Source of the DNA: Stutzerimonas stutzeri
Lineage (GTDB): Bacteria; Pseudomonadota; Gammaproteobacteria; Pseudomonadales; Pseudomonadaceae
Assembly: GCF_024448715.1 (NCBI RefSeq)
Contig: NZ_JAMOHZ010000001.1
Coordinates: 310,001-374,000, forward strand
Length of the DNA stretch: 64,000 bases
Reading direction: 5' to 3'
The first letter of the stretch is position 1, and each line of letters begins with the position of its first letter. The notes under the pieces were generated by a model. That model was not told the origin of the DNA, made no database searches, and worked only from the letters and a program-made list of their open reading frames with translations. Both the position numbers and the translations under genes were made by a program. Below, in pieces: positions 1 through 64,000 of the stretch.

Positions 1-462
1 GCTCAAGTGGGGGCGCCTACTAAAAAGATCGCTTTTGCCGATGTCTTCGCCTCACTGCAGAACGGCACCGTCCAAGGCGCGGAAAACCCCTGGTCGAATA
101 TCTACAGCAAGAAGATGCATACCGTGCAGCCTTACATCACCGAGAGCAATCATGGCGTGCTCGACTACATGCTGGTGAGCAACACGCGCTTCTGGTACGG
201 CATCCCACACAAAATTCGCACCGAACTTGAAGGCATCATCGACGAGGTAACCTACGAGGTTAACCGTGCGGCCGAAGAAGCCAACCAAGCCCATCGCGAG
301 CGCATTCGCCAAGCCGGCACCTCGGAAATCATCGAGCTGACCCCAGCAGAGCGCGAAGCCTGGCGTGAAGCCATGCGACCGGTATGGAAGGAGTTCGAGC
401 CGGTTATCGGCGCCGACATCATCAAGGCGGCACAGACGGTGAATCGCAAACAGCGTCACTGA
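1..462 (+). CDS. TRAP transporter substrate-binding protein, DctP family (3' part only)
   Basis: The reading frame is open from the first base of the window, so this is the C-terminal ~153 residues of a longer protein (family members are about 330 aa). The stretch LQNGTVQGAENPWSNIYSKK is the family hallmark: the E-N-P-W/Y segment lies in the ligand-binding region of periplasmic DctP proteins, which deliver organic acids to a DctQM permease. The C-terminal half is the expected charged helical region. The permease genes are not in view downstream; the gene is followed at once by a strong terminator, so it is the last gene of its unit or a single gene. Substrate cannot be read from this fragment. 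Confidence 0.85.
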   Translation, partial: AQVGAPTKKIAFADVFASLQNGTVQGAENPWSNIYSKKMHTVQPYITESNHGVLDYMLVSNTRFWYGIPHKIRTELEGIIDEVTYEVNRAAEEANQAHRERIRQAGTSEIIELTPAEREAWREAMRPVWKEFEPVIGADIIKAAQTVNRKQRH

Positions 463-480
463 GCTACCGTCATCAGCAGA

Positions 481-508
481 AAAAAACCAGGCCTCGGCCT
501 GGTTTTTT
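481..508. terminator. Rho-independent terminator, bidirectional
   Basis: A GC stem (CCAGGCC / GGCCTGG) is flanked by six A on the left and six T on the right, so it reads as an intrinsic terminator on both strands. It separates the rightward TRAP binding-protein gene from the leftward opmB gene; the two converge here. Confidence 0.9.
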
Positions 509-530
509 CATTCCTGAATAACGCTGTCTG

Positions 531-1997
531 TTAAAGATCCGGCTCGCTCTCGAGCTGTTCGATAGTCCAGCCACCACCCAGTGCCGCAATCAATTGCACG
601 CTGGCAGTCAGGCGGTCACCCAGCAGCGTGAGATTGGTGCGCTCGTTGTTCAGTGTGGTGGTCTGTACAGTCGCCACGCTGAGGAAGTCGACGGTACCCG
701 CGCGGTACTGGTTTTCGATCAAACGCAGCGACTCTTGCGCCGCTTCCAGTGCTTCGCGCTGTACGACCGCCTCCTCGGCCAGAACCCGCAGTTGCACCAA
801 GTTGTCCTCGACTTCACGGAAGCTGTCGAGGACTGTCTGACGATAGTTCGCCACGGTCTGGTCATAGCTGGCTTCGGCCTGCTCCAGCTCGGCGCGCCGG
901 CTGCCGAAGTCGAGCAGCGTCAGCGCCGTTTGCGGGCCCAGCGACCAGAAGCGGTTGGGCAGGCTGATCAGGTCGCTGAAGCTGCTGTTGCGATAACCGC
1001 CGCTGGCGCTCAGGGTCAGGTCCGGATACCAGGCCGCCTCAGCCACGCCGATCTGGGCATTGGCGGCGATCACCTGGCGTTCGGTCGAGGCGACGTCCGG
1101 CCTACGCTCCAGCAACTGCGATGGCAATGCCAACGGCACCTCAGGCAGTTGCGGAATATCGCTACGCTCAGCAATGTTCAATTCCGATGGCGGCACGCCG
1201 ATCAGCACCGCGATGGCATGTTCCATCTGCGCACGTTGCCATTGCAGATCAATCGCCTGGGCCTGGGTGCTTTTGAGCTGGGTCAGCGCCTGGCTGACGT
1301 CCGACTTCGGCACGATACCGGCCTGGTACTGGTTTTCGGTCAGGCGCAGCGAGCGCGCGAACGCCTCGACGGTCTGATCCAGCAGCCGTTGTTGTTCGTC
1401 CATCACACGCAACTGTAGGTAGGTCTGAACCAGCTCGGACTGTAGGCTCAAGCGGACTGCCGCGAGATCCGCCGCACTCGCTTGCATGTTGGCGCGATTG
1501 GCCTCGAGATTACGCCGCAAACGCCCCCATATGTCCAACTCCCAAGAGGCGTCGAGGCCGACCTCGTAGCTCTCGCTCACACCGCTACTGCTACCGAAGT
1601 CCTCTGAAAACGAGCTATTGGAAGAACTGCTGCCCTGCCCCCCGCGCGAGACGCCACCACTGGCCCCCACGATGGGGAACAGCTGCGAACGCGCGCCACG
1701 CACCAGCGCTCGTGCCTGGCGATACTGAGCGTCCGCTGCCGCCAGGTTCTGATTGGAAACGTTCAGCCGCGCCACCAGCGCATTCAGTTCGGTATCGCCA
1801 TAGAGCGTCCACCAGTCACCACGCTGCAAGACATCAGCCGGCGCCGCGGCCTTCCAGCCTTCAGCTTGCTTGAATTCAGCTGCCATTGGTAAATCAGGCC
1901 GCTGATAGTCGGGGCCGAGCGTACAGGCGCCCAGTGAAAACGCCATGGCCACCAGGGCCAGAGGACGCATGGGGTGTTTCAAATGCAACGAACTCAT
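531..1997 (-). CDS. opmB: RND efflux outer-membrane factor, NodT/OprM family lipoprotein (OpmB-like)
   Basis: An outer-membrane channel of the TolC/OprM type that completes a tripartite drug-efflux pump. The N-terminus carries a signal peptide ending in the lipobox LGAC (Cys near residue 25), followed by the usual TLGPDYQRPDLP start of mature NodT-family lipoproteins. Two OEP repeats with coiled-coil-like helices (around residues 70-260 and 290-480) fill the rest; 488 aa is normal. The start overlaps the stop of muxC by 4 nt, so it is the last gene of muxA-muxB-muxC-opmB. That order matches MuxABC-OpmB of Pseudomonas aeruginosa and MdtABC of enterics; the OMF being in the operon favours the Mux assignment. 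Confidence 0.9.
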   Translation of the reverse strand: MSSLHLKHPMRPLALVAMAFSLGACTLGPDYQRPDLPMAAEFKQAEGWKAAAPADVLQRGDWWTLYGDTELNALVARLNVSNQNLAAADAQYRQARALVRGARSQLFPIVGASGGVSRGGQGSSSSNSSFSEDFGSSSGVSESYEVGLDASWELDIWGRLRRNLEANRANMQASAADLAAVRLSLQSELVQTYLQLRVMDEQQRLLDQTVEAFARSLRLTENQYQAGIVPKSDVSQALTQLKSTQAQAIDLQWQRAQMEHAIAVLIGVPPSELNIAERSDIPQLPEVPLALPSQLLERRPDVASTERQVIAANAQIGVAEAAWYPDLTLSASGGYRNSSFSDLISLPNRFWSLGPQTALTLLDFGSRRAELEQAEASYDQTVANYRQTVLDSFREVEDNLVQLRVLAEEAVVQREALEAAQESLRLIENQYRAGTVDFLSVATVQTTTLNNERTNLTLLGDRLTASVQLIAALGGGWTIEQLESEPDL

Positions 1998-4900
1998 AGC
2001 GGATTTTCCAGTGCAGCATCGGTGCGTACACCGCGCCAGCTGTTGAAACGATGACGCGCGCGGTCCAGGTACAGATAGACCACTGGCGTGGTGTAGAGGG
2101 TAAGGATCTGACTCAGCAGCAGCCCGCCGATGATGGTCAAGCCCAGCGGCTGACGCATCTCGGCTCCTTCGGCGCCGCCCATCAGCAACGGCAGCGCGCC
2201 GAGAATGGCGGCCATGGTGGTCATCAGAATCGGGCGGAAACGCAGCAGACAGGAGCGACGAATCGACTCTTCCGGAGACAGCCGATCGTTACGCTCGAAT
2301 TGCAGTGCCAGATCGATCATCAGGATCGCGTTCTTCTTTACCACGCCGATCAGCAGAAACAACCCAAGCAGGGAAATCAGACTGAACTGCTCGCGCGTCA
2401 GAATGATCGCCAGCAGTGCACCGACACCGGCCGATGGCAGCGTAGAAAGAATCGTCAACGGATGGATGTAACTTTCGTAAAGAATGCCGAGCACGATGTA
2501 CACCAGTAGCAAGGCACCAAGAATCATCAACGGCTGGCCTTGCTGAACGGACTGGAAGACATCGCCGGTGCCGCCCAGACGCCCCTGCACCTCGCTGGGC
2601 ATGCCAATGGCGGCCACTGCACGCTCGATGGCCTGCGTCGCCTGATCGAGACTGACACCCGGCGCCAGATCGAAATCGATATTCTCCGCGGCGAACTGCC
2701 CCTCATGGCTGACCCGATCCTCTTCAAGGCTGCGCTCGTAGCGTGCAAAGGCCGCCAGCGGCACCCTTCGACCGTCGCTGGTGATGACGTTGATCTGCTC
2801 CAGCACCTCAGGATGCTGGGCATAGGCCGGATCGATCTCCATCACCACCTGATACTGGTTGAGCGACTCGTAGATGGTGGAAATCTGCCTTTGGCTGAAG
2901 GCGTTGTTAAGCATGGTCGTGACCGTGCTCATGTCGATACCAAGCCGCTTGGCCGCATCACGATCGACCTTCAGGCTGATCTGCTGTGCACCCTCGCCTT
3001 CGTTGGCATCGATGCTGGTCAGCTCCGGCAAGGCCATCAGCGCCCGTGTCACTTGCGGCAACCATGTACGCAGATCTGCCAGGTCGCTGGCCAGCAAGGC
3101 GTAGGAGTACGCCGAGCTGCTCTGCCGGCCACCGCCGAACTGCAAGTCTTGGTCGGCCATCAGAAACATGCGCCCGCCCGGCACCTTCGGCTGATTTTTG
3201 CGGATGCGCTCGATCACCTTCTGTGCGGAAATCTTGCGCTCCTCCAATGGCTTGAGCCGGACGATCATAAAGGCGTTGTTGATGCCGCCCTGCCCGCCGA
3301 TGAAACCTGCCACGCTTTCTACAGCCGGATCCGCCAGGACGGCCTTGCGATAGATTTCCATTTTCGGCTGCATGACCTGGAACGACAGGCCATCGTCGCC
3401 GCGGATAAAGCCCGTCAGCTGGCCGGTGTCCTGCTGCGGCAGGAACGTCTTGGGCACTTGAATGTAGAGGACGACATTGAGGGCGATGGTCGCCAGCAGC
3501 GTCAGCAAGGTGATTCGGCGGTGGCGCAGCGCCCAACTCAGGGAACGATCATAGTGGCGCAAAAGCCATTGATGAGCGTCGTGGCTCCAGCGATGCAGAC
3601 GACCATCATGTTCGGGCTGATGCGGTCTCAACCAGCGCGCACAAAGCATGGGGGTCAGCGTCAGCGACACCAGTAGCGAGACCAGGATGGCCGCCGCGAG
3701 GGTGACGGAAAATTCACGAAACAACCGCTCGACAATGCCGCCCATGAACAGAATCGAGATGAACACCACCACCAGCGAGAGGTTCATCGACAACAGCGTG
3801 AAGCCCACTTCACGGGTGCCGATATAAGCCGCACGCATCGGCGGGATCCCCTCATCGATGTGCCGGGCGATGTTCTCCAGCACCACGATGGCATCGTCCA
3901 CCACCAGACCGGCGGCGAGGATGAGAGCCATCAGCGAGAGCACGTTGAGCGAGAAGCCGAGCAGATACATGACCGCGAAGGTGCCGACCAGCGACACCGG
4001 CACCACCAATGCCGGTATCAGCGCGGTGCGCAGTCGGCCGAGAAAGAGAAATACCAACACGATGACCAGGCCCACAGCGATCAGCAGTGTCCGCTCGGCC
4101 TCATGCAAAGTCGCGCGGATCACTGGCGAGCGATCCATCGCCACCGCCATGTTGACGCTGCCGGGCACGATTGCCTGCAATGCCGGCAGCTCGTTGCGAA
4201 TGCCTTCGATGGTTTCGATGATGTTGGCGCCGGCCTGTCGGTTGATCACCAACAGCACGGCACGGTCATTATTGAAGAAGCCGTCGTTATAGCGATCCTC
4301 GACGCCATCCCGGACCTCGGCGACGTCGCTCAGGCGCAACGCTGCACCGTCCTCGTAGCGGATGATCAAGGGCAGGTAATCGGCAGCCTCGTGCAGCTGA
4401 TCGTTGGCCTGCACCTGCCAATGGCGATTGTCGTCCTCGACCATGCCCTTGGGCCGCCGCACGTTAGCCGAAGCGATGGTTTCGCGCACCTCATCGAGCG
4501 ATACGCCGTATTGCTCCAGCTGTTGCGGTTGCAATTCCACTCGCACCGCCGGCAGTGAGCTCCCGCCTACCTGCACTTCACCGACTCCTGGCACCTGCGA
4601 CAATTTCTGCGCGAGCACCGTGGAGCCGATGTCGTAGAGCTGGCCTTTGTCGAGCACTTCGGAAGTGAGCGACAGCACCATGATCGGCGCCTGCGACGGG
4701 TTGACCTTGCGATAGGTGGGCATGCTGCGCATACCGCTGGGCAATAGATTACGCGCCGCGTTGATCGCCGCCTGAACCTCCCGCGCAGCGCCGTTGATGT
4801 CCCGATCAAGGTCGAACTGGATGATGATCCGTGTCTGGCCCTGGCTGCTGCGGCTGCTCATCTGGTTGACGCCAGCAATGCTGCCGAGCGACCGCTCCAG

Positions 4901-5098
4901 CGGCGTCGCCACGCTGGATGCCATGATCTCGGGGCTGGCGCCGGGTAGGCTGGCCTGTACCGTAATGACCGGAAAATCCATGTTCGGCAGTGGCGATACC
5001 GGCAGCAGTCCGAAACTGACCCCGCCCAACAGCAGGATCGCCAGGCTCAGCAACATGGTCGCCACCGGACGGGCAATGAAAGGTGCGGACAGGTTCAT
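1994..5098 (-). CDS. muxC: RND multidrug efflux permease, MuxC/MdtC type
   Basis: Inner-membrane proton/drug antiporter of the HAE1 RND family; in MdtBC/MuxBC pumps it forms a heteromultimer with the second RND subunit. Visible features: N-terminal TM1 (PFIARPVATMLLSLAILLLGG), periplasmic porter loops, the TM4 motif GLVVDDAIVVLENIARH with the paired proton-relay aspartates, and the late motif LIGVVKKNAILMIDLAL. I place the start at the ATG giving MNLSAPFIARPVAT (1034 aa), the family-typical N-terminus. An in-frame GTG at 5167, with an AGGATGGCAGG element before it, would add 23 residues that look non-conserved. The gene follows muxB after about 100 nt (about 31 nt for the long form) and overlaps opmB by 4 nt. 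Confidence 0.92.
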   Translation of the reverse strand: MNLSAPFIARPVATMLLSLAILLLGGVSFGLLPVSPLPNMDFPVITVQASLPGASPEIMASSVATPLERSLGSIAGVNQMSSRSSQGQTRIIIQFDLDRDINGAAREVQAAINAARNLLPSGMRSMPTYRKVNPSQAPIMVLSLTSEVLDKGQLYDIGSTVLAQKLSQVPGVGEVQVGGSSLPAVRVELQPQQLEQYGVSLDEVRETIASANVRRPKGMVEDDNRHWQVQANDQLHEAADYLPLIIRYEDGAALRLSDVAEVRDGVEDRYNDGFFNNDRAVLLVINRQAGANIIETIEGIRNELPALQAIVPGSVNMAVAMDRSPVIRATLHEAERTLLIAVGLVIVLVFLFLGRLRTALIPALVVPVSLVGTFAVMYLLGFSLNVLSLMALILAAGLVVDDAIVVLENIARHIDEGIPPMRAAYIGTREVGFTLLSMNLSLVVVFISILFMGGIVERLFREFSVTLAAAILVSLLVSLTLTPMLCARWLRPHQPEHDGRLHRWSHDAHQWLLRHYDRSLSWALRHRRITLLTLLATIALNVVLYIQVPKTFLPQQDTGQLTGFIRGDDGLSFQVMQPKMEIYRKAVLADPAVESVAGFIGGQGGINNAFMIVRLKPLEERKISAQKVIERIRKNQPKVPGGRMFLMADQDLQFGGGRQSSSAYSYALLASDLADLRTWLPQVTRALMALPELTSIDANEGEGAQQISLKVDRDAAKRLGIDMSTVTTMLNNAFSQRQISTIYESLNQYQVVMEIDPAYAQHPEVLEQINVITSDGRRVPLAAFARYERSLEEDRVSHEGQFAAENIDFDLAPGVSLDQATQAIERAVAAIGMPSEVQGRLGGTGDVFQSVQQGQPLMILGALLLVYIVLGILYESYIHPLTILSTLPSAGVGALLAIILTREQFSLISLLGLFLLIGVVKKNAILMIDLALQFERNDRLSPEESIRRSCLLRFRPILMTTMAAILGALPLLMGGAEGAEMRQPLGLTIIGGLLLSQILTLYTTPVVYLYLDRARHRFNSWRGVRTDAALENPL

Positions 5099-5198
5099 CG
5101 CGCAAAAGCCGCTGGAGACTGAACGCTGGAGGCTGGACGAGCCGGCAGCGCCGAGCGCTTTAGCCACCCTGCCATCCTACGGGCTGGCCGCGAACCGG

Positions 5199-8100
5199 TC
5201 ATACACCCACCTCTTGCCCTTTCACGTTTTTCCGGGCAAACCGCTGGCCCAGTCGATCGAAGAACAGATAGATCACCGGCGTGGTGAATAGCGTCAGCAA
5301 CTGGCTCAACAGCAAACCGCCAACAAGCACCAGGCCCAGCGGCTGACGCAGCTCGGCACCGGAACCCGACGCAAGCATCAGCGGTACCGCGCCGAACAAT
5401 GCAGCCAGAGTCGTCATCAGGATCGGGCGGAAACGCAGCAGCGCGGCCCGGTAGATCGCATCCTGCGGGCTCATGCCTTGCTGACGTTCGGCCTCGAGGG
5501 CAAAGTCGATCATCATGATCGCGTTCTTCTTGACGATGCCAATCAGCAGGATGATGCCGATGATGGCGATCAGTCCCAGGTCGTTACCGGTCAGCAACAG
5601 CGCGAGCAAGGCGCCAACCGCCGCCGATGGCAGCGTAGACAGGATGGTGACTGGGTGAATGTAACTCTCGTAAAGCACGCCAAGCACGATATACATGGTC
5701 ACCACCGCCGCCAGGATCAGCAGCAAGGTGCTCGACAGTGAAGCTTGAAAAGCTTCGGCGGCTCCCTGGAAGCGACTCTGAATACCCGCTGGCAATCCGA
5801 TCTCGGCCTCGACCCCCTCGATGACGTCTACCGCTTTGCCCAGCGATACGCCGTCCGCCAGGTTGAACGATAGCGTCACCGCCGGAAACTGGCCGATGTG
5901 ATTGATCAGCAATGGCGCGTTGCGCTGTTCCACCGTCGCCAGACTCGATAGCCGCACCGGCGTGCCGCCCTCACTTTGCACGAACAGCTGTTCAAGCGCC
6001 TGCGGACCAAGACGGCTGCCCGTCTCGGCCTCGAGCACCACGCGATACTGGCTGGCCTGGGTGAAGATGGTCGAAATCTGCCGCTGGCCGAAGGCGTCGT
6101 ACAAGGCATCGGTTATTGCCGATATCTCGATTCCGAGGCGAGCGGCCGCATCGCGGTCAATATCCAGATAGATCTGCAGGCCATTGCTTTGTAAATCGCT
6201 GGCGACATCGGTCAGTTCGGGGCGCTCACGCAAGGCCGTCACCAAGCGCGGCGTCCATTCCTGCAACAGTTCGCCATCGGGAGATTCCAGGCTGAACTGG
6301 AACTGCGTACGGCTGACCCGGTCCTCGATCGACAGGTCCTGCACCGGTTGCATATACAGCTCGATGCCTGGCAGTTTCGCCAACTCCGGCCGCAGACGAT
6401 CAATGACCTGACTCGCCGTGACATCCCGCTCACCGTGAGGCTTTAGGTTGATCAACAAGCGACCACTATTGAGGGTCACGTTGTCGCCATCGACGCCTAT
6501 GTACGACGACAGGCTGGCCACCGCCGGGTCGGCGAGAATGACGCGCGACAGCGACTGCTGGCGCTCACTCATCTCCCGAAAGGAAATTGATTGTGGGGCT
6601 TCGCTGATGCCCTGGATCACACCCGTGTCCTGCACCGGGAAAAAGCCCTTCGGCACCGCCAGATAAAGCACGACGGTCAGTCCCAGCGTAGCCACGGCAA
6701 CCAATAAGGTCAGGGTCTGGTGTCCCAACACCCAGGTCAGCCAGCGCGCGTATCCGCCGATGAGCCGTTCGACCCAGTCCGGTCCGGACTTCTCCGCCGT
6801 GGCGGGTTTGAGCAGCTTGGCGCACATCATCGGCGTCAGGGTCAGGGACACCACGAGCGAAATCAGGATGGCGACTGCCAAGGTGATGGCGAACTCGCGG
6901 AACAGGCGGCCCACCACGTCCTGCATGAACAGCAACGGAATCAGTACCGCGATCAGCGAAAGCGTTAGCGAGATCAGCGTGAAACCGATCTGCTTGGCAC
7001 CTTTGAGGGCAGCCTGGAGCGGCGTCTCGCCCTCCTCTACGTGGCGTGCGATGTTTTCGAGCATGACGATGGCATCGTCGACCACGAAGCCGGTGGCGAT
7101 GGTAAGGGCCATCAGAGTCAGATTGTTCAGCGAGAACCCGGCGAGGTGCATCACCGCAAAAGTGCCGACAAGCGACAGCGGTACGGCGATCGACGGGATG
7201 ATCGTCGCTGATAGCCGTTTGAGAAAGACGAAGGTGACCATTACCACCAGAAACGTGGCCATCAGCAGTTCGTGCTGTACATCGGTTATCGCAGCGCGGA
7301 TGGTCTGTGTGCGATCGGTAAGCACGACCACATCGAGCCCGGCCGGCATGCTCGCGGTGACTTCCGGAAGCAGCGCCTGGATGCGCTCGACCACCTCGAT
7401 AACGTTGGCGCCTGGTTGGCGCTGGATGTTCAGCAGCACGGCCTGGCTTTCGTTGGCCCAGGCAGCGAGACGCTCATTCTCGGCGCCATCAACGATCTCG
7501 GCGACATCCTCCAGACGCAGCGTCGCACCGCCCTCGTACGCCAGGATCAGTTCAGCGTATTCCTCTGGCGTCTTCAATTGATCGTTGGCGTCGAGCATCG
7601 ACACCCGCGTTGGTCCGTCGAAGTTGCCTTTGGGTTGATTGACGTTGGAACTTGTCACCAGAGAGCGGACGTCGGCGAGCGACAGTCCATAGGACGCAAG
7701 GGCTTCGGGATTGACCTGGATACGTACCGCGGGGCGCTGGCCACCGGCGATGCTGACCATGCCCACGCCGCTGACCTGCGCCAGTTTTTGCGCCATGCGC
7801 GTATCGACCAGATCATGAAGTTGCGGCAGCGAGAGGCTTTCCGACGTTACCGCCAGGGTCATCACCGGGGTGTCGGCTGGGTTGACCTTATTGTAGACCG
7901 GCGGAGCCGGCAGATCGTTGGGCAGTAAATTGTCCGCCGCATTGATGGCCGCTTGTACTTCCTGCTCGGCCACATCCAGCTCGACCTCCAGCGAGAAACG
8001 CAGGGTAATCACCGAAGCGCCACCAGAGCTGGTCGAAGACATCTGTGTCAGCCCCGGCATTTGACCGAACTGCCGTTCCAGCGGCGCGGTAACGGCACTG

Positions 8101-8279
8101 GTCATCACTTCAGGGCTGGCGCCGGGATACAGCGTCAATACGCGAATGGTCGGGTAGTCCACCTGCGGCAGAGCCGAAATCGGCAGCATGCGATAAGCGA
8201 TCAAGCCCGCCAGCAGGATGGCGATCATGGTCAGTGTGGTTGCTACCGGCCGGAGAATGAACAGCCGCGAGATATTCAT
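5199..8279 (-). CDS. muxB: RND multidrug efflux permease, MuxB/MdtB type
   Basis: First of two RND permeases of the pump, 1026 aa. The N-terminus [21 protein letters not shown] is typical of MdtB/MuxB. It has TM4 [17 protein letters not shown] with the proton-relay Asp pair, the periplasmic porter region with [19 protein letters not shown], and [17 protein letters not shown] late in the protein. Its ATG overlaps the stop of muxA by 4 nt, indicating translational coupling. Having two adjacent, clearly different RND subunits with one adaptor separates this system from MexAB-OprM and fits MuxABC-OpmB (known in P. aeruginosa for novobiocin, aztreonam and macrolide export). The substrates here are not shown by sequence. 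Confidence 0.93.
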
Positions 8280-9520
8280 CGCGCTGAACGCTCCTTGTCA
8301 CTCTGAGTATCGACCTTGGGATTTTCGGCTGCCTCTTCGGCGAGCTTCTTGCGGTCTACCACTTCCACTTCGCTGCCGTCACGCAGGCGGTCGGTGCCTT
8401 CCATGACGATCCGCTCGCCAACGCTCAGACCGTTGATAATGACTGTCTTCTCGCCGTTGCTCGGCCCCACTTCCAGCGTGCGCAGCTCGACCTTGGAATC
8501 TTCGCCGACCACATAGGCGTAATTGCCGCGCGAACCGAACTGCAGAGCCGCCGAAGGAATCAGGATGGCGTCATCCAGAGTCTCTACGCGCAGGCGGACG
8601 TTGACGAACTGATTGGGTATCAGCAGCTCTGCCTCGTTGTCGAAGCGAGCCTTCATTTTCAAAGTGCCTGTGGTCGGATCGATCAGGTTGTCGACGCTTT
8701 CCAGCACACCCTCGCCAAAGAGGATCCGCTCGCCACGGTCCCAGGCCTGCACCGTCAGTTCATCGCCGCGGCGAAAGCGGCTGATGACCGGTGGCAGTTC
8801 ACCTTCTGGCAACGTGAAGCTGATCGCCATTGGCTGGGTCTGGGTGATGACGACCAGTGGCGTGGTGTCGTTGGCAGCGACAAGGTTGCCCTGATCCAGC
8901 TGTCTAAGGCCGACGCGACCATCTATTGGCGCGCGGATCTTTGTGAACTGCAGGTTCAACTTGGCTTCGTTGACCGCCGCCTGGTTGGCCGCAAGCGTCC
9001 CCTGATACTGATTGACCAACGCCTGCTGAGTATCGAGGGTTTGCTTGGCGATACTGTCTTCGGCGAACAATCCTCGATAGCGCTTGAGATCGACCTGTGC
9101 GTTCTGCAGCAACGCGCGGTTCTGCTGCAGCGTGCCTTCTGCCTGTTGCAGCGCCACCTCGTAGGGGCGCGGATCGATGACCGCAAGCAGATCGCCAGCA
9201 CTGACTCGTTGACCTTCATCGAAACGCACGTCGACCAGCTCGCCGGCGACACGGCTGCGCACGTTCACCGTATTCAGCGGCGTGACGGTACCGAGTGCTT
9301 TGGAATAGACCTCGAATTGCCCCTGTTCGACCGATGCAACGCGCACCGGTGTCGGCCCAGCGAGCGCGCCGAAAGCGGCACGCCCGCCGCGCTGTGGCTG
9401 AGGTGTCTCGGATGCAGTTGGCCATAGCCACCAAAGCAGCAACGCAATAGCCGTAACCACGACGCCAATGATCAGCCAGCGCCGCGCGGAGCCGGTAGAA
9501 GAAGTGTTTGCCTCGGACAT
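8276..9520 (-). CDS. muxA: RND efflux periplasmic adaptor (membrane fusion protein), MuxA/MdtA type
   Basis: Links the RND permeases to the outer-membrane factor. From the ATG at 9520 ([10 protein letters not shown]..., 414 aa) there is a cytoplasmic N-tail, one transmembrane anchor (residues ~14-32, [19 protein letters not shown]), a lipoyl half-motif around residue 75, an alpha-helical hairpin with [21 protein letters not shown], the second lipoyl half ([19 protein letters not shown]) and a beta-barrel/MP domain. A longer frame starting upstream at 9577 adds 19 non-family residues and is not preferred. This is the first gene of the operon, divergent from the flippase gene at 9804; the ~280 bp between them must hold the promoters of both. 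Confidence 0.92.
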
Positions 9521-9803
9521 GAACTGGGTTCGCTTGGAAATGAGCGTGAACCATAAGCAGTCACGCCCCGCTCGCAAAGGGGATTTACGGCATTTTTACG
9601 TATCCGCACTTGTCCATGCCGATTGCGGGACCGTCAAGCGCGCTAATAACGCACAGGAACCATGTTTCAGTCGTTCAGTCTATGTATCGTCGCTAGGGCT
9701 CTGCCGCGCGCGATTCACGAAACTACGCTGGCGGTCCATTCAATCGGATGCGATATGCCGACTTCATCAGGCCACCCGATAATGGCCTGCACAGGATCAA
9801 GGA
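9521..9803. other. Divergent intergenic region between muxA and the flippase gene
   Basis: This 283-bp spacer separates two divergent transcription units and should contain both promoters. I see no convincing palindromic operator, no terminator and no credible small ORF with a ribosome binding site. An AGGA element sits just before the flippase start. Confidence 0.5.
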
Positions 9804-11270
9804 ATGAACGCATCACTGATCATCCTGGCGTTGACTGTCGCCAGCTTTCTTCTCGGCTTCTTACGCGACCTGTTCATTGCCAAAGCCTTCGGCCTGAGCT
9901 GGGAAGCGGACCTTATCTTCGTGGCACTGATCCTGCCGATGTTCTTCGAGAACTTCCTCGGCCTCGCGCTTCGCGATGCGATGATCCCTTACCTGCAGAA
10001 ATTACGCAGCCAATCTGAAGCCCTGTTCGAAACCGTGAGCCGCTGGCTTTACTGGCGTGTAATGCTTATGGGCGCCGCTGTAAGCACTATTGCCATCGTC
10101 GGCAGCTATTGGATTCTCAACCTGCTGGCGCCAGGTTGGTCGGACGCTCAGGTTGCCTCCGGGCAATTGGTGTTCTGCGTGGGTGCTGTGTTGATCGCGG
10201 TTCAGGCCGTACTGTATTGCCAGGGTGCACTGCTCAATATGGATGAGGTGTTCATCCTACCGATGGTGCGAACGGTACTACTCAATGCCGGCGCGATCAT
10301 CGGCATCCTGTTGTTTCAACCCACCGGGATGGTGATATTTATTGGCATGCTGCTGCCCCAGTTGGCGTTGATCCTGGTGCAGCACCGACGTATCGCTTAT
10401 CTGCGCGGAGGTGTCGAGGTCGAAGCGACCGGTCACGGTGGTGGCTTCGGCCTCGCATTCGCCCCGATTCTACTGGCCGCCGGCGCGCAACAGGGCTGCA
10501 TTCTCGCCGAGCGGATGTTCGCCTCCTTTCTCGACGAGGGCAGCATCACGATGCTCTCGTTTGCGTTCCGCATCGTCACGATTCCGCTCACGCTTTATGC
10601 ACTGTCGGTGCTTTCGGTGCTCTTCCCTCGCTTCGTTTCCAGTTGGAACGACGAAGATCTCAGCGGCCACGCCGTGGTGATACGCAAGGGGTTGCTGGCA
10701 ACTCTGCTGTTTCTGGTCCCCGCCGCGGTGGTGCTCTGCTCGTTCCCCCAGACGGTTGTATCGGTGCTCTTGGAACGAGGTCAGTTCGGTGCCACGCAAA
10801 CCGACGCCACGGCATCGCTGGTGATCCTGTATGCGCTTGGTCTCCCGGCGATGGGGCTGGCGCTGTTATGGGGGCGCGCCCTCCTCGCCCAACATCGGTC
10901 GCGGCTATTTTTGGCGATTACGCTGGTCAGCTCTGTACTGACTATCAGCCTCGATGCATTGCTCTACCGTCAATACGGTGCCGAAGGCCTTGCATTTGCG
11001 TTTTCCAGCGGAGCGGCGCTGCAGGCGATATTCATGGGACTGTACGTCTATCGGGCGTCGCCAAAAGGACTGGCTCTTAGCGTTCTCCTGCGTTGGGTGG
11101 CGACTGGCGCTGCAGTTGCCACCGCGCTGCACTGGCTCCCCGCCCCGCACGGCCTGCTCCAGTTGTGCCTGTACATCGCGCTGGTGTTATGTGCCTTTGC
11201 GGCAGGTGTGGTATTGCTCGGCGAGCGGGACCTGTTCAAACCGGCCTATTGGTCGATGAAGAAGACCTGA
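9804..11270 (+). CDS. MviN/MurJ-family (MOP superfamily) lipid-linked flippase
   Basis: A polytopic membrane protein of 488 aa with about 13-14 hydrophobic segments. Its N-terminal SFLLGFLRDLFIAKAFGLSWEADLIFVALILPMFFENFL block resembles MurJ/MviN exporters (R-D/E-x-x-I/L-A-x-x-F-G and A-D-x-F/I-F-V-A positions). Family members flip undecaprenyl-linked precursors across the inner membrane. MurJ proper is usually ~510 aa and sits elsewhere in pseudomonads near rpsT/ribF, so this may be a paralogue for an exopolysaccharide, like PslK-type proteins. No glycosyltransferases lie nearby, so the substrate is unknown. An AGGA element precedes the ATG, and a strong terminator follows before the convergent oxidoreductase gene. 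Confidence 0.7.
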   Translation: MNASLIILALTVASFLLGFLRDLFIAKAFGLSWEADLIFVALILPMFFENFLGLALRDAMIPYLQKLRSQSEALFETVSRWLYWRVMLMGAAVSTIAIVGSYWILNLLAPGWSDAQVASGQLVFCVGAVLIAVQAVLYCQGALLNMDEVFILPMVRTVLLNAGAIIGILLFQPTGMVIFIGMLLPQLALILVQHRRIAYLRGGVEVEATGHGGGFGLAFAPILLAAGAQQGCILAERMFASFLDEGSITMLSFAFRIVTIPLTLYALSVLSVLFPRFVSSWNDEDLSGHAVVIRKGLLATLLFLVPAAVVLCSFPQTVVSVLLERGQFGATQTDATASLVILYALGLPAMGLALLWGRALLAQHRSRLFLAITLVSSVLTISLDALLYRQYGAEGLAFAFSSGAALQAIFMGLYVYRASPKGLALSVLLRWVATGAAVATALHWLPAPHGLLQLCLYIALVLCAFAAGVVLLGERDLFKPAYWSMKKT

Positions 11271-11356
11271 CCGTACGGAGCTGCACGGTTGCTGGTTGTG
11301 CTACAGATCAAGCAACCGATGTGACGCGATTGCGGATTCAATCCAGGCGCAGAAAC

Positions 11357-11384
11357 AACGAAGGCCGCATCAGCGGCCTTCGTT
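11357..11384. terminator. Stem-loop terminator between convergent genes
   Basis: A 12-bp perfect stem (arms AACGAAGGCCGC and GCGGCCTTCGTT) with loop ATCA, followed on the plus strand by a short T-rich stretch. It sits between the stop of the flippase gene and the stop of the leftward oxidoreductase gene, and could serve both. Confidence 0.8.
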
Positions 11385-11402
11385 TGATTTGCACAACAGC
11401 CG

Positions 11403-12626
11403 TCAGCCGCCCATGACCATCATCCCGACCGACCCTGTCGGGCGCGCGTCCGCGCTATGGCTGACCGTCGCGACTCGCTCTGCACGCTGCTGCATGACGA
11501 TCTCCAGCGCGCGACTCGGCAGAATGTCGACATCGTCAAAGGTGATCAGCTGCCCTGGCTCGACCGCACGCTTGAGTGCGGTCTTGCGCAACAGCCCGAT
11601 CGGAACATGATCTGGATTCTGGTCGAGCTTGAGCGCCTCACCGCGGAACTGATAACCGCCGATACCGCGCTCGATCAGCTCACCGGGGCGCATGGCCCGC
11701 TTGGCGATAGCACCGACGCCTAGCGTCGGCGTGGTCGAGTTATTCAGCAACACGCCACCACCATTGAGCACGCGGCGCACGGTCTTGCCGACCTCCAGCG
11801 AACACAGGTGGAACGGACGCAGCAGCGTGTAATAGGGTCCTGGGCCGAGCTTGAAATATTCGACAGCAGCTCGCTGGTTGTCGTCATGCCCGCAGACCAG
11901 GAACACGCCCCCCGCCAGATAGCCGGAAGGAATCACGTAATCAACGAACGGCTGACCAAGGCGCTCGGCCATCATGCCCAGCAAATTGCCTGTTTCAGTC
12001 AGGTTGGTTGAAGCGAGCCCTTCCAGTCCCTGTTTGGTGATGGTCGCGCCGAGGCCGTTACCCACGATTGCCTGTTCGATCTGCACCTTGGTGCCGTCAG
12101 TGAATGAGGTCGTCTGGTCGATGCTAATGCCTTGACGCTTTGACCAGTAGGCCATGTCCTCTGGCGACGGATCATGGTTCAGATAGCCTTTCATATTGCC
12201 GTATACCAACGGCTTGAAGCCCATCATCAGGGCCTCCTCATGCAGTGCCGCCAACGACCCCGGCTGGTCGCCTTCAGCCTCGGTGATGAAGCCCTTGCCA
12301 GCAAGATAGGAGCCAGTAGTGACTTGCAATTCGGCATTGATCGTTATCACCGGCAGGCCGGCTTCGAAGGCACGCTCGATGACCTCGGTGCCATGGAATA
12401 CGTCACCGCTGCACTCGACGATCAGGTCAGCGCTGTCGATCAGTTGGTCGATGGAATTGGTGAGGCGATCGGTCAGTGGGAAATCGGTAAAGGAGTTGAG
12501 CGGCCGACGGGTCAATACGCGGGAGATTTCCAGATCCTGGTAGTGCTGCTTGATCAACCGAACAAAACAGTGGGCGATCATTCCTGTGCCGGATACACCG
12601 ATCTTTTTGACGCGCGAGGTAGACAT
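11403..12626 (-). CDS. Homoserine-dehydrogenase-like NAD(P)-binding oxidoreductase with C-terminal SAF domain (COG4091-like)
   Basis: The N-terminus has a Rossmann fold (KKIGVSGTGMIAHCFV, residues ~6-22), followed by DLIVECSGDVFHGTEVIERAFEAG, the pattern of homoserine-dehydrogenase-type NAD-binding domains. The C-terminal ~90 residues (GELIERGIGGYQFRGEAL ... VEPGQLITFDDVDI) look like an SAF/antifreeze-like domain. The catalytic domain of true homoserine dehydrogenase and the ACT domain are not apparent. This architecture is known as predicted homoserine dehydrogenase COG4091 and often occurs near polysaccharide genes; the reaction is unknown. I prefer the ATG at 12626 (GGA seven bases before it) over the in-frame ATG at 12638, which lacks an SD. 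It converges with the flippase gene. Confidence 0.7.
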   Translation of the reverse strand: MSTSRVKKIGVSGTGMIAHCFVRLIKQHYQDLEISRVLTRRPLNSFTDFPLTDRLTNSIDQLIDSADLIVECSGDVFHGTEVIERAFEAGLPVITINAELQVTTGSYLAGKGFITEAEGDQPGSLAALHEEALMMGFKPLVYGNMKGYLNHDPSPEDMAYWSKRQGISIDQTTSFTDGTKVQIEQAIVGNGLGATITKQGLEGLASTNLTETGNLLGMMAERLGQPFVDYVIPSGYLAGGVFLVCGHDDNQRAAVEYFKLGPGPYYTLLRPFHLCSLEVGKTVRRVLNGGGVLLNNSTTPTLGVGAIAKRAMRPGELIERGIGGYQFRGEALKLDQNPDHVPIGLLRKTALKRAVEPGQLITFDDVDILPSRALEIVMQQRAERVATVSHSADARPTGSVGMMVMGG

Positions 12627-12882
12627 AAGCGAATCCATTCAATGGGCAACGATGCTAGGACCGCGGCGAAAGAGAAAGATTTTGTAGGCAATTAATAAAG
12701 TCTGGCCTAAGGCCATCGTGATCGCAGCAATCTGTAGGGATGCGCTAAATGCAAGCTAAGCGCTGACAGGGGATTTCAGCCAATTGATAACGACAAAAAG
12801 GGATAAATGACTCAGCGTTATTTCTGTCGCCAGATTTGGAATGGCGAAGGAAACGGCGTTGCACCGCTTCCTATCAGTTGAG

Positions 12883-13383
12883 CTAGTTGAGCGATGCGAT
12901 GGCAGCTTCGTAATCGGGCTCGGAACCAATTTCGGCGACCAGTTCGCTGTGCAGCACTTGGTCCTGTTCGTCCAGCACGACGACCGCGCGCGCAGATACG
13001 CCAGCGAGCGGGCCAGTGGCGATCAGCACACCGTAATCCTCGAGGAACTCGCGGCCACGCATGGTCGAAAGATTGACCACGTTCTCCAGGCCCTCGGCAC
13101 CGCAGAAGCGCTTCTGGGCAAACGGCAGGTCGGCGGAGATACACAGCACCACCGTGTTATCCAACCCATTGGCTTGAGCATTGAACTTGCGCACCGAAGT
13201 GGCACAAGTCGGTGTATCGATACTCGGGAAGATGTTAAGAACCTTGCGCTTGCCGGAGAAGCTGCTCAGCGCAACATCAGCCAAGTCACCGCCAACCAAG
13301 CTGAACGGCTTGGCTTTCTGACCGACTTGCGGGACGGCACCAACAACCTTGATCGGGTTGCCTCTGTGGGTAATTTCAGTCAT
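12883..13383 (-). CDS. tpx: Thiol peroxidase (atypical 2-Cys peroxiredoxin)
   Basis: Reduces H2O2 and alkyl hydroperoxides with thioredoxin as reductant. In the 166-aa product, peroxidatic Cys60 lies in [16 protein letters not shown] and resolving Cys94 in [11 protein letters not shown], with a third Cys at 81; these match the family positions (61, 95, 82 in E. coli Tpx). The start at 13383 is chosen because AAGGAG lies five bases upstream; an upstream in-frame ATG at 13401 would add six residues and has no SD. It is downstream of, and in the same direction as, the alanine symporter gene, about 50 nt apart, but a functional link is not obvious. Confidence 0.95.
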
Positions 13384-13432
13384 GTGAACTCCTTCGGTCA
13401 TAGGCCGCGAGAGGCTCTCGCGGCCCGGATTA

Positions 13433-14785
13433 TCAGGCTACCGGGTTACGGGCAAAGTATTCCTTGGTCAACTTGACCACGACCGGACTCAGCAGCAATA
13501 GGGAGATCAGGTTGGGAATGGCCATCAGCCCGTTGAGGGTATCGGCAAACAACCAGGCGAAATCCAGCTGCGCGATTGCGCCGAACGGTACCGCCAGTAC
13601 CCAGACGACGCGAAACGGCCAGATCGCCTTGGTGCCGACCATGAATTCCCAGCACCGCTCACCGTAATAGCTCCAGCCCAGGATGGTTGTAAAGGCGAAT
13701 ACCACCAGGGCGATCGTCAACACTGCAGCCCCGAATCCAGGCATGGCCGATTCGAACGCGGCGGCCGACAGTGCAGCACCGCTTTCGCCACCCGTCCAGA
13801 CGCCCGAGCAGACGATTGCCAGACCGGTAATGGAGCAGATGATAATGGTATCGATGAACGTCCCCATCATGCCGATCAGGCCGGAGCGCACGGAACTCTG
13901 CGTGGTGCCGGCTGCCTGCGCGATACCGGCAGTACCCAGTCCTGCCTCGTTGGAAAAAATACCGCGCGCCACGCCGAAGCGAATCGCGGCCATGACGGCC
14001 GCACCGGCAAAGCCGCCAGTGGCAGCGATTGGCGTGAAGGCATGGGTAAAGATAAGGTCGAATGCCCTCGGGATTTCAGCCGCATGGACCACCAGCACCA
14101 CAATACCTGCGATTACATAGGCCACGCACATGAACGGCACCAGCGCGGCGGCTACTGCGCCGATCCGCTTGATGCCGCCCAGGATAACCAACCCGACGAA
14201 CACCATGGTGACCAGGCCGGTGACCCACAGCGGCACCGAGAAGGTGCTCTCGAGCGCAAGCGCCATGCTGTTCACCTGCACCATGTTGCCGATTCCGAAA
14301 CCGGCCAGCCCGCCGAAGATCGCAAATGCGCCACCCAGCCATAACCAGCGCTTGCCCAGGCCATTCTTGATGGCATACATCGGGCCACCGACATGCTCGC
14401 CGCGATCATCCTTCTCACGGTAATGCACCGCCAGGACGACCTCACAGTACTTGGTCGCCATTCCCACCAGCGCCGTGCACCACATCCAGAACAGCGCACC
14501 AGGGCCGCCGAGGAAGATCGCAGTGGCGACGCCGGCGATATTGCCGGTACCGACGGTGGCGGCCAAGCAAGTCATCAGCGCCTGGAACGGGCTGATTTCG
14601 CCTGTTGACTCATCGCCCTTTGCGCGTCCACGCCAGATCAGCGCAAAGCCGGTTCCGATGCGCACCAGAGGCATGAACTTGAGCAAGATCATGAGGAAGA
14701 AACCGGTGCCGAGAATCAGCACCAGCATGGGAGGTCCCCAGACGAGACCGTTAACGCTATTGACCAGGTTTTGCAGGAATTCCAT
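13433..14785 (-). CDS. Alanine/glycine:cation symporter family (AGCS) protein
   Basis: A sodium-coupled amino acid importer of the inner membrane, 450 aa with about 10-11 hydrophobic segments. Family signatures are visible: the [31 protein letters not shown] region near residue 75-110, [12 protein letters not shown] near 135 and the [17 protein letters not shown] motif near 280. D/L-alanine or glycine is the usual substrate of AGCS members; the exact substrate cannot be read here. The leader region upstream (14786 onward) is long and featureless. Confidence 0.92.
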
Positions 14786-15206
14786 TCAAGGCACCCTTAT
14801 TGATTATGTTAGACATCCTTGCCCAAGCGGCCCGCGTCGGAGCGCAGTAGAAGCACAACGCCTATAGCCTGACTGCCTCTCCCGCTCTACCGAAACGGCC
14901 AGTAATGACCCCGACTTCATATGCTGGGTACTACTACCGACAACTTGCAGAACCCTTGCCAGAGCCCTGTAATAGCTGCGACGCAAGGAGCGACCGAGCG
15001 ATCCTACCACCACCACAAGCGCTTGGCGCAACGTCGTTTTACATGCCGTTCGCACAGCATCGAAAAGACACTGAGAGGCTTGCAGATCGACCGATCAGTC
15101 ATCCCTGGTTGCCGGTTACGTAAGCCCAACAGAGTAGCCCAAGGCAGCAGCGCCGCCAGTCGATTCGCCACGTTTTTTTCAAGCGTAGATGCAACGCCGT
15201 AGCGCC
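14786..15206. other. Intergenic region without recognisable gene
   Basis: This 420-bp stretch lies between the symporter gene (start) and tamB (stop), both on the minus strand. Short open frames on both strands lack ribosome binding sites and protein-like composition. I see no tRNA cloverleaf, strong terminator or repeat; it presumably carries the promoter of the symporter gene. Confidence 0.5.
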
Positions 15207-18200
15207 TTAAAAATTACGCCGATAGAACACGTCAAGCGAACTGGCCAGCCCGCTAGCGGCTTCGAGAAAAATACGCTTGGTCAGCCGGTAACGCAGAGCA
15301 ACATTATTGGCAGATTCGAATACGCCAACCCCGTAACGGAGTGTCAGACGGTCGGTCAGTCGCCCGCTGGCGACTACGCTGGTCTCGGCGCCGCTGCCTT
15401 CGGTATCGAGTTGAAAATCCTGGATGCCCAGACGCTGCGCAACGTCTCCGGTTATTGACGCACTACCGGCTAGGCCGAGCCCGAGGGCGGCCTGTGCCAG
15501 CATATTGTTATCGCCAGAATCGGCACCCAGCGGCCGCCCAAGCACAAGATAGGACAAGGCCTGCTCCTGGCTCATCGCGGGTTCGGCAAACACGTTGACC
15601 CGCGGCTGTTCGGCGCTGCCGGTGATGCGCAAACCAGCGATGACGTTATCGGCCTCGATCCGCCGAATGGCCTCGATATTCAGGAATGGCTGTGACAGTA
15701 CGCCGGTAAACAGCAGTTGCGCCCGGCGTATGGTCAGGCGCTGGCCGTAGGCCCTGTAGCGCCCATTGTTGAGATTGAGCTCGCCGCGGGCATCGAGGTT
15801 GTCACCGATATGCAAATAACCGGCAAGGTCAGCAGTCAGGCCGAAACCTGAAAACCGCAGCCGGTCCTGGCCCACTTCGACATCGATGTCCATACGAATT
15901 GCCAACGGCGTCTGCGCCTCTTCAGCCTCTTCGCCGATGATCACCGTGTCTTCGGAAACCTTGACGGTTGACGGCGGCAATTCGCGAATAGTGATATCGC
16001 CGCGGGGCACGCGCACCTTGCCGGTCACGGCCAACTGATCATCGGCCAGTTGCAACCGTAGATCCGGCTCCACCTCCAGTTCGGCATAAGGCTCGACGAC
16101 AACCGGCAGCCGGCTGCCACTCACGCGCATATCCAGGTCCAGCGCGTCGCGCCAGTCCAGCGTGCCGGCGATCTCGCCCCGCCCCTGCTCGCCGCTACGC
16201 CAGTTGCCATCGAGGCGCACACGCTCACCGTTGATGACGGCGCGAATCTGCAACTGCTCGAAACTGACCGGTAGCTCGCTGCCAGCAATCTCGCCGCCGC
16301 TGAGGGTCAGCTCACCGTTGACCTGCGGCTGCTGCAAGCTTCCGGACAGCTCGCCATTGCCGTTCAGCTGCCCCTCCAGCCGCTCGACCTGAGCGACGAA
16401 GGGCTGAGCCACGCAGAGATCGAAATCGCTCAGGCGGAAGCTGCCGGAGATGGCTTTCGCATCAGTGCTTGGATCAACTTGCAAGCGCACATCGAGTTCG
16501 CCAAGTTCGCCGCCTTCGAAGCGTAATCGGCTATCGATTCGTTGCGGCGTCAACTCGCTGTTCAACGCCAGGGTTGCATAGGGAAATTCCAGCCACCGCT
16601 CGCCGTCGCGCATGCGCAGCGTGCCTGGACCTGCATCGACGCGAATGGTCCCGCTGGGACCCGTGCTCGGTAGATCCAGCGACAGGTCGGCGTTGACCTC
16701 GCCTTGCCAGATCAGATTGTTCGGCAAGTAGGCACCGATCGATTCCAGAGGAAAATCACGCAGGTGATAACGCAGCTGTGGATCAGGCAGTAGGCGCTGA
16801 TCCTCGGCACACAGCGTGGCGGAACCAGAGCCCCAGCAGTGTGCACCAAAGGTGATCCGGCCGCTGGCCAGCCGCTCCAGCGATGCCGGTTGCTGCAGCG
16901 ACCACTGCTGCCCCTTTGCGTCCAGCTCGGCCCGCACCAACCGCCCTTGCCAATCCTCGCCGTGCAGCCCGCCGTTCAGCGCCAGGGAAAAATCCAGCAA
17001 CGGGCCCTGCAATCGCAGTTCGGCCTCGTGCGCCTGCCGGCTGCCGTTGGCATTCACCTGCAATTGGCCGAGATCGGTTTCACCTGCCCGCAACCCGTCA
17101 GCGATGAGCCGCAGTTGACCACGTTCCCCCTCTTGAAGGTTGGCTGTCAGCTGCAGGCGCTCCACGTGGTTTTCCTGAAACGCAACATTGTTTCCCTCGA
17201 CCGCCAACTCGCCCTGGGGCGCTTGAGGTGTACCCGCCAGGCTCAGGTTACCGGCCAGCTGACCTTGCAGATCAGGCCAGAGTTGCGCCAAACGCGGCAA
17301 ATCCAGCTCCAGACTCGCCTGCAACGTCTTGGCCCAGCGGCCGCTGCCCTGGACCCGGTTGTCACCGAGCTGTAGATCAATGCGGGGGACACTCCAAGTG
17401 TCGTCCTGACCGCTCGCCTCCAGCTGTAGATGTAGCGGCTGCTTGCGCAGCGTGCCGTCCAGATCAAGATGCGCTTCGGCTTGTAATTGCTCGTCGCGCA
17501 GGGTGCCGCGGCTGCTGAGAATGCCACCGAGTTGGCCTGGCAATTCGGCGACCCAGTAGGAAGGATCGAGCCCGCTCAGATTCAAGGTGGTATTCCAGTC
17601 GATACCGTCGGCGAAGCCCACGCTTAGATTTCCGGTGGCCGCGCCCTGCCCGGCCTGTAACTCCAGTTGTGGCAGGTGCACAATTTCGAGGTCGCCGCTG
17701 ATAGGGCTTTGCAAGGTGAAGTCGCCGGAAGGCCCAGTCAGCGCCGCATTGAAGTTGCCTAGGTAATTGCCGTCTTCATACTGCAATTGTGCGTTTAGCG
17801 TGCGCAGCGCCACGGGCGGCTCTTCCACGCCTGGATACAGCCTGCGCCAAGGAAAATCGCGCCAGGCCAATTCCGCTTCGCCCGCTAATCCATCCTGCCA
17901 ATTGACCTGCCCGTTCAAGCTGATCCGCCGACCCTCGTCGACATCCAGCTGTAGCTCTTCCACCTGCGCCTGAGTGGCGTCGATCAAGCCGCTCAACGCG
18001 ATGCCGACCGCGCCGCCCTCGCCTTGAAAGCTGCCCTCGCCGATCACCCGGTAACCCTGCTTCAGATCGCCCTCGGCGGTCAGCTCAAAACTGTCCAGGC
18101 GCAGCGCATCAGGCAACTCAGGGGTGGCCTTGAAGCGCTCGATCACCAACAGCAGATTCGCCGGCAGCTCCGGCTCCAACGGGCGTACCCGGCCACTGAG

Positions 18201-18896
18201 CTTGGCATCGAGGTAGCCCTGGCTTTCGACATTCAGCATCAGGTGCTCACGTAGCTCACCATCCACCGCGATTTTCAGCGCCCAGGGTTGCTGACTAGGC
18301 GACTGGATGGCTGCATTGCCCGCCAGTTCCAGCGGCCAATCGCCGTTCGATTGCACGCGGCCAGCCATATCCAGCGAAAGATCTTCGCGGCGCACCTGTA
18401 AGGCCTTGATGTCCAGACCGTCCTTACGCCAGTCCGCGCGCAGTTGCAGGCTTTGCAACTGTTCGACGTCATTCAGCCGAAGCCGGCCGATCTCGACTCG
18501 CTCGATTCGAAGCTCCAGCGGCAATGTGATTTCGGGCAGGCTAAAGGGCTCGCTTGGTTCCTCATCAGGGCTGGGCGGAAATTGCAGATCGACATCCCCG
18601 GCAACCAGATGCTCGATACAAAGGGTCATGCGCAGCAGGCACGCCGGTGACCAGTCCATCCTCGGTGACGCCACCGTGACGCGGCTGCCGTCCTGTTCCC
18701 AAATCAGCCGCTCCGCCTGCCAACGACCGCCAAGACGCCCCTCGAACTGTTCGACCCGCACCCCTGGAATCTTGCTCAGGGCCCAGCGACTGCCCGACGT
18801 GGTGCCGAGCACGGCGCCCACAGCCAGAACGATCGACAACAGCACTGCAAGCACGACCAGCAGCGCCCAACCCATAATCCTCGTGGTACGCCTCAA
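15207..18896 (-). CDS. tamB: TamB, inner-membrane translocation and assembly module subunit (AsmA-like bridge protein)
   Basis: A 1229-aa protein with one N-terminal membrane anchor (IMGWALLVVLAVLLSIVLAVG, residues ~8-28) followed by a very long beta-rich periplasmic region built from amphipathic repeats. The conserved DUF490/TamB domain fills the last ~350 residues, including GRYRAYGQRLTIRRAQLLFTG and a terminal Phe (YRRNF). TamB spans the periplasm and works with TamA in outer-membrane biogenesis (autotransporter assembly, phospholipid transport to the outer membrane). The ATG overlaps the tamA stop by 4 nt, so the pair is translationally coupled. Confidence 0.95.
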   Translation of the reverse strand: MRRTTRIMGWALLVVLAVLLSIVLAVGAVLGTTSGSRWALSKIPGVRVEQFEGRLGGRWQAERLIWEQDGSRVTVASPRMDWSPACLLRMTLCIEHLVAGDVDLQFPPSPDEEPSEPFSLPEITLPLELRIERVEIGRLRLNDVEQLQSLQLRADWRKDGLDIKALQVRREDLSLDMAGRVQSNGDWPLELAGNAAIQSPSQQPWALKIAVDGELREHLMLNVESQGYLDAKLSGRVRPLEPELPANLLLVIERFKATPELPDALRLDSFELTAEGDLKQGYRVIGEGSFQGEGGAVGIALSGLIDATQAQVEELQLDVDEGRRISLNGQVNWQDGLAGEAELAWRDFPWRRLYPGVEEPPVALRTLNAQLQYEDGNYLGNFNAALTGPSGDFTLQSPISGDLEIVHLPQLELQAGQGAATGNLSVGFADGIDWNTTLNLSGLDPSYWVAELPGQLGGILSSRGTLRDEQLQAEAHLDLDGTLRKQPLHLQLEASGQDDTWSVPRIDLQLGDNRVQGSGRWAKTLQASLELDLPRLAQLWPDLQGQLAGNLSLAGTPQAPQGELAVEGNNVAFQENHVERLQLTANLQEGERGQLRLIADGLRAGETDLGQLQVNANGSRQAHEAELRLQGPLLDFSLALNGGLHGEDWQGRLVRAELDAKGQQWSLQQPASLERLASGRITFGAHCWGSGSATLCAEDQRLLPDPQLRYHLRDFPLESIGAYLPNNLIWQGEVNADLSLDLPSTGPSGTIRVDAGPGTLRMRDGERWLEFPYATLALNSELTPQRIDSRLRFEGGELGELDVRLQVDPSTDAKAISGSFRLSDFDLCVAQPFVAQVERLEGQLNGNGELSGSLQQPQVNGELTLSGGEIAGSELPVSFEQLQIRAVINGERVRLDGNWRSGEQGRGEIAGTLDWRDALDLDMRVSGSRLPVVVEPYAELEVEPDLRLQLADDQLAVTGKVRVPRGDITIRELPPSTVKVSEDTVIIGEEAEEAQTPLAIRMDIDVEVGQDRLRFSGFGLTADLAGYLHIGDNLDARGELNLNNGRYRAYGQRLTIRRAQLLFTGVLSQPFLNIEAIRRIEADNVIAGLRITGSAEQPRVNVFAEPAMSQEQALSYLVLGRPLGADSGDNNMLAQAALGLGLAGSASITGDVAQRLGIQDFQLDTEGSGAETSVVASGRLTDRLTLRYGVGVFESANNVALRYRLTKRIFLEAASGLASSLDVFYRRNF

Positions 18897-20620
18897 AGCT
18901 CCGGCCCCATGGAAAAATGCAGCCGCACCCCTCCGTCGTCGTCTAGCGGATGCGCCAGGTCGACGCGGATCGGCCCGACCGGCGAAACCCAGCGAACGCC
19001 CAGACCCACGCTGCTTTTAAGGGATGGCAACTCCAGCGAATTGAACGCATTGCCCTGATCGACAAACGTAGCCACCCGCCACTTGTCCGTTACCGAGTAC
19101 TGATATTCGGCACTGACCGCCAGCTGATAACGACCACCGATTCGGTCGCCATCGGAGTTGGTCGGCGACAGGCTCTGGTAGTCATAGCCGCGCACACTCT
19201 GATCGCCACCGGCGAAATAGCGCAGCGACGGCGGTACGTTGGTGTATTCGTCGGTCCAGTTTCCGCCGACCTGAACGCGGCCCAGGAAGCGATGGCGCTC
19301 GGCGAGTGTGATCAGACCTTTGAGGGTGGTGTTCGCATGGATCAGGTCCGCATCAGACAACGCACCATCCTTCGCGGCGGCCAGCTCGAATTCCAGGCGA
19401 TAGCCACGGCTGGGGTCGATACGGTTATCGCTGCGCAGGTAGCTATAGGCAACGCCGGGCATCAGCAACGTACTGACGCCTGAATCGTCGCCAAGCTCGT
19501 ATTGTTCGTGGCGCCATTTCAGCGACCAGACCCGCTGCCAGCCGCTAGGTAGCTTGCGGTGCCACTCGGGGCCCACCGTCAATAGCTGGCTGAGGCTGTC
19601 ATTGTCGGCTAGCTGTTCATATTGATAGCCCGCGGCATAACGCAGCTTGTCCGTCAGTGGCGGATCAAGCGGCACGTCGTAGTAGAGCCCGACATTTTGC
19701 CGCGGGGCAGACAGCTCGGACTCGATGCCGTAGCTGTGGCCCTGCGGGTTGACCCAATGGCGAAGGAAATCGAAACGCATACGCGGCCCGACGTCGGTCG
19801 AATAACCGAGACCGAGACCCAGGGTACGGGGCTCGCGAGTGGTCAGTTGCACCGCTACCGGAATACGCTGCTGTTCGGCATTGGCAGGATTGGCATCGAC
19901 CCGCACGCCTTCGAAGTAGCCACTCGATTGCATCGCCTGATTGAGATCGGCCACCAGCTCCGAGTCATACGGAGTACCGGCTTCGAACGGCACCATGCGC
20001 GCCAGCAGATCGGGGTCGAAGGGCGAGTCGCCCTCGAATCGCACATCGCCCAGCACGTAGCGGGGGCCGCTGTCGAATACCAGCTCCACGTCGGCGGCGT
20101 TCGCGGTAGGGTCGACCGCCAGACGCTGGCTTTTGAAGCGGCCATCGAAAAATCCATAGCGCGAAGCCTGGTTGAGGATCTGCTGCTTTACTTCCTCGTA
20201 CTGCCCATGATTGAGCACGGCGCCAGCGTTCAGCGTGTTGCGCGGGACGCGAAAGGCACGTAACTCGGCAGCCGGCCCCTCCACCCGCACCGTGATGTTG
20301 CGCAACCGAACCGGCTCGCCGGGCTCGATGCGCAGCGTCAACTGTGTATTCTCGCCGCCGGTGACTTCGGATTCGATTTGGCCGTTGTAGTAGCCCAGAG
20401 CCTGGAGCGCTTTTTGCGCTTGCTGCTGCGCTATACGGCTGTAGCGCAGCAGTTCCCGCTCGCTACGGTCGCCCAGCTCGCCAATGTAGTTTTCGACGTT
20501 CTCGCGCAACTCAGCGTTGGAGGGCTCGACATTGACGTCCAGCTCCGCAGCGGTAGCGGATGAAACTACAAGCAACGTAAGTCCGGACGCGACAATTCGG
20601 CCAATGAGAGATAAGTGCAT
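18893..20620 (-). CDS. tamA: TamA, outer-membrane Omp85-family assembly protein
   Basis: Partner of TamB. Starting at the ATG at 20620 (MHLSLIGRIVASGL..., 575 aa) gives a signal peptide cleaved near ATAAELDVNVEP, three POTRA-like segments up to about residue 260, then a 16-stranded Omp85 barrel with the late motifs RYFAGGDQSVRGYDYQSLSP (the conserved VRGY/F loop) and SVGLGVRWVSPVGPIRVDLAHPL. The open frame extends 84 residues upstream to 20872, but that extension overlaps the convergent end of the GNAT gene and has no signal-peptide character, so I reject it. The end overlaps tamB by 4 nt. Confidence 0.94.
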   Translation of the reverse strand: MHLSLIGRIVASGLTLLVVSSATAAELDVNVEPSNAELRENVENYIGELGDRSERELLRYSRIAQQQAQKALQALGYYNGQIESEVTGGENTQLTLRIEPGEPVRLRNITVRVEGPAAELRAFRVPRNTLNAGAVLNHGQYEEVKQQILNQASRYGFFDGRFKSQRLAVDPTANAADVELVFDSGPRYVLGDVRFEGDSPFDPDLLARMVPFEAGTPYDSELVADLNQAMQSSGYFEGVRVDANPANAEQQRIPVAVQLTTREPRTLGLGLGYSTDVGPRMRFDFLRHWVNPQGHSYGIESELSAPRQNVGLYYDVPLDPPLTDKLRYAAGYQYEQLADNDSLSQLLTVGPEWHRKLPSGWQRVWSLKWRHEQYELGDDSGVSTLLMPGVAYSYLRSDNRIDPSRGYRLEFELAAAKDGALSDADLIHANTTLKGLITLAERHRFLGRVQVGGNWTDEYTNVPPSLRYFAGGDQSVRGYDYQSLSPTNSDGDRIGGRYQLAVSAEYQYSVTDKWRVATFVDQGNAFNSLELPSLKSSVGLGVRWVSPVGPIRVDLAHPLDDDGGVRLHFSMGPEL

Positions 20621-20765
20621 GACGAGCGATGCTAGCACGACACACACCGAGGCTCGGGATGGCATCGATGCGTGTAGCACGGCACATACAGCGTCAAGCA
20701 AGACATTGGGAAGACTTCTTCGGACATCCGATGGTTGGACTGTTGGCAAACAGCAAAATTCGCCG

Positions 20766-21404
20766 TTAACCGCCGCTGGCTTCGACCTGACGCGGCGCGG
20801 GATGGAAAAACACATGCTCGACCACCGGACCGATTGCCACCTGGCCGATGTTCTCGTAGCCCTGGCGCTCATAGAAATTCAGGTAGCGCGGGTTGCCGGT
20901 ATCGATCATCAACCCGTGTGAGCCCGCGTCCGCCGCACACCAGTTGTGCAGGGCCTCGAGCAGCTGTTCGCCGTAATGCTGCCCTTGGAATTGCGGATGA
21001 ACAGCCATCAACGGCAGCACATGAAAAGTGCCCGGCGGCAGGCAGCCAAGCACTGCGGCGTGATAGTCGAGGTAGCGCCGGGTGCAGCGAAAACCGGTGG
21101 TCAGCAACATGCGCATGCGCCACGCCCAGCTCTCGGTAATATCGAGGCGTCGTTGCGGCGGTGCGATCAAGGCGGCGGCGATGAGTCGATCGTCCAGCAG
21201 CAGCCCCAGCGCCGGTTGGTCCTGCAGAAAGTGTTGGTTGACCAATTCGCGCACCGTTGCACGCACGCGCTGGTCGTAACCAGGACGATCGGATTCGAAC
21301 AGGTAAGCGAATGTGGGTTCGTGTCGATAGGCGTTATACAGAAGCGATCGCGCTTCCCTGGCGTAACCACTGTCCAGCATTCGTACTTCGGCAGGCATCG
21401 GCAT
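20766..21404 (-). CDS. GNAT-family N-acetyltransferase
   Basis: Acetyl-CoA-dependent acetyltransferase fold of about 212 aa. The motif A region is visible (HVLPLMAVHPQFQGQHYGEQLLEAL; Q-x-x-G-x-G/A type pyrophosphate-binding loop written here as QFQGQHYG), followed by DTGNPRYLNFYERQGYENIG, the usual motif B Y-x-x-x-G-F/Y ending. The substrate is unknown. I prefer the start MPMPAEVRML at 21404, with AAGAGAA upstream, over the upstream in-frame ATG at 21452. It is on the same strand as tamA, which starts about 145 nt downstream. Confidence 0.8.
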   Translation of the reverse strand: MPMPAEVRMLDSGYAREARSLLYNAYRHEPTFAYLFESDRPGYDQRVRATVRELVNQHFLQDQPALGLLLDDRLIAAALIAPPQRRLDITESWAWRMRMLLTTGFRCTRRYLDYHAAVLGCLPPGTFHVLPLMAVHPQFQGQHYGEQLLEALHNWCAADAGSHGLMIDTGNPRYLNFYERQGYENIGQVAIGPVVEHVFFHPAPRQVEASGG

Positions 21405-21570
21405 GGCGGTTCTCTTGTTGATGTTCTTATTGTTGTCGAGCGCTGATTTCACGTTAGCACCGGCTCGGCGGTCGTGCCTTCTCCAAGCCGGTTATTGCCG
21501 ACCCGCGTGACACGGCTCGCGCCGATCTGCCCAAGCGATTAGAATCCCGGTTTTGCCGGAGCCTGCACCG

Positions 21571-22383
21571 ATGAAGCTTGTTTCTTTCAATATCAATGGG
21601 TTGCGCGCAAGACCTCATCAACTAGCTGCACTTATTGAAAAGCATCAGCCGGATGTGATTGGCCTGCAGGAAACTAAAGTGGCCGACGAGCAGTTTCCCC
21701 AGGCCGAGATCGAGGCCCTCGGCTATCACGTCCACTACCACGGCCAGAAAGGTCACTACGGCGTCGCGCTGCTTTCAAAGCAGGCTCCGCTGGAAATCCA
21801 TAAGGGCTTTCCCGGTGATGGCGAGGATTCGCAGAAGCGCTTCATCTGGGGCCGCTTCGCCGATGCCAACGGCGAGCCCGTTGCCGTGATGAACGGCTAT
21901 TTTCCGCAAGGTGAAAGCCGCATTCACCCCACCAAGTTTCCGGCCAAAACCAAGTTTTACGCTGACTTACAGACATTGCTGGAAGAGCGCTTCACTCCCG
22001 ATCAGTCAGTTGCCGTCATGGGCGATTTCAACATTTCGCCGGAAGACTGCGACATTGGTATCGGTGAGGTGAATGCCAAGCGCTGGCTGCGCACCGGCAA
22101 GTGCAGCTTCCTGCCGGAAGAACGTGAATGGCTGACGCGGTTGAAGAATTGGGGGCTACAGGACAGCTTCCGCACGCTCAACCCGGAAGTGGTCGATCGC
22201 TTCAGCTGGTTCGACTATCGCAGCCGCGGCTTCGAGGACGATCCGCGCCGCGGTCTGCGCATCGATCTGATCCTGACCACCGCCGGCCTGCATGACCGCG
22301 TCACCAACTGCGGCGTCGACTACGACATCCGCAGCATGGAAAAGCCCTCCGACCATTGCCCGGTCTGGATCGAGCTGAACTGA
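21571..22383 (+). CDS. xthA: Exodeoxyribonuclease III (AP endonuclease)
   Basis: A DNA-repair nuclease of 270 aa that cleaves 5' to abasic sites and degrades duplex DNA 3'-5'. The metal and catalytic residues are all present: Asn7 (SFNING), Glu34 (LQETK), Asp152/Asn154 ([13 protein letters not shown]), Asp232 and Asp261-His262 (PSDHCPV), close to E. coli ExoIII numbering. The start at 21571 gives the canonical [13 protein letters not shown]-terminus, with GGAG nine bases upstream; the six extra upstream residues of the open frame are not conserved. It is divergent from the GNAT gene and stands alone. Confidence 0.97.
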
Positions 22384-22547
22384 TAGTTGCGGCCCTGTAT
22401 CCGCCGCGTCGTGCGACCGCCGCGCGGCGAGACATCGTGGGTTCTAACCGAGCGCAGCAATTTCACACCCTCGCTTCGGCCCGCCGTCACGTAACGGTAA
22501 ACAAACCTTCTTAATCTCCCCGCTTCTTTGCATGGGAGAGTTGCTGC

Positions 22548-23921
22548 ATGGCATTTTTAGCGTTCGTACGCACGACAGGGAAACGAGCGCTGCGCCTGGC
22601 GCTTCTCGGTCTGTTCGGTGCCAGCCCGCTCGCGGTAAGCGCCCCCTTGCCGGCGGTGCCTGCAGATGGCAGCGCAGTGCTGCGTATACATGGGTCGAAC
22701 ACCGTTGGCGCGAAGCTGGCGCCGATGCTGATTACCGGCATGTTCGAGGCGCAGGGTTTTGGTTCGGTACGGATTGCCTCAGCTGGGCGCGAGAACGAGC
22801 AGCGAATCAGTGCCACCGACAGCTCCGGCCGTACGCTCCACGCGTTGGTCGCGGCTCATGGGACAGGTACCGGCTTTGCCGGATTGAAGGACGGCTCCGC
22901 CGACCTGGCCGCTGCGTCGCGACCGATCAAGAACAGTGAACATGAAAGCCTCGCCAGTCTGGGCGATCTACGTAGCGCGCAGGCCGAACAGGTCATCGCT
23001 ATCGACGGCCTGGCGATCATCGTTCACCCGAACAATCGAATTGCTTCGCTCAGCGTCGAACAGGTTGCCCGATTATTTGCTGGCGAGATTCAGAACTGGC
23101 GGGAGCTGGGCGGCGATGATCTTGCGGTCGAACTGCATGCGCGCGATGACCGGTCCGGCACCTACGACACCTTCAAAGAGCTTGTGCTCGGCACGCAGAG
23201 CAAGACGCTGGCTGCCAGCGCCACGCGGTACGAGTCCAACGACCAATTATCCGAGACAGTCAGTACCCGCCCCGGCGCGATCGGGTTTGTCGGGCTTGCC
23301 TCGGTTGGGAGTTCAAAAGCCCTGGCCATTGCCGATGGCGACTCGCAGCCCATGCGGCCCACCACTGCGCTCGTCGCGACCGAAGATTACCCGTTGTCGC
23401 GACGCCTGTTTCTCTATGCCAACCCTGCCGAACAAACAGACTGGACCCGAGCTTTTCTCGATTTCGTTCACAGTGCCGCTGGCCAATCGATCGTAGGCAA
23501 GTCCGGCTATGTCGCGCAGGCAATTACCGCAATCAAATTGCCGGTTGAGACAAGCATGCCGCAGCTCTACCAGAATCTCGCAAGCCAGGCGCAGCGGCTA
23601 ACGGTCAACTTTCGCTTCGATGAGGGCAGCGCGCGCCTGGATAACAAGGCACAGCGTGACGTCGGACGCCTGATCGATTACCTGCAAAGCACCGACAAGC
23701 AGATGAACGCAGCGGTGCTGGTAGGCTTCGGCGATGCGAAAGGTGACTCGGCGCGCACTGCGTTGTTATCCAAACTGCGCGCGATGGCGGTCCGCCGCGA
23801 GCTGTCACGAGGTGGGATTCTAGTTAAGGATATCAATGGGTTGGGTGACCAACTTCCAGTCGCGTCGAACAGCGAGCGCGGCCGTATAAAGAACAGACGA
23901 GTCGAGGTATGGGTCTACTGA
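22548..23921 (+). CDS. PstS-like phosphate-binding protein fused to an OmpA-type peptidoglycan-binding domain
   Basis: A two-domain exported protein of 457 aa. After a signal peptide (cleavage near AVSAPLPAV), residues ~45-330 form a periplasmic phosphate-binding-like domain (LRIHGSNTVGAKLAPML, DRSGTYDTFKELVLG, TRPGAIGFVGLASV). The last ~110 residues are an OmpA C-terminal domain (LTVNFRFDEGSARLDNKAQRDVGRLIDYL ... NSERGRIKNRRVEVWV) with the conserved N-x-x-R-R-V end. This suggests a phosphate-responsive protein tethered to the cell wall instead of a free ABC binding protein; no pst permease genes are adjacent. GGAGAG lies seven bases before the ATG. A role in phosphate capture or sensing is inference. 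Confidence 0.85.
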   Translation: MAFLAFVRTTGKRALRLALLGLFGASPLAVSAPLPAVPADGSAVLRIHGSNTVGAKLAPMLITGMFEAQGFGSVRIASAGRENEQRISATDSSGRTLHALVAAHGTGTGFAGLKDGSADLAAASRPIKNSEHESLASLGDLRSAQAEQVIAIDGLAIIVHPNNRIASLSVEQVARLFAGEIQNWRELGGDDLAVELHARDDRSGTYDTFKELVLGTQSKTLAASATRYESNDQLSETVSTRPGAIGFVGLASVGSSKALAIADGDSQPMRPTTALVATEDYPLSRRLFLYANPAEQTDWTRAFLDFVHSAAGQSIVGKSGYVAQAITAIKLPVETSMPQLYQNLASQAQRLTVNFRFDEGSARLDNKAQRDVGRLIDYLQSTDKQMNAAVLVGFGDAKGDSARTALLSKLRAMAVRRELSRGGILVKDINGLGDQLPVASNSERGRIKNRRVEVWVY

Positions 23922-24029
23922 AACATCAGCCGCGAGTGCAAGATCGTATCGGTCGATTGCCTGCGGCGTACTGTCACACCGTGCGCGTCACGGTTAAGCT
24001 CAGGGGATTCCCAGCGGCAGGAATCCATC

Positions 24030-24965
24030 ATGTATCTGGTCTGTGGCGAAGCCCTTTTCGACGTGTTCGCAGCTCCGGCAGGTTCCCGTAGCAATCGCTT
24101 GAATCTGGAAGCGGTTGCCGGCGGATCACCGTTCAATGTCGCTGTCGGGCTGGCGAGGCTGGGTACGCCATCCGCGTTATTTGCCGGCATATCCAGGGAC
24201 TACTTGGGCCAACGACTTTGGCAGGTGCTCGACGAAGAAGGCGTCGATACGCGTTATCTGGTGCCGTTCGACGCACCGACCACTCTGGCCATGGTCGCGC
24301 TCGGCGCTGATGGTGCGCCGATTTACAGTTTTCGCGGCGAAGGGTGTGCCGACCGCCTACCGCGCGAGGAACACCTCTCTGCGCCGGGTAATGAAATTCG
24401 CGGCATTCATGTCGGCTCCTATTCCCTGGTCACTGCACCGATTGCGGATACCTTGTTGACTTTGGTGCGCCGTGAAAGCGGACGTCGGCTGATTTCCCTG
24501 GACCCGAATATTCGTCTCAATGTCGAGCCTGACCTGCTGCGCTGGCGGGAACGCGTCGAGGCGTTCGCCGAGCTTGCTCATCTGATCAAGGTCAGCGATG
24601 AGGACCTGGCGCTGCTCTATCCCGGCGAAGCGCCTGAAGCCATTGCCCAGCGCTGGCTACAGGGCCCCTGCGAGCTGGTCGTGCTGACCCGGGGCGGCGC
24701 AGGTGCACAGCTATTCAGCCGTCGTCATGGCGACCTCTACGCATCGGCGAAAGCCGTCACCGTGCGCGATACCGTAGGAGCCGGCGATACCTTCCAGGCA
24801 GCTCTGCTGAGTTACTTGCATACGCAGGGGTTGGACACTGCCGCGGCGCTGGCGCAGGTTGAGCACGATCAGTTGCAAGCACTGCTGGCCTTTGCCGTTC
24901 AGGCAGCCGCAATCACCTGCTCCCGTCGCGGTCCTGACCTGCCCTACCGATACGAAATTGCCTGA
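24030..24965 (+). CDS. mtlZ: Fructokinase, PfkB-family carbohydrate kinase of the mannitol pathway
   Basis: Phosphorylates fructose produced by mannitol dehydrogenase. The PfkB signatures are present: N-terminal GGSPFNVAVGLARLG (residues ~30-45) and the C-terminal anion-hole/catalytic motif DTVGAGDTFQAALL around residues 249-262, with Asp as the base. Length (311 aa) is normal. In the described Pseudomonas mannitol operons mtlZ is the last gene after mtlY; here it lies immediately upstream of mtlR and in the same direction, so the locus order is altered. AGGA lies eight bases before the ATG. The assignment as MtlZ, and not another PfkB sugar kinase, rests on this neighbourhood. Confidence 0.85.
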   Translation: MYLVCGEALFDVFAAPAGSRSNRLNLEAVAGGSPFNVAVGLARLGTPSALFAGISRDYLGQRLWQVLDEEGVDTRYLVPFDAPTTLAMVALGADGAPIYSFRGEGCADRLPREEHLSAPGNEIRGIHVGSYSLVTAPIADTLLTLVRRESGRRLISLDPNIRLNVEPDLLRWRERVEAFAELAHLIKVSDEDLALLYPGEAPEAIAQRWLQGPCELVVLTRGGAGAQLFSRRHGDLYASAKAVTVRDTVGAGDTFQAALLSYLHTQGLDTAAALAQVEHDQLQALLAFAVQAAAITCSRRGPDLPYRYEIA

Positions 24966-25032
24966 CCGATTGGCCCCGGCGCCATGAACGTCTATAACCC
25001 AAGGGGAAAAGAAAAGGACGACGGCACCCAGC

Positions 25033-25938
25033 ATGAAAGCGTTGAAGATCTCCGACCCATCCTACGAGCTGATGGATGATCACCACGGCAATTCGCTGAT
25101 CTACCGGGAGCACGGCTTTCCGTGCCCACTGGTGCGCTGGCACAACCACAAGGAATACGAGCTGCATCTGATCGTCGCCAGTTCGGGAAAGGTCTTCGTC
25201 GGGGACTATGTAGGCAATTTCGGTCCGGACAGCCTGTTCCTCACCGGCCCACACATGCCACATAACTGGATCAGCCAGGTCGACGAGGGTGAAGTGGTCG
25301 CCAAGCGCGACATGCTCGTCAACTTTACCGATGAGCTATTCGAAGCGGGCCACAGCGTTTTCTCCGAATTGCGCAGCCTGACACCGATGCTCGAGCGTTC
25401 GCGCTATGGCATCGAGTTCCGCTGTCCACGCACCATTGCCGAGGCCAGCAGGCTGATGCAAAGGGTCGCCGACAGCCGCGGCGCCACCCGCCTCGGCTAT
25501 TTTCTGATCATGCTCGAGCTGCTCGCCGGCTGTGACGATTATCAACTGCTCTCTGGCGCCACCTCGGCACAACTAGGCGACGAGCACCACGCCGACCGCA
25601 CCAACATGGCGGTCAACTACATCTTCGATAACTACATGCGCGAGCTGCCGCTCGAGGAAGTCGCGGGCCATCTGAGCATGAAGCCCACCTATTTTTCGCG
25701 CTTCTTCAAGCGCGCCACCGGACGATGCTACGTCGAGTTCGTCAACAGCTTGCGCATCAGCAAATCCTGCGAGCTGCTGTTGGACAATGACAAACCGATC
25801 ACCGACGTCTGCTTCGAGTCGGGTTTCAATAATCTCTCCAACTTCAACCGCCGTTTTCAACAGCTAAAGGGTATGACGCCCTCCTGCTACCGCCGCCTGG
25901 TCGAGCAGCGATTAACCGAACAGAACCTCGCCAGCTGA
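25033..25938 (+). CDS. mtlR: MtlR, AraC/XylS-family activator of the mannitol operon
   Basis: A 301-aa transcription factor. The N-terminal ~170 residues form a cupin-like sugar-sensing region (HNHKEYELHLIVASSGKVFVGDYVGNFGPDSLFLTGPHMPHNW). The C-terminal ~100 residues have two helix-turn-helix motifs typical of AraC proteins, including LEEVAGHLSMKPTYFSRFFKRATG and ITDVCFESGFNNLSNFNRRFQ. In Pseudomonas, MtlR activates mtlE in response to mannitol, sorbitol or arabitol. It lies between mtlZ and the mtlEFGKDY operon, all rightward. A purine-rich stretch lies well upstream of the ATG but the SD spacing is poor, so the start is less certain than the frame. Confidence 0.92.
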   Translation: MKALKISDPSYELMDDHHGNSLIYREHGFPCPLVRWHNHKEYELHLIVASSGKVFVGDYVGNFGPDSLFLTGPHMPHNWISQVDEGEVVAKRDMLVNFTDELFEAGHSVFSELRSLTPMLERSRYGIEFRCPRTIAEASRLMQRVADSRGATRLGYFLIMLELLAGCDDYQLLSGATSAQLGDEHHADRTNMAVNYIFDNYMRELPLEEVAGHLSMKPTYFSRFFKRATGRCYVEFVNSLRISKSCELLLDNDKPITDVCFESGFNNLSNFNRRFQQLKGMTPSCYRRLVEQRLTEQNLAS

Positions 25939-26094
25939 TACGCATCGTATCTTCCCACCTGATGATATTCCTCGTACCGCCATGCGCGGTTAGGTCTCTG
26001 CCAGCCGTTTGCTTCCCGCGGGCTTGGCGCCCTCGCCGGCCGGTGCGAATGCTTGGATGAATGATTGACCGTTGGCTTAACCCTTAGCAAAGGA

Positions 26095-26160
26095 GTGCAA
26101 ATAAGTATCAGACGATGTGCAGTCAGGGCTTTGTGACCCTGCCATCCATGGCGTTGTAAT
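26095..26160 (+). promoter_or_regulatory. Candidate mtlE promoter with two MtlR half-sites
   Basis: A sigma70-like promoter is readable: TTGTGA at 26131-26136, 17 bp, then TTGTAA at 26154-26159 (or TGTAAT with an 18-bp spacer). Directly upstream are two direct GTGCA repeats (26095-26099 and 26117-26121) offset by 22 bp, the two-helical-turn spacing typical of AraC-family half-sites, abutting the -35 as in class II activation. Assignment to MtlR is inference from position. The rest of the 311-bp mtlR-mtlE gap shows no ORF. Confidence 0.45.
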
Positions 26161-26210
26161 GCTCGCGAGACGCTCGTACCGGAGTACGCGAGCAACAACA
26201 AAAACAATAA
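26161..26210 (+). promoter_or_regulatory. mtlE leader: hairpin plus A-rich Hfq/Crc-type motif
   Basis: An imperfect stem-loop (GCTCGCG at 26161-26167 with CGCGAGC at 26187-26193, inner GTAC/GTAC arms) is followed at once by AACAACAAAAACAATAA (26194-26210), a run of AAYAAY repeats matching the A-rich CA motifs bound by Hfq with Crc in Pseudomonas. It lies about 40 nt before the mtlE start in the transcript. Catabolite repression of mannitol use is the inferred purpose. Confidence 0.5.
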
Positions 26211-26249
26211 GCGCTTCCGCCGCCACTGGCAGTGGAAGAGGAGTCCAAG

Positions 26250-27557
26250 ATGAAAATCGCCAAATTCCTGCTCGGCACCACCTGTATTGCGATGATCGGA
26301 GTGGCCCATGCCGCCGAAACCCTGACCGTCGCTACGGTCAACAACGCGGACATGATCCGCATGCAGCGCCTCTCCAAGACCTTCGAAGAACAGCATCCCG
26401 ACGTGAAACTCAACTGGGTCGTGCTCGAAGAGAACGTCCTGCGCCAACGCCTGACTACGGACATCGCCACCCAGGGCGGCCAGTTCGATGTGCTCACCAT
26501 CGGCATGTACGAAGCTTCGCTGTGGGGCGACAAGGGCTGGCTGGCGCCGATGACCGATTTGCCTGCCGATTACGATCTTGATGATGTCTTTCCTTCGGTG
26601 CGTGAAGGTTTGTCGGTAGACGGCACTTTGTATGCCCTGCCGTTTTACGCCGAAAGCTCGATGACCTACTACCGCACCGATCTGTTCGATCAGGCTGGGC
26701 TGCAAATGCCGGAGCATCCAACCTGGACCCAGATGGCCGAGTTTGCCGAGAAGCTGCACAAACCCGACAAAGACCAGTACGGCATGTGCCTGCGCGGCAA
26801 GGCCGGCTGGGGCGAGAATATGGCGCTGGTGACCACTGTTGCCAACTCCTTTGGCGCACGCTGGTTCGATGAAAACTGGCAGCCGGAATTCAACGGCCCG
26901 GAATGGACCAAAGCAGCTAACTTCTATGTCGACCTGTTGAGCAAATACGGCCCGCCGGGGGCATCGAGCAACGGCTTCAACGAAAACCTCGCGTTGTTCA
27001 ACAGTGGCAAATGCGCCATGTGGGTGGATGCGACCGTGGCTGGCTCGTTCGTCACCGATACGTCGCAGAGCAAGGTTGCGGACAAAGTCGGCTTCACCTT
27101 CGCGCCTCAGCAAACTACCGATAAAGGTTCAGCCTGGCTTTACTCCTGGGCACTGGCCATTCCCACCAGCTCGCAAAAGAAAGACGCTGCCAAGACCTTC
27201 GCAGCCTGGGCCACGTCGCAGGATTACGCCAAGCTGGTCGCCGAAACCGACGGCGTCGCCAACGTGCCGCCGGGCACTCGCGAATCCACCTACAGCGACG
27301 AATACATGGCCGCTGCGCCCTTCGCCAAGATCACCCTGGAATCGTTAAAGCAGGCTGACCCGGCCTCGCCATCGGCCAAGCCGGTGCCTTATGTGGGTAT
27401 TCAGCTGGTGACCATTCCCGAGTTCCAGGCCATTGGCACCCAGGTCGGCAAAATGTTCTCCGCCGCGCTCACCGGCCAGATGCCGGTCGAGCAGATGCTT
27501 ACCGCCGTGCAGCAATCGACCACGCGTGAAATGAAGCGCGCCGGCTATCCAAAGTAA
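26250..27557 (+). CDS. mtlE: Mannitol/polyol ABC transporter periplasmic binding protein
   Basis: Captures mannitol (and related polyols) in the periplasm for MtlFGK. The 435-aa product has a signal peptide (MKIAKFLLGTTCIAMIGVAHAAE, cleaved after AHA) and a family 1 extracellular sugar-binding fold (QHPDVKLNWVVLEENVLRQRLTTDIATQGGQFDV; LYALPFYAESSMTYYRTDLFDQAG). The start at 26250 has GAGGAG six bases upstream and gives the proper signal peptide; the frame opens six codons earlier. First gene of mtlEFGKDY, about 80 bp before mtlF. Confidence 0.95.
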   Translation: MKIAKFLLGTTCIAMIGVAHAAETLTVATVNNADMIRMQRLSKTFEEQHPDVKLNWVVLEENVLRQRLTTDIATQGGQFDVLTIGMYEASLWGDKGWLAPMTDLPADYDLDDVFPSVREGLSVDGTLYALPFYAESSMTYYRTDLFDQAGLQMPEHPTWTQMAEFAEKLHKPDKDQYGMCLRGKAGWGENMALVTTVANSFGARWFDENWQPEFNGPEWTKAANFYVDLLSKYGPPGASSNGFNENLALFNSGKCAMWVDATVAGSFVTDTSQSKVADKVGFTFAPQQTTDKGSAWLYSWALAIPTSSQKKDAAKTFAAWATSQDYAKLVAETDGVANVPPGTRESTYSDEYMAAAPFAKITLESLKQADPASPSAKPVPYVGIQLVTIPEFQAIGTQVGKMFSAALTGQMPVEQMLTAVQQSTTREMKRAGYPK

Positions 27558-27638
27558 GCAGCCCAAGTAGGCAGCCGCTACCTCCCCAGTGAGGGCTCGC
27601 TGAGTCCTCATCGGCCTTTCTTCAGCCGGAGCACGCCC

Positions 27639-28583
27639 ATGGCTACCACCTCCACAGCCTTGTCCAAGGCGCCTGTTACCGATACGGCAAGCGAGTCGAA
27701 CGAGCGCAAGCCACGCCGATTCGGCCCCAGCTGGTTCCTCGTCAGCCCGTCCGTTGCGCTGTTGCTGCTGTGGATGCTGGTGCCGCTGTCCATGACCGTC
27801 TACTTCTCTGTCATCCGCTACAACCTGCTCTATCCCGGTGAGAACGACTTCGTCGGGCTGGAGAACTTTCATTACTTCCTGACCGATGCCGGCTTCATGC
27901 CCGGCATGATCAATACCTTGCTGCTGGTTGGCAGCGTGCTGCTGATCAGCGTGGTGCTCGGCGTGCTGATCTCCGCGTTGCTGGAGGCGGCGGATTTCGC
28001 CGGCCGTGGAATCGTTCGCGTCATGCTGATCTCGCCGTTTTTCATCATGCCGACCGTCAGCGCTCTGGTCTGGAAGAATCTGATCTATCACCCCGTCTCG
28101 GGCATCCTCGCCGCGGTCTGGAAGTTTTTCGGAGCGCAGCCGATCGACTGGCTGGCCCAGCATCCGCTGCTGTCGATCATCATCATCGTGTCCTGGCAGT
28201 GGCTGCCCTTCGCGATCCTGATTCTGATGACTGCGATGCAGTCCCTCGACCAGGAACAGAAGGAAGCCGCCCGCCTCGACGGCGCCGGCCCGATCGCGAT
28301 CTTCTGGCACCTGACACTGCCACATCTAGCACGCCCCATCGCCGTGGTGGTGATGATCGAGACGATCTTTCTGCTGTCCATCTTTGCCGAGATTTTTACC
28401 ACTACCAGCGGTGGTCCCGGCTACGCCTCTACCAACCTTGCCTACCTGATCTACAACCAGGCGCTGCTGCAATTCGACGTCGGCATGGCATCGGCCGGCG
28501 GCCTGATCGCGGTGGTGATCGCTAACATCGCGGCGATCATCCTGGTGCGGATGCTGGGCAAGAATCTCACCGAAAAATACTGA
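27639..28583 (+). CDS. mtlF: Mannitol/polyol ABC transporter permease MtlF
   Basis: MalF-type inner-membrane permease of 314 aa with six hydrophobic segments after a ~35-residue cytoplasmic tail (PRRFGPSWFLVSPSVALLLLWMLVPL begins TM1). The EAA loop that docks onto the ATPase is clear: EAARLDGAGPIAIFWHLTLP around residues 208-227. GGAG lies seven bases before the ATG. It is 10 bp upstream of mtlG, with which it forms the heterodimeric channel. Confidence 0.94.
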   Translation: MATTSTALSKAPVTDTASESNERKPRRFGPSWFLVSPSVALLLLWMLVPLSMTVYFSVIRYNLLYPGENDFVGLENFHYFLTDAGFMPGMINTLLLVGSVLLISVVLGVLISALLEAADFAGRGIVRVMLISPFFIMPTVSALVWKNLIYHPVSGILAAVWKFFGAQPIDWLAQHPLLSIIIIVSWQWLPFAILILMTAMQSLDQEQKEAARLDGAGPIAIFWHLTLPHLARPIAVVVMIETIFLLSIFAEIFTTTSGGPGYASTNLAYLIYNQALLQFDVGMASAGGLIAVVIANIAAIILVRMLGKNLTEKY

Positions 28584-28593
28584 GGGCAGACCG

Positions 28594-29427
28594 ATGCTAA
28601 CGCTCAAACAAAGTCGCCGCCTCAACACCCTCGTCGTCGGGCTGTTCGCGTGGGCCGTGGCGCTGCTGCTGTTCTTTCCGATCTTCTGGATGATCCTGAC
28701 CAGCCTGAAGACCGAGATCGACGCCTTCGCCACGCCGCCGCAGTTCATCTTCACGCCGACGCTGGAGAACTACCTGCACATCCAGGACCGCAGCGGCTAC
28801 TTTAAGTACGCCTGGAATTCAGTGACCATCTCCTTCGGCGCCACTGCGCTGGGCATGCTGATCGCGATACCCGCGGCCTACTCCATGGCCTTCTTCGAGA
28901 CCAAACGCACCAAGGGCACCCTCTTGTGGATGCTGTCGACGAAGATGCTGCCGCCGGTGGGCGTGCTGGTGCCGATCTACCTGCTGGCCAAACAGTTCGG
29001 CCTGCTCGACAGCCGCACGGTGCTGATCGTCATCTACACGTTGATCAACCTGCCGATTCTGGTGTGGATGATTTACACCTACTTCAAGGACATCCCCCGC
29101 GACATCCTCGAAGCGGCGCGCATGGACGGCGCCACGCTGATGCAGGAGATGGTTCGCGTGCTCCTACCGATCAGCAAGGGTGGGATCGCCTCGACCATGC
29201 TGCTATCGCTGATCCTGTGCTGGAACGAGGCGTTCTGGTCGCTGAACCTGACCTCCTCCAATGCCGCCCCGCTGACCGCGTTGATCGCCTCCTACTCCAG
29301 TCCCGAAGGGCTGTTCTGGGCCAAGCTCTCGGCCGTTTCCACCCTCGCCTGCGCCCCCATTCTGATATTCGGCTGGATCAGCCAGAAACAGCTGGTCCGC
29401 GGCCTGTCGTTCGGTGCCGTGAAATAA
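28594..29427 (+). CDS. mtlG: Mannitol/polyol ABC transporter permease MtlG
   Basis: MalG-type permease of 277 aa with six hydrophobic segments (TM1 TLVVGLFAWAVALLLFFPIFWMI; end SQKQLVRGLSFGAVK, a conserved MalG-family C-terminus). The EAA loop EAARMDGATLMQEMVRVLLP is near residues 171-190. GAGGG lies shortly before the ATG. It pairs with MtlF. Confidence 0.94.
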   Translation: MLTLKQSRRLNTLVVGLFAWAVALLLFFPIFWMILTSLKTEIDAFATPPQFIFTPTLENYLHIQDRSGYFKYAWNSVTISFGATALGMLIAIPAAYSMAFFETKRTKGTLLWMLSTKMLPPVGVLVPIYLLAKQFGLLDSRTVLIVIYTLINLPILVWMIYTYFKDIPRDILEAARMDGATLMQEMVRVLLPISKGGIASTMLLSLILCWNEAFWSLNLTSSNAAPLTALIASYSSPEGLFWAKLSAVSTLACAPILIFGWISQKQLVRGLSFGAVK

Positions 29428-29472
29428 CCGCCGCCGTATCGACAAGATCGACAAGAACTAGAGGATTCGAAC

Positions 29473-30576
<1,104 letters not shown>

Positions 30577-30591
30577 CTCCCGCTGCTCCAC

Positions 30592-30640
30592 GTAGGAGCC
30601 AGCTTGCTGGCGAATCGCTGCCGCCTGGCGCCCGCGATTC
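30592..30640. repeat. REP element between mtlK and mtlD
   Basis: Contains the Pseudomonas REP head GTAGGAGCCAGCTTGCTGG followed by CGAATCGC ... GCGATTCG arms (30611-30640). It sits inside the mtl operon, 15 bp after the mtlK stop, and could act as an RNA 3'-end stabiliser that sets the transporter mRNA level against the dehydrogenase/kinase portion. Confidence 0.7.
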
Positions 30641-30680
30641 GGCTACGGCTTTCCTCAATACACGCCCAGCGAGGCCTGAC

Positions 30681-32159
30681 ATGAAATTGAATGAACAGAA
30701 TCTGCCGCAGCTACCGGTGCACGTTGCCCGCCCGTCTTACACGCTCGAATCGGTCACAGCTGGGATCGCCCATATCGGCATCGGTGGCTTTCACCGCGCC
30801 CATCAGGCGGCTTACACCGATGCCTTGATGAACACCGGCGAAGGGCTCGACTGGGGAATTTGCGGTATCGGCACGCGCGCCAACGAGTTGTCCATGCGCG
30901 ACGCCCTCGCCTCGCAGGATTACCTCTACACCTTGGTCGAACTCGACGATCGACCCGATACCGAAGTTCGAGTGGTGGGCAGCATTCGCGACATGCTGCT
31001 GGTTACACGGGATGGTCCCGAAGCCGTGGTCGCCCGGCTGGCCGACCCGGCGATCCGCATCGTTTCGCTGACCATTACCGAAGGCGGCTACTGCCTCGAT
31101 GACAGCACCGGGCAGTTCAACGCCACGCTGCCGCATATCAAGCACGACCTGGAGAATCCAAGCACTCCAATCAGCGTTTTCGGCCTGCTCTGCGCAGCGC
31201 TTGCCAAGCGCCGCTGTGAAGGTAATGGGCCGTTTACGATCATGTCCTGCGATAACCTGCCGCATAACGGCGACGTCACCCGCAAGGCAACCCTGGCCTT
31301 CGCCAATCTGGTCGATGCGGACCTGGCCAGCTGGATCGAGCAGAACGTCAGTTTCCCTAATGCAATGGTCGACCGTATTACGCCGACGACCAGCGCAGCG
31401 CACCGCAAGGATCTCCGCCAGAAACACGGTATCGATGACGCCTGGCCCGTGGTCTGCGAACCCTTCGTGCAATGGGTGCTGGAGGACAGGTTTGTCGCCG
31501 GTCGACCGGCCTGGGAGAAGGTCGGTGTGCAGTTTACCAATGACGTCGCGCCCTACGAGGAGATGAAAATAAAGCTGCTCAACGGCAGTCATCTCGCGCT
31601 TACGTACCTGGGCTTCCTACGCGGCTATCGCTTCGTGCATGAAACCATGGCCGATCCGCTGTTCGTCGAATACATCCGCCGCTATATGGATGACGACGTC
31701 ACACCGCAGCTGGCGCCCGTGCCCGGCATCGATCTGACGCAGTACAAGCAGACCCTGATCGATCGCTTTTCCAATTGCGCTATCGCCGATCAACTGGAGC
31801 GGGTTTGCTCGGACGGCTCCTCTAAATTTCCCAAGTTCACCGTGCCAACTCTCAATCGTCTGATCGCTGATGGTGCCGAGCTGGACCGCGCGGCACTGGT
31901 CGTGGCCGCATGGGCGATGTACCTCAAAGGAGAGGACGAGAACGGAACCCAATACAGTATTCCCGATCCGCGGGCAGAGTTCTGTCAGTCGCTGATCGAA
32001 GAAGACGAGGGGCTTGCCGAGCGGTTGCTCGGACGAGAAGAAATATTTGGCTCGCAGGTCCCCCGTTCACTAGCGTTCCGTGACGCCTTCGAGCGCAACC
32101 TGCTGCGACTGCGCACACTGGGCGTGAGCGGCACCCTCGACTTGTTGCTGACCCGCTGA
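30681..32159 (+). CDS. mtlD: Mannitol 2-dehydrogenase (polyol dehydrogenase family)
   Basis: Oxidises D-mannitol to D-fructose (also arabitol, sorbitol) with NAD+, as a cytosolic monomer. The 492-aa length matches the P. fluorescens enzyme. The N-terminal nucleotide-binding motif HIGIGGFHRAHQA (31-43) and the catalytic region EEMKIKLLNGSHLALTYLG are present; Lys296, Asn301 and His304, with Asn192, line up (one residue offset) with the catalytic Lys/Asn/His set of long-chain secondary alcohol dehydrogenases. Product fructose is the substrate of MtlZ. Confidence 0.95.
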   Translation: MKLNEQNLPQLPVHVARPSYTLESVTAGIAHIGIGGFHRAHQAAYTDALMNTGEGLDWGICGIGTRANELSMRDALASQDYLYTLVELDDRPDTEVRVVGSIRDMLLVTRDGPEAVVARLADPAIRIVSLTITEGGYCLDDSTGQFNATLPHIKHDLENPSTPISVFGLLCAALAKRRCEGNGPFTIMSCDNLPHNGDVTRKATLAFANLVDADLASWIEQNVSFPNAMVDRITPTTSAAHRKDLRQKHGIDDAWPVVCEPFVQWVLEDRFVAGRPAWEKVGVQFTNDVAPYEEMKIKLLNGSHLALTYLGFLRGYRFVHETMADPLFVEYIRRYMDDDVTPQLAPVPGIDLTQYKQTLIDRFSNCAIADQLERVCSDGSSKFPKFTVPTLNRLIADGAELDRAALVVAAWAMYLKGEDENGTQYSIPDPRAEFCQSLIEEDEGLAERLLGREEIFGSQVPRSLAFRDAFERNLLRLRTLGVSGTLDLLLTR

Positions 32160-32172
32160 CGGAGGCCAGCCA

Positions 32173-33660
32173 ATGTTTCTAGGCATCGATTGCGGAACCC
32201 AGGGCACCAAGGCGCTGTTGCTCGATGCCGATAACGGCGAGGTATTGGGTCAGGGTTCGGCCAGCCACGAACTGAACAGCGGCCCCAACGGCCGTCGGGA
32301 GCAGGATACGGCGCAATGGATCGAAGCGTTCCAGCGAGCTACCGCGGCAGCGTTAGCCGAGGCCGGGGTGGATGGCAGTCGTGTGCTCGGTATCGGTGTG
32401 TCTGGGCAACAACATGGCCTGGTCACGCTGGATGGCCAAGGCCGAGTACTCCGCCCGGCCAAGCTATGGTGCGACACCGAATCGGCCGACGAAAACCGGC
32501 GATTGCTGGATTGGCTGGGCGGTGAACGCGGCTCGTTGCAACGGCTCGGTGTGGTCATTGCGCCGGGCTACACCGTATCCAAGTTGCTCTGGATGAAGCA
32601 GCAGCATCCGCAGCTGTTCGAGCGCATTGCGCATATCTTGCTGCCGCACGACTACCTCAACTACTGGCTAACAGGGCGTTGCTGCAGCGAGTACGGCGAC
32701 GCCTCGGGTACCGGCTACTTCAACGTGCGCGCGCGACGGTGGGACATCGAAATACTGCGGCATATTGATCCCAGCGGTCGCCTCGTAGCCGCGCTGCCGG
32801 AGCTGATCAAGTCCGATCAACCGGTCGGCCGGCTACGTCCGGAACTGGTGGAGCGGCTGGGCCTGAACCCACAGGCCATCGTATCGAGCGGCGGTGGCGA
32901 CAACATGATGGGAGCGATCGGTACCGGCAACATCAGCCCCGGTGCAATTACCATGAGCCTGGGCACATCCGGGACGCTGTACGCTTATTCTGATGAGCCG
33001 AGCATCAGTCCACAGCCCTCCGTTGCGACCTTCTGCTCGTCCAGTGGTGGCTGGCTGCCGTTGATTTGCACCATGAACCTGACCAACGCCAACGGCGCCA
33101 TCCGCGAGCTGCTGCAACTTGATCTGGAACAGTTCAATACATTGGCGGCGCAAGCACCGATCGGAGCCGAAGGCTTGACCATGCTGCCCTTCCTAAACGG
33201 CGAGCGCGTACCCGCCCTGCCCCAAGCCACTGCCAGTCTGCATGGCCTCACCGCAGATAACCTGACCCGAGCGAACCTATGTCGTGCAGTGGTCGAAGGC
33301 GTGACCTTCGGCTTGCGCTACGGGTTGGACCTGCTACGCGAGAGTGGGATTCGTAGCGAGCGGATTCAGTTGATTGGTGGCGGCGCGAAGAATCCGCTGT
33401 GGCGGCAGATCGTCGCGGACGTCATGGATACACCGGTAATCTGCGCCACGCACAGCGAGGCTGCGGCGCTGGGTGGCGCAATCCAGGCTGCCTGGTGCCA
33501 TACGAGACAGATCGACCCTGAAGCCAGTCTCGAAGCACTATGCCAGCGCTGCGTCAGTGTTGACGAGGCAACTGCGGTCGAGCCGTCCGCCAGTGCATTC
33601 GATGCCTATGAACGGGCCTACCGGCGTTATCGAGGGCTGGTAGCCGGCCTTTATAGTTAG
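32173..33660 (+). CDS. mtlY: Xylulokinase (FGGY family) of the mannitol/arabitol operon
   Basis: Phosphorylates D-xylulose formed from D-arabitol by MtlD. The 495-aa FGGY kinase has the N-terminal phosphate-binding motif FLGIDCGTQGTKALLLD, substrate motif GVSGQQHGLVTLD (~75-88), the FGGY hinge region with GTGNISPGAITMSLGTSGT, and C-terminal ATP motif RIQLIGGGAKNPLWRQIVADVM with EAAALGGAIQAAW. GGAGG precedes the ATG, 13 nt after mtlD. In this locus it is the last mtl gene, because mtlZ is upstream of mtlR. Confidence 0.93.
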   Translation: MFLGIDCGTQGTKALLLDADNGEVLGQGSASHELNSGPNGRREQDTAQWIEAFQRATAAALAEAGVDGSRVLGIGVSGQQHGLVTLDGQGRVLRPAKLWCDTESADENRRLLDWLGGERGSLQRLGVVIAPGYTVSKLLWMKQQHPQLFERIAHILLPHDYLNYWLTGRCCSEYGDASGTGYFNVRARRWDIEILRHIDPSGRLVAALPELIKSDQPVGRLRPELVERLGLNPQAIVSSGGGDNMMGAIGTGNISPGAITMSLGTSGTLYAYSDEPSISPQPSVATFCSSSGGWLPLICTMNLTNANGAIRELLQLDLEQFNTLAAQAPIGAEGLTMLPFLNGERVPALPQATASLHGLTADNLTRANLCRAVVEGVTFGLRYGLDLLRESGIRSERIQLIGGGAKNPLWRQIVADVMDTPVICATHSEAAALGGAIQAAWCHTRQIDPEASLEALCQRCVSVDEATAVEPSASAFDAYERAYRRYRGLVAGLYS

Positions 33661-33682
33661 CGGACGTAATGGTGTCCTTAGC

Positions 33683-33773
33683 GGTTCGTGCGGCTGCAGA
33701 CCTGTTCGCGAGCAAGCTCGCTCCTACAAGGGCCGGAGCCGCACGAACCGTAGGAGCGAGCTTGCTCGCGAAC
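33683..33773. repeat. REP pair with interleaved inverted repeats
   Basis: Two 24-bp REP arms, perfectly complementary, at 33704-33727 and 33750-33773 (core GAGCGAGCTTGCTCGCGAAC) are interleaved with a second perfect 13-bp pair: GGTTCGTGCGGCT (33683-33695) and AGCCGCACGAACC (33737-33749). The order is A-B-A'-B'. It follows mtlY directly and is probably an mRNA 3'-end structure. Confidence 0.85.
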
Positions 33774-33822
33774 GCTTTATCCAATTCCAGCGATCACACC
33801 ATCAAATAATCGCGAACAGTTT

Positions 33823-33878
33823 GTAGGGTGGGCTTCAGCCCACCGATGACTGTGCTGGTGGGCTGAAGCCCACCCTAC
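33823..33878. repeat. Second intergenic inverted repeat (GTAGGGTGGGCTTCAGCCC type)
   Basis: Two perfect 22-bp complementary arms (33823-33844 and 33857-33878) separated by 12 bp. Each arm is itself partly palindromic (GGGCTTCAGCCC). It is of a different family from the neighbouring REP pair but has the same REP-like design. It fills most of the rest of the ~300-bp mtlY to acyl-CoA dehydrogenase gap. Confidence 0.85.
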
Positions 33879-33910
33879 GGTCGCTCGGCCCGCCTCGTTC
33901 GGTCAGCCAT

Positions 33911-33937
33911 CAAAGCAAAAGCCACTCGCGTGGCTTT
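33911..33937 (-). terminator. Rho-independent terminator of the acyl-CoA dehydrogenase gene
   Basis: On the minus strand, AAAGCCAC-GCGA-GTGGCTTT continues into TTGCTTTG, a stem of 8 bp with a T-rich tail, located 26 bp after the stop of the leftward gene. Confidence 0.8.
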
Positions 33938-33963
33938 GCCTCTTGCCCGGTGTTAGCGACGCC

Positions 33964-35190
33964 TTAGCGGCTACGCAACATTTCCCGCGGAAAGTACTTA
34001 CCCAGTTCATGTTTGGCGATCGAAGCACGGTGCACCTCATCCGGGCCGTCAGCAAGGCGCAGCGTGCGCTGCATGGCCCACCAGTGCGCCAGCGGGAAGT
34101 CTTCGGAAACACCGGCACCACCATGAATCTGGATGGCTCGATCGATTACCTTTAGCGCCACGTTAGGGGCGACGACCTTGATCTGGGCAATCTCGCTCGC
34201 GGCGATCTTGTTGCCCACGGTATCCATCATGTACGCCGCGTTTAGCGTCAACAGACGCGCCATGTTGATCTCGATGCGGCACTCGGCGATGTGATCCAGG
34301 TTGGCGCCGAGACGCGCCAGAGGCTTGCCGAACGCGGTGCGGTTGACCGAGCGCTCGCACATCAGCTTAAGCGCACGCTCGGCGACACCCACGGAGCGCA
34401 TGCAGTGGTGAATGCGGCCTGGGCCAAGGCGCCCTTGAGCGATCTCGAAGCCGCGGCCCTCGCCGAGCAGCACGTTTTCGTACGGCACGCGAACGTTTTC
34501 CAGCAGCACTTCGGCATGACCATGAGGGGCGTCGTCATAGCCGAACACCGGCAGCGGTCGCAGTACTTTCAGGCCCGGCGCGTCCATCGGTACGAGGATC
34601 ATCGAATGCTGCTGGTGGCGCGGTGCGTCCGGGTTGGTCAGGCCCATGAAGATCATTACTTTGCAGCGTGGGTCGCAGGCACCGGAGGTCCACCACTTGC
34701 GGCCGTTGATGACCCACTCGTCACCCTCGCGAACGGCGCGGGCCTGCATGTTGGTTGCATCGGACGAAGCCACTCCCGGCTCGGTCATACCGAAGGCGGA
34801 ACGAATCTCGCCGCGCAACAACGGCTCGAGCCACTGCTTCTTGTGCGCTTCGCTGCCGTAGCGCACAAGCACCTCCATGTTGCCGGTATCGGGCGCGGAG
34901 CAGTTGAAGGCTTCCGGGCCGAGCCCTGAGCTACCCATGATCTCTGCCAACGGTGCGTATTCGGTATTGGTGAGCCCGGCGCCCAGCTCGGAATCCGGCA
35001 GAAAGAGATTCCATAAACCTTCGGCCTTAGCCTTGGCTTTGAGCTCCTCGACGATGGCGGTGGGTTGCCAGCGGTCACCCTCGCTCACCTGCTGATAAAA
35101 GATTTTCTCGGCGGGATAGACATGCGCATCCATGAACGCCTGGACGCGCTCACGTAGCTCTTGAACCTTGGGGGAATAGGCGAAATCCAT
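33964..35190 (-). CDS. Acyl-CoA dehydrogenase (FAD-dependent)
   Basis: A flavoenzyme of 408 aa. Three acyl-CoA dehydrogenase domains can be followed: N-terminal helical ([28 protein letters not shown]), the middle beta domain with [21 protein letters not shown] and the K-W-W-T/S motif [12 protein letters not shown], and the C-terminal helical domain with [36 protein letters not shown] and [19 protein letters not shown]. The catalytic-base position is not certain from reading alone. This long-headed subgroup is often of the ACAD10/11 or medium/long-chain type. It is divergent from a LysR gene (35337), which may regulate it. Confidence 0.9.
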
Positions 35191-35336
35191 GGCGACAGAC
35201 CTTCTGCAGGTAACGTTTTGTAGTTTTAAGATGCTAGAGGACGCCCAACGATTTATCTAAGCTATTTTCCTCGTGTATAAACATTCATCACCGATATATG
35301 ATCGGCGAATTCCGATACACGCCGGAGAGCACAACA

Positions 35337-36251
35337 ATGAACCTGAACAAGGTCGATCTGAATCTGTTCATCGTTTTCGACGCTATCTACACCGAGGCGA
35401 ACCTGACCCGCGCTGGGCAGATCGTCGGCATCACTCAGCCCGCCGTTTCCAACGCCCTGGCCCGCTTGCGGGAGACCTTCAATGACCCGCTGTTCGTGCG
35501 CACAGCACAAGGCATGGTGCCGACGCCGATGGCGCAAAACATCATCGGACCGGTGCGCAATGCACTGCAGCTGTTACGGGTCTCGGTGCAGGAAAGCCGG
35601 ACCTTCAACCCTGCGCAGGCAAACAAGACGTTCCGCATCAGCATGACCGACCTCACCGAGGCGGTGGTGCTACCGCCATTGTTTCAGCGTCTGCGTCGTT
35701 TGGCGCCGAACGTGAAAATCGAAAGCATGCTGGCCAAGCGCCGCGAAACCACCAAGGAATTGGCTGCTGGCCGTCTCGATTTCGCCATGGACGCCCCGCT
35801 AAATACCGACCCGCAGGTGCGTCACGTCAAGCTGTTGGAAGACCGTTATGTTTGCGCCATGCGTCGCGGTCATCCGCTGGCGAAGGAGAAACTCAGCGTC
35901 GAGGAATATTTGTCGCTGTCGCACATTCACATTTCCAGCCGGCGCAGCGGTCTGGGGATGGTCGACCTGGCGCTGGGTAAGATGGGGCAACAGCGCAAGA
36001 TCGCCCTGCGCTCGCAGCATTACATGATGGCCACTCAAGTAATTCAGCACACCGACATGGCGGTGACAGTGCCGGAGCGTTTCGCGCGGCGCCATGACTT
36101 GCATCAGATTCCATTACCAGTGGAAATCCCACCACTGGAGACGCACATCTATTGGCACGAAAGCACGGATCAGGACCCGGCCAATCGCTGGATGCGCGAG
36201 CAGATGATCGAGATCGCCCAGCAGGTCACTGCGGCGCAGCAAGCCGAATAA
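35337..36251 (+). CDS. LysR-family transcriptional regulator (NodD/NahR-like subgroup)
   Basis: 304 aa. The N-terminal winged HTH is MNLNKVDLNLFIVFDAIYTEANLTRAGQIVGITQPAVSNALARLRETFNDPLF; the D-L-N-L-F/L-x-x-F start and DPLFVRT motif place it with NodD/NahR/LeuO-type LysR proteins. An effector-binding domain follows. The ATG at 35337 is preferred because GGAGAG lies upstream and the HTH starts at once; the frame opens 13 codons earlier. Divergent from the acyl-CoA dehydrogenase gene, so control of that gene is likely but unproven. Confidence 0.9.
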   Translation: MNLNKVDLNLFIVFDAIYTEANLTRAGQIVGITQPAVSNALARLRETFNDPLFVRTAQGMVPTPMAQNIIGPVRNALQLLRVSVQESRTFNPAQANKTFRISMTDLTEAVVLPPLFQRLRRLAPNVKIESMLAKRRETTKELAAGRLDFAMDAPLNTDPQVRHVKLLEDRYVCAMRRGHPLAKEKLSVEEYLSLSHIHISSRRSGLGMVDLALGKMGQQRKIALRSQHYMMATQVIQHTDMAVTVPERFARRHDLHQIPLPVEIPPLETHIYWHESTDQDPANRWMREQMIEIAQQVTAAQQAE

Positions 36252-36259
36252 AGAGAGGT

Positions 36260-36289
36260 CCGGCAAGCGCAACGCTTGCCGGTTTTTTT
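36260..36289 (+). terminator. Rho-independent terminator after the LysR gene
   Basis: A perfect 10-bp stem CCGGCAAGCG / CGCTTGCCGG with a CAA loop is followed by seven T. It starts 9 bp after the LysR stop, and the T-run overlaps the gntR stop codon on the other strand. Confidence 0.95.
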
Positions 36290-37307
36290 ATGCGCTTTCG
36301 CGCATCACCACTTCGAAGCCCACATCGATTCGCCGTTTTGGCGGCGACTCGCCACGCATCAGGCTGAGCAGCATCTGCCCGGCCAGCTTGCCAACTTCAC
36401 CGCGGATGGTGCGTACGGTGCTCAGCGCAGGATGCATCCATGCCGCGGCCGGCAGGTCGTTGAAGCCGGCAATTGCCAAGCGCTGCGGCACGGCGAGCTG
36501 CAGTTGACGCGCACGAAACAGTGCGCCCAGCGCCAGGTCGTCGTTGTTGAAGAATATGGCATCGATTTCCGGATGCTTCGCCAGCAGCCTATCGAGCAAT
36601 TCGGCGCCCAGACCGATGGACGAAACCTCGGGCGTTAGCATTTCCAACGCAGCGTCATAGCGAGACGCTGTCCGCATCACGCTTCGGTAACCCTCGGCGC
36701 GTTGCAATGTACGCGGATCGAGCTGCGCAGCGGCAAAAGCGATGTTGCGGTACCCACGTTCCAGCAACTGGCGAGTCATCGCCGCGCCCGCCTCGAATTG
36801 GGAAAACCCGACGCAATACTCTTCATCGGCATCGCTCAGCTCCATCAGCGTAACGATGGGGCTGGTATAGCTGCCAAGCACTTCTCGCGCAGCGTCGCTG
36901 CGCTCGAAGCCTGTAACCAACAGCCCCGCCGGCTGATGCGCCAGGTAGGCACGTAGCAAGCGCTCATCTTCTTCGGGGTGGTAATGGCTGACACCGATCA
37001 TCAGCTCGTAACCGGCCGGCATCAGCACGCGCTGAATGGCCTCAACGGTATCTACGAACACCGCGTTCGATAATGAGGGGATGATCACTGCCACGAGGTT
37101 CGAGCGGGCGCTCGCCAGGTTGCGCGCCGCCGTATGCGGGACGTAACCCAGCGTCTTGACCGCCGCCATGACTCGCTCGCGCAACGCGTCGGACACTCGG
37201 TCGGGTTGCGACAATGCACGCGAGGCGGACATCAGCGAACAACCGGCGCTGCGCGCGACGTCGGATAACGTGGCCCGTTCCAGCGAACGGCGACGGCGAG
37301 AACTCAT
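36288..37307 (-). CDS. gntR: LacI-family repressor, gluconate-type GntR
   Basis: 339 aa. The N-terminal LacI HTH is visible (LSDVARSAGCSLMSASRALSQPDRVSDALRERVMAAVKTLGYVPHTAARNLASAR), followed by a periplasmic-binding-protein-like effector domain (VAVIIPSLSNAVFVDTVEAIQ ... IDAIFFNNDDLALGALFRARQ ... IAGFNDLPAAAWMHPALSTVRT), closely like GntR repressors of gluconate genes. It is the last gene of a minus-strand unit with the gluconokinase-TRAP genes. The reading of the effector as gluconate or 6-phosphogluconate is inference. A GC hairpin separates it from dctP. Confidence 0.88.
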   Translation of the reverse strand: MSSRRRRSLERATLSDVARSAGCSLMSASRALSQPDRVSDALRERVMAAVKTLGYVPHTAARNLASARSNLVAVIIPSLSNAVFVDTVEAIQRVLMPAGYELMIGVSHYHPEEDERLLRAYLAHQPAGLLVTGFERSDAAREVLGSYTSPIVTLMELSDADEEYCVGFSQFEAGAAMTRQLLERGYRNIAFAAAQLDPRTLQRAEGYRSVMRTASRYDAALEMLTPEVSSIGLGAELLDRLLAKHPEIDAIFFNNDDLALGALFRARQLQLAVPQRLAIAGFNDLPAAAWMHPALSTVRTIRGEVGKLAGQMLLSLMRGESPPKRRIDVGFEVVMRESA

Positions 37308-37350
37308 AGCGTGATCCAGCGAGGAGAGAAGAAGATTCTACAACGGGACG

Positions 37351-37368
37351 GCGCCCCCGCAGGGGCGC
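37351..37368. other. GC-rich hairpin between dctP and gntR
   Basis: Perfect 7-bp stem GCGCCCC / GGGGCGC with a 4-nt loop, six bases past the dctP stop. There is no T-run, so it is more likely an mRNA-stabilising or attenuating structure than a full terminator, and gntR may still be co-transcribed. Confidence 0.5.
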
Positions 37369-37374
37369 GCCAGA

Positions 37375-38391
37375 TCACTTCGGAGCCTTTGCAATCTCGG
37401 CCTGGACTTCGTTGAACAGCGGCTCACCCACCGTATCGATCACAGTCTGAATCGCCGGCTTGGCCTGCTCGCGCATACGCTGGATTTCTTCAGGGCTGAC
37501 CTTGTTGATCTCCATGCCGTGCTCTTCGATTTGTGCCAAGGCTTCGCGGGCTTCGGCACGGGTGTCTTCGCGCTCCGAATCACGCGACTTCTTCGCCGCG
37601 TCCATGATGATGTTCTGCTCGGCCTCGGACAGACCATCCCACCAGCGCTTGGACGCCGTGACGATCCATGGGCTGTAGACGTGATTGGTCACGCTCAGGT
37701 ACTTCTGCACCTCAAAGAATTTCGAGGAGAGGATGGTGTTGTAGGGGTTTTCCTGACCGTCGACCGCCTTGGTCTCCAGCGCAGTGAACAGCTCGGAGAA
37801 CGGCAGCGGAACCGCGTTGGCGCCCATCTGCTTGAAGGTGTCGATGAACACCGGGTTGGGCATCACGCGCAGCTTGATACCGTTGAAGTCTTCCATCTTC
37901 TCAACCGGCCGCACGTTGTTGGTGAGGTTGCGGAAGCCGTTCTCCCAGTAGACCAGGCCAACCAGCCCTTTCTCTTCCAGCGCATCCATGACCTTCTGCC
38001 CGACCGGGCCATCCAGCACGTAATCCGCCTGCTTCTCGCTTTCAAAGAGGAACGGCGTGTCCCAAACCGCCATTTCCTCAGCAATGCCAACCAGCGTTGC
38101 CGTCGAGCCAACCATCATTTCCTGCGCGCCGCCCATCAGCGCGTTCTGCATCTGATCGTCCGATCCCAGGCTGGCGGAGGCGAAGGTCCGCATTTTGAGT
38201 TTGCCGTCGGACGCCTTGGCGATCTCCTCGGCAAGCAGCTTCGCCGCCCTGCCCTGGTTGCTGTCTTCGTTGAGGCCATAACCAAAGCGGATCATCCGCG
38301 AACGGACGTCATCAGCTGCCTGTGCGCTGACCGCGGTGATGGCGCTACCGAGCGTGGTGGCCGCCAGGGCCGCTATGAGAAATCGTTTCAT
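37375..38391 (-). CDS. TRAP transporter substrate-binding protein, DctP family
   Basis: Periplasmic receptor of 338 aa with a signal peptide (MKRFLIAALAATTLGSAITAVSAQA). Family landmarks are FGYGLNEDSNQGRAAKLLAEEI near the N-terminus, KLRVMPNPVFIDTFKQMGANAVPLPFSELFTALETKAVDGQENPYNTILSSKF in the ligand region (with the conserved Arg of LRV and the E-N-P-Y motif) and a helical C-terminus. In an operon with gluconokinase and gntR it is likely to bind gluconate or a similar sugar acid. It follows dctM after 104 bp, so the order here is QMP, not the more common PQM. Confidence 0.93.
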   Translation of the reverse strand: MKRFLIAALAATTLGSAITAVSAQAADDVRSRMIRFGYGLNEDSNQGRAAKLLAEEIAKASDGKLKMRTFASASLGSDDQMQNALMGGAQEMMVGSTATLVGIAEEMAVWDTPFLFESEKQADYVLDGPVGQKVMDALEEKGLVGLVYWENGFRNLTNNVRPVEKMEDFNGIKLRVMPNPVFIDTFKQMGANAVPLPFSELFTALETKAVDGQENPYNTILSSKFFEVQKYLSVTNHVYSPWIVTASKRWWDGLSEAEQNIIMDAAKKSRDSEREDTRAEAREALAQIEEHGMEINKVSPEEIQRMREQAKPAIQTVIDTVGEPLFNEVQAEIAKAPK

Positions 38392-38400
38392 GCTGTCTTA

Positions 38401-38414
38401 CCTTTTGTTGTTGT
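38401..38414 (-). promoter_or_regulatory. A-rich Hfq/Crc-type motif overlapping the dctP ribosome binding site
   Basis: The minus strand reads ACAACAACAAAAGG ending about 10 nt before the dctP ATG, combining AAYAAYAA repeats with the AAGG of the SD. This is the arrangement seen at Crc-controlled Pseudomonas mRNAs. Function is inferred. Confidence 0.5.
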
Positions 38415-38495
38415 GGATGAAATGAAGGTGAAGCGTCTCCCGCCGAGGCAGAAACTGCGTACCGCTGCAGCCAGTCGGAGCGAGTCTCGCCCCGA

Positions 38496-39773
38496 TCAGC
38501 GCAGCCATTGCAGCGGCACGGTGATGATCGACGGCACGGCAACCAGCAGTGCGACGATAACCAGATAAACAACGAAGAATGGGATCACGCCGCGCACCAG
38601 CGTCTCCATGCGCAATCGACCGATACCGCCGACGACGTTCAGCACAGTGCCCACCGGCGGCGTAATCAGACCGATGGAACCAATCAATACGAACATCACG
38701 CCGAAGTACACCGGATCGATACCAGCTTTGACCGCGATAGGCGCCAGCACAGGGCCAAGGATGAGAATGGTCGGTGTCAGATCGAGAACCATGCCGATCG
38801 CGATCATCAGTACCATGATGGCGACCATCAGCAGCTTCGGATCTTGCGCCAGCGGGCCGAGCATCGTGGCGATCTCATCCGGCAGCTGCGCGAGCGTGAT
38901 CATGTAGCCGGAGACGATTGCCGCAGCGCAAAGGAACATCACCGATGCCGTGGTGCGGCTCGCGCGGGTCAGCACTTCAATCACGCCGCGCCAGCTGAGT
39001 TCGCGATACAGCAAGGTTGAAACAGCCAGCGCATAGACTGCCGCCACTACCGCCGCCTCGGTTGGAGTAAACAGCCCGCCGCGCAACCCGCCGACAATGA
39101 TTACCGGCAACATCAAGGCGGCTGCTCCGTCGACCAGCGCCTTGCGGCGCTCGGCACGGGTGGCCTTCGCTTGCGGCGGCTCTTCGATTTTGCGCGCAAT
39201 CAGCGTCCAGGCCACCACCAGACCCGCGCCCATAATCAAACCGGGCACCATACCGGCAAGGAACAGTTGACTGATCGACGTGTTGGTCACCACGCCGTAA
39301 ATCACGAAGGGCATCGAGGGCGGGATAATCGGGGCGATGATGCCGCCGGCCGCTACCAGACCCGATGACGAACTCAGTGGATAACCGCGCTCGCGCATCA
39401 TCGGCAGCAACAGCGTGGCCAGCGCCGCGGTATCCGCCAGCGCCGAGCCGGACATGCTTGCCAGCAGCACCGAGGCGGCAATCGCGACATACCCCAAGCC
39501 GCCACGCTTGTGGCCGAAATAGGCCTGCGCCATGTTGATGATCCGGCGAGAAATGCCACCGGCGTTCATCAACTCACCAGCGAGAATGAAGAACGGCACG
39601 GCCAGCAGTGGAAAGCTATCGGCACCAGCCTGCAGGTTCTGCGCAATCAGCTGCACATCCCAGAAATCCAGGTACCACATCAGCACCGCGCCGGTGAGGA
39701 TCAGCGCGAATGCGATCGGCATGCCGAAGGCCATGAACCCAAACAGTGAAGAAAGGAAGACGACGACAGTCAT
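38496..39773 (-). CDS. TRAP transporter large permease subunit, DctM family
   Basis: 425-aa, ~12-TM sodium-coupled transport subunit. Recognisable blocks include FGMPIAFALILTGAVLMWYLD, the VPFFILAGELMNAGGISRRIINMAQAYFGHKRGGLGYVAIAASVLLASMSGSALADTAAL region (DctM hallmark) and VGTVLNVVGGIGRLRMETLVRGVIPFFVVYL. The start at 39773 (MTVVVFLSSLFG) has AGAGGA six bases before it; an upstream in-frame start adds seven residues. It follows the gluconokinase-DctQ gene by 43 nt. Confidence 0.94.
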   Translation of the reverse strand: MTVVVFLSSLFGFMAFGMPIAFALILTGAVLMWYLDFWDVQLIAQNLQAGADSFPLLAVPFFILAGELMNAGGISRRIINMAQAYFGHKRGGLGYVAIAASVLLASMSGSALADTAALATLLLPMMRERGYPLSSSSGLVAAGGIIAPIIPPSMPFVIYGVVTNTSISQLFLAGMVPGLIMGAGLVVAWTLIARKIEEPPQAKATRAERRKALVDGAAALMLPVIIVGGLRGGLFTPTEAAVVAAVYALAVSTLLYRELSWRGVIEVLTRASRTTASVMFLCAAAIVSGYMITLAQLPDEIATMLGPLAQDPKLLMVAIMVLMIAIGMVLDLTPTILILGPVLAPIAVKAGIDPVYFGVMFVLIGSIGLITPPVGTVLNVVGGIGRLRMETLVRGVIPFFVVYLVIVALLVAVPSIITVPLQWLR

Positions 39774-39816
39774 GTACGGTCCTCTGGCGGGCATTGCCCA
39801 TGTTGTTATCGGAAGG

Positions 39817-40959
39817 TCAGTCGGCCGTTACATTGGCGTCAGCGGCATGCGGCTGGGGCTGCCCGCGCCACACGTTCACTAACTGCAGAAGCGCCAGGAC
39901 CGTCAGAGCGATCATGCTCGCCATGACCGGCAACATCGCCACAGCCAACGGGTATCCCACTACCGGGCTGTTGATGTTCCAGCCGAACTGCATCTGATTC
40001 CATCCGCCCAGAGCGGCCATGCCGCTTGCAACCGCTACCATCAGCCAACTGGTCGAATCGACCACGCGGCGGGCCAGTCGCGGAAAGCGATCGCGGATTA
40101 TGCTGAAGGCCATCAACTCGCCCCGGCGCATGCTGGAGGCGACGCCGACAAAGACCAGCCAGACGAAGGCCAATCGCGAAAGCTCCTCGGCGCCAGTCCA
40201 ACCGGTACCGAAGGCGTAACGCAGCACCACGCTGCTGAACACCACGATCACCATAAAAGCGAGCAAAGCGGCCATCAGCCAATCGGTGATCCGATCGAAG
40301 CTCTGCGCTACTTTTCCGCTGTAAATAGGCGCGTTGGTCAATTCAGCGCCGCGCTCCAGCTCTGTGTTAGCGCTATCAAGCGGATGCGCGGAAAGATTCT
40401 CTCGATCGGCGATTTCCAATCCAGGGTCGCGCTGCATCCAGCTGACGATTTTTTCGTGCACCTGCTCGCGCGGCTCGCTGGCATCGACCACCAGCACACC
40501 CGGTTCGCCTTCCGGCGATTCAAGCGTGGCGAACTGACTGTCCACCAGAGAAATCGGCATGAAATGCCCGGCACGGCCACCGACGCGCTGAACGGCAGTG
40601 TCGTAATCGATGGACAGATGGGCGAAACGCAAGGCGGGAACCGCATCGCGCAGCAGGTCGCGGTAGCGGCGCTTGAGTGCGGAACAGGCGAGCACGAAGC
40701 CAACGTCGTCGTCGATTGCCTTTTGCATCTCGATGATGAGCTTCTGCAGCCACTCGACACGATCAGCGTCGGATAGCGGTGTGCCGGCACGCATGCGTGC
40801 AACATTTTCTTCGGGATGAAAGTTGTCGGCTTCGATATGACGAAAACCCAGTGCATCGGCGACGGCATGGCTGGTTTCGGTCTTGCCTGAACCGCTGACG
40901 CCCATAACCACCAGCACGCGGCTGATAGCAGAAAAATCGCTGTTGGAGTGGGAATCCAC
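39817..40959 (-). CDS. Fusion protein: gluconokinase (GntK) plus TRAP small permease subunit (DctQ)
   Basis: One continuous frame encodes two proteins that are normally separate. Residues ~12-180 of the 380-aa product are a thermoresistant-type gluconokinase: P-loop VMGVSGSGKTETSHAVADALG, substrate motif DNFHPEENVARMRAGTPLSDADRVEWL, CSALKRRYRDLLR and GHFMPISLVDSQFATLE. After a ~35-residue linker, residues ~215-370 have four hydrophobic helices with VVLRYAFGTGWTGAEELSRLAFVWLVFVGVASSMRRGE, the DctQ signature. The start is chosen at GTG 40959 because CCGGAGAG lies six bases upstream and the GntK domain begins directly after; the frame runs on to 41079 without an SD. It is the first gene of gntK/dctQ-dctM-dctP-gntR. 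It should couple import of gluconate to its phosphorylation at the membrane; this is inference. Confidence 0.9.
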   Translation of the reverse strand: MDSHSNSDFSAISRVLVVMGVSGSGKTETSHAVADALGFRHIEADNFHPEENVARMRAGTPLSDADRVEWLQKLIIEMQKAIDDDVGFVLACSALKRRYRDLLRDAVPALRFAHLSIDYDTAVQRVGGRAGHFMPISLVDSQFATLESPEGEPGVLVVDASEPREQVHEKIVSWMQRDPGLEIADRENLSAHPLDSANTELERGAELTNAPIYSGKVAQSFDRITDWLMAALLAFMVIVVFSSVVLRYAFGTGWTGAEELSRLAFVWLVFVGVASSMRRGELMAFSIIRDRFPRLARRVVDSTSWLMVAVASGMAALGGWNQMQFGWNINSPVVGYPLAVAMLPVMASMIALTVLALLQLVNVWRGQPQPHAADANVTAD

Positions 40960-41010
40960 TATCGGCTCTCCGGCAGCATCGACGTGCTGCGTTATGATTG
41001 TTGCGCCGAA

Positions 41011-41024
41011 TGGTAGCGCTAACA
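41011..41024 (-). promoter_or_regulatory. Candidate GntR operator upstream of the gluconokinase-DctQ operon
   Basis: TGGTAGCGCTAACA is a palindrome with a single mismatched pair and central TAGCGCTA, typical of LacI-family operators with a CG centre. The TAGCGCT core is the one I recall being described for P. aeruginosa GntR. It lies 52-65 bp upstream of the GTG start at 40959, where a repressor would block the promoter. Confidence 0.55.
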
Positions 41025-41149
41025 TGCAGAGCTCATAACTACCGTTCGTCGGCTTTTTTTCCGGCCGAGCGGTCATCACGGTGGTTATGCTGCTTCGGTT
41101 TTACCAGCGCGCTGACTACAATCGCCGCCGCACCCCGAGGAGAAATGCA

Positions 41150-41428
41150 ATGCCCAAAGCCATGGCGCGCCACATTCTGGTGAAAACCGAAGCCGAAGCC
41201 GCGCAGCTGAAAAAGCGCATCGCCAACGGCGAAGCCTTCGATGTGCTGGCGAAGAAATATTCCACCTGCCCATCCGGGAAGAAAGGCGGTGACCTAGGCG
41301 AAATTCGCCCCGGGCAGATGGTGCGCAGCATCGACCAAATCATTTTCAAGAAGCCGTTGCGTGAGGTGCATGGGCCGGTGAAAAGCCAGTTCGGTTATCA
41401 CCTCGTGCAGGTGTTCTACCGGGAGTGA
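41150..41428 (+). CDS. ppiC: Peptidyl-prolyl cis-trans isomerase, parvulin type (PpiC)
   Basis: Small stand-alone parvulin of 92 aa with no signal peptide, so cytosolic. Parvulin landmarks: ARHILVKTEAEAAQLKKRIANGEAF, KKYSTCPSGKKGGDLGEIRPGQMV and the C-terminal GPVKSQFGYHLVQVFYR (F-G-Y-H-L-V). The start at 41150 has GAGGAG seven bases upstream and gives the normal N-terminus; the frame opens 23 codons earlier. Divergent from the gluconate operon and convergent with dguR. Confidence 0.95.
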   Translation: MPKAMARHILVKTEAEAAQLKKRIANGEAFDVLAKKYSTCPSGKKGGDLGEIRPGQMVRSIDQIIFKKPLREVHGPVKSQFGYHLVQVFYRE

Positions 41429-41443
41429 CCGAGTACCGTTCGT

Positions 41444-42391
41444 TCAACTCGATTCACCGAAACGCTGTAGCTGCATCTCCCGCAGCCGTCCCTGCGCGGC
41501 CATCAGCTTGTCTGCGTGCTGGCGAACCTGGTCCAGCAACTCCAACTGCGCCGTAGAAGGCGCTTCCTGCGCTCGTACTAGCGCATACAGCGGCACCGGG
41601 ATCAGCGGCTCCAGTGGACGTGCCTGAATCAATTGCCCTTCGTTGGCCAACGCCGTGAGCGGATCGACCAGTGCAATCCCCTGCCCGGTGGCTACTAGTG
41701 AACGCGCCAACTGATAAGTCTGTACCCAAGTATCGATGCGCGGTGGTGGGCTGAGCTGCTCCAGATGGCCTCGCAGCAGGCCGCCCAGCGCATCGCGGGT
41801 GTCCAGCCCGATTAGTGGCGCATCGGCTAGCTCCTCAAGCCGCAAGGGTTGCTGCAATACATTACTGGGCCACCAACCGCTCGGGGCGATCACCATCATT
41901 TGCCCTTGCGCGAGGATCTGGCTGCTGAGGCCTGGATGTTCCACGGCCTGCAATGTCAGCCCAAGATCGGCTTCGCGCAGTAGCAACGCCTCTACGATTT
42001 CCGCCGTGTGTTGAGTCGCGAGCTGACACGGCGTGTTGGCGAAGCGGCTTCGCCAGCAGCGCAACGCATCGGGCAGCAGCGCCTGTGCCAACGCGGGTGT
42101 GCAGATCAGTCGTAACGCACGGTCTTCTCCGCGGCCGAGGTTATCCGCCAAACGCCGAAGGTTTTGCAAGTCAGCCGCCAGGCGTTCGGTTTCCTGCTGA
42201 AGGATGCGTGCCTCCGCGGTCGGCTGCAGTTTGCCGCGCACACGATTGAACAGCGCGAATCCGAGCTGCTGCTCGGCATGCTTGAGAATCTTGCTCGCCG
42301 CCGGCTGTGAGATATGCAGCAGCTGCGCCGCGGCGGTAACACTGCCGGTCTGCAAAATGGCCTGGAACAATTCGATGTGGCGAAGGCGCAT
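41444..42391 (-). CDS. dguR: LysR-family regulator, likely DguR (D-glutamate utilisation)
   Basis: 315 aa with an N-terminal winged HTH (MRLRHIELFQAILQTGSVTAAAQLLHISQPAASKILKHAEQQLGFALFNRVRGKLQPT) and a LysR effector domain. It is divergent from a DadA-like dehydrogenase, a RidA protein and a solute-binding protein, the exact gene set of dguR-dguABC in P. aeruginosa, where DguR activates D-glutamate catabolism. A 17-bp palindrome in the shared intergenic region is a plausible binding site. The gene name depends on this synteny. Confidence 0.8.
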   Translation of the reverse strand: MRLRHIELFQAILQTGSVTAAAQLLHISQPAASKILKHAEQQLGFALFNRVRGKLQPTAEARILQQETERLAADLQNLRRLADNLGRGEDRALRLICTPALAQALLPDALRCWRSRFANTPCQLATQHTAEIVEALLLREADLGLTLQAVEHPGLSSQILAQGQMMVIAPSGWWPSNVLQQPLRLEELADAPLIGLDTRDALGGLLRGHLEQLSPPPRIDTWVQTYQLARSLVATGQGIALVDPLTALANEGQLIQARPLEPLIPVPLYALVRAQEAPSTAQLELLDQVRQHADKLMAAQGRLREMQLQRFGESS

Positions 42392-42420
42392 GCGTATGTT
42401 CCTGATCTGATCCGCCAGAG

Positions 42421-42437
42421 CATAACCTCAGGTTATG
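42421..42437. promoter_or_regulatory. Perfect palindrome, candidate DguR (LysR-type) binding site
   Basis: CATAACCTCAGGTTATG is a 17-bp perfect palindrome with T and A spaced by 11 bases (T-N11-A at 42423/42435), the LysR box form. It lies between the divergent dguR and dguA starts, 30 bp from dguR and 79 bp from dguA. Confidence 0.55.
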
Positions 42438-42515
42438 CATTGTCTCCATCCTTTCATTGGCCGCTGCGCTCGCCTTCGCCATAGGCTCCTGTTACCACGA
42501 TCAGGGAGCGAAGCG

Positions 42516-43760
42516 ATGCGAATTGCGGTAATTGGTGCCGGGGTTGTCGGCCTGACAACGGCCTATGCACTGATACGCCAGGGTCATCAGGTCGAGCTGA
42601 TCGAAAAGCGCGATCAGGTTGCGCTGGAGACCAGTTTTGCCAACGGCGGCCAGCTCAGTTATCGCTACGTCTCGCCTCTGGCCGACGCGGGTGTCCCGCT
42701 GCAGGCGCTCGGCTGGATGTTGCGCGGCGCCGACGCACCTCTGCGTTTCCGGCCACGGATGAGCATGCAGCAGTGGCGCTGGTGTCTGCGCTTTCTGCTC
42801 GCCTGTCGGCGCTCGACCAACCAGCGCAACGCGGCGCACCTGTTGCGCCTGGCGTTGCACAGTCAGCAAGTCTTACGTAGCTGGCGCGAGCACGATGGGC
42901 TGAGCGACTTCGCCTGGCGCGCCAATGGCAAGCTGGTGATCTATCGTGATGGTGCGAATTTCGACAAAGCCGCTGCCGGGCTCGGTACGAGTTCAGATCA
43001 ATTAGTGCTCGACGCCCAGCGGTGCACCGAAATCGAGCCTGCGCTGCTCCCCTTGGCTGGAGAACTACGAGGTGGAATCTATTCGCCGGGCGATGAGGTC
43101 GCCGATTGTCATTTGTTCTGTCGGCGCCTGCTCGAGCGGCTGGAACAGTCACCGGGCTTTCGGTTGCACAGTGGGCAGGCGGTCAACGCGTTGCACAGCG
43201 AGCGTGGCCGGACTCGCTCGCTGAATGTCGGCAAGGAGGAACTGAAGCTGGACCATTTGGTTGTTGCCGCCGGTGCCGCCAGCGTCGCCTTACTACGGCC
43301 GCTCGGCATCGAACTGCCGATCTATCCGCTCAAGGGTTATAGCCTGACACTGCCGTTGAATAGCCGGTTGGGGATTCCAGAAACCAACGTGACCGATTAC
43401 GACAACAAGGTGGTGTACGCACGCCTCGGCGAACAACTGCGCGTTGCTGCGATGGTCGACATCGGCGGCTGGGATGCCAACCTCGACCACGGACGGATCG
43501 CGATGCTGCAACGCCTCGCCAGCGAGACCTTCCCTGCCGCGGGAGATTATCGCAGCGCGACCCAATGGGCCGGCCTGCGCCCGGCAACCCCGGAGGGTAC
43601 GCCGCTGCTTGGCGCTACTGGCATTGACAATCTCTGGCTCAACGTCGGTCACGGCAGCCTTGGTTTCACCCTGGCCTGCGGCAGCGCCGAGCTGCTTTGC
43701 GACCTGATCAGTAACAAGCGACCTGGCGTTGCGCTGGATGGCCTGGCGCTTACGTCCTAA
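42516..43760 (+). CDS. dguA: FAD-dependent D-amino acid dehydrogenase, DadA family (D-glutamate dehydrogenase DguA-like)
   Basis: A membrane-associated flavoprotein that oxidises a D-amino acid to the 2-oxo acid plus ammonia through an imine. The N-terminal dinucleotide fold MRIAVIGAGVVGLTTAYALIRQGHQVELIEKR and C-terminal AGLRPATPEGTPLLGATGIDNLWLNVGHGSLGFTLACGSAELL are characteristic DAO/DadA motifs. The start at 42516 has AGGGAG just upstream; the open frame extends 27 codons upstream without family similarity. 414 aa. D-glutamate as substrate is inferred from the dguRABC-type neighbourhood; D-alanine DadA loci also carry an alanine racemase, absent here. Confidence 0.85.
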   Translation: MRIAVIGAGVVGLTTAYALIRQGHQVELIEKRDQVALETSFANGGQLSYRYVSPLADAGVPLQALGWMLRGADAPLRFRPRMSMQQWRWCLRFLLACRRSTNQRNAAHLLRLALHSQQVLRSWREHDGLSDFAWRANGKLVIYRDGANFDKAAAGLGTSSDQLVLDAQRCTEIEPALLPLAGELRGGIYSPGDEVADCHLFCRRLLERLEQSPGFRLHSGQAVNALHSERGRTRSLNVGKEELKLDHLVVAAGAASVALLRPLGIELPIYPLKGYSLTLPLNSRLGIPETNVTDYDNKVVYARLGEQLRVAAMVDIGGWDANLDHGRIAMLQRLASETFPAAGDYRSATQWAGLRPATPEGTPLLGATGIDNLWLNVGHGSLGFTLACGSAELLCDLISNKRPGVALDGLALTS

Positions 43761-43786
43761 CTTCACTTTAAAACAGAGGACTCCGT

Positions 43787-44140
43787 ATGACCTTGCAGCG
43801 CATCAACAGCAATGAACGCATGTCTGCCGCCGTGACCTTCGCCAATATTGTTTTTCTCGCCGGACAGGTGCCGGATGACCGCAGCGAGGACGTGTCCGGG
43901 CAAACCCGTCAGGTGCTGGCGAAGATAGACGATCTGCTGGCCGCAGCCGGTTCCGACCGTTCGCGAATGCTCAGTGCACAGATCTGGCTGAAGGACATCG
44001 ACGCCGACTTCGCGGCGATGAACGTCGTCTGGAGTGAGTGGTTGCCGACCGGCTGCGCACCCGCGCGGGCAACCGTGGAAGCACGCCTCGCGTCGGCGGA
44101 CGTGCTCGTGGAAATCATGGTTATTGCCGCCAGCGCCTGA
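43787..44140 (+). CDS. dguB: RidA/YjgF/YER057c-family enamine/imine deaminase
   Basis: 117-aa RidA-type protein (VTFANIVFLAGQVPDDRSEDVSGQTRQVLAKIDDLLAAAGSDRSRMLSAQIWLKDIDADFAAMNVVWSEWL ... PARATVEARLASADVLVEIMV). The conserved Arg of the R-A-x-V/A-E-A-x-L stretch that binds the carboxylate is present. It hydrolyses the imine released by the dehydrogenase, fitting its place directly after dguA (26 nt). Confidence 0.9.
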   Translation: MTLQRINSNERMSAAVTFANIVFLAGQVPDDRSEDVSGQTRQVLAKIDDLLAAAGSDRSRMLSAQIWLKDIDADFAAMNVVWSEWLPTGCAPARATVEARLASADVLVEIMVIAASA

Positions 44141-44225
44141 GGCGGTGTTGCGTAGCAGCGCTTGCAGCGAAGCCGGATAGGCCGCCGTTGCCGCGATAGA
44201 CGACGTGGCTGACCTTGTTTCACCC

Positions 44226-44236
44226 AATAACAACAA
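44226..44236 (+). promoter_or_regulatory. A-rich Hfq/Crc-type motif in the dguC leader
   Basis: AATAACAACAA lies about 18 nt before the dguC start, just upstream of its GAGGG ribosome binding site; it matches the AAYAAYAA pattern of Crc-controlled Pseudomonas mRNAs. Confidence 0.5.
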
Positions 44237-44253
44237 CATGAGAGGGAATGACG

Positions 44254-45225
44254 ATGAACCAGAATATCCGTATCAGCTTGCTGGGCTGTGTCTTAGCGGG
44301 CTCGCTGAGTGCGACCACGGTCGTGGCCCAGGAGCGTTTCGTCACCATCGGCACGGGCGGCCAGACCGGCGTCTACTATACCGCCGGCCAGTCGATATGC
44401 CGGTTTCTCAATCGCGCCGAGACGGAGCCGGCAATCAAATGCAATGCGCCGTCCACCGCCGGCAGCGTGACTAACATCGTGTCGTTGAAAAACGGCGAAT
44501 TCGAATTCGGTTTCATCCAATCCGACCACCAGCATAAGGCCCTGAATGGCCTCCCTCCGTTCGACAAGGACGGTCCGATCGAAGAGTTGCGGGCGGTATT
44601 CTCATTGCAGACCGAGATTCTCACCGTCGTCGCCCGAAGCGACAGCGGCATCAAGACCTTCGATGATCTCAAGGGCAAGCGGGTGAACATCGGCGTTCCA
44701 GGCTCCGGTAGCCGCGACACCTTCGACGAAGTAATGAAGGCCAAGGGCTGGACCAACGCCGACTTCTCTCTGGCTGGCGAACTCAAGCCCGCGGAAATGG
44801 CTTCGGCGCTCGGCGACAACAACCTCGACGCGATCACTTACGTAGTCGGCCATCCCAGCGGTGCCATTCAGGAGGCACTGACGAATGTCGAAGCCGAGCT
44901 GATTCCGGTCAGCGGTACGGAAATCGATAAGTTTCTCCAGGGTGCCGATTACTACACCGCGGCCGAAATTCCAGCCGGGCTCTACCCGGGCGTGGACGCG
45001 GCGGTGCCTTCCATTGGCGGCAAGGCGGTGCTGGCAACCATGGAGAAGACCGATCCGGACGTCGTGTATCAGTTGGTCAAATCCGTGTTCGACAATCTCG
45101 AACGGTTCAAGCGCCTGCATCCTGCCTTTGCCGGCCTGGAAGCCAAGGACATGATCCGCGTAGGCCTCACCGCACCGCTGCACGAAGGCGCCGAGCGGTT
45201 CTATAAAGAGAAAGGCTGGCTCTGA
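44254..45225 (+). CDS. dguC: TAXI-family TRAP solute-binding protein (DguC-like)
   Basis: Periplasmic binding protein of 323 aa with a signal peptide (cleaved near VVAQERF). TAXI hallmarks are FVTIGTGGQTGVYYTAGQSICRFLN near the N-terminus, NAPSTAGSVTNIVSLKNGEFEFGFIQSD and GSGSRDTFDEVMKAKGW; glutamate/glutamine-like ligands are usual. No TRAP 4TM-12TM permease gene is nearby, so it is an orphan receptor or a sensor for the dgu system. The ATG at 44254 is preferred over 44248 because GAGGG is seven bases upstream. 113 nt follow dguB. Confidence 0.9.
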   Translation: MNQNIRISLLGCVLAGSLSATTVVAQERFVTIGTGGQTGVYYTAGQSICRFLNRAETEPAIKCNAPSTAGSVTNIVSLKNGEFEFGFIQSDHQHKALNGLPPFDKDGPIEELRAVFSLQTEILTVVARSDSGIKTFDDLKGKRVNIGVPGSGSRDTFDEVMKAKGWTNADFSLAGELKPAEMASALGDNNLDAITYVVGHPSGAIQEALTNVEAELIPVSGTEIDKFLQGADYYTAAEIPAGLYPGVDAAVPSIGGKAVLATMEKTDPDVVYQLVKSVFDNLERFKRLHPAFAGLEAKDMIRVGLTAPLHEGAERFYKEKGWL

Positions 45226-45232
45226 TCAGGTT

Positions 45233-45256
45233 GCGCCGCCGCTGCCTGGGCGGCGC
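45233..45256. terminator. GC stem-loop between convergent dguC and the DUF4198 gene
   Basis: Perfect 8-bp stem GCGCCGCC / GGCGGCGC with an 8-nt loop, seven bases after the dguC stop and six before the convergent stop. There is no clear T-run, so termination efficiency is uncertain. Confidence 0.5.
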
Positions 45257-45262
45257 TTGCAA

Positions 45263-45988
45263 TCAGTGTTTGTGATCGGCGCTGACGAAGGTCAGCGACG
45301 AGAACATACCGCGCACGCGTGCGTCCGGATCGTCACTGTCGACCGTGGTCGCTGCCGCGATCACGTTCAGGCCCCGGTTGCGCACTGGGATTCGAGCCCT
45401 GCCCTGTTGATCAGTGGTGGCGACAACTCTTTCCGGGTCGTTGACGTAGTCGCCGATCAGATCGATGCCTTCTGTGGCTTTTCCATCCACCAGCACCTGC
45501 ACCTCCAGCTCGTCACCGACGTCGACCGCAAGCGGATCACGCTGCGGCACGATGACCAGCTTGAGCTTGTCCAGCGCGGGTAGCTGCGCACCTTCCTTCA
45601 GAACCGCCAGGCTGTATTTGTAATAGCGACCGGAGTCCAGTGCGCCCGGCACTTGGGTTTCACCGACGTTCAGCCACTTTTTATCCGCGGCTTGCGTCCA
45701 GTAGCCGTTGTCCAGCGCCACGCTGATCACCGCTGCGTCATCCAAAGGCTGAAGACGGGCATGATCGTCGAGCCGCTCGACTGTGACGGGTATTCTCCCG
45801 CCGGACAGGTTGGTCGCCCAGGCTCCGGAAATCTTCTTCGCGTCATAGGCGTTGTCCTCGGGGCCGTGGCCGTAAATGACCTCGATGTTGCCGCGCCGTT
45901 CCTCCGTCCACATCCCGTGGGCCCAGGCTTGACCTGCCATCAGCATCGCGATCAGTGCAGCGGTTATTTTCGCGTGTTGCTTGCTCAT
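45263..45988 (-). CDS. DUF4198-family exported protein, probable metal-uptake accessory
   Basis: 241 aa with a signal peptide (ITAALIAMLMAGQAWA|HGMW). The mature start with His, and the beta-rich body GHGPEDNAYDAKKISGAWA ... GDELEVQVLVDGKATEGIDLIGDYVND ... VRNRGLNVIAAATT, are typical of DUF4198, found near TonB receptors and nickel/cobalt or zinc uptake systems. The C-terminus ends in a His-rich tail (DHKH). It lies 58 bp after the TonB receptor on the same strand, so it probably shares its Zur-like control. The function is not established; metal binding in the periplasm is inference. Confidence 0.8.
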   Translation of the reverse strand: MSKQHAKITAALIAMLMAGQAWAHGMWTEERRGNIEVIYGHGPEDNAYDAKKISGAWATNLSGGRIPVTVERLDDHARLQPLDDAAVISVALDNGYWTQAADKKWLNVGETQVPGALDSGRYYKYSLAVLKEGAQLPALDKLKLVIVPQRDPLAVDVGDELEVQVLVDGKATEGIDLIGDYVNDPERVVATTDQQGRARIPVRNRGLNVIAAATTVDSDDPDARVRGMFSSLTFVSADHKH

Positions 45989-46046
45989 TTCTTCTTCCTA
46001 TAAATGGGGATTGGTATCCGGTTCGTGGACCGAGCCGGGTCAGGCA

Positions 46047-48167
46047 TTACAGATTCAACGACAGGCTCAGGCTGAGGTTGCGCGGTTCACCCGGCATCAC
46101 CCAAACATTGCTGTAAGAGCGCTCGTAGTAAGTGCGGTCGAAGGCGTTGTTGAGGTTCACACCCAAGGTCAAGTCTTCCGTAGCCTTGTAGCGTGCTAGC
46201 AAATCCACGGTTGTATAGCCCGGCAGTTCGAAGCCGCTGTCCGAGACGTTGCCGGATCGCTCGCCGACGTAGTTCACCCCGCCGCCCAGTTCCAGTCCTC
46301 TCAAACCGCCATCGAGAAATTCGTAAACGCCAAGCAGGCTGCCGCTGTGCTCAGGCACGTTGAGCAGACGGCTTCCGCGCGCAAGGGTGTTGTCCTCGGT
46401 AACTTCGGCATTGACATAGGCGTAGGCGCCAATGACGCGAATCTGGTCGGTAAGCTGACCGGTTAGCTGAAGATCGATACCGCGGCTACGGACTTCACCG
46501 GCTGCAACCTGATAGGTCGTATCGGCAGGGTCAGCGGTGAGCACGTTCTCCTTGGTCAGATGAAAGGCGGCGACCGTCATACCGAGACGGCTGTCGAGTA
46601 AATCCAGCTTGAAGCCGGCCTCGTAACCCAGCCCTTCTTCCGGGTCAAAAGCCGCGCCGGACGCGTCCGCGCCACCGTTTGGCTTAAACGATTGGGAGGC
46701 GTTGGCGAACATGCCGACATTGGGCGTTAACTGATACAGCGCGCCGATACGCGGGGTCAGCTTTTCGTGAGTCTGCTCGGTGCGCGTGCCGCTTACTTCG
46801 TTATCCAGGCGATGTTCATAGTGGTCGTAGCGAGCACCGATGACACCGAAGAGCTTTTCGGTGAAACGCATCTGGTCCTGCAAGTTCAGCGAACGGGAAT
46901 GGACCAGCTCGTGCCGATCGGTGCTGCGTCCATTGAGCCCCACACTGAACGGTGGCCGCGGCTGGCCGTACACCGGCTGATAGATATCGATCTGTGACAC
47001 CGGATTTGAGCGCAGCAGCCGCTCGTTCTTCGCATAGCGCTCATACTCGGTGCCGATCAGCAGGTTGTGTTCGACGCTACCGGTGTAGACCAAGCCGCGC
47101 AGTTCCAGCTGGGTAATGCTGTCTTGCCAGTCGAAGTCTCGGTAGCGGTACTCGCGGTTGATCGTTCGAGCATCAGCGAAGCTGCTCGCCTCGGTGGCGC
47201 CACCGTTCAGGCGGCCCTGCTTGTAATGGCTGGCGAGACGGACCGTCCAGCTGGCATTCAGGTCATGTTCGATCTCGGCCTGCAGGCTCTCATTGTTGTT
47301 TTGAATATCACCGTCTTCGGGCTCCCCCAGGAACGTCGAGCGTGAGACGTTGCCGAGCCGGTCGTTCGGCGCCACCACACCGCGGTCGAACACCTGACTG
47401 TTGCGAATGACCTCGGCTTGTACGAGAAGGCGGGTCTGCGGCGTCAGCTCCCAACTGAAAGCCGGTGCGATGAACTGGCGGTCGCCGGAACGGTAATCCC
47501 GGAAACTCTGGTTGTCCTCCACCGCGAGATTCATGCGATAGAGCATTTTGCCTTCATCATCCAGTGGCGTGTTCACGTCCAGGCTGCTGCGATACCGGTC
47601 CCAGCGGCCAGCGCTCAAATCCAGACGTGCAAATTGGTCGTTCTGGGGACGCTTGCTGACGATGTTGATGGTGCCGCCGGGATCACCGTGGCCATAGAGA
47701 CTGGACGCTGGCCCCTTGAGAACATCGATGCGCTCAACGTTGGAAGCGTCTTGCGGATTCATGTGACCGCGGTTGACGCTAAAACCGTCCTTGTAGAACT
47801 CCGAGGTGGTCAGCCCGCGGATGCTGTATTCATACATGGTCAGGCCGCCAAAGTCGTTCTGACGCGCCACACCGCCGGCGTAATCCAACGCCTTTTCAAT
47901 GCGCGGGCTATCTAGATCTTCAAGGACCGTGTCGGGAATGACGCTGACCGCTTGCGGGATTTCCTCCAGCGGGCTGTCCGTCTTGGTTGCGCTTATCGAA
48001 CGTCTGGCTCGATACCCCGCAGCGGCGTCTCTCTGCTCTCGTTCGGCCGTGACCACAACCTCCTCCAGAACTGCCGTTTCTGCGTCCTGCGCCATCGCAG
48101 GCATAGCGCCTATGCCAGTCGCTACTGCCATCCCGATAAAACCTGCTGAAACCTTCCGACTACTCAT
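46047..48167 (-). CDS. TonB-dependent outer-membrane receptor (siderophore-receptor type)
   Basis: 706 aa. After a signal peptide (ending PAMAQ) there is a TonB box (LEEVVVTAER), a plug domain (PQAVSVIPDTVLEDLDSPRIEKALDYAGGVARQNDFGGLTMYEYSIRGL ... IDVLKGPASSLYGHGDPGGTINIVSKRP) and a 22-stranded barrel ending in the aromatic/Leu C-terminus LSLSLSLNL. Fold class is FhuA/FpvA-like siderophore receptor. A Zur-like palindrome lies 18-32 bp before the ATG and the DUF4198 gene follows, suggesting zinc or metal-chelate uptake more than iron. GGAAG precedes the ATG. The ligand is unknown. Confidence 0.92.
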   Translation of the reverse strand: MSSRKVSAGFIGMAVATGIGAMPAMAQDAETAVLEEVVVTAEREQRDAAAGYRARRSISATKTDSPLEEIPQAVSVIPDTVLEDLDSPRIEKALDYAGGVARQNDFGGLTMYEYSIRGLTTSEFYKDGFSVNRGHMNPQDASNVERIDVLKGPASSLYGHGDPGGTINIVSKRPQNDQFARLDLSAGRWDRYRSSLDVNTPLDDEGKMLYRMNLAVEDNQSFRDYRSGDRQFIAPAFSWELTPQTRLLVQAEVIRNSQVFDRGVVAPNDRLGNVSRSTFLGEPEDGDIQNNNESLQAEIEHDLNASWTVRLASHYKQGRLNGGATEASSFADARTINREYRYRDFDWQDSITQLELRGLVYTGSVEHNLLIGTEYERYAKNERLLRSNPVSQIDIYQPVYGQPRPPFSVGLNGRSTDRHELVHSRSLNLQDQMRFTEKLFGVIGARYDHYEHRLDNEVSGTRTEQTHEKLTPRIGALYQLTPNVGMFANASQSFKPNGGADASGAAFDPEEGLGYEAGFKLDLLDSRLGMTVAAFHLTKENVLTADPADTTYQVAAGEVRSRGIDLQLTGQLTDQIRVIGAYAYVNAEVTEDNTLARGSRLLNVPEHSGSLLGVYEFLDGGLRGLELGGGVNYVGERSGNVSDSGFELPGYTTVDLLARYKATEDLTLGVNLNNAFDRTYYERSYSNVWVMPGEPRNLSLSLSLNL

Positions 48168-48184
48168 AACGCTTCCGATTTAGA

Positions 48185-48199
48185 TGTTATACCATAACA
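48185..48199 (-). promoter_or_regulatory. Zur-like operator upstream of the TonB receptor
   Basis: TGTTATACCATAACA: 6-bp arms with a 3-bp spacer, differing by one base pair from the gammaproteobacterial Zur core GTTATAnTATAAC. It is 18-32 bp upstream of the ATG, overlapping TATAAC/TATGGT promoter-like hexamers, the expected position for a repressor. Confidence 0.6.
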
Positions 48200-48923
48200 C
48201 TCCGAACGGAGCGTTCCGCTGTTGTCAAGATTGCGCCGCGCTCTGCGACGGTTGTTCATAGTTCGCATCGCCAGACCTGGGTGAAAAGCCGCTTTTCGTC
48301 GCGACCCAAGTCGAGCTTTGCCCGGGCAGTGGAGCCTCAAAGCCCATTGTATCGGGGCTTTATATGTTATCCACAGAAGCTGTGGATAACGCTGTGCACA
48401 TAAGTGGGATGACTCGCCCAAAGGCCCGACTGGCGCGGCTTAGGAACAGATCGGCGAGTTTTTGCCCAATAGCATTTACACGTTATAAATCAGTCACTTA
48501 AGTCAAGACAGCCAAACAGAGGAAACGCCCTGAAAGCGTGTTGTGGTCGGGCCTTGTCGTATGTGCATAAAAATTCTTGTCAATGTTTTTTTAAGAAAAA
48601 ATGGCAGCTATAAGACTAGACAAACCACCTTTTCCGGCTCTATAAGCCGGCCCATTGCCACCATCAGGTCACAGTAACAACGCTACGCCGTATGTAATCA
48701 GTTGGAAAAGCGCAACGGGCAGCCATATCTCCCTTTTCGTTTGGCCGAATGGCGGGCTTGGCGGTTGGCGAATTTGAGGTAGTTAGGCGTGCCATGCACG
48801 ACGTCTACGTCAGCAAACGATCAGATGGTTGCCGACTCCTGCGCACGCCGCGCACGGATGACAACAACTCCGCGCGCAGCTGTTGGTTTTCTGCCGGAGA
48901 AAATGGCAGCGAGCTCTCGGGCT
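48200..48923. other. Long non-coding, partly AT-rich intergenic region
   Basis: About 720 bp between the TonB receptor promoter and the end of the leftward carrier gene. It contains the paired DnaA-box palindrome near 48366 and an unusually AT-rich block around 48460-48640 (runs such as TTTTTTTAAGAAAAAA near 48590). Short ORFs on both strands lack ribosome binding sites. No tRNA-like or terminator structure was recognised. Confidence 0.5.
48366..48390. promoter_or_regulatory. Two perfect DnaA boxes in inverted orientation
   Basis: TTATCCACA at 48367-48375 and its complement TGTGGATAA at 48381-48389 match the strict DnaA box; with flanking G/C they form perfect 10-bp arms around a 5-bp spacer (GAAGC). 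No replication gene is in view, so origin function is unlikely; DnaA titration or regulation is possible. Confidence 0.6.
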
Positions 48924-50243
48924 TCAGGCTCCGACGGCACCGGAGGTAACTGGCCTGGGCTTCTGTCCATGATCGGCCCGCATCCCGAGTTGCCATCCAA
49001 GATAGGCCCACAGGAGCGCGCAAGCCGCACCGATCAGCGCAGCCAGACTGTTACCCTGCCCGAGCATGTCGAGCAGACTTTTAGCCCAGCCGCTGACGGC
49101 ATCTCCGCCTCGATAGACCACTGTGTCGATGAAGTTCTTGGCCTTGTATTTGCTCTCGGCGTCCAACGGCGCAAACAGCATCTCTCTTCCGGGGCGGACG
49201 AATGCGTACTCACCGATTCGTCGCACGATCATTACCGCCGCAAGCAGGGCAAATCCGGGCGCCAGTGCGAGGCCGACAAACCCGATACACATGAGCATCG
49301 GCACGATCGCCAGCAGCACACGCACACCGACCTTTTGCGCGATGCGGCCAGTAATGAACAGCTGGGACAGCAAAGCGCCTGCCTGCACGATGAAGTCAAC
49401 GATGCCGAAGACTCTGACCTGCGCCTCGCGATCGGGGAAACGCTCGGCAACCAAGCGAGCTTGCTCGAAGTAGAGAAAGGTAGTGACCGTCGCCAGCAGC
49501 ACCACGAACCCGGCGATCCCCAGCAGATAAGGCGACCTGAGCACCGCCGTCAACCCGCTGAACGGATTACCGGGCAATGGCTGGCGGGGGTTTTCCGTCG
49601 GCTCCGCGCCTGGCCTGCCGGCGCCGCCATCTTCACGCCATCGCATCAGTACCTGCTTCAAAACCAACGCCAGACCAAGCAACAGAGCCGCCAGCAACAT
49701 CAGCCCGGACGTGCCAACAGAGCCGATAAGCGCTGCGCTCAGGGCTGGCCCCAGCAGGCCGCCGACGCTGGCGCCGGCTGCAATGAAGGCAAACAGGCGT
49801 TTGGCCTGCTCGCTGTCGAACACGTCTGCCATCAGGCTCCAGGCCACAGACACAACGAACAGGTTGTAGACCGATATCCATACGTAAAAAACGCGCGCCA
49901 ACCAGGTGCTATCAGGCTGGAGCTGAAACAGCACAACGAACACCAGAAGGTTGATGCCGAAAAAGCCGTACACCCAATCGACGAAGTGCCGGCGAGGTAC
50001 CCGAGAGCTGAGCCAGGCGAGCAGCGGAACGGCCGCCAGCATGGCCAGAAAGGTCACGGTGAACAGCCACTGCAGATTTTCGATGCCCGCCGCGATGCCC
50101 ATTGATTCGCGTATCGGACGCAGCATGAAGTAGCCCGCGAAAAGGCAGAGGAATAGAAGGAACCCGGACAATGCCGGGCGCAGCTCATGGTCACGGGCGT
50201 TGAGAGCGACGCTCAGCCGATGCAGGTGGGAAGACGTGTTCAT
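48924..50243 (-). CDS. MFS / nucleotide-translocase-like (NTP:NDP exchange family-like) membrane carrier
   Basis: 439-aa polytopic membrane protein, ~12 hydrophobic segments. The opening FLLFLCLFAGYFMLRPIRESMGIAAGIENLQWLFTVTFLAMLAAVPLLAWLSSRVPRR resembles bacterial relatives of ATP/ADP translocases that occur in free-living bacteria as MFS-like proteins of unknown substrate. ATG at 50243 has AGGAG five bases upstream; the frame extends 94 codons upstream, but that part overlaps the SDR gene and is not protein-like. It is 64 bp downstream of the SDR gene on the same strand, so probably co-transcribed with it. Confidence 0.7.
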   Translation of the reverse strand: MNTSSHLHRLSVALNARDHELRPALSGFLLFLCLFAGYFMLRPIRESMGIAAGIENLQWLFTVTFLAMLAAVPLLAWLSSRVPRRHFVDWVYGFFGINLLVFVVLFQLQPDSTWLARVFYVWISVYNLFVVSVAWSLMADVFDSEQAKRLFAFIAAGASVGGLLGPALSAALIGSVGTSGLMLLAALLLGLALVLKQVLMRWREDGGAGRPGAEPTENPRQPLPGNPFSGLTAVLRSPYLLGIAGFVVLLATVTTFLYFEQARLVAERFPDREAQVRVFGIVDFIVQAGALLSQLFITGRIAQKVGVRVLLAIVPMLMCIGFVGLALAPGFALLAAVMIVRRIGEYAFVRPGREMLFAPLDAESKYKAKNFIDTVVYRGGDAVSGWAKSLLDMLGQGNSLAALIGAACALLWAYLGWQLGMRADHGQKPRPVTSGAVGA

Positions 50244-50307
50244 GGAAGCTCCTAAAGGAGACATTGCAGATGAGTGGGCACGGGACAGCATCCGTGCCCC
50301 GGTTGCA

Positions 50308-51363
50308 TCAGGGATAGGCGACACCAGTGAGCTGCTCGGAGACGACCCAGAGCCGCTCGGCCTCCGCCTCAGCGGTGGCTGCCGGTGGGGTCTTGGCGAA
50401 GCCCAGCGGACCGCGCTTTTCCTCATCTCCGGTCGGGCCGTAGTAGGCACCGCCAATGGCCTCAGGAGCGGTGGCCGCATATAGCGTGGACAAAGCGCCC
50501 TGAGCCGCTGAGTGGTACTCGTCACGGTCCTCGGCCCATTGCTGACCGAATTGGCTGTTCAAGCCTGGGCCGCGTGCGATCAGCTCGGTCACGGCGACAC
50601 CAGGGTGCGCCGCGATGCTGCGGATGCCCCAGCCCGCAGCCTCGCTGCGCCGTTGCAACGCAAAGGTCCAATGCAGAACAGCGAGCTTCGACTGCGCGTA
50701 AGTGGTGTAGGGGTTGTATGCCTGCTCGGCCTGCAGGTCTTCGAAGTTCAGCTCTGCGCGAGCGGCGGCAATGCTTGAGAGACTGACCACTCGGGCATCT
50801 TGGCTTTCACGCAGCAACGGCACCAGCAGGCCGGTCAGGGCGAAGTGCCCCAGGTAGTTGGTTGCCAGCTGAAGCTCGAAGCCGTCGGCGGAGGTACCGC
50901 GCTCGGGCGGCGCCATGATGGCGGCATTGTTGATCAGCACGTCGAGACGCGGCAGCCGATGTTTGAGACGCTCGGCCAGGCCACGTACGGAGGAAAAGTT
51001 GGCCAGATCCACTGCCTCGAATACCACCTTTGCATCGGGCACCGACTCCTGAATCCGAGCGATGGCCTGTGCGCCGCGCTCAGGGTTGCGAGCGGCAATG
51101 ATGACCTCAGCGCCGGCACGCGAGAGTGCCAGCGCATCCTCGAATCCCATGCCACTGGTACCACCGGTGATCAGGATAATGCGACCCGCCTGCGGAGGTA
51201 TGTCGCTTGCGGTCCAGTCCGGTTTCGGCGCAACGCGACCGGAGGCCTCAATGCTCATGCCCCCTACAAGCGCGACGCCCGCGGTCAGTGTGCGCGCTAG
51301 GGCCAGGAATCGGCTGGTGCTTCGCTGGGAGCCCGCTGGGGGCGTTTCGGTGCTGTTCCACAT
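50308..51363 (-). CDS. Short-chain dehydrogenase/reductase with N-terminal membrane or signal segment
   Basis: 351 aa. After a hydrophobic N-terminal stretch (FLALARTLTAGVALVGGMSI, ~19-38), the SDR fold begins: cofactor motif ILITGGTSGMGFEDALALSRAGAEVIIAAR (TGGxxGxG), NNAAIMAPPE, and the catalytic Ser-Tyr-Lys set with VVSLSSIAA and YTTYAQSK. It resembles the retinol/protochlorophyllide-reductase-like SDR group; the substrate is unknown. AGAGGG lies seven bases before the ATG at 51363; 42 upstream codons are discarded. It is divergent from a LysR gene that may regulate it. Confidence 0.85.
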   Translation of the reverse strand: MWNSTETPPAGSQRSTSRFLALARTLTAGVALVGGMSIEASGRVAPKPDWTASDIPPQAGRIILITGGTSGMGFEDALALSRAGAEVIIAARNPERGAQAIARIQESVPDAKVVFEAVDLANFSSVRGLAERLKHRLPRLDVLINNAAIMAPPERGTSADGFELQLATNYLGHFALTGLLVPLLRESQDARVVSLSSIAAARAELNFEDLQAEQAYNPYTTYAQSKLAVLHWTFALQRRSEAAGWGIRSIAAHPGVAVTELIARGPGLNSQFGQQWAEDRDEYHSAAQGALSTLYAATAPEAIGGAYYGPTGDEEKRGPLGFAKTPPAATAEAEAERLWVVSEQLTGVAYP

Positions 51364-51500
51364 AGCTGAACCCTCTGTTGAAACCGGCAATGCCGGAGGA
51401 GAGTCGATTATTTCTGTACGACAGCGATGTGATAATCCGATCTTTTCTGGATGACCCGTACGGCGCAGCGTACAGTTGCCTTCAGCCAAGTGGAGGCTTC

Positions 51501-52400
51501 ATGCGCCAGCCCAATCTAAGTGACGTCGCCTTGTTCGCATCCGTTGTTGAAGCCGGCGGCTTTCGAGCCGCCGCGCAGAAGCGTGGAATGTCCGCCTCTT
51601 CGTTGAGCGACTGCGTACGCCGCCTTGAAAGCGATATAGGCGTGCGGCTGCTTAACCGCACCACACGCTGCGTGACCGCGACAGCTGCCGGTGAGCGCTT
51701 GCTCGAGCGCCTGCGCCCTGCCCTGCTTGAAATTCAGTCTGCCTTCAATGATCTGGATGACGACGCGCATCGCCCGGTCGGAACAATCAAACTGAATGTC
51801 CCGGTTCCCGTAGCGCGTTACATGCTGCCGGATCTGCTGACGCGCTTCCTGAAGCTCTACCCCGGCGTGAATGTCGAGGTGATGATGGAAAACACCTTTA
51901 TAGACGTCATCGCTGCGGGCTACGACGCAGGGGTACGCTACGAGGAAAGCCTGGCCAAGGACATGATCGCCGTGCCGATCGGCCCTCGGCGCCAGCGCTT
52001 TGTTGCCGCCGCCGCGCCAGCTTACCTGGCCGCACGAGGCACACCGTTTCATCCTGTCGAACTGGAAGACCACGAACTGCTGGGCCACCGCTTCGAAAGC
52101 GGTAAGGTCGGTATATTCGAGTTCGAGAAGGACGGCCGGACGTTTCGAATCCCGCCGCGCAGCCAGCTGCTCACGTCCTGCCACGATCTCAAGATCCGTG
52201 GCGCCGTAGCCGGCCTCGGTATCGTCTACACCTTTGAGGAATTCTTGCGCGAAGAGCTGGCCGACGGAAGGCTGGTGCCCATCCTCGAAGATTGGTGGCA
52301 GCACTTCGACGGTCCCTTCCTGTACTACCACGGACGTCGTCATACCCCTTCGCCGTTGCGGGCGTTCGTTGACTTCATCAGGGCCGAAGCGCAAACGTAG
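51501..52400 (+). CDS. LysR-family transcriptional regulator
   Basis: 299 aa; HTH MRQPNLSDVALFASVVEAGGFRAAAQKRGMSASSLSDCVRRLESDIGVRLLNRTTRCVTAT followed by the CrgA/DmlR-like effector domain (GTIKLNVPVPVARYMLPDLLTRFLKLYPGVNVEVMMENTFIDVIAAGYDAGVRY). GGAGG lies four bases before ATG 51501; the upstream part of the frame overlaps the SDR promoter. It probably regulates the divergent SDR/carrier genes. Confidence 0.92.
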   Translation: MRQPNLSDVALFASVVEAGGFRAAAQKRGMSASSLSDCVRRLESDIGVRLLNRTTRCVTATAAGERLLERLRPALLEIQSAFNDLDDDAHRPVGTIKLNVPVPVARYMLPDLLTRFLKLYPGVNVEVMMENTFIDVIAAGYDAGVRYEESLAKDMIAVPIGPRRQRFVAAAAPAYLAARGTPFHPVELEDHELLGHRFESGKVGIFEFEKDGRTFRIPPRSQLLTSCHDLKIRGAVAGLGIVYTFEEFLREELADGRLVPILEDWWQHFDGPFLYYHGRRHTPSPLRAFVDFIRAEAQT

Positions 52401-52475
52401 TCGCGCTGCTCGGCCCCTGCTACCGAACCGTATTGCACCGGTAACCAGACGGAAGCCCTGGCACGAGGAAACCTG

Positions 52476-53930
52476 ATGAAACATACGAAACTCATCCACC
52501 ACGGTGCTCGCGAAGGCGTCACTGGCTCGTGCCATCAATTGTGGATAGACGACACCAGCAGTGTGTTGATCGATTGCGGCCAGTTTCAGGGTGAAGACGA
52601 AGGGGAGCACGACGACGAGTTGACCCTGGATTTTTCAATCGAAGGCATCAAAGCGCTGATCGTGACTCATGTTCACATTGACCATGTCGGGCGTATTCCG
52701 AACCTACTGGCCGCGGGCTTCAACGGGCCGATCCTGTGCAGCGAGCCTTCCGCCCGGCTGTTGCCAATCGTGCTTGAGGACGCGTTCCGCCTCTCGATAA
52801 GCCGCGATCAGGAACAGCTGGAGCGGTACCTCAAGGTGGTTGAGCAGCGCATCATTGCCCTGCCCTATGATCACTGGTTCACCCTGCACGAAACCGATAC
52901 GGGTGACTGCAAGGTCCGCCTGCAGCCAGCCGGGCATGTGCTGGGTTCGGCTTATGTCGAACTGGAACTGAGCGCCCCCGAGTCCGGTGGCGAGCGAGTC
53001 GTGTTCAGCGGCGATCTGGGTGCGCCCCATTCGCCGATTCTGCCTGACCTCGTTCCGCCCGAGCGCGCGGATCTACTGATCCTTGAAAGCACCTACGGCG
53101 ACCGCCGCCACGAAGACCGTGCGCACCGCCGCGAGCGTCTGCAGGCCGCCATTGAGCGCGCACTGGCAGACCAAGGCACCGTGCTGATTCCCTCATTCAG
53201 CATCGGCCGAACACAGGAACTGCTATATGAGCTGGAGGATATTCTCCATGAGAAAAGCGAGTCGGCTGAAGCGAGCGTCACGCACAGCGAACCTGGAAAG
53301 CAGCCCAAGGAAGGCGCTCCCGATATCGACTGGCCGCAAATCCCCATAATTCTCGACTCGCCTCTTGCTGGCCGATTCACCAAGACCTACAAGGAGCTGC
53401 AAGGCTACTGGGATGAAGACGCCCGGCACCGCCTGGAAGAAGGTCGCAAGCCGCTGTCCTTCAAGCAGCTCATCACTGTCGACAGCCACGACGAGCATAT
53501 GCGCATCGTTGAACACCTCACCGAAACCGCGCGACCGGCTATTGTCATCGCAGGCAACGGCATGTGCTCCGGAGGGCGAATCGTCAACTACCTGAAGGCT
53601 ATGCTGGGCGACCCTCGGCATCATGTTGTATTCGTCGGCTATCAAGGCAAGGGCACGCCAGGTCGAGACATCAAGACACATGGACCGGAAGGCGGGTTCG
53701 TCGATCTAGACGGGCAGCGCATCGACATCCGCGCCAGCATTGATAGCGTCGGCGGCTATTCGGCCCACGCCGATCAAGCTGATTTAGTCGGCTTCGTTAC
53801 CCGGATGAACGAATGGCCGACAGAAATCCGCCTCATTCACGGCGAAGACCAGGCCAAGCAGCGCTTGGCGCAGGTTCTGGAGGCGCGCTTCAGGGAGACG
53901 GGAAAGGAAGGACGGGTAACCATCCCGTAA
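52476..53930 (+). CDS. MBL-fold beta-CASP metallo-hydrolase (RNA-processing exonuclease-like, Ysh1/CPSF family)
   Basis: 484 aa with the metallo-beta-lactamase motif THVHIDHVG (His-x-His-x-Asp-His), QPAGHVLGSAY, SGDLG and the later metal His in GGYSAHADQADL. Between the MBL halves lies a beta-CASP domain with SFSIGRTQELLYEL and IAGNGMCSGGR. The C-terminal RMMBL-type segment ends with RLIHGEDQAKQRLAQVL. Eukaryotic and archaeal relatives are RNA endonucleases/5' exonucleases; the bacterial role is not fixed. An acidic low-complexity insertion (~260-290, SESAEASVTHSEPGKQPKEG) interrupts the CASP region. It stands alone, 75 bp after the LysR gene. Confidence 0.9.
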   Translation: MKHTKLIHHGAREGVTGSCHQLWIDDTSSVLIDCGQFQGEDEGEHDDELTLDFSIEGIKALIVTHVHIDHVGRIPNLLAAGFNGPILCSEPSARLLPIVLEDAFRLSISRDQEQLERYLKVVEQRIIALPYDHWFTLHETDTGDCKVRLQPAGHVLGSAYVELELSAPESGGERVVFSGDLGAPHSPILPDLVPPERADLLILESTYGDRRHEDRAHRRERLQAAIERALADQGTVLIPSFSIGRTQELLYELEDILHEKSESAEASVTHSEPGKQPKEGAPDIDWPQIPIILDSPLAGRFTKTYKELQGYWDEDARHRLEEGRKPLSFKQLITVDSHDEHMRIVEHLTETARPAIVIAGNGMCSGGRIVNYLKAMLGDPRHHVVFVGYQGKGTPGRDIKTHGPEGGFVDLDGQRIDIRASIDSVGGYSAHADQADLVGFVTRMNEWPTEIRLIHGEDQAKQRLAQVLEARFRETGKEGRVTIP

Positions 53931-54091
53931 GCGCTACTAATGGTTAACAGCCAAATTCGTATCTCGTAGGCCGGCCTCTTTGACGTCGACGATTACTCGA
54001 CAGAACACTAGCTTCACGAACGCGCTACGCCGGCATGCATTTGCCTTGCCGATTACCGGTGGCGCCTCATCGTTGAAAGCGGTCAGGGCTT

Positions 54092-55462
54092 TTAGGTTTT
54101 CAAACTTTCACGGAAGGCCGGATCGTCCAGGTACGCCACGTTGAGACGCGTCCAGGGGACGGGGACGTTACGGTTTACAGCGAAGATCGAACCAGGGGCG
54201 AGCATTACGCCTTTGCTCAGACAATGGCGGGTCAGGTCGTTGGTGTCATCGACACCGGGAAAACGGGCCCAGAGATAGAGGCTCTGTTCTGGACGGCAGA
54301 AAACTTCGGCATCCAGTTCATCGAGGATTTCCAGTCCGCGACGTGTGGCATCCCGGAGCCGATCCTGCAGGCGCGCCAGGTGTCTGAGGAAGTGCCCTTC
54401 CCCCAGGATCACGTCAATGGTGCGTTCGCTGTATTCGGCGCCGCTGTTGTGCAGGAGCATCTTCAGGTCGGCCAGTTCCTCGATGCGCTGTTTGCTGCCA
54501 GCGATAAAACCGACCCGCAGTGCCGCTGAGATCGATTTTGAAAAGCTCCCCAGATACAGCGTACGGCTCAGTTGATCCAGGGCCGAGAGCTTGACCGACG
54601 AACTTGGCTTGAAGTCGGCCATGGCATCGTTCTCTACGATGAGCAGGTCATGGATATTGGCGATCTGTAGCAGTCGATGCGCCTTGGCTGGCGAGAGGTC
54701 GGACCCAGTAGGGTTATGCCCGATGGACTGCAGAAAGAACAACTTGGGTTTGTGCCGCTTGAGGATACGCTCCAGTGCGTCCAGGTCAGGGCCGTCCGCT
54801 TGGCGAGGCACCCCGAGCATGCGCGCGCCTTGCAGCTGCAACTTACCGAACAGAGGGTAGTAACCCGGGTCCTCCACCAGCACGACGTCGCGCGGCATCA
54901 CATAGCGGCGAATGATCAAATCCATCCCGTGGTTCGCGCCGAGAGTCGTGACGACCTGCCTTGGCGAGACGGTGATCGCGTAGTCTGCGAGCTTTTGAAT
55001 CAGCCGTTGGCGCAGCCCTGGATTGCCAAGACGCGTGCCATAGCGAAACAGGGTTGTGACTCCTCCCCTCACCACCTGGCGGTGAAACCTGTCCAGGCGC
55101 ATATCCATCAGCCACTCCACCGGTGGAAATCCTTCACCTAGATGCGAGTGTCCCGGCTCGCGCACGAACTGCTGGCGCATCATCCAGATGGTGTCCAGCG
55201 CGCGGGTATAAGGCTCCGACTCATCGTCCTCCGTGCTGATCGCTGGTGCGTCGCAGACAAAGAAGCCGCGGCCATGGCGGCCTTCGACCAACCCTTGCGA
55301 AGCCAGGTGCTCATAGGCGGCGATGACCGTGTTTTTCGAGTACCGGTGCAGGCGCATGTACTCGCGTAGCGAAGGCAGCTTGTCCCCGGCCTTGAAAGCG
55401 CCATCGGCTATCTGCTGCGCAATGGCTGCGGCAACTTTTTGCGCAAGCGTCTGACGAGCCAT
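54092..55462 (-). CDS. MocR-type regulator: GntR HTH fused to a PLP-dependent aminotransferase-like domain
   Basis: 456 aa. N-terminal GntR-type winged HTH (MARQTLAQKVAAAIAQQIADGAFKAGDKLPSLREYMRLHRYSKNTVIAAYEHLASQGLVEGRHGRGFFV), linker, then a fold-type I aminotransferase domain with TTLGANHGMDLIIRRY, FLQSIGHNPTGSDLSPAKAHRLL, ENDAMADF and the PLP-binding Lys in YLGSFSKSISAALRVGF. MocR proteins sense amino or vitamin-type ligands through PLP. It is divergent from mvaA and is the only regulator in the module, so control of the mevalonate genes is likely. ATG 55462 is chosen; a 20-residue upstream extension crosses the candidate operator. Confidence 0.88.
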   Translation of the reverse strand: MARQTLAQKVAAAIAQQIADGAFKAGDKLPSLREYMRLHRYSKNTVIAAYEHLASQGLVEGRHGRGFFVCDAPAISTEDDESEPYTRALDTIWMMRQQFVREPGHSHLGEGFPPVEWLMDMRLDRFHRQVVRGGVTTLFRYGTRLGNPGLRQRLIQKLADYAITVSPRQVVTTLGANHGMDLIIRRYVMPRDVVLVEDPGYYPLFGKLQLQGARMLGVPRQADGPDLDALERILKRHKPKLFFLQSIGHNPTGSDLSPAKAHRLLQIANIHDLLIVENDAMADFKPSSSVKLSALDQLSRTLYLGSFSKSISAALRVGFIAGSKQRIEELADLKMLLHNSGAEYSERTIDVILGEGHFLRHLARLQDRLRDATRRGLEILDELDAEVFCRPEQSLYLWARFPGVDDTNDLTRHCLSKGVMLAPGSIFAVNRNVPVPWTRLNVAYLDDPAFRESLKT

Positions 55463-55506
55463 GGTGGAGTTCCGGTGAGAGTGCAGGCTCGAACTGTCTC
55501 GCGAAA

Positions 55507-55530
55507 CTGTACCTTCTTTCAAGGATACAG
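55507..55530. promoter_or_regulatory. Candidate MocR operator in the mocR-mvaA divergent region
   Basis: Inverted half-sites CTGTACC (55507-55513) and GGATACAG (55523-55530) separated by nine bases, CTGTA...TACAG at the edges, in the 121-bp gap between the two divergent starts. Assignment by position only. Confidence 0.4.
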
Positions 55531-55552
55531 ACGGGCTACCGTTGACGCATCC

Positions 55553-55560
55553 AACAACAA
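55553..55560 (+). promoter_or_regulatory. A-rich Hfq/Crc-type motif in the mvaA leader
   Basis: AACAACAA, within CCAACAACAACTGAC, about 24 nt before the mvaA start and just upstream of its GAGGAG; matches the AAYAAYAA pattern. Confidence 0.45.
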
Positions 55561-55583
55561 CTGACTCCCCGAGGAGCGCCCTG

Positions 55584-56870
55584 ATGTCCGTTGACTCCCG
55601 CTTGTCCCCATTCCGAAACCTTTCCCCTGGCCAGCGCCTCGAGCACCTTCAGCAGCTGCTCACTTTGCCCGAAGCAGACACTGCCCTGCTGCGTGATGTC
55701 GGCGCGCTGCCGTTGGAAATTGCAGACGGAATGATCCAAAACGTGGTGGGCAAGTTCGAGTTGCCTTACGCCATCGCCAGCAACTTCCAAATCAATGGTC
55801 GCGACATCCTGATCCCGCTGGTGGTCGAGGAGCCGTCCATCATCGCTGCGGCTTCATTCATGGCGAAGCTGGCGCGCCCGACAGGTGGGTTCCTCACCTC
55901 CAGCAGTGCGCCGCTCATGCGCGCCCAGGTCCAGATCGTGGGCGTGGATGATCCCTGCAACGCCCGCCTCAGCCTGCTGCGCAACAAGGAGGAGATCGTT
56001 GCCCTGGCCAACAGCAAGGACCAGTTACTGAACAAGCTGGGCGGCGGCTGCCGGGACATCGAGGTGCATACCTTTATCGAGAGCCCACGGGGGCCGATGC
56101 TCGTTGCACACCTGATTGTCGACGTACGCGACGCCATGGGCGCTAACACGGTTAATACCATGGCCGAGGCCGTGGCACCTTTGATGGAGCGGCTCACCGG
56201 CGGCAAGGTGCGCCTTCGCATCCTTTCTAACCTGGCCGACTTGCGCCTGGCGCGTGCCCAGGTGCGTATCGCGCCCGAACAGCTGGACACCACCGACTAC
56301 AACGGGGCAGATGTGATTGAGGGCATCATCGACGCCTATACGTTCGCCGCGATTGACCCGTACCGGGCCGCGACCCACAACAAGGGCATCATGAACGGCA
56401 TTGACCCACTGGTAGTCGCTACCGGCAACGATTGGCGCGCAGTGGAAGCAGGCGCGCATGCCTATGCCTGTCGCAACGGGCACTACGGCTCGCTGACGAC
56501 CTGGGAAAAGGACGGCAGCGGCCATCTGGTCGGCACCATCGAGATGCCCATGCCGCTGGGCTTGGTGGGCGGCGCAACCAAGACCCATCCCCTGGTGCAG
56601 CTTTCCCTGCGCATCCTGGGTGTGAAGACCGCCCAGGAGCTGGCTGAGATTGCCGTCGCCGTTGGCCTGGCGCAGAACTTGGGCGCTCTGCGGGCGCTGT
56701 CTACCGAAGGAATCCAGCGCGGCCACATGGCGCTGCACGCTCGCAACATCGCGTTGTCAGCCGGTGCACGCGGTGATGAGGTCGATTGGGTGGTCAAGCG
56801 CATGGTCGAGGCCAAGGACGTGCGCGCGGATCGCGCCGAAGCGCTGCTCAACGAGAAGCGCGGCCAATGA
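55584..56870 (+). CDS. mvaA: Degradative (class II) HMG-CoA reductase
   Basis: Converts mevalonate + CoA + 2 NAD+ to HMG-CoA in bacteria that use mevalonate as carbon source. The product is 428 aa, as in Pseudomonas mevalonii, and its catalytic residues fall at exactly the same numbers: Glu83 ([12 protein letters not shown]), Lys267 (HNKGIMNG), Asp283 ([12 protein letters not shown]) and His381 (HMALHARN). No membrane anchor is present, as expected for class II. GAGGAG lies seven bases before ATG 55584; the frame extends 14 codons upstream. It is followed by HMG-CoA lyase with a 4-nt overlap, indicating a catabolic, not biosynthetic, role. Confidence 0.96.
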
Positions 56871-57793
56871 GTACCGATGCGGTCAGGCTGGTTGAGGTCG
56901 GCCCGCGCGATGGCTTACAGAACGAGCCGCGCGCCTTGCCCGTGGATACTCGCGTCAGGCTGATCGAACGGCTCGTCGCGGCAGGCCTGCGCCACTTGGA
57001 AGTCGGCGCGTTCGTCTCGCCTCGCTGGGTCCCGCGGATGGCAGGTTCCGACGAGATCATGCGCTGCCTCGCTCCGTTGCCTAGCGTCACCTACAGCGCG
57101 CTGGTACCCAACGAGAAAGGCCTGAACTCGGCATTGAAAAGCGGCTGCCGCGAGGTCGCCGTGTTCGCAGCCGCCTCGGAAGCTTTCTCGCAGCGGAACA
57201 TAAACTGTTCCATTACCGAAAGCCTGGAGCGGTTTGAACCGGTCCTCAGCAAAGCCAAGGAAGGGGGCATAGCCGTGCGTGGCTATGTCTCCTGCGCGCT
57301 GGGTTGCCCCCTCAGCGGCGACGTTGAGATAGCCGAGGTTGTCCGGGTCAGCGCCGCGCTGTATGAGATGGGCTGCTATGAAGTCAGCCTGGGCGACACC
57401 ATCGGCACCGGCACGCCGGGCAAGACCCGCGCCCTGATTGAGGCCTGCGCTTCGGAAATACCGATCGCTGCCCTCGCCGGTCATTTCCACGATACCTACG
57501 GTATGGCTGCGGCCAACCTGCACGCGGCGCTGGAGGCCGGCGTTCGGGTATTCGACAGCTCCGTCTCCGGGCTTGGCGGCTGCCCCTATTCACCAGGCGC
57601 TACCGGCAATGTCGCAACGGAGGACGTCGTCTACCTGCTCCATGGCCTGGGTATTCAAACCGGCGTGAACTTGGACACGCTGGTGGACACCGGCACGTTC
57701 ATCGACCATGAGCTTGGTCGGCAGACGGCTTCACGTACAGCGAAGGCAATCAAGGCAAGACGGGAGCGAACGCTCGAACGCACCCCGACCTGA
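56867..57793 (+). CDS. mvaB: HMG-CoA lyase
   Basis: Cleaves HMG-CoA to acetoacetate and acetyl-CoA, the second step of mevalonate breakdown. 308 aa, TIM-barrel HMGL-like. Motifs: [12 protein letters not shown] (metal Asp, catalytic Arg), [24 protein letters not shown] (metal His pair) and the active-site loop [25 protein letters not shown] with the catalytic Cys. The ATG overlaps the mvaA stop (ATGA), so translation is coupled; the 27-residue upstream extension lies inside mvaA and is not used. Confidence 0.95.
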
Positions 57794-57805
57794 CGCGTTT
57801 TTCCC

Positions 57806-57818
57806 AATAACAACAAAA
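57806..57818 (+). promoter_or_regulatory. A-rich Hfq/Crc-type motif in the transporter leader
   Basis: AATAACAACAAAA after the mvaB stop and 25 nt before the small leader ORF; almost identical to the motif in front of dguC (both within CCCAATAACAACAA). Confidence 0.5.
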
Positions 57819-57842
57819 GCCCACCAGGGCAGGAGAAGCATC

Positions 57843-57905
57843 GTGGAATATTCAATGGCCAAGACCCGTGCCCTACGTCTCTCCAGGCAGGAGGCACCGC
57901 TATGA
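57843..57905 (+). CDS. Small leader ORF (20 codons) coupled to the downstream membrane protein
   Basis: A GTG start eight bases after AGGAGAAG opens a 20-codon frame (VEYSMAKTRA...RQEAPL) whose TGA overlaps the ATG of the next gene (ATGA). The SD quality and stop-start overlap suggest it is translated and couples to the gene at 57902, which also has its own AGGAGG inside this ORF. It could be a regulatory leader peptide, or the remnant of a lost binding-protein gene that usually occupies this position. No family similarity can be claimed for so short a peptide. Confidence 0.45.
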   Translation: MEYSMAKTRALRLSRQEAPL

Positions 57906-58381
57906 ACAAGCCCGAGCTCTACGAAGTCTGGGGTGACACCGTCGACAGCCGTCACCTGGTTATGGCAATCATCATTGGCGCCTGCGTCAGCCTAGCCACC
58001 TTCTATCTCGCCCAACACCTGCTGCTCGGCTTGGTCGAGTCGCCGCAGATGGCGCGGGCTTACGCCATGCTGACCGGCATTTTGGGTTGTCTAGCCGGTG
58101 GCGTGATCAGCGCCATGTTGTTCAAGCCCAAGCGAGAAGTCGTCAAGCATATGGCCGACCCGACGTTCCGCCAGCAGGTGCTCGCCGATCTGACGGCAGA
58201 GCATGGCACCCTGGGACGGCTGGATGAGCTGCCACCCGAAGTAGTGGCCGAATTACGTGAGCTGGCGCTCTATGACCTGTTCCGTGAAGCCGAAGCCGCG
58301 GAGGTCCGGCATGCCACCGAAGTGCCCTCGCCTGTCGATGCGCTACCTGCGCAAGTCAGCCTGAGCGGAGGGCGTTCGTAA
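57902..58381 (+). CDS. Small membrane protein in the TctB position of a tripartite-tricarboxylate-type transporter
   Basis: 159 aa with two predicted membrane helices (HLVMAIIIGACVSLATFYLAQHLLLGL, ~18-44, and MARAYAMLTGILGCLAGGVISAMLF, ~50-74) and a charged cytoplasmic-type C-terminus (DLTAEHGTLGRLDELPPEVVAELRELALYDLFREAEAAEV). Classical TctB proteins have four to five helices, so this is TctB-like only by position and overlap: its stop shares one base with the ATG of the TctA-type gene. AGGAGG lies seven bases upstream. Probably an accessory subunit of the transporter. Confidence 0.7.
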   Translation: MNKPELYEVWGDTVDSRHLVMAIIIGACVSLATFYLAQHLLLGLVESPQMARAYAMLTGILGCLAGGVISAMLFKPKREVVKHMADPTFRQQVLADLTAEHGTLGRLDELPPEVVAELRELALYDLFREAEAAEVRHATEVPSPVDALPAQVSLSGGRS

Positions 58382-59769
58382 TGGAAGGCTTACTCGACCA
58401 GATCCTCGTCGCCTTTGGTATGGGACTTATCGGCGCAGTGGTGTTCGCCGCCATTGGCCTGATTTCCGGGAGTGATGAAACCACCACCCTCGCCCCCTTG
58501 ACCCTACTGGTGGTGCTCCTTGGCGTTCCGCCGGAGGGTGTGTTCACCTTCTTTCTTGCAGGCGCGGTGGCCAAACATATGACCCACGCGGTTCCGACCG
58601 CCTTGCTGGGCATTCCGGGCGACACCATGGCCACGCCATTGATGGCCGAAGCCAATTACTTGCGAAAACTCGGCGTACCTCACATCGCGCTTCGCAAGAT
58701 GATTTCTGGCGGTGCCATCGCCGCGCTCGTTGCCGTGCCGTTGTCGGTGTTGTTCGCGGTGCTGTTGGCCCCGTTCGGTGATGTGATCAAGGAGTTCGCG
58801 CCATGGGTGTTTCTCTGTGCCGCGATCCTTATTGCCTACTTCTCGGCCGGTCGGTGGGCCTCGGTGCTGACCCTGGTGCCCTTCGTGCTGGTCATCGTCG
58901 CGCTGCAGACGTTGACCGCGCAGCATGGGGTGAAGCTAGGCGTAAGTTATTTTCTCGGCATCGCGATTGGTCCCCTCATCGCTTCATTGTTCGCGCTCAT
59001 GTCTCCAGGGGAGCGCGTTCGCATGCAACGTGACGGCGTGCGGGTGTTTTCACTATCGCCGGACGTGAAAAGCTGGGGCGGATACTTTCCGAACCCGCTT
59101 AAGGTGCTCGACAAACGCCAGACCGGCATGACGTTGGCCACGGCCGCAGTGTCGAGTGCAACCTTCGTCTTCAGCCCGGTAGCGATGACAGTCATCATGG
59201 GCGAAGTGATCGGAGCGCGGATCAAGCACGCCTACCATCGCCTCACGACCGTGATCACTGCGCGCAACGGTGTAACCGAGGCGACCTACATCGCCGAGGC
59301 GCTGATCCCATTGATCGCCTTCGGCCTGCCATTGAGCCCTGTCGCTGCAGGTCCTGCCGCCCCGCTGTTCAACGCCCCGCCGCGCTTCTCGGTCGATAGC
59401 GCCACCGGCGAGATCAACAACCTGCATACGTTAATGAGTACGTGGGAGTTTTTCGGCTACGGCATGCTGGCCGTGATCATTGCCATCTTGATCGCATACC
59501 CGTTCTCCATGAATTTTGCACACCGGGCGGCATCGTTCGTCTCGCGCAAAGTCAGTCACGAAGCAGTCATCGCCACTTTTGTTGGGCTTATTCTGGTGAT
59601 CGGCATCTGGGAAGGCGGTCTGCTTGGCTTAATGGTGATTCTCACCGCTACTCGGAGGTTTCCTCTCGCGCTTTCTCGGCTTCAACATCGGCGTCCAGTT
59701 CATGGGGTACTACACCGCCGTATTGACCGTGCCGGCTCTGTTGGCCCTGGGCGGATGACTCCTGGGTGA
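58381..59769 (+). CDS. Tripartite tricarboxylate transporter permease, TctA family, frameshifted near its 3' end
   Basis: Large ~10-TM permease (GAVVFAAIGLISGSDETTTLAPLTLLVVLLGVPPEGVFTFFLAGAVAKHMTHAVPTALLGIPGDTMATPLM, IAEALIPLIAFGLPLSPVAAGPAAPLFN), TctA-type. The frame as read gives 462 aa, but after LLGLMVILTAT the last ~40 residues (RRFPLALSRLQHRRP...) are not membrane-like. From 59651 a different frame reads LGGFLSRFLGFNIGVQFMGY ... VPALLALGG and stops at 59758, exactly the expected TctA end. A 2-nt loss in a CTCT run near 59650 would explain this. Co-location with mvaAB suggests mevalonate as substrate (inference). No TctC binding protein is present. Confidence 0.85.
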   Translation: MEGLLDQILVAFGMGLIGAVVFAAIGLISGSDETTTLAPLTLLVVLLGVPPEGVFTFFLAGAVAKHMTHAVPTALLGIPGDTMATPLMAEANYLRKLGVPHIALRKMISGGAIAALVAVPLSVLFAVLLAPFGDVIKEFAPWVFLCAAILIAYFSAGRWASVLTLVPFVLVIVALQTLTAQHGVKLGVSYFLGIAIGPLIASLFALMSPGERVRMQRDGVRVFSLSPDVKSWGGYFPNPLKVLDKRQTGMTLATAAVSSATFVFSPVAMTVIMGEVIGARIKHAYHRLTTVITARNGVTEATYIAEALIPLIAFGLPLSPVAAGPAAPLFNAPPRFSVDSATGEINNLHTLMSTWEFFGYGMLAVIIAILIAYPFSMNFAHRAASFVSRKVSHEAVIATFVGLILVIGIWEGGLLGLMVILTATRRFPLALSRLQHRRPVHGVLHRRIDRAGSVGPGRMTPG

Positions 59770-59777
59770 CGCCGAAT

Positions 59778-59815
59778 TCGCCCTGCCTCCCATGACGGGG
59801 CGATTGGCTTTTTTC
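59778..59815 (+). terminator. Rho-independent terminator after the TctA-type gene
   Basis: Stem TCGCCCTG pairs with CGGGGCGA (one G-U) and is followed by TTGGCTTTTTTCC, just past the end of the permease gene. Confidence 0.75.
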
Positions 59816-59820
59816 CTTTA

Positions 59821-60266
59821 GCGGTACGACCTTCGGTGCAGTACCTGGCCCAAGCCCTAGAGGCGATCGCAGTGCCAGCGCTGGAAAACTACCAAACACA
59901 AGGCGACTACTTACGCTTCAAGGCGAGTGCCGAACCTCGTGCGACGGGCTCAGGTAAAGTCACCGAGTTCCCCTACTGCTTCCCTCCAAGCAAGAACGCA
60001 TTGTTCATTCAGCAGACCAGTGACCTGCACCATCAATGCGACCGACCATGAAGGCGCTGGGTATTCGTTACCGTCCTCCGTACAATGCGCGCCACACGTA
60101 CGCAACCATGTGCTTAATGGCAGGCATGACACCTGCTTTCATCGCTAAACAGCTCGGCCATTCGTTACAAATTCTCCTATCTCGATACGCTCGTTGGATC
60201 GATGGCGAAGGTGATTGGAACGAAATGAATAAGCTGAAAATGGGACCAAAACGGGACCAAGCGTAA
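59821..60266 (+). pseudogene. Phage-type tyrosine recombinase (integrase) remnant, C-terminal part, frameshifted
   Basis: Two adjacent frames together give the C-terminal catalytic region of a Pseudomonas-type integrase. The first frame contains FPPSKNALFIQQTSDLHHQ and is broken at about 60033; the second continues with RPTMKALGIRYRPPYNARHTYATMCLMAGMTPAFIAKQLGHS, with the R-H-T-Y-A-T block and the LGH box, then YARWI with the catalytic Tyr, ending at 60266. One lost base in a TGG codon at the junction (HHQ-W-RPT) explains the shift. The N-terminal half and core-binding domain are absent, so this is a dead fragment, probably marking the edge of an old insertion. Confidence 0.85.
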
Positions 60267-60300
60267 ATCCAAAACCCTGCAACCCGCGAGAATACTGGCT

Positions 60301-61887
60301 TTGATCTCCACCGCTAACATCACCATGCAGTTCGGCGCTAAACCGCTGTTCGAAAACGTCTCCGTCAAGTTCGGCAACGGCAATCGCTATGGCCTGATCG
60401 GCGCCAACGGTTGTGGCAAGTCGACCTTCATGAAAATTCTTGGTGGAGACCTGGAGCCGTCGGCAGGCCAAGTCATGCTCGAACCCAACGTGCGCCTGGG
60501 TAAGCTGCGTCAGGACCAGTTCGCCTACGAAGATTTCAACGTCATCGATACGGTGATCATGGGTCACGAGGAGCTGTGGAAAGTCAAAGCCGAGCGTGAG
60601 CGCATCTACTCGCTGCCGGAAATGAGCGAAGAAGACGGCATGGCGGTGGCCGAGCTGGAAACCGACTTCGCCGAAATGGATGGTTATACAGCCGAATCTC
60701 GCGCTGGCGAATTGCTACTGGGCTTGGGCATCCCACTTGAGCAACATTTCGGGCCAATGAGCGAAGTCGCACCTGGCTGGAAGCTGCGCGTGCTGCTGGC
60801 GCAGGCGCTGTTCTCCGATCCGGAAGTGTTGCTGCTCGACGAACCGACCAACCACCTGGACATCAACACCATTCGCTGGCTGGAAAATATCCTTACGGCG
60901 CGTAACAGCACCATGATCATCATTTCCCACGACCGGCACTTTCTGAACAGCGTGTGCACGCACATGGCTGACCTTGATTACGGCGAGCTGCGCCTGTTCC
61001 CGGGCAATTACGATGAATACATGACCGCTGCGACTCAGTCGCGCGAACAACTGCTGTCGGACAACGCCAAGAAGAAGGCGCAGATTGCTGAGCTGCAGAC
61101 GTTCGTCAGCCGCTTTTCTGCCAACGCTTCGAAGGCCAAACAGGCTACATCACGCGCCAAGCAGATCGACAAGATCCAGCTGGCCGAGGTCAAGCCGTCC
61201 AGCCGCGTCAGCCCGTTCATCCGTTTCGAGCAGACCAAGAAGTTGCACCGCCAGGCCGTGACCGTCGAGCACATGGCCAAGGGTTTCGATGGCAAGACGT
61301 TGTTCAAGAACTTCAGCTTCACCGTCGAGGCCGGCGAACGCGTCGCCATTATCGGCCCCAACGGCATTGGCAAAACTACTCTGCTGCGTACGCTGGTCGG
61401 CGAGCTGCAGCCCGATGCCGGTTCGGTTAAGTGGACCGAGAGCGCCGAGCTCGGCTATTACGCGCAGGACCACGCCGATGACTTCGAAGACGATGTGACG
61501 TTGTTCGACTGGATGGGTCAGTGGACCCAGGGCGGCGAACAGGTAGTACGCGGCACGCTCGGTCGCATGCTGTTCTCCAACGACGAGATCCTAAAATCCG
61601 TTCGGGTGATTTCCGGTGGTGAACAGGGCCGCATGCTGTTCGGCAAGCTGATTCTGAAAAAGCCCAACGTGCTGGTAATGGACGAACCGACCAACCACCT
61701 GGATATGGAATCGATCGAGGCGCTGAACCTGGCGCTGGAGAACTATCCGGGCACGCTGATCTTCGTCAGTCATGACCGAGAGTTCGTCGGCTCGCTGGCG
61801 ACGCGCATCATCGAGCTGTCGGACTCCGGTGTGACTGACTTCAGCGGCACCTACGATGACTACCTGCGTAGCCTCGGCGTGATCTGA
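60301..61887 (+). CDS. ybiT: ABC-F family ATPase YbiT
   Basis: Soluble, ribosome-associated ABC-F protein, 528 aa. Starts at TTG ([24 protein letters not shown]), in line with E. coli YbiT. Two ATPase domains: Walker [10 protein letters not shown] and GPNGIGKTT, Walker [12 protein letters not shown] and [10 protein letters not shown], with a linker rich in Lys/Gln ([46 protein letters not shown]) that reaches toward the tRNA/peptidyl centre in relatives. No membrane domain. The integrase remnant ends only 34 bp upstream, so the promoter region was probably replaced or interrupted there. Confidence 0.96.
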
Positions 61888-61904
61888 GAATCGTCGCACA
61901 ACGA

Positions 61905-61932
61905 AACGCCCCGTTAAGCCGGGGCGTTTTTG
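61905..61932 (+). terminator. Rho-independent terminator of ybiT
   Basis: 9-bp stem AACGCCCCG / CGGGGCGTT with a 6-nt loop and TTTTT run, 17 bp after the stop codon. Confidence 0.9.
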
Positions 61933-61957
61933 TATCCGATACATCAGCCTCTGCTAC

Positions 61958-62223
61958 TCACAGCTGCAACAGCAATCGATACAGCCGCTGGACAGATAGT
62001 CGAACCACGCCACCTGATTGCGCAACGACGATCAACCAGAACATCAACTGGAACGACAACTCGCGGGTCTTGTGGCGCAATGCCTGCTGAGCGAGCAACG
62101 CACCCGGCCAGCCACTGAACAGTTCGAGATGTGCGCGAAGATCTCGTCACCGCCCTGCTCCGGCCGGATAAAGCCGGATCCCCTCTGATCGTTCCAGCTT
62201 TTCAGCTGACCGCGTAATTCCAT
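61958..62223 (-). pseudogene. Cold-shock-domain/DUF1294 protein with a large internal deletion
   Basis: The minus strand starts at ATG 62223 with MELRGQLKSWNDQRGSGFIR and continues to GGDEIFAHIS, a cold-shock domain. It then jumps, with a frame change near 62124, to LFSGWPGALLAQQALRHKTR and ELSFQLMFWLIVVAQSGG, the C-terminal part of a DUF1294 membrane domain, ending at TGA 61958-61960. In intact proteins of this type (roughly 200-240 aa) the CSD, a linker and the first membrane helices lie between these pieces. About two thirds of the gene appears to be missing, so it is not functional. Confidence 0.8.
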
Positions 62224-62292
62224 GGCACATGATCCGGTGGCAAAGCCGGTGATTCTAAAACCTTACTCTGCTAGCGACGAGACGCCAGATAT

Positions 62293-63267
62293 CTACTGGA
62301 CCGGCGTGTAGCGACGCTCAAGAAAGCCGAGCAGCAGCCTGTTTACCTGCTCGGGCTGTTCGCTCTGCACCCAATGTCCGCAGCTACCAAGCATGTGCTG
62401 TTCAAGATCAGGTACCCAGCCGGGCATCTTCTGCAGCGTATGCGCTTCCAGCGTACCAACCGGGTCCTTATCACCTAGCAGAAATAGCGCGGGCTGCCCG
62501 ATCTTGCGTTCGGCCAGTGGCGCGGTTCGCTCCCAGTTGCGTTCGAAATTGCGGTACCAGTTGAGCGCACCACGGAAGCCGCGTCCCTCGAACGTAGCGA
62601 CATAGATGGCGAATGCTTCCGGATCGCACCAGGCTGGCGGCAAGCCAGGATCCTGCAGGTCCTGATGCAGCGAACTGCCGGCCGGCTTGTCCTTCAGGAA
62701 GTAATTCTTGGGCACGGCTGCCGAGGTGTTGTGCATCATCATTCGCAAGGTTCGAGGGATGTCATAATCCAGCTCGGCCTCGGCAACGCCTGGCTGCTGG
62801 AAATAGAGGATGTAGTTGAAGCGATCGGCGAACTGGCTGCGGATGATGTCGATTGCAGGCTTTTTCGGGCGCCCGCCGTAGGGAACGGCCATCGTGGCAA
62901 CTACGCGAACTCGCTCTGGCTCGAGCAGGGCCAGGTGCCAGGCAACCGGTGCGCCCCAGTCGTGGCCTACCACCGCCACCGAGCGATGGCCAAGCAGGTC
63001 CATCGCGGCCTGGATGTCGCCACATATCGTCACCAAGTCATAGCCAGCGATGTCATCCGGCGCGCTGCTTTGTCCGTAGCCACGCATCTCCGGCACCAGG
63101 ACGCGGTAGCCCGCCTCTGCAAGAGCACGCATCTGATGCCGCCACGAATACCAACACTCGGGAAAACCGTGCAGCAGCCAGACCACCGGCCCTTGTTCCG
63201 GCCCAGCGCTGTAGACGCTAAGCGTGATGCCGTTTATCTGCAGCAATCGATGTTTGTAAGCGTTCAC
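62293..63267 (-). CDS. Alpha/beta hydrolase, epoxide-hydrolase-like
   Basis: 324 aa, alpha/beta-hydrolase fold. Oxyanion motif HGFPECWYSWR (~33-43), nucleophile elbow VVGHDWGAPVAWH with Asp103 as nucleophile (Asp, not Ser, as in epoxide hydrolases and dehalogenases), acid region ALFLLGDKDPVG and catalytic His in GSCGHWVQSEQPEQVN. Lid tyrosines are plausible (NYILYFQQPG). I choose the GTG at 63267 because GAAGGG lies six bases upstream; the frame begins six codons earlier at a TTG without an SD. It is downstream of uppP on the same strand. Substrate unknown. Confidence 0.88.
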   Translation of the reverse strand: MNAYKHRLLQINGITLSVYSAGPEQGPVVWLLHGFPECWYSWRHQMRALAEAGYRVLVPEMRGYGQSSAPDDIAGYDLVTICGDIQAAMDLLGHRSVAVVGHDWGAPVAWHLALLEPERVRVVATMAVPYGGRPKKPAIDIIRSQFADRFNYILYFQQPGVAEAELDYDIPRTLRMMMHNTSAAVPKNYFLKDKPAGSSLHQDLQDPGLPPAWCDPEAFAIYVATFEGRGFRGALNWYRNFERNWERTAPLAERKIGQPALFLLGDKDPVGTLEAHTLQKMPGWVPDLEQHMLGSCGHWVQSEQPEQVNRLLLGFLERRYTPVQ

Positions 63268-63300
63268 AGGGTACCCTTCAAACAACCAGCTTCAGAACGT

Positions 63301-64000
63301 TCAGCCCGCCGCGGTACTCCAGTCAATCAGGCTGAACTGCCAGGTCGCCAGGATGATGAGACCGAAGATGATTCGATACCAGGCAAATGCCGCATAACTA
63401 TGGTTGCCTATAAATTTGAGCAAGGCTCGAACCGCTATCATTGCAAAGATAAACGACGTGACGAAGCCGATCGCAAACACTGGAAAGTCGTTCGGCTGAA
63501 ACAGCTCCCGGTATTGATAACCCGAATAGACCGCCGCGCCAACCATGGTCGGCATCGCCAGGAAGAAAGAGAACTCGGTAGCCGCTTTGCGCGACAGACC
63601 GAATAACAACCCGCCAATGATGGTCGCCCCGGAACGCGACGTGCCGGGAATAAGTGCCAGGCACTGAGCGCACCCCACCTTCAGCGCGTGGGTCCAGTGC
63701 ATGTCGTCGACGGTCTCTGCCTGAACGCGGTGCTGACGCTTTTCCGCCCAGAGCATGACCACTCCGCCAATGACCAGCGCAGTCGCCACGGTAATCGGAT
63801 TGAACAAGTACTCGTGAATGAGATCCGCGAAAGTCACCCCGAGCACAACAGCGGGAAAGAACGCCACAAGCAGATTGCCTGTGAACTTCTGCGCCTGTTT
63901 TTCCTTAGGCAGCCCAATCACCACGTCGAAGATCTTGCGCCGGTACTCCCACACCACTGCCAGGATCGCGCCCAGCTGGATGATGATGTTGAAGGCCAGT
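63301..64000 (-). CDS. uppP: Undecaprenyl-diphosphatase UppP/BacA (5' end outside the window)
   Basis: Integral membrane phosphatase that recycles undecaprenyl pyrophosphate for cell-wall synthesis; also gives bacitracin resistance. Visible are ~230 residues of the usual ~275; the N-terminal glutamate-rich motif lies beyond the right edge, and the frame stays open to base 64000 ([21 protein letters not shown]). The second signature [38 protein letters not shown] is complete, including the P-G-x-S-R-S-G-A-T active-site loop. About 33 bp separate its stop from the hydrolase start. Confidence 0.95.

Follow-up and report, generated by a model that had tools for sequence, protein, structure and literature searches.

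P. mevalonii lives on mevalonate, and its mvaAB operon provides inducible mevalonate catabolism. Inducible mevalonate uptake by this organism was reportedly measured in the 1980s without being attached to a gene, and regulation of its mva genes is said to have been ascribed to MvaT. To our knowledge, bacterial mevalonate uptake is still an activity without a gene. Two other described groups of proteins are relevant here. Small two-helix proteins such as DUF485, DUF997 and similar ones are partners of solute:sodium symporters. The effectors of characterised MocR proteins are, as far as we know, all amines or PLP, and mevalonate is not an amine. Neither a mevalonate importer gene nor a MocR protein associated with mevalonate was found in the open-access literature (subscription papers were mostly outside this scope), nor did either appear in the passages retrieved by term search from PMC5320631, PMC13370337, PMC12292504, PMC13064465 and PMC3985676.

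Gene layout and enzymes

The window, i.e. the whole stretch of DNA that was analysed, comprises 64,000 nt of S. stutzeri (NZ_JAMOHZ010000001.1, 310,001-374,000), and all coordinates are window positions. As judged from sequence, and with a probability of roughly 80%, it holds a block for mevalonate uptake and catabolism, in which a TctA-like permease and its two-helix partner would act as importer and a MocR-type protein would switch the operon. The features are:

54092-55462, minus strand: MocR-type transcription regulator, 456 aa (Pfam GntR and Aminotran_1_2)
55463-55583, no strand: predicted divergent promoter/operator region with operator-like boxes
55584-56870, plus strand: mvaA, class II NADH-type HMG-CoA reductase (HMGR), 428 aa (PDB 1qax, TIGR00532)
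56867-57793, plus strand: mvaB, HMG-CoA lyase (NF004283)
57843-57905, plus strand: 20-aa ORF whose end overlaps the start codon of the following gene; its peptide lacks conservation
57902-58381, plus strand: membrane protein of 159 aa with two helices and a helical tail, without a Pfam family
58381-59769, plus strand: TctA-like permease, candidate mevalonate importer (PF01970)
59784-59802, plus strand: terminator-like stem-loop 3' of the permease (consensus match only)

Eight consensus matches to such stem-loops were counted in the region, where 5.1 were expected. The GC content of the block (61.3%, versus 60.3% for the window) gave no sign of foreign DNA and, when a tRNA-borne island was considered, the window was found to hold no tRNA gene. 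The window's right-hand flank did not follow the neighbouring metallo-beta-lactamase-like gene in any of 10 same-genus genomes having this gene, so that they offer no clean empty site.

Both enzymes were identified as the original prediction had it. The reductase was colinear with P. mevalonii HMGR over its full length (PDB 1qax, 776 bits), with 348 of 428 residues identical and the four catalytic residues of class II enzymes (E83, K267, D283 and H381) at the P. mevalonii positions; it also scored 402 bits against the degradative family TIGR00532, for a cut-off of 260. The HMG-CoA lyase matched NF004283 (430.8 bits, cut-off 246), and its gene overlaps mvaA by 4 nt (ATGA). The NADH motif Dx(V/L)xxxL, as given in a passage of PMC13370337, is carried by the window enzyme and was kept in a set of 100 HMGRs of at least 50% identity, some genomes being represented twice and L165 (49.9%) being left out: D146 in all 100, L/V148 in 97 and L152 in 99.

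The window's genome encodes Dxr. A single ORF was over the cut-offs for GHMP kinases, by the N-terminal as well as the C-terminal model, the former having been added because the latter put the kinase of L165 under its cut-off. This ORF we take to be IspE; three further GHMP matches were all sub-cut-off. Because Dxr is present and the sole GHMP kinase reads as IspE, the host would make its isoprenoids by another route, without a mevalonate kinase, and the reductase is most likely catabolic and not biosynthetic. Its predicted reaction follows from family membership and motifs: working in the oxidative direction, it would convert mevalonate + CoA + 2 NAD+ to HMG-CoA, which the lyase would split into acetoacetate and acetyl-CoA.

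Permease and two-helix protein

The permease does belong to the TctA family, as had been proposed (PF01970, 59.7 bits, cut-off 28.9), but the ORF as drawn is not intact. It is homologous in frame to 59646, and a homologous tail lies in another frame at about 59645-59758, with residues 424-459 encoded at 59645-59752; the out-of-frame part corresponds to the last ~39 residues. Six of seven relatives from the family sample align to the window permease only up to residue 422 or 423, and the seventh (G137) ends at residue 397, which is the end of its contig. At the break, the window is 5 nt shorter than the 98%-identical permease copy of G129. The 80 named loci described below yielded 78 distinct permease ORFs of 453-463 aa, L057 and L085 having been removed by duplicate and length filters, and the break is therefore a peculiarity of the window copy or of its assembly. 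This copy is probably damaged, as far as its reading frame tells, and the 'complete' module that had been announced is doubtful in the window genome, where uptake by the out-of-frame permease may be impaired unless the assembly is in error.

The block of the window genome could accordingly be a decaying relic, with enzymes kept and importer broken, which would be compatible with a role in mevalonate use for the family as a whole. This explanation is possible, although we lean against it. The out-of-frame permease end, set against the normal-length ORFs of the relatives, speaks for decay, as does the sporadic occurrence of the block in the genus (2 of 18 same-genus genomes among those listed). 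However, every other gene in the block has an open reading frame, the permease break may be an assembly error, and the first 422 permease codons differ from those of G129 at 22, 3 and 152 first, second and third positions, respectively, a pattern indicating selection on the gene until recent times.

Resemblance of this permease to better known proteins is remote. Its profile matched the host's standard TctA proteins weakly (hhalign probability 9.7%, E 0.003), two chance-level matches (E 0.58 and 0.83) were obtained against solved structures, and the AlphaFold model of the L050 permease, built from 29 sequences, was unusable (mean pLDDT 35).

The small membrane protein was modelled with the two helices expected of it (16-44 and 48-73, mean pLDDT 79). 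It had no Pfam match at 0.001, and a Pfam search of eight members at a loose threshold returned unrelated families only (best E 0.011). Its assignment as a TctB was rejected, hhalign against five TctB giving a probability of 2%. Since its gene adjoins that of the permease in all 79 testable loci of the 80, the protein is a candidate partner subunit, and the TctA-like permease, probably together with it, would bring mevalonate into the cell. As for the 'leader ORF' of the original prediction, an ORF does exist at 57843-57905 but it is not a conserved gene, and a leader peptide was rejected for want of conservation of its sequence. In 73 of 92 loci (window counted), the two-helix frame itself begins at the first start that has a ribosome-binding site. 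This start is out of frame in 13 loci, to which the window belongs, as do G129 (L033) and five P. putida-like loci; the other six could not be judged.

Distribution and variable parts of the block

Wherever its neighbourhood was readable, the permease lay beside a degradative HMGR and a divergent MocR gene, and never with unrelated catabolic genes instead. Among named genomes, the permease and two-helix genes were clustered with both in 79 of 79 testable loci (of 80), the distance from mvaA start to permease start ranging from 1.8 to 5.1 kb. These loci scored best among 298 related stretches, and their identity to the query spans only 76-84%; a more distant branch, in which the permease has different neighbours, could therefore be missed. 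With 298 such stretches in the 84,980 species genomes scanned, this type of permease is not very rare. The same linkage of permease, two-helix partner, degradative HMGR and divergent MocR was observed in six of six records of a plasmid collection, four of which were read in RefSeq annotation.

Two further samples were in agreement, the family, phylum, named-genome and plasmid sets overlapping in part. In the family sample (n = 148), the permease occurred in eight genomes, all of which had the MocR, mvaA, mvaB and two-helix genes. HMGR was present in 17 genomes of this sample, and in the nine without this permease nothing resembling mvaA was matched at E 1e-10 (22-23% matches at about 1e-7 were obtained in two), indicating that they hold other HMGR types. 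In the phylum sample (n = 398), the permease was found in seven genomes and a degradative HMGR over cut-off in 15; the two clustered within about 3 kb in seven of the seven (Fisher p 2e-11, relatedness not corrected), each time with a divergent MocR gene. The two-helix gene was clear in six of these seven and weak in G196 (L142), which had at one point been counted as lacking it until a looser search gave a match directly before the permease (E 1e-4, 32% over 80 residues).

Members of the alpha-, beta- and gamma-proteobacteria have the block, and plasmids carry it too. It is whole at two loci of P. putida, L088 and L089, whose HMGRs share 96.7% identity with that of P. mevalonii. Linkage of permease, HMGR and MocR in all testable loci supports the proposed conversion of imported mevalonate to acetoacetate and acetyl-CoA: it indicates a shared pathway but does not by itself identify the substrate of the importer, for which mevalonate is the candidate. 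Recurrence of the five-gene block held for permease, two-helix gene, HMGR and MocR but not for the lyase, which is an optional member. A lyase gene lies between reductase and transporter in 44 of the 79 blocks (45 if L122 is counted, in which it comes after the permease), and 35 have none in this place. All 20 tested genomes whose block is without a lyase gene had a lyase-like gene elsewhere, and a lyase encoded outside the block could split HMG-CoA in these hosts.

Such blocks, together with the reversibility of HMGRs, might suggest that the reductase runs reductively and that mevalonate leaves the cell through the permease, be it as a signal or as an overflow product. This is very improbable in view of the NADH-type motif, the membership in degradative family TIGR00532, the lyases present within the 44 blocks or elsewhere in the tested genomes, and the high identity to the enzyme of a host that lives on mevalonate.

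In 14 of the 79 blocks, a family III CoA-transferase gene (Pfam CoA_transf_3) and two small hydratase-like genes (FAS1_DH_region for one, no Pfam family for the other) lie between lyase and transporter, and some HMGR loci hold a CoA-transferase with an enoyl-CoA hydratase. These genes would suit the import of a mevalonate relative, such as 3-hydroxy-3-methylglutarate or 3-methylglutaconate, which would be CoA-activated and enter at HMG-CoA, the reductase being a side branch. We regard this as unlikely: the reductase is needed only for mevalonate, and it is the reductase that occurs in 79 of 79 testable blocks, far ahead of the CoA-transferase set and also of the lyase.

Mevalonate as the imported substrate also agrees with the genes found at degradative-HMGR loci without this permease, where TRAP (L164 and L161) or ABC genes (L160, L162, L163 and L166) lie nearby and fit a transport slot for the substrate of the reductase. 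No TctB or TctC was recognised inside the block; for TctC, this relates to one query against the window and 110 loci, by which a distant TctC could be missed. Apart from its own source locus, this query had matches in 10 loci, all outside the block. In Achromobacter L110, L118 and L125, a TctC-like gene lies at most 0.3 kb from the permease on the other strand, and a binding protein may serve these three loci. For the block in general, a TctC may be encoded elsewhere in the genome.

Regulator and comparison with described systems

The gene divergent from the enzymes was correctly predicted to encode a MocR protein, GntR and Aminotran_1_2 domains being recognised in its product. The PLP lysine (K310, numbered on a copy one residue longer than the 456-aa protein) and the PLP Asn and Asp were retained in 99 of 99 copies examined. 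Among the 25 NCBIfam matches listed, no MocR family reached its cut-off, the best being PdxR (218 versus 320 bits), and PdxR, GabR, EhuR, YczR, PtsJ and rhizopine MocR were all under their curated cut-offs. A term search of the MocR regulon survey PMC5320631 (main text) found no mention of mevalonate, HMG-CoA or TctA.

The intergenic region of the window contains three operator-like boxes: AACTGT (55492-55497), AACTGTACCTT (55505-55515) and GGATACAG (55523-55530). All 52 Pseudomonas-like MocR-mvaA regions, whose mvaA has an identity of 79% or more, contained the box ACTGTACC; of the 47 other regions, 42 contained ACTGTACC or GGTACAGT. AACTGTACCTT occurred 58 times in the 99 regions and once elsewhere in 1.86 Mb, counts that come from related sequences and hence are not independent. 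The boxes were missing from the intergenic regions of all four alphaproteobacterial plasmid loci. The ACTGTACC-type repeats of the shared promoter region may be the sites to which the MocR protein binds when it switches the operon in response to mevalonate or one of its products.

A more specific proposal is that permease and partner form a binding-protein-independent, mevalonate-specific two-part transporter, corresponding to the missing uptake genes of P. mevalonii, under a MocR controlled by an amine-free ligand. This we put forward tentatively, at slightly less than an even chance; if it holds, this MocR reads its ligand unlike any known MocR protein. The novelty lies in the transporter and regulator candidates, the enzymes being already known. 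The block supplies a named gene pair as candidates for bacterial mevalonate uptake; this candidate transporter, or its TRAP and ABC counterparts, might be of value in strains engineered to produce mevalonate or to be fed with it, and the MocR and its operator are candidates for sensing mevalonate. Recurrence across three proteobacterial classes and on plasmids suggests that mevalonate may be a commoner nutrient than the literature implies.

The short two-helix protein, whose gene immediately precedes that of the permease, is reminiscent of the partners of solute:sodium symporters as commonly described, but its permease is of another family and it lacks their Pfam assignment. With TctABC, the block shares a permease in Pfam TctA, whose plasmid relatives RefSeq calls 'tripartite tricarboxylate transporter permease'. 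It differs from TctABC in the score of this permease (474-509 bits are reached by the host's five standard TctA proteins), in a partner with two modelled helices where the small subunit TctB has four, and in having no TctC within the block. The regulator resembles MocR/GabR proteins in its GntR and aminotransferase-like domains, its conserved PLP residues and its divergent gene with repeated operator-like boxes, whereas it falls under the cut-offs of the named MocR families. The closest counterpart is the mvaAB operon of P. mevalonii, with the same two enzymes and the same route from mevalonate via HMG-CoA, and the block goes beyond it in having a specific permease with a candidate partner, and MocR encoded divergently.

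The block and the direction of its reductase

All five genes named in the original prediction, which had read them as a complete mevalonate-catabolism module with its own transporter and MocR regulator, were found in the window.

Features of the block in the window
54092-55462, minus strand, MocR gene
55492-55530, operator-like boxes
55584-56870, HMG-CoA reductase gene (mvaA)
56867-57793, HMG-CoA lyase gene (mvaB), 4-nt overlap with the reductase gene
57902-58381, two-helix protein gene
58381-59769, TctA-like permease gene

The reductase (HMGR) was colinear with that of P. mevalonii over all 428 residues (776 bits; 348/428 identical), had E83, K267, D283 and H381 at the expected positions and belonged to the degradative family TIGR00532 (402 bits, cut-off 260). 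It also displayed the NADH motif of HMGR, given as Dx(V/L)xxxL in PMC13370337. Among the HMGRs at least 50% identical to it (some genomes being in twice, and the one from locus L165, at 49.9%, being dropped), D146 was found in 100/100, L or V148 in 97/100 and L152 in 99/100. The window genome contained a single HMGR copy and a Dxr (510 bits). Only one of its ORFs was over the GHMP kinase cut-off, by both the C-terminal and the N-terminal model, the latter also giving three matches below cut-off; this ORF, with a prs-like gene after it, is presumably IspE. On these grounds the reductase is most likely catabolic. The enzymes of the block are textbook. Six CoA_trans matches in the genome, read as three subunit pairs, would be candidate routes for acetoacetate use.

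To the right, the block is bordered at 60036-60266 by a fragment similar to the end part of a phage-type integrase (Pfam E 0.002, under the cut-off). In G540, a genome of the same genus, an ORF 43% identical to this fragment over 60 residues (locus L206, 3116-4297) comes after the metallo-beta-lactamase-like gene that neighbours the block in the window, suggesting that the site may attract insertions.

Distribution and composition of the block

In the family sample, the permease was present in 8/148 genomes, with MocR, mvaA, mvaB and the two-helix gene alongside in all eight. In the phylum sample (398 genomes), it was found in seven, all of them among the 15 with a degradative HMGR over cut-off; the reductase lay within about 3 kb and MocR was present in 7/7, and the two-helix gene was clear in six, while the seventh, G196, gave a weak match for it (E 1e-4) immediately 5' of the permease. 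Fisher tests, with kinship not corrected, gave 2e-11 and 5e-9. Scanning 84,980 species genomes yielded 298 related stretches. In 79 of the best 80, MocR was divergent, mvaA, the two-helix gene and the permease gene were codirectional, and 1.8-5.1 kb separated the mvaA and permease starts; the 80th (L097) starts just 5' of the permease and cannot be judged. The core block also occurred in 6/6 records with the permease in a plasmid collection, two being Burkholderia replicons of >3 Mb and four alphaproteobacterial plasmids, on which RefSeq names a 'PLP-dependent aminotransferase family protein', a 'hydroxymethylglutaryl-CoA reductase, degradative', a 'hypothetical protein' and a 'tripartite tricarboxylate transporter permease'. 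The recurrence elsewhere that had been proposed as a check was seen, for the block with or without its lyase gene, in the family sample, the named loci, the plasmid records and the phylum-sample permease genomes, sets which overlap partly and whose counts are not to be summed.

The G196 block is remote (L142, 6370-10824; identities of 37% for the permease, 38% for MocR and 53% for the reductase); its weak two-helix match is at 9076-9282, and its reductase gene lies 3' of the permease rather than 5'. On three Acetobacteraceae plasmids (L215-L217), identity to the window was 74-75% for the permease but 52% for the reductase, as though the transporter had been retained and the enzyme replaced.

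In 44/79 blocks mvaA and the two-helix gene had a lyase gene between them, and in one more (L122) it lay directly 3' of the permease. Fourteen of the 44 (14/79) additionally contained a family III CoA-transferase gene and two small hydratase-like genes, one without Pfam match (for example L034 10693-11931 and L035 7186-9286), which may open another way into HMG-CoA, from 3-hydroxy-3-methylglutarate or 3-methylglutaconate. All 20 tested genomes whose block lacks the lyase (four from the phylum sample, the other 16 from the 35 named loci of this kind) had a lyase-like protein at least 50% identical elsewhere, three of these matches running across one stop codon.

The leader ORF formerly counted with the block did not keep this place. 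The first start with a ribosome-binding site was the two-helix gene's own in 73/92 loci (window included) and a different one in 13 (the window, its nearest relative G129, five P. putida-like loci and six others), while six could not be judged; this makes the leader ORF, of 20 aa, a by-product of the local sequence. Just 5' of the two-helix gene's ribosome-binding site, a short GCCC...GGGC hairpin (57819-57830) was kept, by eye, in many of the relatives inspected.

In the MocR-mvaA region, all 52 loci with mvaA at 79% identity or more had ACTGTACC; of the 47 remaining loci, 42 had either ACTGTACC or GGTACAGT. AACTGTACCTT occurred 58 times in the 99 regions versus a single time in the rest of these loci (1.86 Mb), counts that come from related sequences, hence are not independent, and include an L142 region taking in its own permease gene. 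Most Achromobacter loci had three regularly spaced boxes. The boxes were absent from the intergenic regions of the four alphaproteobacterial plasmid loci, the MocR of which was only 37-40% identical. All 99 MocR copies examined had kept the PLP lysine, asparagine and aspartate, although the predicted ligand would carry no amine.

The permease and the transport slot

Compared with relatives displaying normal ORFs, the window permease has its end, the last ~39 residues, out of frame. For six of its seven family-sample relatives the alignment stopped at residue 422 or 423; the seventh is cut at 397 by its own contig end. The G129 permease was 98% identical over 422 residues and its frame goes on, being lost in the window by a 5-nt difference; a profile of relatives picked up residues 424-459, absent from the ORF, at 59645-59752 in a different frame. 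Distinct permease ORFs of 453-463 aa were obtained from 78/80 named loci, L057 and L085 being left out by filters for duplicates and length. The claim of a complete module thus holds for the relatives, and the module is perhaps incomplete in the window genome, unless its assembly is in error. Codon differences from G129 over 422 codons (22, 3 and 152 at positions 1, 2 and 3) show purifying selection on the permease. The G129 locus (L033) also contains TRAP-transporter-like genes near the block, seen by eye (13319-16123).

The permease passed the Pfam TctA cut-off (59.7 bits against 28.9), but lay far from the five ordinary TctA proteins of the host (474-509 bits), and direct profile comparison with these was weak. 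No TctB-like protein was recognisable, and the TctC-like genes, found in 10 loci besides the query's source locus, were all outside the block, though in L110, L118 and L125 they lie on the opposite strand no more than 0.3 kb from the permease. The permease is therefore classed within the TctA family but not as part of a tripartite transporter, and its two-helix partner is left unclassified.

The eight phylum-sample HMGR genomes without this permease served for comparison. TRAP genes were in the HMGR cluster in two (DctP and DctQ in L164, DctQ and DctM in L161) and ABC-transporter genes nearby in four: Peripla_BP_6 in L160 and L162, Peripla_BP_4 in L163 and an ABC ATPase in L166, between mvaA and a lyase gene. 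L160 is a weak case, its binding-protein gene being on the opposite strand with another gene intervening. In L165 the cluster is biosynthetic and includes a GHMP kinase, and L159 has MocR and lyase with no recognisable transporter. A transport slot occupied by varied families beside one enzyme is to be expected for importers of that enzyme's substrate.

Probable mevalonate uptake and the P. mevalonii operon

The predicted import and catabolism of mevalonate is given a probability of about 0.8 for the family of blocks; confidence is lower for the import ability of the window's own copy. A search of the open-access literature did not find the block as a unit, its permease, the partner or the regulator. 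Inducible mevalonate transport has reportedly been shown in P. mevalonii, and MvaT is said to be the activator of mvaAB. The HMGRs of P. putida NBRC 14671 (L088) and W15Oct28 (L089) were 96.7% identical to the P. mevalonii enzyme, and both loci contained MocR, mvaA, mvaB, the two-helix gene and the permease, which suggests that the P. mevalonii operon probably lies in the same block.
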